DNA from: Clostridia bacterium
Lineage (GTDB): Bacteria > Bacillota_A > Clostridia > Christensenellales > Aristaeellaceae
Direction of reading: 5' to 3'
Assembly (NCBI GenBank): GCA_017464225.1
Contig: JAFUDW010000159.1
Span: 1-18,757 of the forward strand
DNA: 18,757 bases
Part shown: positions 1 to 18,757 of the stretch, piece after piece
How the letters are laid out: each line of letters opens with the position of its first letter
Position numbering within the stretch: the stretch's first letter is position 1
The notes under the pieces: generated by a model
What the model was told of the DNA's origin: nothing
What the model saw: the letters and a program-made list of their open reading frames with translations, nothing else
Database searches by the model: none
Position numbers and translations under genes: made by a program

Positions 1-688
1 AGGTGATATAGCTCATCTCCAGGTCGAAGCCCGTAAACTCGGTGGCATGCTTATTGGTGAAGCTCTTTTCGGCGCGGAACACCGGGCCCACCTCAAAGAT
101 GCGGTCAAACCCCGCGGCCATGGCCATCTGCTTATAGAACTGGGGGCTCTGGCTCAAATAGGCCTTGCGGTCAAAGTATTTAAGCTCAAACACGTCTGCG
201 CCCGATTCCGACGCCGCGGCGATCAGCTTGGGCGTGTGGATCTCCAGGAAGCCGCGCTCCAGCAGGAAAGAACGCATGGCGGCCACCAGAGCGGTCTGGG
301 CTTTGAAGATCAGAGTATTGCGGTCGCTGCGCAGGTCGATCCAGCGATAATCCAGACGGCTGTCGATGGCGGCGTCCTTGCTGATGGGCAGGGGCTCGGC
401 GATGGATTCAATCTTCATGGTCTCGGGCAGCATTTCGATCCCGCCCATTTTGACATAGCTGTTTTCCACCACGGGGCCTTCGGCGGTGATTACCGACTCC
501 ACGGTGAGCTGATCCACGATGGCGGCCACTTCGGGATACTTTTCCTTTTCCACGGTGAGCTGCACGCGGCCGGTGTAATCCCGGATCACCAGGAAGGCCA
601 TGGTACGCTTATTGCGGATGTTCTCCACAAAGCCCTGGATCTTGTTGACTTCGCCGATCTTCAGGTTGGCGATCAAGCTTCTTTCCAT
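1..688 (-). CDS. aspS: Aspartyl-tRNA synthetase, archaeal-type (aspartate--tRNA(Asp/Asn) ligase), N-terminal 229 residues
   Basis: This gene charges tRNA with aspartate in the cytoplasm. The frame is open from the ATG at 688 to the left edge, so only the N-terminal half is present. An OB-fold anticodon-binding domain covers about residues 1-100. It is followed directly by the class II catalytic core, with HTPK near 151, SQSPQFYKQ near 179 and motif 2 FRAEKSFTNKH near 204. There is no sign of the GAD insertion arrangement of the roughly 590-residue bacterial AspRS. The direct OB-to-core join and the wording of the motifs match the shorter archaeal-type enzyme that many Clostridia carry. In that family many members are non-discriminating and also charge tRNA-Asn for GatCAB, but I cannot prove this here. 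A GAAAGGAAG ribosome binding site lies upstream. The start is 27 bases after the hisS stop, so the two are probably cotranscribed. Confidence 0.93.
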   Translation of the reverse strand, partial: MERSLIANLKIGEVNKIQGFVENIRNKRTMAFLVIRDYTGRVQLTVEKEKYPEVAAIVDQLTVESVITAEGPVVENSYVKMGGIEMLPETMKIESIAEPLPISKDAAIDSRLDYRWIDLRSDRNTLIFKAQTALVAAMRSFLLERGFLEIHTPKLIAAASESGADVFELKYFDRKAYLSQSPQFYKQMAMAAGFDRIFEVGPVFRAEKSFTNKHATEFTGFDLEMSYIT

Positions 689-715
689 AACGATATCTCT
701 TCCTTTCGGTTGGTA

Positions 716-1978
716 TTACAGCAGGTCGGCCACCGCCTGGGCGGCGTCGGTCAGGGGCAGCTCGGTTTCCTCTTTGGTGGCCAGGTTGCGCAGCTTGATC
801 ACGCCGCGCTCATACTCCTCGCCGCCAACCAGGGCAATATATTTGGCGCCGATCTTATCGGCATACTTGAACTGGGCTTTGAGGCTGCGGCCGTTGAGAT
901 CGCTGTCGGCCTTCACGTTCAAACGGCGCAGCGACTGGGCGAAGGTAAAGGCCGGGATCTTCATATCGGCCCCCAGATTGGCCACGTACACGTCGGTCAC
1001 GGCGGGCGCGGGCGGCAGTAAGCCCTGGTTTTTGAGCTCGATCAATATGCGCTCAGCCCCGATGCCGAAACCCGCCGCCGGGGTGGCCGGGCCGCCCAGC
1101 TGCTCCACCAGCCCGTCGTAACGGCCGCCGCCGCACAGGGCAAGGCCCTCGCGGCCGGATTGCATGATGATCTCAAACACCGTTTTGGTGTAATAATCCA
1201 GGCCGCGCACGATGCGGGGATCAACCTGGAAGGGGATCTCCTGGGCGGTAAGCAGCGCTTGCAGCTGGTTAAAATGATCGCGGCATTCGTCGCAAAGGCA
1301 GTCCAGGATCACCGGAGCGTCCTTGACGATGGCCTTGCATTTTTCCTCCTTGCAATCCAGGATGCGCAGGGGATTCTTTTCAAAGCGTTCCTGACAGGTG
1401 GAACACATTTGATGAATGTTGTCCCCCAGGTATTGCTTGAGCGCCGCGTGATACTTTGGCCGGCAATTGGGGCAGCCGATGGAATTGATATGCACGCTCA
1501 GGTTTTTGAGCCCCAGGCTGCCCAGCATGCCCATCAGGGTAGAAATCAATTCGGCTTCCACCGTGGGCTCCTTGCCGCCGAAGCACTCCATACCAAACTG
1601 GTGATGCTCGCGCAGCCGTCCGCTCTGGGGATTCTCATAGCGGAAGATGGGCGCGTTGAGGTAGTATACCTTGCTGGGCAGCGTTTCGGCATACATATGG
1701 TTTTCAATGAAGGAGCGCACGGCGCCCGCCGTGCCCTCGGGCTTCAATGTGATGCTGCGGTCGCCCTTATCCTTAAAGGTATACATTTCCTTCTGCACGA
1801 TATCGGTGGTATCGCCCACGCCGCGCAGAAACAGCTCGGTATGCTCAAACACCGGGGTGCGGATCTCCCGGTATCCGGCCCTGGCCGCGGCCTCCCGCTC
1901 CTTCTGCTCAATCCATTGCCACATGTAGGCATCCTGGGGCAGCATATCCCGTGTGCCCTTGGGCGCTTGCACTTGCAT
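716..1978 (-). CDS. hisS: Histidyl-tRNA synthetase
   Basis: Class II synthetase of 420 residues that charges tRNA-His. The N-terminus MQVQAPKGTRDMLPQ is typical of HisRS. The class II motif 2 region FRYENPQSGRLREHHQFG starts near residue 112, and the HisRS signature RGLDYYTKTVFEI lies at 258-270. A C-terminal anticodon-binding domain follows from about residue 325. The insertion domain carries CxxC pairs at C169/C172 and C192/C195 plus C209 and C214, suggesting a structural zinc site. The open frame extends 26 codons further upstream, but that stretch runs through the T-box terminator. The ATG at 1978 has a GGGAGGGATC ribosome binding site and matches the family N-terminus. It is the first gene of the hisS-aspS unit under the T-box leader. 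Confidence 0.97.
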   Translation of the reverse strand: MQVQAPKGTRDMLPQDAYMWQWIEQKEREAAARAGYREIRTPVFEHTELFLRGVGDTTDIVQKEMYTFKDKGDRSITLKPEGTAGAVRSFIENHMYAETLPSKVYYLNAPIFRYENPQSGRLREHHQFGMECFGGKEPTVEAELISTLMGMLGSLGLKNLSVHINSIGCPNCRPKYHAALKQYLGDNIHQMCSTCQERFEKNPLRILDCKEEKCKAIVKDAPVILDCLCDECRDHFNQLQALLTAQEIPFQVDPRIVRGLDYYTKTVFEIIMQSGREGLALCGGGRYDGLVEQLGGPATPAAGFGIGAERILIELKNQGLLPPAPAVTDVYVANLGADMKIPAFTFAQSLRRLNVKADSDLNGRSLKAQFKYADKIGAKYIALVGGEEYERGVIKLRNLATKEETELPLTDAAQAVADLL

Positions 1979-1989
1979 ATGATCCCTCC

Positions 1990-2140
1990 CGTAAATAAAT
2001 AATCCCATGCATACGCATGGGACGAAATTGCTTTCGCGGTGCCACCCAGCTTGCACGTATCTGTGCCGCTTTGCTCCTTAACGCGGAACACGCCTGCCTT
2101 TCGGCAGGAAGCTCAGGGGGCGTCAATCCCGTCACAGCCG
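1990..2140 (-). promoter_or_regulatory. T-box leader of the hisS-aspS operon
   Basis: On the minus strand the T-box motif TGGGTGGCACCGCG lies at 2048-2035, a near-exact match to the consensus AGGGTGGNACCGCG. Downstream is an intrinsic terminator made of an 8-base-pair perfect stem at 2003-2022 (TCCCATGC / GCATGGGA) and a T-rich tract at 2002-1990. Upstream are a GNRA-capped hairpin (CCTGCC GAAA GGCAGG), a GCGTTAAGGAGC segment and a small stem GCAC/GTGC just before the T-box. T-box leaders bind uncharged tRNA and block termination. The acceptor-pairing element reads TGGC, which would pair with a tRNA whose discriminator base is G, as in tRNA-Asp or tRNA-Asn, not tRNA-His (C73). I could not assign the specifier codon with confidence. 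Confidence 0.85.
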
Positions 2141-2146
2141 AAAATT

Positions 2147-2176
2147 ATTATATACTGGCCAAATGGATTTTGTCAA
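2147..2176 (-). promoter_or_regulatory. Sigma-A-type promoter of hisS
   Basis: A perfect -35 TTGACA (2176-2171) and a perfect -10 TATAAT (2152-2147) are separated by 18 bases. The predicted start near 2140 leaves only about 90 bases before the T-box motif. Confidence 0.75.
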
Positions 2177-2203
2177 GGTTAAGAATGCGCGTTCACGACG
2201 GTA

Positions 2204-2237
2204 AAGGAAAAGGCCGCTCGGATCATTCCATGCGGCC
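2204..2237 (-). terminator. Intrinsic terminator of the MATE-LysR unit
   Basis: On the minus strand a GGCCGC/GCGGCC stem (2237-2212), extended by an inner TGGA/TCCG pairing, is followed by TTTTCCTTT. It lies about 30 bases after the LysR stop codon. Confidence 0.75.
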
Positions 2238-2265
2238 AATGCGATGCAAAGCGTCGGCGCTCCCA

Positions 2266-3156
2266 TCAGTTTTTCATCTCATTGTAATAGCGCACAATAT
2301 CGTCCAGGATGCCAAAATGCTCAAAGTCCTGGGTGTAGACGATATTGATCTCGCGCACCATGCTCAGGTTTTCAATGGGCAGGCAGACGATCTTCTTCTT
2401 TTTCAGCTCGTCCTGGCAAGCGCTCTTGGCCAGCACGGATACGCCGATATCCCGGCGGATCAGATCCTTGATGGTGGCAATGTTGTTGATCTCCAGCAGC
2501 ACGTTAAAATCATCCACGCTCATGTTATGCGCCTCCAGAGAGGAAACAAACAGATTGCGGGTATTGGAATCGGGCAGGCGCAGGATAAGCTTTTCCTTTT
2601 TGAGATCGCGGATGGTGACCATGCTCTGCCGGGCCAGCCGATGGGTGGGCGATACGGCCAGCACCAGGCTGTCGGTATCCAGCATCATATAGCGCAGGGC
2701 GGCGTCGCTGCCCTTGCCCTCCACAAAAGCGAAATCCAGCTCAAAATTGCGCAGCATATCATACAGCCGGGCGTTGGTATCGGTAATGATCTTAATGGTC
2801 ATGCCCTCGTGGGTATTCACGTAACGGGCCAATGCCTCGGCAATGGCGTTGCTCTCGGCTGTATGGGTGATGCCCACAGTGATGGAGGAAATCTGGTTCT
2901 TTTCTGTTTTCAGATCCCGGGACAGGTTATTATACAGCGCCAGCATGCGCTTGGCGTACTTGATCACGATCTCACCCTCGTGGGTGATATGCAGTTCGTT
3001 GCTGGCTCGGTCAAAAATATGGACGTTCAGCTCCTTTTCCAGCGCGCGGATATGCTGACTGACCGCCGGCTGGGTTAGCGAAAGCTGTTCGGCCGCCCGG
3101 GTAAAGCTGCCGGTTTCGGCCACCTTTAAAAGCGAATGTAATTTATTGCTGATCAT
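2266..3156 (-). CDS. LysR-family transcriptional regulator
   Basis: This 296-residue protein has the length and layout of a LysR-type regulator. The N-terminal winged helix-turn-helix includes VAETGSFTRAAEQLSLTQPA (about residues 12-31) and the recognition stretch AVSQHIRALEKEL. A linker helix leads to a periplasmic-binding-protein-like effector domain from about residue 90 to the end. The start at 3156 is preceded by GAGGGTTAT. The gene begins 15 bases after the stop of the upstream MATE transporter, so the two are probably one transcription unit. This arrangement suggests it may control the transporter or respond to its substrate. The effector is unknown, and LysR members often act at distant promoters as well. 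Confidence 0.94.
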   Translation of the reverse strand: MISNKLHSLLKVAETGSFTRAAEQLSLTQPAVSQHIRALEKELNVHIFDRASNELHITHEGEIVIKYAKRMLALYNNLSRDLKTEKNQISSITVGITHTAESNAIAEALARYVNTHEGMTIKIITDTNARLYDMLRNFELDFAFVEGKGSDAALRYMMLDTDSLVLAVSPTHRLARQSMVTIRDLKKEKLILRLPDSNTRNLFVSSLEAHNMSVDDFNVLLEINNIATIKDLIRRDIGVSVLAKSACQDELKKKKIVCLPIENLSMVREINIVYTQDFEHFGILDDIVRYYNEMKN

Positions 3157-3171
3157 ATAACCCTCAAATTT

Positions 3172-4599
3172 TTAAGCGTTGGCGGGAGCGCCGCGGCCGC
3201 TGTCGGTATCGGCCAGGATGGCCTCGGTTTTATAGCTGTGAGTTTGCAGGAAACGGATAAACAGCGCCATAGCCACCATGCTGCAGATCACATCGGTGAT
3301 GGGCGTGGCCATCACGATGCCCGAGGCCTGGAGCAGTCTGTTTAAAAGGAACATCATGGGGATATCCAGCACACCCTTGCGCAGGATGGCCAGTACAAAG
3401 GAGCGCCCGCCCTTGCCCGTAGCCTGGAAGAAGGAGATCACGGTATACGCCCATGCCGAGAAGGGGCCGCCCAGACACAGGATGCGCAGGAACAGCGCGC
3501 CGTCCGCCAGGGCGGAGGAGCCCTCGGAACGGATGAACAACGATACCAGCTGGCGGCTGAACGCCAGATTGAGCGCCATGCACATCACGGCCATGGTCAC
3601 CGACAGGATGCCGGAGTACAGCACGGTTTGCTTCATGCGCTTGAAGTTGCGGGCGGAATAATTGTAGCCGATCAGCGGCAGCACGCCTTGGGCCATGCCG
3701 CGCACGATGCAATGGGCCAGCATATTGATCTTTTTGGCCACGCCCAGACCGGCCTGGCAGGCGATGCCGTACACCGACATCAGGTTATCCAGCACGGCGT
3801 AGGAGATATTCTCCATCAGCGTCATCAGGCAAGCCGGCAGACCGGCGTTAAGCACGTCGAGCACCACCGAAACCTCCAGCATGTCCCGGGTGGGTTTAAA
3901 GCGCAGGCCGGACTGGGCATGATTGGCGCGGAGCACAAAGATGAAGTAGATCAGCGATATCACATTGGAAAGGGTGGTGGCCACGGCGGCGCCGATGATC
4001 TCGTTGCCGGGCTTTAACAGCACGAACATGAACAGCGGATCCAGAGCGATATTGAGAACGCCGCCCAGCATGATACCGATGCTGGCCTGCAGCGCCCGGC
4101 CCTCCGAACGGATCAGATGGGACAAAAGCGTGCTCATGGCGGTGAAAGCGCCGCCGATGGTGACAGTGATCAGCAGGTAGTTTTCGGCAAACTGGTGGGC
4201 CTCCGGGTCCTTGCCGCCCAGCAGATTGATAAACAGATCGGAAAACAGCAGCGTAAACAGCGAATAGACCAGCGTAAGCAGCAGACAGCCCCAGCAGGCG
4301 AAAGCGCTGGCCTGGCGCACCCGCGTGCGGTTATGGCTGCCCATGGCGCGAGCGATGACGCTGGAGCCGCCCACGCCAAACAGATTGGAAATGGCCGAAA
4401 GGAACATAAAGGCGGGCATGCAAACCGTTGCGGCGGTGATTTTCGCGTCGCTGCCAGTCTGGCCGATAAAGAACGTATCCGCCATATTATATATGACCAG
4501 TATGATCTGCCCCATCACCGTGGGGATGGCGAGGCGGAAAATGGCATTGATCACCGGGCTGCTTTCAAACAGCTCCCTGTCAACGGTTTTTGCCTTCAA
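3172..4599 (-). CDS. MATE-family multidrug/sodium antiporter
   Basis: Multidrug and toxin extrusion transporter. About 12 hydrophobic membrane segments are visible across two homologous halves. The family-typical opening ...AIFRLAIPTVMGQIILVIYN...ADTFFIG is present, as is FGVGGSSVIARAMG in the first half. I place the start at the TTG at 4599, which gives 476 residues. It has a strong GGAAGGGGG ribosome binding site eight bases upstream and gives a normal MATE N-terminus. A second in-frame TTG at 4674, preceded by GGAAG, would add 25 residues (AAKAAGLWRVFSFSLRIKRK onward) not expected in the family, and its codons run through a terminator-like hairpin. The substrate cannot be predicted. A LysR regulator follows after 15 bases. 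Confidence 0.93.
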   Translation of the reverse strand: MKAKTVDRELFESSPVINAIFRLAIPTVMGQIILVIYNMADTFFIGQTGSDAKITAATVCMPAFMFLSAISNLFGVGGSSVIARAMGSHNRTRVRQASAFACWGCLLLTLVYSLFTLLFSDLFINLLGGKDPEAHQFAENYLLITVTIGGAFTAMSTLLSHLIRSEGRALQASIGIMLGGVLNIALDPLFMFVLLKPGNEIIGAAVATTLSNVISLIYFIFVLRANHAQSGLRFKPTRDMLEVSVVLDVLNAGLPACLMTLMENISYAVLDNLMSVYGIACQAGLGVAKKINMLAHCIVRGMAQGVLPLIGYNYSARNFKRMKQTVLYSGILSVTMAVMCMALNLAFSRQLVSLFIRSEGSSALADGALFLRILCLGGPFSAWAYTVISFFQATGKGGRSFVLAILRKGVLDIPMMFLLNRLLQASGIVMATPITDVICSMVAMALFIRFLQTHSYKTEAILADTDSGRGAPANA

Positions 4600-4626
4600 G
4601 GATGCGGCCCCCTTCCGTTTGATACG

Positions 4627-4668
4627 TAAAGAAAACGAAAATACCCGCCAAAGCCCTGCGGCTTTGGC
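4627..4668 (-). terminator. Candidate attenuator hairpin in the MATE leader
   Basis: On the minus strand there is a perfect nine-base-pair stem (GCCAAAGCC/GGCTTTGGC, 4668-4647) with a four-base loop. It is followed by a T-rich run (GGGTATTTTCGTTTTCTTT). It lies between the predicted promoter at 4703-4731 and the preferred MATE start at 4599, so it could terminate transcription early. No riboswitch aptamer was recognised, because only about 28 bases separate the predicted transcript start from the hairpin. It could also act on translation from the TTG at 4674. Confidence 0.5.
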
Positions 4669-4702
4669 TGCCAAGTATCTTCCGGTTTATTATCTTGGAC
4701 GT

Positions 4703-4731
4703 ATTATAATTCATTTTCATATTTTTTTCAA
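4703..4731 (-). promoter_or_regulatory. Promoter of the MATE-LysR unit
   Basis: TTGAAA (4731-4726), 17 bases, then TATAAT (4708-4703) on the minus strand. The surrounding spacer from 4675 to 4901 is very AT-rich and otherwise shows no gene. Confidence 0.65.
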
Positions 4732-4901
4732 ATAATATTTTTATTGACTATTATAATTATTTATTATCCGAAGCAAGATTTATAAAATAAGATCGTTCTT
4801 TTGCCATTTTATAGGGATAGATGGACAATATTGCGATAAATCATTCTTATCTTTAAATTAGTTATTTTAATCAATGTATAGTGCTCATCAGCGGCGGCGT
4901 T

Positions 4902-4930
4902 TTGACATCCCTACCTGTCCATGATATAAT
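4902..4930 (+). promoter_or_regulatory. Perfect-consensus promoter of the yitT-like gene
   Basis: TTGACA (4902-4907), 17 bases, TATAAT (4925-4930). This is an exact sigma-A consensus, implying strong constitutive transcription unless a repressor binds. The gene start is 42 bases downstream of the -10. Confidence 0.8.
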
Positions 4931-4972
4931 ATAATTGATATCGGCCGCTGAGAGGCGCAAAAGGAGATCGCT

Positions 4973-5845
4973 ATGTCCCCCAATTTGACAAAGAAGAAAT
5001 ACTATCCCCTGGTCCGCGATTACTGCATGATATGCATCGGCACGCTGATTGCCGGCGCGTCCTACGCTTATTTTTTTGTTCCCAATAATATCGCCCCCGG
5101 CGGCATCACGGGCGTGGCCACGGTGGTAAACTATCTGCTGGGCAAGCCCTCGGTGGGCGCGCTGAGCTTTATCCTGAATATCCCCCTGTTCCTGCTGGGA
5201 TATAAAAGCGGCGGCAAAAGATTTGTATTCCGCTCCTTTACCGCGATGATGCTTTTATCGCTGTTCATCGATATCCTGCCCGGCTCGCCCATCACGGGCG
5301 ACGGCATGCTGGCCAGCATATTCGGCGGCATCTTGCTGGGCATCGGGCTGGGGCTGGTGCTGCGGGCCGGGGCCACCACAGGCGGCACAGATCTGGCGGC
5401 ACAGATGGTGCACAACCGCTTTACCTTCATATCGGTGGGCACCTTTCTGTTTGGGATCGACTGTATGGTGATCCTGCTGGCCGGCGTGGTGTTTGACGTT
5501 CAGGCGGCGCTGGTGGCACTGATCGCCCTGTACGTATCCACCAAGGTGATCGATACCGTGATCAAGGGCTGGAATACTGAACAGCAGATGATGATCATTT
5601 CCGATCAGGCCCAGGAAATCGCCCGGCGCATCAATACTGAAATGGATCGCGGCGCCACCTTCATCGATGCCACCGGCGCTTACACCGGCGAAAGGCGAGG
5701 CATGATCTACTGCGTGGTCACCCGGGCGCAGATCATGCAGGTAAAAAGCATAGTGGCGGGCCTTGATCCCCACGCTTTCGTTACCGTTTCCGACGCTCAC
5801 GAGGTGATGGGCGAGGGTTTCCGCAACTTCTCCTCCGGCCAATAA
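4973..5845 (+). CDS. YitT-family membrane protein (YitT membrane domain + DUF2179)
   Basis: This 290-residue protein has about five hydrophobic segments in residues 15-190, including GTLIAGASYAYFFVPNNIAP, GGITGVATVVNYLLG and LRAGATTGGTDLAAQMV, which are characteristic of the YitT family. A cytoplasmic C-terminal domain from about residue 205 (QMMIISDQAQEIARRI ... GATFIDATGAYTGE ... MIYCVVTRAQ) matches DUF2179. The molecular function of the family is poorly established. The start at 4973 has AAGGAG six bases upstream and follows a perfect-consensus promoter. No clear terminator is visible after the stop at 5845, so read-through into the next gene is possible. Confidence 0.93.
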   Translation: MSPNLTKKKYYPLVRDYCMICIGTLIAGASYAYFFVPNNIAPGGITGVATVVNYLLGKPSVGALSFILNIPLFLLGYKSGGKRFVFRSFTAMMLLSLFIDILPGSPITGDGMLASIFGGILLGIGLGLVLRAGATTGGTDLAAQMVHNRFTFISVGTFLFGIDCMVILLAGVVFDVQAALVALIALYVSTKVIDTVIKGWNTEQQMMIISDQAQEIARRINTEMDRGATFIDATGAYTGERRGMIYCVVTRAQIMQVKSIVAGLDPHAFVTVSDAHEVMGEGFRNFSSGQ

Positions 5846-5919
5846 GAGAAAAGACAATTTTTTCCTGTATTTCTGCCGTTTTCTTGCAGGAATTCCAATG
5901 ATTTTGTCAAATAATGGAA

Positions 5920-5941
5920 ATTGGGTATTTTTATACCAAAT
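5920..5941. repeat. Inverted repeat upstream of the SH3 gene
   Basis: Two nine-base arms (ATTGGGTAT and ATACCAAAT) with one mismatch surround a TTTT spacer, 92 bases upstream of the SH3 gene start. This could be an operator or a small hairpin. I see no convincing -35/-10 pair beside it. Confidence 0.35.
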
Positions 5942-6032
5942 ATTGCCATTTATTAAGGGAACAGCAAATCATTTACAGCCGTTTTATTGGCAGCGATGCA
6001 AACGCACCGCAAAAAACAAAGGAGGGTTTATC

Positions 6033-6740
6033 ATGAAAACCTCAAAGAAAATCGCGCGCGCTGTATCCGCTGCCCTCTGCCTGATGCTGCTGCTCGCCAG
6101 CATCCCCGCGTTGGCCGACACCTACGCCACCGTGCAGGGCGGCACGCTGAACCTGCGCCAGAAGGCCTCCACCAGCGCTAAGGTGCTGGGACAGTACCCC
6201 ACCGGCACCTGGGTCTCCATCCTGGAGCAGGGCGACACCTGGTGCAAGGTTTCCGTGGACGGCAAAACCGGGTACATGAAAACCAAGTACCTGACGAGCG
6301 CAGGCAAAAACACCATGTACGTGCGCACCAATACCGGCGTGGGCCTGAACCTGCGCACCGCCCCCAGCATGAGCGGCGAGATCATCACCTCCTTCCAGCC
6401 CGGCACCGCGGTGACCGTGCTCAAGAAGGGCGGCGGATGGTACTACGTATCCGTGGCGGGCCTCAAGGGGTATATGGGCAGCCAGTATCTGAGCGCGTCC
6501 GCCGGCAAATCCAGCAGCGGCAACGACTCTTCCCCCATCAAGTCGTATTCCTCCAAGCTGTTCAACCCCAACGGCGGCAGCATCGTCAATTTCCGTTCGG
6601 GCCCCAGCCTGAACAAATCCGTTATCGCCGCCTATCCCGTGGGTACCAGCGTGACCGTGCTCTCCAAGGAGAATAACTGGTGCAAGGTGGAAATCAACGG
6701 CCAGACCGGCTATGTAAGCGCTTACTTCCTCAAGCCCTGA
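6033..6740 (+). CDS. Secreted protein with three bacterial SH3 domains
   Basis: A 235-residue exported protein. A Sec signal peptide (MKTSKKIARA then a hydrophobic core, cleavage likely after IPALA near residue 28) leads into three SH3b (SH3_3-like) repeats at about residues 30-88, 95-154 and 174-234. Each has the NLR/NFR...P or S...G pattern (LNLRQKAST, LNLRTAPSMSG, VNFRSGPSLNK), a W[YC][YK]V strand and a closing GY[MV] motif. A Ser/Gly-rich linker separates repeats two and three. Such domains usually bind cell-wall peptides, and no catalytic domain is attached, so this is probably a wall-binding or sensing protein. The start at 6033 has GGAGG seven bases upstream. The open frame extends to 5898, but that part lacks a signal peptide and a ribosome binding site. 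Confidence 0.9.
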   Translation: MKTSKKIARAVSAALCLMLLLASIPALADTYATVQGGTLNLRQKASTSAKVLGQYPTGTWVSILEQGDTWCKVSVDGKTGYMKTKYLTSAGKNTMYVRTNTGVGLNLRTAPSMSGEIITSFQPGTAVTVLKKGGGWYYVSVAGLKGYMGSQYLSASAGKSSSGNDSSPIKSYSSKLFNPNGGSIVNFRSGPSLNKSVIAAYPVGTSVTVLSKENNWCKVEINGQTGYVSAYFLKP

Positions 6741-6770
6741 CGCGGGCACAAGCTGACATACAAATGATAC

Positions 6771-6804
6771 GGCGGCGGGATGTTCCCGCCGCCGGAGTTT
6801 TTTT
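6771..6804 (+). terminator. Intrinsic terminator of the SH3 gene
   Basis: A perfect nine-base-pair GC stem (GGCGGCGGG/CCCGCCGCC, 6771-6793) with an ATGTT loop, followed by GGAGTTTTTTTA, 31 bases after the stop codon. Confidence 0.93.
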
Positions 6805-6810
6805 ATTGGC

Positions 6811-6840
6811 ATTGGCGGATTTTAGGGATATACCGCCAAT
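6811..6840. repeat. Eight-base inverted repeat between convergent genes
   Basis: ATTGGCGG (6811-6818) and CCGCCAAT (6833-6840) form a perfect stem with a 14-base loop just after the SH3 terminator. The minus-strand PNPOx-like gene ends at 6940, so this could stop its transcript, but no T-run follows on that strand. The rest of 6841-6939 shows nothing I can name. Confidence 0.3.
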
Positions 6841-6939
6841 CTCAATCAACAAGCAGCAAAAAAGTATTTTCGCAGTATCAATAATTGGAAAGGGAGAATC
6901 GTTTATATCAAGGAAGAAAAATCTTCCCCCGTTTTCCCC

Positions 6940-7416
6940 TCATTTTTCATGCACGATCTTCCCGGTCATATGCTCCAGCTCGATGGCAAACACGGCGGTG
7001 GCGGGACCGGAGCGCTCAACTTCATCGTCAATATACGCCAGGTCTTGGGTATATTTAAGGCTCAATGCCCGGCTGATGCGGATGATCTCATGATAATCGG
7101 TAACCATGCGCACGCGGCCGAACACGATAACGCTGCGGATATAAGGCGCCCAATCGCCCTCCCGATACTCGCCCTGGTCATACACACAGTAGGAAACCTT
7201 GTCATACCGGGCCATGGCATCCATTTTATGCCCTTTTTTGCCGCTGTGGAAGTACAGGCATCCGTCCTCCTCGCAATACCAATGATCCATGGGCATGCCA
7301 TAGGGATAGCCGTCATCCCCCAGCACCGACAGCACGCCCCGGGGCTGCCTGATTAATATCTGCAGGCATTCCTCCCGGGAAAGCGCCTGTTTTTTCCGGC
7401 TCAGCTCACGAAACAC
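6940..7416 (-). CDS. Pyridoxamine 5'-phosphate oxidase-like flavin-binding protein
   Basis: A 158-residue member of the PNPOx-like split-barrel fold, close to the NimA-type group by its motifs. These are a GVLSVLGDDGYPYGMPMDHWY segment near residues 27-47, CLYFHSGKKGHKMDAM near 53-68, and a WAPYIRSVIVFGRVRMV strand near 89-105. The family binds FMN or F420, and many members are described only as flavoproteins or nitroimidazole-resistance-like. The substrate is unknown. The start is a GTG at 7416 with GGAGG nine bases upstream, lying inside the end of the preceding gene. Only three bases separate the two genes, which indicates translational coupling. Confidence 0.88.
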   Translation of the reverse strand: MFRELSRKKQALSREECLQILIRQPRGVLSVLGDDGYPYGMPMDHWYCEEDGCLYFHSGKKGHKMDAMARYDKVSYCVYDQGEYREGDWAPYIRSVIVFGRVRMVTDYHEIIRISRALSLKYTQDLAYIDDEVERSGPATAVFAIELEHMTGKIVHEK

Positions 7417-7419
7417 GCT

Positions 7420-8436
7420 TCACACCTCCAGCAAGCTCTGGCGGGCCGCCGCCATGGCAGCCTCCGCGCGGTCACAGAAAGCGTCAAAATCAGGATCAGC
7501 CCGCTGCAGCTCGGTGTGGCTCAGGAAATACGCGATGGAGCGCCCGGCGCCCTCCCGATAGGAAAGGAAGCGGATGGGCGGGATGCCGGTGGCGCACATG
7601 ACCTTGCTGTTGTCAAAGATCACGCTGTTGGCCTTATCCCCCAGCAGCTGTCCCCGGAAATCATACTGCTTTACCTGCGCCAGCAGATGCGCGGGGATAT
7701 AGCAGGGCTTGTACTCCACATGCAGATGCTCGGCAATGACGCGGTATACCTCGTTCCAGGTAATGCTTTCATCGCTGGTGATATGGTACGCCTGTCTCAG
7801 GGCTTCAGCATTTCCGCACAGGCCGCAGAAATACACGGCAAAGTCCTCCGCCCAGGTCATCGTCCACAGCGTTTCGCCGTCCGCCGCCACGGGCACGGTT
7901 TTACCGTCCATCATGCGCCTGAGCACCTGCCAGGGACCAAAAGCACCATGGATCTGCACCGGCAGCGAGCGCTCGCAATAGGTATGGCTAGGGCGCACCA
8001 CGGTCACCGGGAAACCCTGCTCCCGATACGCGGCCATCAGCAAATCCTCTATGGCCGCCTTGTTGCGCGAATACTCCCAGTAAGGATTGACCAAGGGCAT
8101 ATCCTCGGTGATAGGCAAAATGGGCACCGGCTTCTGATACGCCGAAGCCGAGCTGATAAAGATATACTGGTCGGTCTTTTCCGAAAACAGCGCCATATCC
8201 CGCCGGGCCTGCTCGGGCGTAAAGACGATAAAATCGGCCACGGTATCAAATCGCTCGCCCGCCAAAAGCTCCTGCACGCGGGCGGTATCGTTGATATCGG
8301 CCTGCCAAACGCGCACGCCCTCCGGCACGGCGCGATTGCCGCGGTTCAGCAGGGTAACCTCCCAGCCCGTACTGAGCAGCCGCTTTACAACGCTGGAGCT
8401 GATCACACCGGTACCGCCTATCAGCAATGCTTTCAT
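7420..8436 (-). CDS. NAD-dependent epimerase/dehydratase-family (extended SDR) protein
   Basis: A 338-residue cytosolic protein with a Rossmann nucleotide-binding N-terminus (KALLIGGTGVISSSVVKRLL), a catalytic Ser region FISSASAYQKP near residue 94, and the YxxxK pair Y123/K127 (EYSRNKAAI). The C-terminal half has the substrate-domain features of extended SDRs (TVVRPSHTY, AEDFAVYFCGL, SITWNEVYRVIAEH). The fold and cofactor type are clear, but the substrate is not. Related proteins are labelled as sugar-nucleotide epimerases or reductases. The ATG at 8436 follows GGAGGATCGC. The PNPOx-like gene starts three bases after its stop, so a flavoprotein and an NAD-enzyme are made together. Confidence 0.9.
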   Translation of the reverse strand: MKALLIGGTGVISSSVVKRLLSTGWEVTLLNRGNRAVPEGVRVWQADINDTARVQELLAGERFDTVADFIVFTPEQARRDMALFSEKTDQYIFISSASAYQKPVPILPITEDMPLVNPYWEYSRNKAAIEDLLMAAYREQGFPVTVVRPSHTYCERSLPVQIHGAFGPWQVLRRMMDGKTVPVAADGETLWTMTWAEDFAVYFCGLCGNAEALRQAYHITSDESITWNEVYRVIAEHLHVEYKPCYIPAHLLAQVKQYDFRGQLLGDKANSVIFDNSKVMCATGIPPIRFLSYREGAGRSIAYFLSHTELQRADPDFDAFCDRAEAAMAAARQSLLEV

Positions 8437-8462
8437 TTTTGCGATCCTCCGTTTTTTCTTTC

Positions 8463-8492
8463 ATTGTATAAAGAACCTCGGGAATATGTCAA
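8463..8492 (-). promoter_or_regulatory. Promoter of the SDR-PNPOx unit
   Basis: TTGACA (8492-8487) and TACAAT (8468-8463) with an 18-base spacer on the minus strand. It lies in the divergent spacer shared with mscL. Confidence 0.7.
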
Positions 8493-8524
8493 TACACAAA
8501 AGTGCTACTTTTCGCTTTTTCCCC

Positions 8525-8553
8525 TTGAATTAGGCCCTGGCAAGTGCTAAAAT
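8525..8553 (+). promoter_or_regulatory. Promoter of the mscL operon
   Basis: TTGAAT (8525-8530), 17 bases, TAAAAT (8548-8553), 32 bases before the mscL start codon. Confidence 0.65.
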
Positions 8554-8585
8554 AGCATTGAACACAACGAAAGGAGAAATACAAT

Positions 8586-8981
8586 ATGAAAAAGTTCCTG
8601 AACGAATTCAAAGAGTTCGCCATGCGCGGCAATGTGGTTGACATGGCAGTCGGCGTGGTCATCGGCGCCGCCTTCGGCAAGGTGGTCACCGCGGTGATCG
8701 ATATCTTCCTGAACCCCATCCTGGAAGCCCTGCCCAAGATGGAAAACGGCGGCACCGGCTTTGCCGGCAGCATCATCGCCTTCCTGGCCGTGCTGGTTGA
8801 GTTCATCCTCACCGCCCTGGTGCTCTTCATCATCATCAAGGCCATGAACAAGGCCAAGAGCCTGAAGAAGAAGCCCGAAGCCAAGCCCGCTGCTCCCACC
8901 ACCAAGATCTGCCCCTTCTGCCAGAGCGAGATCAGCATCAAGGCCACCCGCTGCCCGCACTGCACCAGCGAGCTGAAATAA
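8586..8981 (+). CDS. mscL: Large-conductance mechanosensitive channel MscL with C-terminal zinc ribbon
   Basis: This 131-residue membrane channel releases solutes on osmotic downshock. The N-terminus FKEFAMRGNVVDMAVGVVIG is the canonical MscL amphipathic helix and first membrane helix. The second membrane helix covers about residues 62-86. The extracellular loop between them is short compared with the E. coli protein. After a Lys/Pro/Ala-rich linker the usual cytoplasmic helix bundle is replaced by CPFCQSEI...CPHCTSEL, with cysteines 109/112 and 123/126 forming a zinc-ribbon-like pair of CxxC motifs. The start has AAAGGAG upstream and its own promoter. The HAD-MazG gene starts 19 bases after the stop, suggesting cotranscription. 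Confidence 0.96.
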   Translation: MKKFLNEFKEFAMRGNVVDMAVGVVIGAAFGKVVTAVIDIFLNPILEALPKMENGGTGFAGSIIAFLAVLVEFILTALVLFIIIKAMNKAKSLKKKPEAKPAAPTTKICPFCQSEISIKATRCPHCTSELK

Positions 8982-9000
8982 CAGAAAGTTTCATATCCGG

Positions 9001-9984
9001 ATGAAATATACGCATTTCTTCTGGGATTTTGATGGCACGTTGTTTGACACGTATCCCCGTGTCAACCGTGCCATTCAAAATGCCCTGAATGACATTGGCA
9101 TAAAAGCCTCCATAGAAACCATTGAGCCGCTCTCCAAGATCATGCTGCGCCACACCTTTCATGTGCTGTGCCCCGGTCAGGAGGCGCAGGCGTGGGAGCG
9201 CTATCAAGCCCACGCCGAGGAGGAGGGCTACGTTTCCATGCGCCCATACCCGGGCGCCGAGCGTCTGCTGCGGGCCGTTTGCGCCGGCGGCGGGCGCAAT
9301 TATTTATACACCCACAGGGATCATACCGCTCAGGATGCCCTGCGGCACTATGGGCTGGAACGGTATTTTACCGATTTTGTGGGGAAGGAAAACGGTTTTC
9401 CCAGCAAGCCCGCTCCCGACGCGCTGCAATACCTGATGAAAAAGCACGGGCTTGATCCGGCTGACTGCGTCATGCTGGGCGACCGGGACATCGATCTGGA
9501 CAGCGGCAAAAACGCCGGAATGGCCTGCGCGCTGTTTGATCCGGGGCATTATTACGACGATTACGATACGCCCTGGCGATTCACCGATATGCTTGAAATG
9601 ACGGCGGCGCTGGTATGGGAGGACAGGGCGGAGGATCTGTCCGAATCCGATCTGCTGGCGCTGCAGGCCATGCAGCAGGCGCGCCATCCCGAATGGGGCG
9701 GCATATCGCCGCAAAAAGGAATAGAAAAGCTGCTGTGGCTGGTGGGCGAGCTGGGCGAAGTCATCGATGTGGTCAAAAAGGTGCCGCCCGAAAAGCTGGC
9801 CGCGCCGGGCGAGCCGCGGTGCAGGCTCATCGAGGAATTGGCAGACGCCGCCATGTATTTCCATGACGTAATGAACTGCTACGGCATCACCGCGGAGGAG
9901 TTCTCCCAAACCTACTATGACAAAGTGAAAAAGAACCTGAAACGGGATTACGCGAAGGAGCACAAGGATAAATACGGCGTATAA
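9001..9984 (+). CDS. HAD-family phosphatase fused to a MazG-like pyrophosphohydrolase domain
   Basis: A 327-residue two-domain protein. Residues 1-190 are a HAD phosphatase: motif I DFDGT with Asp9/Asp11, motif II Thr104 (YTHRDH), the Lys136 region (FPSKPAPDAL) and motif IV LGDRDID with Asp161/Asp165. Residues from about 235 to 327 resemble the all-alpha MazG/NTP-PPase fold, with metal-binding acidic pairs GELGE (Glu250/Glu253) and EELAD (Glu279/Asp282). HAD enzymes remove phosphate from small molecules and MazG-like enzymes cut nucleoside triphosphates, so a nucleotide-cleaning role is inferred. The start at 9001 has only a weak ribosome binding site (AGAAAG), but motif I sits at residue 9, so it is right. 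It lies between mscL and the DUF2804 gene. Confidence 0.88.
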   Translation: MKYTHFFWDFDGTLFDTYPRVNRAIQNALNDIGIKASIETIEPLSKIMLRHTFHVLCPGQEAQAWERYQAHAEEEGYVSMRPYPGAERLLRAVCAGGGRNYLYTHRDHTAQDALRHYGLERYFTDFVGKENGFPSKPAPDALQYLMKKHGLDPADCVMLGDRDIDLDSGKNAGMACALFDPGHYYDDYDTPWRFTDMLEMTAALVWEDRAEDLSESDLLALQAMQQARHPEWGGISPQKGIEKLLWLVGELGEVIDVVKKVPPEKLAAPGEPRCRLIEELADAAMYFHDVMNCYGITAEEFSQTYYDKVKKNLKRDYAKEHKDKYGV

Positions 9985-9998
9985 AGGAGGAACGGCGC

Positions 9999-11027
9999 AT
10001 GCAGCACAGGATCACATCCTCCGGGTTTTTGCATGACGAGACGGGCCGGCTGACCGAATGCGGCTATGCCACCGGCCTTGCGCTCAAATATGACCGGGCG
10101 CGGGTGAAGGCGTCGGGGTTCAGGCTCAAGGAATGGGATTATTATTACGTTGGCAATGATAATTTTGGCATTGCGCTGACCATTGCCGATAACGGCTATA
10201 TGTGCATGGACAGCGTTTCCTTTCTGGACTTTGAAAGCAAGGAGCAGGAAACCGCCAGCCGCATGCGCTTCCCGGGCAAGCGCCGCGGCCTTCCCTATAC
10301 CAGCCGGGAAGGCGACATCAGCGTCCGGGGGAAGGATTATGAAATCACCTTCCTCAACGACGGGAAAAAGCGCCAGCTATACGGGCACATGGACAACTTC
10401 GGCGGCAAAAAGAACATACTGTTTGATATCACGCTTACCGATACGCCCCGGGACAGCATGGTGATCGCAACGCCTTTTGCGGGCAAGCCCCTCGCCTTCT
10501 ATTACAACCAGAAGATCAACTGCATGCGGGCCGAAGGCCGGGTGATCCTGAACGGTCAGGAATACCTGTTTTCCCCCGCCACGTCCTTTGGCGTGCTGGA
10601 CTGGGGCCGCGGCGTATGGACATATGACAACACCTGGTATTGGGGATCGGCCAGCGGAATCGCCGAAGGAAAGCGCTTTGGGTTCAACATCGGCTATGGC
10701 TTTGGCGATACCAGCGCCGCCAGCGAAAACATGGTATTCTGTGACGGCATCGCCCATAAGCTGAGCCAGGTGCGCTTCAACATTCCCCTGCGGGATGGCA
10801 GGGAGGATTACCTGTCGCCCTGGACGTTCACCAGCGACGACGGACGGTTTGAAATGGACTTTACGCCCATTCTGGATCGCTCGGCGCGCATCGATCTGAA
10901 GCTCCTCCTGTCCGATCAGCACCAGGTCTTCGGCCGATACAGCGGACGCGCAATGCTGGACGACGGCACGGTGGTCCACGTAAAAGAATTGACCGGCTTT
11001 GCCGAAAAAGTACATAACAAATGGTAA
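9999..11027 (+). CDS. DUF2804 domain-containing protein
   Basis: A 342-residue protein without signal peptide or membrane segments, rich in aromatic and beta-strand-like stretches. I recognise the DUF2804 family from the opening ITSSGFLHDETGRLTECGYA and the central region with FYYNQKINCMRAEG, FGVLDWGRGVWTYDNTWYW and FGFNIGYGFGD. The family has no established biochemical function, and the residue pattern suggests an all-beta, lipid- or carbohydrate-like binding fold, which is only an inference. AGGAGG lies upstream of the start at 9999. The gene begins 14 bases after the HAD-MazG stop and is the last gene before a terminator. Confidence 0.87.
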   Translation: MQHRITSSGFLHDETGRLTECGYATGLALKYDRARVKASGFRLKEWDYYYVGNDNFGIALTIADNGYMCMDSVSFLDFESKEQETASRMRFPGKRRGLPYTSREGDISVRGKDYEITFLNDGKKRQLYGHMDNFGGKKNILFDITLTDTPRDSMVIATPFAGKPLAFYYNQKINCMRAEGRVILNGQEYLFSPATSFGVLDWGRGVWTYDNTWYWGSASGIAEGKRFGFNIGYGFGDTSAASENMVFCDGIAHKLSQVRFNIPLRDGREDYLSPWTFTSDDGRFEMDFTPILDRSARIDLKLLLSDQHQVFGRYSGRAMLDDGTVVHVKELTGFAEKVHNKW

Positions 11028-11070
11028 AAGGACGTCGGGCGCGCGGAGCGCTCAACGTCCTTCCTTTATT
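11028..11070 (+). terminator. Terminator after the DUF2804 gene
   Basis: AAGGACGT (11028-11035) pairs with ACGTCCTT (11055-11062), enclosing a GC-rich inner segment, and is followed by CCTTTATT. The minus strand also ends in TTTT, so it may act in both directions. Confidence 0.75.
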
Positions 11071-11280
11071 GTTCAGGTTGATTTTAGGGTGAATCATACG
11101 ATCTGGGATTGAACGGAGAAGGAGCACGTGAAAGAGCGCTTCCCCTTAACAGCGCCGCTGGGGAGACAGTGATTCCGGGGTCTTTGGCGCGGAGGCCCTT
11201 ATCATACCCTTTCCCCCTGCAAGATTTCTGTCTATGGAATTCTTAATCAGGACTCATATGAATCCATTGATCTTCTGATA
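11071..11280. other. Convergent intergenic spacer with no recognised gene
   Basis: This 210-base spacer lies between the converging DUF2804 and nfnB genes. It holds a GC-rich hairpin near 11144-11165 (CCCC, a TTAA bulge, CAGC GCC GCTG, GGGG) and a 15-codon GTG frame at 11128-11172 behind AAGGAG that I do not consider a real gene. I see no clear terminator for nfnB inside it. Confidence 0.4.
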
Positions 11281-12666
11281 TCATCCCTGAATGTATTGAT
11301 CGATGGCCGCTGCCGCCTGCTTGCCGGCGCCCATGGCCAGGATCACAGTGGCCGCGCCGGTGACGGCGTCGCCGCCGGCATACACGCCCTCCCGGGAGGT
11401 TTTGCCCGTGCTCTCCTCGGCAATGATGCCGCCCCAGCGCTGGGTTTCCAGGCCCTCGGTGGTATCGCGGATCAGGGGATTGGGCGAAGTGCCCAGCGCC
11501 ATGATCACAGCGTCCATGGGCAGATCATGTTCGCTGCCGGTAATGGGTACCGGGCGGCGGCGTCCACTGGCGTCCGGCTCGCCCAGCTCCATGCTGAGAC
11601 AGCGGATGGCCCGCACCCACCCCTGGTCGTCCGGCAATATCTCCACCGGGTTCGTGAGGAAGCAGAATACGATGCCCTCCTCCATGGCGTGCTCCACCTC
11701 CTCCAGCCGGGCGGGCAATTCCTCCCGGGTGCGGCGGTAAACCACGGTGACATCGGCGCCAAGCCTGCGCGCGCAGCGCGCGGCATCCATGGCAACATTG
11801 CCGCCGCCCACCACAGCCACGCGCTTGGCCTGCTGGACTGGCGTATCACTGCCGGGCGCCGACGCGCGCATCAGATTGACGCGGGTCAGAAATTCATTGG
11901 CCGAGTATACGCCCTTCAGGCTTTCGCCGGGGATGTTCATAAACTTAGGCAGTCCGGCGCCTGAGCCGATGAACACCGCCTCGTATCCCTCCTGGCGCAT
12001 CAGCTCATCCACCGTGACAGTGCGGCCCACCACGGTATTGGTTTCAATCCTTACGCCCAGCGCCTGCAGCGTATCGATCTCCCGCCGCACGATAGCCTTG
12101 GGCAGGCGGAATTCCGGAATACCGTATACCAGCACGCCGCCTGCGCGGTGCAGCGCTTCAAATACCGTGACATCATATCCTTTGCGGGCCAAATCGCCCG
12201 CGCAGGCCAGGCCGGAAGGGCCGCTGCCCACCACAGCCACGCGATGTCCGTTCCTTTCAGGCGCTTTGGGCGGCTCCGCGCTTTCCGCGTTGTGGGTATC
12301 GGCCGCAAAGCGCTCCAGACGGCCAATCGCCACAGGCTCGCCGCGGATACCCCGGACGCAGTGCTTTTCGCACTGGTTTTCCTGGGGGCAAACCCGCCCG
12401 CAGACGGCGGGCAGGGCGTTGGTCTGGGCGATCTCCTGGTACGCGCCCTCCAGATCGCCCTTGACGATCAGGCGAATAAAATCGGGAATATGCACCTGCA
12501 CCGGGCAGCCGGAAACGCAGGGCTTGTTTTTGCAGTTCAGGCAGCGCTGCGCCTCCTCCTGGGCCATCTGCAGGGTATAGCCCTGAGCAACTTCGTCAAA
12601 ATTGCGCACGCGCGCTTCGGCAGCCTGAACAGGCATGGCCACTTTCTTGGGATTCATATTGGGCAT
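11281..12666 (-). CDS. nfnB: NADPH-dependent glutamate synthase-like flavoprotein, large subunit NfnB
   Basis: A 461-residue flavoprotein of the GltD/NfnB/SudA type. An N-terminal ferredoxin-like region has two cysteine groups (C42, C45, C50, C54 and C89, C93, C99, C103) that would hold two [4Fe-4S] clusters. It is followed by an FAD site VAVVGSGPSG near 143-152 and an NADP site VAVVGGGNVAMDAARCARRLG about 140 residues later. NfnB with NfnA bifurcates electrons from two NADPH to ferredoxin and NAD, or runs in reverse. The pairing with the FNR-type gene directly upstream supports NfnB over a GltD subunit. The start at 12666 has GGAGGTG seven bases upstream and lies one base beyond the nfnA stop. 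A longer upstream frame overlaps nfnA and is not used. Confidence 0.93.
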   Translation of the reverse strand: MPNMNPKKVAMPVQAAEARVRNFDEVAQGYTLQMAQEEAQRCLNCKNKPCVSGCPVQVHIPDFIRLIVKGDLEGAYQEIAQTNALPAVCGRVCPQENQCEKHCVRGIRGEPVAIGRLERFAADTHNAESAEPPKAPERNGHRVAVVGSGPSGLACAGDLARKGYDVTVFEALHRAGGVLVYGIPEFRLPKAIVRREIDTLQALGVRIETNTVVGRTVTVDELMRQEGYEAVFIGSGAGLPKFMNIPGESLKGVYSANEFLTRVNLMRASAPGSDTPVQQAKRVAVVGGGNVAMDAARCARRLGADVTVVYRRTREELPARLEEVEHAMEEGIVFCFLTNPVEILPDDQGWVRAIRCLSMELGEPDASGRRRPVPITGSEHDLPMDAVIMALGTSPNPLIRDTTEGLETQRWGGIIAEESTGKTSREGVYAGGDAVTGAATVILAMGAGKQAAAAIDQYIQG

Positions 12667-12667
12667 A

Positions 12668-13507
12668 TCAGCGCACCTCCCGGAACAGATTGCAGGCGTC
12701 TTCACGGGCCTTCCGCTCAAAATCGCGATAGGCGGCATTGCGGGCCATGGCTTCGTCAAAATCGATCTCATGGCCGTCAAAATCCGGCCCGTCCACGCAG
12801 GCAAACTTCATTTTGCCGCCCACGGTCAGGCGGCAGCAGCCGCACATGCCGGTGCCGTCGATCATGATGGGATTCATGCTGGCGACGGTTTTTACATTAA
12901 ACTCCTTTGTCAGCTTACATACGAACTTCATCATGATCAAGGGACCGATGGTGATCACCTCGTCATACTGCTCGCCGGCCTCCAGCAGCTTGCGCAGCGC
13001 GTCGGTCACCAGGCCCTTTTCGCCAAAGCTCCCATCGTCGCTCATGCGGAAAAGCGCGTCGGACACGGCGTCGAATTCCTCCTCCAGGATCACCAGATCC
13101 TTGCTGCGGAAGCCCACGATGGAATGCACGCGGCAGCCCTGCTCATGCAGCTTTTTAGCCACCGGATAGGCGATAGCGCAGCCCACGCCGCCGCCCACCA
13201 CAGCCACGCTTTTCAGCCCGGCAGTCTCGGTGGGACGCCCCAGGGGGCCTACAAAATCATGCAGCGCGTCCCCGGCGTTCAGGTGATTGAGCTTTTCCGT
13301 GGTGCCGCCCACAACCTGGAATATGATGGTGACCGTGCCCTTTTCCCTGTCAAAATCGGCCACAGTCAGCGGGATACGCTCGCCATCCTCGCTGACCCGC
13401 AGGATAATGAACTGGCCCGGTTCCGCCTTTTTGGCCACCAGCGGCGCTTCGATCACCATGCGGGTGACGGTGGGATTGAGCGGCGTTTTTTCAAGGATTC
13501 TGTTCAT
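12668..13507 (-). CDS. nfnA: Ferredoxin-NADP reductase-like subunit NfnA
   Basis: A 279-residue FNR-family subunit. It has an FAD-binding barrel with RIPLTVADFD near residue 44, a nucleotide-binding part SVAVVGGGVGCAIAYPVAKK near 100, and a C-terminal [2Fe-2S] motif DGTGMCGCCR...FACVDGPDFDGHEIDF. There the likely ligands are Asp217, Cys222, Cys225 and Cys237. This matches NfnA/SudB and also resembles the dihydroorotate dehydrogenase electron-transfer subunit. The adjacent nfnB decides for Nfn. The start at 13507 is preceded by AAGGAGATAG. It lies 13 bases downstream of the NAD kinase stop and one base ahead of nfnB. Confidence 0.92.
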   Translation of the reverse strand: MNRILEKTPLNPTVTRMVIEAPLVAKKAEPGQFIILRVSEDGERIPLTVADFDREKGTVTIIFQVVGGTTEKLNHLNAGDALHDFVGPLGRPTETAGLKSVAVVGGGVGCAIAYPVAKKLHEQGCRVHSIVGFRSKDLVILEEEFDAVSDALFRMSDDGSFGEKGLVTDALRKLLEAGEQYDEVITIGPLIMMKFVCKLTKEFNVKTVASMNPIMIDGTGMCGCCRLTVGGKMKFACVDGPDFDGHEIDFDEAMARNAAYRDFERKAREDACNLFREVR

Positions 13508-13520
13508 TGATCTATCTCCT

Positions 13521-14309
13521 TCATTCGGCGTTCCAATGCATACGGTATTGCAGCCTGCCATAAAAATCCGCGTCCTGGGTGCGCACAAGCACCACAGGCG
13601 GCAACTCGCCAATTGTTAGGCTTCCCTCCAGCGGCAGCAGCAGTTTTTCCTGCCCATCCGCCGTCAGATCGGGCCATTCATCCTGATTTTCCCGGGAGCC
13701 CATGCGCCAGGAAATCGTGATCCTGTCATGGGAGGAAACCACGATAGGCACCGCCGAAAGCGACTGGGCGCAGATAGGCGTCAGCGTAAGCAGCTCCATC
13801 TCGGGCATCAGCACAGGGCCGCCCGCGGACAGATTGTAAGCCGTAGAGCCCGAGGGCGTGCACACGATGAGCCCATCCCCCCGATAGCGCAGCGCCAAGC
13901 TGCCGTTGACCTCCACCGAAATCTGCAGCGTATGAACGCAGGCGCCCCGATGAAAAAGCAGCTCGTTCAGGGCCGATATGCGCCGCCCATTCTCCAGCAT
14001 GCCGCCGATCTGCGCGCGGTATTCCAGCTGGAATTCGCTCTGCAATATTTTTTCCAGAGCGGGAAAGGCGTCGTTCTTCTCACAGTCGCTGAGATATCCA
14101 AGATGTCCGCAGTTGACCAGCCAATAGGGCTTATTGACAGCATTCAGCATGCGCACAGCCCGGAGCAGGGTGCCGTCTCCGCCCAGCACTGCGATGATAT
14201 TGGCATCCTCGGGCCGCTCCGCCGCCTGCTCCCCAAGCCTTTCCCGCAGCGCTTCGGCCAGCGCTCCGGCTTCGGCTGAGGTGGGATTGGGATGAATCCA
14301 GAATTGCAT
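13521..14309 (-). CDS. nadK: NAD kinase
   Basis: A 262-residue cytosolic enzyme that phosphorylates NAD to NADP. Diagnostic motifs are GGDGT at 43-47, NCGHLGYLSDCE near 67, the Asn116-Glu117 pair (ALNELLFHRG), RGDGLIV near 144 and TPSGSTAYNLSAGGP at 152-166. The start at 14309 has AAGGAG upstream. A further 53 in-frame codons extend upstream through the promoter and are not family-like. It is the first gene of a unit with nfnA and nfnB, which tie NADP synthesis to its reduction. Confidence 0.96.
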   Translation of the reverse strand: MQFWIHPNPTSAEAGALAEALRERLGEQAAERPEDANIIAVLGGDGTLLRAVRMLNAVNKPYWLVNCGHLGYLSDCEKNDAFPALEKILQSEFQLEYRAQIGGMLENGRRISALNELLFHRGACVHTLQISVEVNGSLALRYRGDGLIVCTPSGSTAYNLSAGGPVLMPEMELLTLTPICAQSLSAVPIVVSSHDRITISWRMGSRENQDEWPDLTADGQEKLLLPLEGSLTIGELPPVVLVRTQDADFYGRLQYRMHWNAE

Positions 14310-14345
14310 CCGCCGTTCCTCTCCTTGATCGATATAGCTTGTTTC

Positions 14346-14374
14346 ATCATATATAAAAAAAACAATTTCGTCAA
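14346..14374 (-). promoter_or_regulatory. Promoter of nadK-nfnA-nfnB
   Basis: TTGACG (14374-14369), 17 bases, TATGAT (14351-14346) on the minus strand, with an eight-T run in the spacer. Confidence 0.6.
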
Positions 14375-14435
14375 CGTTTTCACGATTATGATGCATAAAA
14401 AGAACGGACGCGCGTTTCCCCTCAATATGAAAAGG

Positions 14436-14489
14436 GCAAAAAGGAAGAGCCTGCGAAAAAGGATCCATCCCGTTCCCTCCCCGCAGGCT
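14436..14489 (-). terminator. Terminator of the TlpA-like gene
   Basis: AGCCTGCG (14489-14482) pairs with CGCAGGCT (14455-14448) on the minus strand, with a long loop of about 26 bases, followed by CTTCCTTTTTGCCCTTTT. It lies 15 bases after the stop codon. Confidence 0.65.
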
Positions 14490-14504
14490 TCAACCTTGCC
14501 GCGT

Positions 14505-15761
14505 TCAGTCCTTTTTGATCCGCAGCAGCCATTCCCCGTAATGGGGGCCGGTATACATGCTGAATCCCGAGTCAAAGCTGTAACCAGCCGGCACCTTGAG
14601 CAGCTCCACATGGTAGATATCCGCCGGATCGTCAAAAAAGATCACGCCGTCATCGTCAGATTTGGCGGTGGCGCAATAGGTATCGGTGCAGAAATTGACA
14701 TATACGCCGGACACCGGCGCGCCATTCTGATCAGCCACGTGGATGGTGTAGCCAACCGCTTCCTCCGGGGCGGCGTCCTCGGCATAGGCCCAGGTCACAT
14801 CATAGCCCTGAGCGCGGAATTCCTCCATAAACTCCTCAATATAATCCTCTGAAGAGATGAAATACGCCATCACATCGCGTTCGTCGCTCTGGCTGTACGT
14901 TGCCAGGACGCCTGCGGTATAATGGTATTCTGCGCCGCCCACCGGCATGGCCTGATCATAGACGTACGCGCCGCGCATGGGATCCATCAAGCCGGACAGA
15001 AGATTGATCTCGCCCGTCTCGTAATCGTAATAGATCACATCATCGGGATAGGCATACGCGTCCGGCACAAGACGCAAATGGGCAGTATCGTCATTGATCA
15101 CATACACCGGCATCTCAGTATCCTTGCCCTGCCAAAATACGGTGATCCGCTGGGCCGAGGGGTTTTCCACGATAATATCGCGCTGCACCGCCACCGAAAA
15201 AGCCGCGGTGGATGCGACCTTGGGGATCTCCGTATACACCCTCGTTTCAGTATATCCCGCGCCCAGGAAGGCCTTCACCAGCCGCTCCACCTCAGCGGCG
15301 TCCCGGAAACTGCCCGACTGCATGAAGGCGGCGTTACCGAAGCGATCAACGATCACCGTGGTGGGAATGGCCGAGGCGTATACATATTCCGCCAGTCCGG
15401 TTTTGCTGTCGCTTCCCATGGCAAAGGTGACGCCGTACTGCTGCCGGAAGGCTGCGATCTTTTCCAGCGTATCGGCGCTCTCGCAGGACAGGGCGATAAA
15501 GGCCACGTCATCCCCATACTTTTCGTATACCTCGTTCAGATAGGGGAATTCCCGCTGACAGGGCGGGCACCAGGTGGCCCAGATGTTGATCAGCGCGGCT
15601 TCATGATCCAGAAGCGCTTCGGACAGCGTAAAAGTATTGCCCTCGGTATCGGTAACAGTGAAATCCGGAAAGGGCTGGCCTAGGATCTCCAGATTTTCAG
15701 CCGATGCGGCGCAAAGCGTCAGCGCCAGAATCAGCATCAGCAGCACAAAAAGCTTTCTCAT
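14505..15761 (-). CDS. Secreted TlpA/ResA-type thioredoxin with long C-terminal extension
   Basis: A 418-residue exported protein. The Sec signal peptide spans about residues 1-21 (MRKLFVLLMLILALTLCAAS, cleavage near ASA). A redoxin/thioredoxin domain follows at 25-165, with the active site WATWCPPC (Cys65/Cys68) and a cis-proline at AIPTTVIVD (Pro133). It would exchange disulfides outside the membrane, as ResA and TlpA do. The extension of about 250 residues contains a middle part of unknown type. It ends in a beta-sandwich-like domain from about residue 338 (YTIHVADQNGAPVSGVYVNF, then CTDTYC with Cys358/Cys363), resembling carboxypeptidase-regulatory or Cna-B repeats. The start at 15761 has AAGGAG six bases upstream. 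An upstream TTG overlaps that site. It has its own promoter and terminator. Confidence 0.88.
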   Translation of the reverse strand: MRKLFVLLMLILALTLCAASAENLEILGQPFPDFTVTDTEGNTFTLSEALLDHEAALINIWATWCPPCQREFPYLNEVYEKYGDDVAFIALSCESADTLEKIAAFRQQYGVTFAMGSDSKTGLAEYVYASAIPTTVIVDRFGNAAFMQSGSFRDAAEVERLVKAFLGAGYTETRVYTEIPKVASTAAFSVAVQRDIIVENPSAQRITVFWQGKDTEMPVYVINDDTAHLRLVPDAYAYPDDVIYYDYETGEINLLSGLMDPMRGAYVYDQAMPVGGAEYHYTAGVLATYSQSDERDVMAYFISSEDYIEEFMEEFRAQGYDVTWAYAEDAAPEEAVGYTIHVADQNGAPVSGVYVNFCTDTYCATAKSDDDGVIFFDDPADIYHVELLKVPAGYSFDSGFSMYTGPHYGEWLLRIKKD

Positions 15762-15791
15762 GGCATGCTCCTTCAAAGATATTGCATATCT

Positions 15792-15820
15792 ATTTTACAG
15801 GATTCCGCGCCCTTTCGCAA
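15792..15820 (-). promoter_or_regulatory. Promoter of the TlpA-like gene
   Basis: TTGCGA (15820-15815), 17 bases, TAAAAT (15797-15792), directly after the terminator of the decarboxylase operon. Confidence 0.55.
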
Positions 15821-15826
15821 CATGTG

Positions 15827-15859
15827 AAAAGCGCCCGCCGAAGCCCGGCAGGCGCTTTT
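15827..15859 (-). terminator. Terminator of the decarboxylase operon
   Basis: A long hairpin on the minus strand: AAAAGCGCC pairs with GGCGCTTTT, with a G-T wobble and an inner GCCG/CGGC, and a five-base loop. It lies 17 bases after the alpha-subunit stop and is nearly symmetric, so it may also work on the plus strand. Confidence 0.85.
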
Positions 15860-15876
15860 TACAATGAATTTACAAA

Positions 15877-16350
15877 TCAATTGCCCAAATCGTCCACATA
15901 AAGCTCGCGCACGGCGTTGGGATCCTCCACGGGCGCAGCGGGCTGGGGATGATCGCGCTTTTCCAGGAACTTGGGCGCCACCTGCGGGAACATGGCGATG
16001 GACAGCACATCCTCCTCGCTCTTGACGATGGCCTTGTTCTTTTCGCGGTATTCGGGCATCTCGGGCTTGATCAGGTCTGCGGGACGGCAGGTGATAACCT
16101 CGGCGTCGCCGATGCACTTTTTGCGCACATCCTCATCCACCGCGCCGGGCAGACGGCCATACTCGCCGCGCAGCAAGCCCTTGGACTCCTTGGAGACCAT
16201 CTTATAGCGCTCGCCGCTGAGCACGTTCAGCACGGCCTGAGAACCCACGATCTGGCTGGTGGGGGTCACCGGGGGCGGATAGCCAAAATCCTTGCGAACA
16301 CGGGGCACCTCGGCCAGCACGTCGTAATACTTGTCCTCGGCATTGGCCTG
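15877..16350 (-). CDS. OadA-like decarboxylase alpha subunit, C-terminal part downstream of an in-frame TAG
   Basis: The frame of the upstream carboxyltransferase part continues after the TAG at 16353-16351 without any shift, for 157 codons to a TGA at 15877. The protein (QANAEDKYYDVLAEVPRVRK, then FGYPPPVTPTSQIVGSQAVL) is the conserved PYC_OADA carboxylase domain that normally continues the same polypeptide. The only nearby alternative start is a GTG at 16320 with no well-placed ribosome binding site, so independent translation is doubtful. The C-terminus has a short Pro/Ala stretch (QPAAPVEDPNAV) but no biotinyl domain. That domain is encoded separately upstream of the beta subunit. Whether a full-length 469-residue product is made depends on how the TAG is read. 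Confidence 0.85.
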   Translation of the reverse strand, partial: QANAEDKYYDVLAEVPRVRKDFGYPPPVTPTSQIVGSQAVLNVLSGERYKMVSKESKGLLRGEYGRLPGAVDEDVRKKCIGDAEVITCRPADLIKPEMPEYREKNKAIVKSEEDVLSIAMFPQVAPKFLEKRDHPQPAAPVEDPNAVRELYVDDLGN

Positions 16351-17286
16351 CTAGAGCTGGCTGATCAGATTGCTCAGCATGCCGCCGGGCACCTGGTACA
16401 CCAGCGTTTTGGCGTCGGTGTTCAGCACCTTGGGATCCAGACTGCCCTGGGCCTTGAGCTTGTCGGCCACCTTGCGGAAATGCTCGGAAGCCTTGAGCAG
16501 CTTGTTCATATCCAGACCGGTATCAAACTCGGTGCCCTGGAAGGTGGCCACCATGGATTCGGTAGCGGGCTGGCTGGTGCCGCCGGCCAGAGGCGACAAA
16601 GCGGTATCGATGATATCCACGCCGGCCTGGGCGGCCATCAGGTACACCATATCGCCGGTGCCGGTGGTATTGTGGGTATGCAGGTGGATGGGCACCTTGA
16701 TGTTGGCTTTGAGCTGCTTCACCAGGGAGTAGGCGTCATAGGGCAGCAGCAGGTTGGCCATATCCTTGATGCAGATGGAATCAGCGCCCATCTGCTCGAT
16801 TTCCTTGGCCAGCTTGACAAAGTATTCCTCGTTGTGCACAGGGCTGATGGTATAGCTGATGCAGCCTTCCACCCAGCCTCCGGCTTTCTTCACGGCCTTC
16901 ATGGCGCGCTCGATGTTGCGGGTATCGTTCAGGGCGTCGAAAATACGCACCACATCAATGCCGTTTTCCACCGATTTCTGGCAGAACGCGTCCACCACGT
17001 CGTCGGCGTAATGCTTGTAACCCAGCAGGTTCTGGCCGCGCAGGAGCATCTGCAGCTTGGTGTTGGGCATATGCTTGCGCAGCTGGCGCAGCCGCTCCCA
17101 GGGATCCTCGTCCAGGAAGCGCATGCAGCTGTCAAAGGTAGCGCCGCCCCAGCACTCCAGGGACCAGTAGCCAATGCTGTCCAGGATCTCGCAGGCGGGC
17201 AGCATATCTTCCAAGCGCATGCGGGTGGCCGCCTGAGATTGATGGGCGTCGCGCAGAATGGTATCGGTAATATTGATTTTAGGCAT
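16351..17286 (-). CDS. OadA-like oxaloacetate decarboxylase/pyruvate carboxylase alpha subunit, carboxyltransferase part (ends at in-frame TAG)
   Basis: A 311-residue frame that begins with the HMGL-like carboxyltransferase domain of the OadA/PycB family. The active-site stretch ILRDAHQSQAATRM is near residues 10-23, GGATFDSCMRFL at 48-58, the carbamylated-lysine region CIKDMAN near 172-178 (Lys174), and metal-ligand histidines in HLHTHNTTG (His203/His205). The enzyme removes the carboxyl group of oxaloacetate (or a similar acid) onto biotin. Decarboxylation of carboxybiotin by the beta subunit then exports Na+. The start at 17286 has GGAGG upstream, 12 bases after the beta-subunit stop. The frame is closed by TAG right after PGGMLSNLISQL, where family members usually have Lys. 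A single A-to-T change of AAG would explain it. Confidence 0.92.
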   Translation of the reverse strand: MPKINITDTILRDAHQSQAATRMRLEDMLPACEILDSIGYWSLECWGGATFDSCMRFLDEDPWERLRQLRKHMPNTKLQMLLRGQNLLGYKHYADDVVDAFCQKSVENGIDVVRIFDALNDTRNIERAMKAVKKAGGWVEGCISYTISPVHNEEYFVKLAKEIEQMGADSICIKDMANLLLPYDAYSLVKQLKANIKVPIHLHTHNTTGTGDMVYLMAAQAGVDIIDTALSPLAGGTSQPATESMVATFQGTEFDTGLDMNKLLKASEHFRKVADKLKAQGSLDPKVLNTDAKTLVYQVPGGMLSNLISQL

Positions 17287-17298
17287 ACATTTCCTCCA

Positions 17299-18507
17299 TT
17301 AGGCCGCGCCAAACAGCGCCAGCAGGACGCCGGCAGCGATGGCGGAGCCGATGACGCCGGCCACGTTGGGGCCCATGGCGTGCATGAGCAGGAAGTTGGC
17401 GGGATTCGCCTTTTGGCCTTCCTTCTGGCTGACGCGGGCGGCCATGGGCACGGCGGAAACGCCGGCCGAGCCGATCAGCGGATTGATCTTTTCCTTGAGG
17501 AACAAATTCATGAACTTGGCCAGCAGCACGCCGCCCGCAGAGCCGCAGCCAAAGGCAAAGATACCCATGGCCATGATCTTGATGGTCTGCCAGGTCAGGA
17601 AGGTGTTGGCGGTGGCGGTGGCACCCACGCAGGTGCCCAGGAAGATGGTGACGATGTTCATCAGTTCGTTCTGGGCGGTCTTGTCCAGACGGTCGGTGAC
17701 GCCGCACTCATGCATCAGGTTGCCCAGCATCAGGCAGCCCACCAGCGGGGCGGCCGAAGGCACCAGCAGGGCCACAAAGATGGTGACCACAAAGGGGAAG
17801 ATGATCTTTTCGGTTTTGGATACCTTGCGCAGGGGGCGCATGACGATCTTGCGCTCCTCCTCAGTGGTCAGCGCGCGCATGATGGGCGGCTGGATCACGG
17901 GCACCAGAGCCATATAGGAATAAGCGGCCACGGCGATGGCGCCCAGCAGATGGGGAGCCAGCCGGATGGCGGTGTAGATGGCAGTGGGGCCGTCCGCGCC
18001 GCCGATGATGCCGATGGCGCCCGATTCAGCGGGGGTGAAGCCCAGCACGCGGCTCAGGATAAATACGATGAAGATGCCCAGCTGCGCGGCGGCGCCCAGC
18101 AGCAGCGTCTTGGGATTGGCCAGCAGGGGACCAAAGTCGGTGCCCGCGCCCACGCCCAGGAAGATCAGGCAGGGATAAATGCCCAGTTTGACGCCCAGAT
18201 ACAGATAATCCAGCAGACCCGCCGAAACGGTGGTCATAACGCCGTTGATCTCAATGGGTTCGCTCCCGGCCAGCGCCGCCCAGTGCACATGACCGCCGGC
18301 AAACAGCTCCTCATGGAACAGGTTTGCGCCGGGCAGGTTGGTGAGCAGCATGCCGAAGGAGATGGGCAAAAGCAGCAGAGGTTCAAACTTTTTGACGATG
18401 GCCAAATACGCCAATACCAGCGCAATGACGATCATCACCAGCGCTTTCCAGTTGTCTCCGATCATGGAGAAACCGGTCTGCTGGAGAAAATTCATAATCG
18501 TTTCCAT
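17299..18507 (-). CDS. Sodium ion-translocating decarboxylase subunit beta (OadB/GcdB family)
   Basis: A 402-residue membrane protein with about nine or more hydrophobic segments. The family motif [16 protein letters not shown] lies at about 163-178, and its Asp172 corresponds to the aspartate essential for Na+ transport in Klebsiella OadB. The C-terminal motifs [18 protein letters not shown] and [14 protein letters not shown] are also typical. It decarboxylates carboxybiotin and pumps Na+ outward. The same subunit type serves oxaloacetate, methylmalonyl-CoA and glutaconyl-CoA decarboxylases. The OadA-like alpha subunit downstream favours oxaloacetate. The start at 18507 has GGAGG seven bases upstream. 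It lies 15 bases after the biotin carrier stop. The sequence is intact. Confidence 0.95.
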
Positions 18508-18522
18508 GCTGTACCCTCCGCC

Positions 18523-18757
18523 TTACGCGATGGTCACAAGCAAATCGCCGGACTGTACAGACTGGCCCTTGGTCACATTGACAGCGCCCACGGTGCCGTC
18601 GACAGGAGCCATGATTTCGTTCTCCATCTTCATGGCTTCCAGCATCACCAGGATTTCGCCCTTCTTCACGGCCTGACCAGGCTTAACGTTCACCGACAGG
18701 ATGGTGCCGGGCATGGGGCGTTGACGGCCTGGCCGCCCGCCGGAGCGGCGGCCTTCG
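18523..18757 (-). CDS. Biotin carrier subunit of the decarboxylase, partial, apparent frameshift
   Basis: The last 63 residues, from the ATG codon at 18714, form a complete biotinyl/lipoyl domain with MPGTILSVNV at the start and the biotinylation motif EAMKMEN (Lys29 of this stretch). This domain carries the carboxyl group from the alpha to the beta subunit. Reading upstream in the same frame gives an unlikely Arg/Gly-rich stretch. In the neighbouring frame the same bases give KAAAPAGGQAVNAP, the expected Ala/Pro linker. The two frames would join if the run of four C at 18718-18715 were five, so a one-base deletion or sequencing slip is likely. The gene runs off the right edge, so its true start and any OadG-like gene are not visible. 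Confidence 0.85.
   Translation of the reverse strand, partial: EGRRSGGRPGRQRPMPGTILSVNVKPGQAVKKGEILVMLEAMKMENEIMAPVDGTVGAVNVTKGQSVQSGDLLVTIA

Follow-up and report, generated by a model that had tools for sequence, protein, structure and literature searches.

Does an in-frame TAG within a conserved bacterial gene end the protein, or is it bypassed, decoded as an amino acid or simply absent from the cell? This question is raised by the window analysed here, a stretch of 18,757 bases from an uncultured Clostridia strain that apparently represents a whole contig, its own oadB being listed on a contig of exactly this length. The affected gene, oadA, encodes the alpha subunit of a putative oxaloacetate-decarboxylase-like enzyme. 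Its whole frame extends on the minus strand from 17286 to 15877 and comprises 311 codons, the TAG (codon 312, 16351..16353), 157 additional codons and a TGA. The 5′ part (16354..17286, minus strand) encodes an HMGL-like catalytic barrel that matched PF00682 at 8.7e-19 and profile positions 1-311 of NF008985 at 1.1e-159. The 3′ part (15877..16350, minus strand; 157 codons plus TGA) encodes the PYC_OADA domain, and neither piece alone reached the curated cut-off of NF008985. Since the 157-residue part alone matched PYC_OADA (PF02436) at 1.5e-42, the continuation is not a product of chance. The frame is unshifted across the TAG, confirming a preliminary description of this DNA, in which an OadA-like frame was cut by TAG and resumed unshifted for 157 codons.

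In order to place the site within its family, we assembled OadA homologues from two protein searches, one of which used the 311-residue part as query. Each search scored about 8000 candidates, and the best 120 from each together comprised 171 distinct proteins. Lysine occupied the site in 170 of these 171 listed homologues, as the preliminary description had expected, while the remaining one (P0150) is frameshifted earlier and is not aligned there. No protein of 305-320 residues appeared among the 171, which include the best 120 for the 311-residue query, and none of them stopped at the site. Three of the listed homologues, the metagenome proteins P0121, P0122 and P0150, are frameshifted themselves and lose the frame at residues 328, 325 and 261, respectively. 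The exact 42-base pattern spanning the TAG was absent from viral contigs. The alignment also revealed a second departure that the preliminary description had missed. Codon 339 (16270..16272, minus strand) reads proline in the window only, whereas the homologues carry leucine (168) or serine (1). This codon is located 27 codons 3′ of the TAG, which places K312* and L339P 81 bases apart, less than one read length. The metagenome protein P0001 equals the window's OadA except for K312* and L339P, and neither change was present in P0001 or P0002, both metagenome proteins of 469 residues.

Three near relatives (G014, G016 and G017), which judging from identity would belong to the window's genus, showed 89% nucleotide identity to the window over the operon and lower values outside it (73-86% in longer matches). 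In all three, oadA is intact and has AAG at the window's TAG site, in agreement with the single AAG to TAG substitution proposed initially. Between the window and G014, oadA presented 119 synonymous and 20 nonsynonymous codon changes, the TAG counted among the latter, indicating that constraint on the gene lasted until very recently.

The operon carries a further lesion that had also been overlooked. The beta subunit gene, oadB (17299..18507, minus strand), is intact, and every residue of it was found in at least one of 119 listed homologues. Of the biotin-carrier gene (18508..18757, minus strand), only the 3′ end is visible because the gene is cut by the contig end; it has lost one base at about 18718, and its first 14 visible codons lie in a different frame. 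This loss (18718-18721) was seen against G014, G016 and G017, 40 bases from the contig end, and each of eight further loci compared showed a one-base gap in the window at the same site. The gene's own stop is a TAA at 18523. The TAG and the frameshift are both absent from the near relatives compared, and all lesions found fall within 2.9 of the 18.7 kb, in one operon.

The other genes of the window are all open frames without TAG and showed neither a stop nor a frameshift. Specifically, aspS (cut by the contig start) and the YitT, SH3, epimerase, mscL, HAD-MazG, DUF2804, NADK and TlpA genes aligned to relatives without frame break, and the FNR gene aligned unbroken at 80-90% identity (best six rows). 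In the loci compared, MATE had distant homologues only (35% identity at best) and LysR and PNPOx had no match; these three and FNR are open frames with Pfam matches. Compared with 30 homologues each, gltA showed no departure at 163 conserved columns and hisS none at 113. As a separate observation, hisS (719-1978) shared 91-94% identity with G013, G016 and G012 and 72-73% with G014 and G017, unlike the first 311 OadA residues of G014 and G017, which were 98-99% identical to those of the window. A replacement of the hisS gene is possible from these identities.

We then asked how TAG is used in relatives, which stand in for the window's strain in all recoding tests. For gene calling we trained a codon model on the genes of the window itself, and the model placed these on the right strand and in the right frame. 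Stop counts based on longest open reading frames, and two codon models trained on relatives, were dropped because they picked antisense frames in the window. TAG ended 6 out of 281 called genes in G014 (387 kb), 5 out of 274 in G016 (392 kb) and 2 out of 564 in G001 (764 kb). For G001, an early count of 0 out of 295 had risen to 4 out of 581 with more sequence before the corrected model gave the present figure. The G001 stretches (L117-L136 and L158-L177) hardly ever use TAG as a stop, although RF1 is kept, while the rate is about 2% in G014 and G016. In 31 more distant loci with a GC content above 0.53, an early, uncorrected gene model gave 24 out of 338. The preliminary description had correctly counted the 17 other stops of the window (8 TAA, 9 TGA and no TAG) and had regarded the lack of TAG as a reason to keep amber decoding open, while noting that a GC-rich genome can avoid TAG by chance. 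As TAG ends about 2% of genes in G014 and G016, this lack is expected and carries no weight; the probability of 17 genes without TAG is 0.69 at the G014 rate and 0.73 at the G016 rate.

To examine whether these TAG codons are true gene ends, a family scan covered 9 of the 12 TAG-ended proteins from an earlier gene list for G014 and G016. For six of the nine (Pol IV, YqfD, a YaeI-like phosphodiesterase, Fic, a response regulator and an AraC-type regulator), the match ran near the profile end, with 2 to 11 residues remaining, while the family match gave no verdict on the other three. The Fic gene is missing from the corrected gene list behind the counts given above. Because these matches close near the TAG, we conclude that TAG terminates in the near relatives, at about 2% of gene ends, and it would do so in the window's strain too. 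A strict flank test, which demanded 60 strongly coding codons on both sides, found no in-frame TAG in the stretches of G001, G014 and G016 and one in the window. In the stretches of the three genomes, 26, 20 and 10 TAA and 2, 5 and 4 TGA codons passed, and these were taken for close gene junctions. A laxer version (40 codons and a lower threshold) yielded one TAG in G001, none in G014 and two in G016, one of which, in L220, terminates a called gene.

The machinery of amber decoding was searched for as well. RF1 scored over its family cut-off in 10 of the 12 relatives, including G014, G016 and G017, the two others being G011 (1.6 Mb) and G015 (1.4 Mb). PylS did not exceed its cut-off in any of the 12 relatives or in any of the 10 genomes of an earlier search (G001 was common to both). 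Weaker PylS matches occurred in 8 of the 12 and 7 of the 10 genomes, and since 13 of 14 controls matched as well, one of them over the cut-off, these were taken for other class II synthetases. None of the tRNAs found, 36 in G014 and 41 in G001, carried a CUA anticodon; both sets are incomplete, with those for Ala, Ile and Asn (G014) or Trp, Ile and Asn (G001) missing. In G016 and G017, 37 and 39 tRNAs were found (counts only), and ARAGORN detected no tRNA within the window. The preliminary description had stated that normal TAG stop use without an amber-decoding tRNA would leave a plain nonsense mutation, and this is largely the situation in the near relatives, with the difference that TAG ends their genes rarely.

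Most likely, then, oadA is broken by a TAG that acts as an ordinary stop. We give slightly better than even chances to the fuller explanation, according to which this TAG is a plain nonsense lesion and the strain's operon has died recently. Termination at the TAG would leave a 311-residue catalytic barrel devoid of the C-terminal PYC_OADA domain, and this shortened OadA is predicted to be probably inactive. Next to it in the operon, the biotin-carrier gene is likewise out of frame, which is what suggests a recent death of the operon and not of oadA alone. A stop inside a conserved frame that is absent from relatives, one mark of a nonsense pseudogene, is what was found here. The break must be very young, because the protein is otherwise identical to P0001 and the gene shows constraint. 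An error would look equally young.

Accordingly, the strongest alternative is a consensus or assembly error, in which the gene of the cell is intact and the TAG, the L339P change and the carrier frameshift derive from low-quality or mixed reads. We consider this a serious possibility that falls somewhat short of an even chance. The lesions are private to the window, P0001 and P0002 lacking either oadA change; the two oadA changes are close enough to share a read; and the frameshift lies near the end of what is apparently the whole contig. These three features favour an error. In contrast, the confinement of all lesions found to a single operon favours a real loss, with lesions present in the DNA of the cell, and the remaining genes show neither stops nor frameshifts, with no odd residue in gltA, hisS or oadB at the columns tested. 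The frame breaks in P0121, P0122 and P0150 indicate that broken copies occur in such data, and because they come from the same protein collection, neither origin would be unusual. Among the four explanations that the preliminary description had offered, nonsense mutation and sequence error thus stand, while amber decoding has become very unlikely.

We regard as improbable that the strain makes use of both parts of the gene, either by reading through the TAG, which would give the 311-residue protein and a longer product, or by re-initiating downstream to build a two-piece enzyme. The unshifted frame and the otherwise conserved halves are compatible with this proposal. Conserved in-frame stops are described for bacterial genes in the available part of a survey (PMC7918605), and a GTG at oadA codon 323 is preceded by a GAGGA stretch that could serve re-initiation. 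However, this stretch sits within coding sequence, none of the 171 homologues checked stops at the site, so that readthrough has no conserved basis, and the biotin-carrier partner is broken too.

Very unlikely, and the least probable of these readings, is that the strain decodes TAG as an amino acid, be it pyrrolysine or lysine through a mutated tRNA-Lys: the lysine of the relatives, the rarity of TAG at their gene ends (2 out of 564 to 6 out of 281), its absence from the window's 17 other gene ends and the incomplete tRNA sets, from which a tRNA gene may be missing, would all suit it, but the near relatives end genes with TAG, keep RF1 and show neither PylS over the cut-off nor a CUA tRNA among those found, and the other frames of the window are open without using TAG. 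A bolder version, in which a suppressor, for instance a tRNA-Lys whose anticodon has mutated, decodes a nearly disused TAG, full OadA is made and the clade (with 0.4-2% of called genes ending in TAG) stands at an early step of reassignment, seems to us just as hard to credit. If decoding were real, the strain would offer a natural example of an amber reassignment still under way.

The finding has little significance alone. It illustrates that one in-frame TAG and a short TAG-free window are weak evidence for recoding where TAG is a rare stop in the clade; the low use of TAG itself, as in G001, is of mild interest. In the sections available of PMC8629427, the bacterial reassignments known before that study are described as changes of UGA, some inferred meanings of yeast stop codons are attributed to pseudogenes, and 290 bacterial stop codons for which an amino acid was inferred are counted as candidates. 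The available part of PMC7918605 describes in-frame stops as widespread among bacterial genes. As far as these parts of the two sources go, both fit an ordinary reading of the window's TAG.

The locus resembles three known systems to different degrees. Like the pyrrolysine decoders and stop reassignments covered by the excerpted PMC8629427, it presents an in-frame stop in a conserved gene, but its near relatives differ from those decoders in having RF1 and TAG-ended genes, with no PylS over the cut-off and no CUA tRNA found. Similarly, the bacterial nonsense pseudogenes and in-frame stop polymorphisms described in the portion available of PMC7918605 combine a stop with constraint on the rest of the gene; the case reported here differs from them in that it occurs in one contig only and is accompanied by a second lesion in the operon. 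Finally, the window's frame shares both domains with the oxaloacetate decarboxylase alpha and pyruvate carboxylase subunit B proteins (PDB 2nx9 and 5ks8; NF008985), and oadB and a biotin-carrier gene adjoin it. Lysine occupies the site in both solved relatives with printed alignments, and in contrast to such enzymes, the window's frame is cut by a TAG at precisely this lysine, which starts the PYC_OADA domain.
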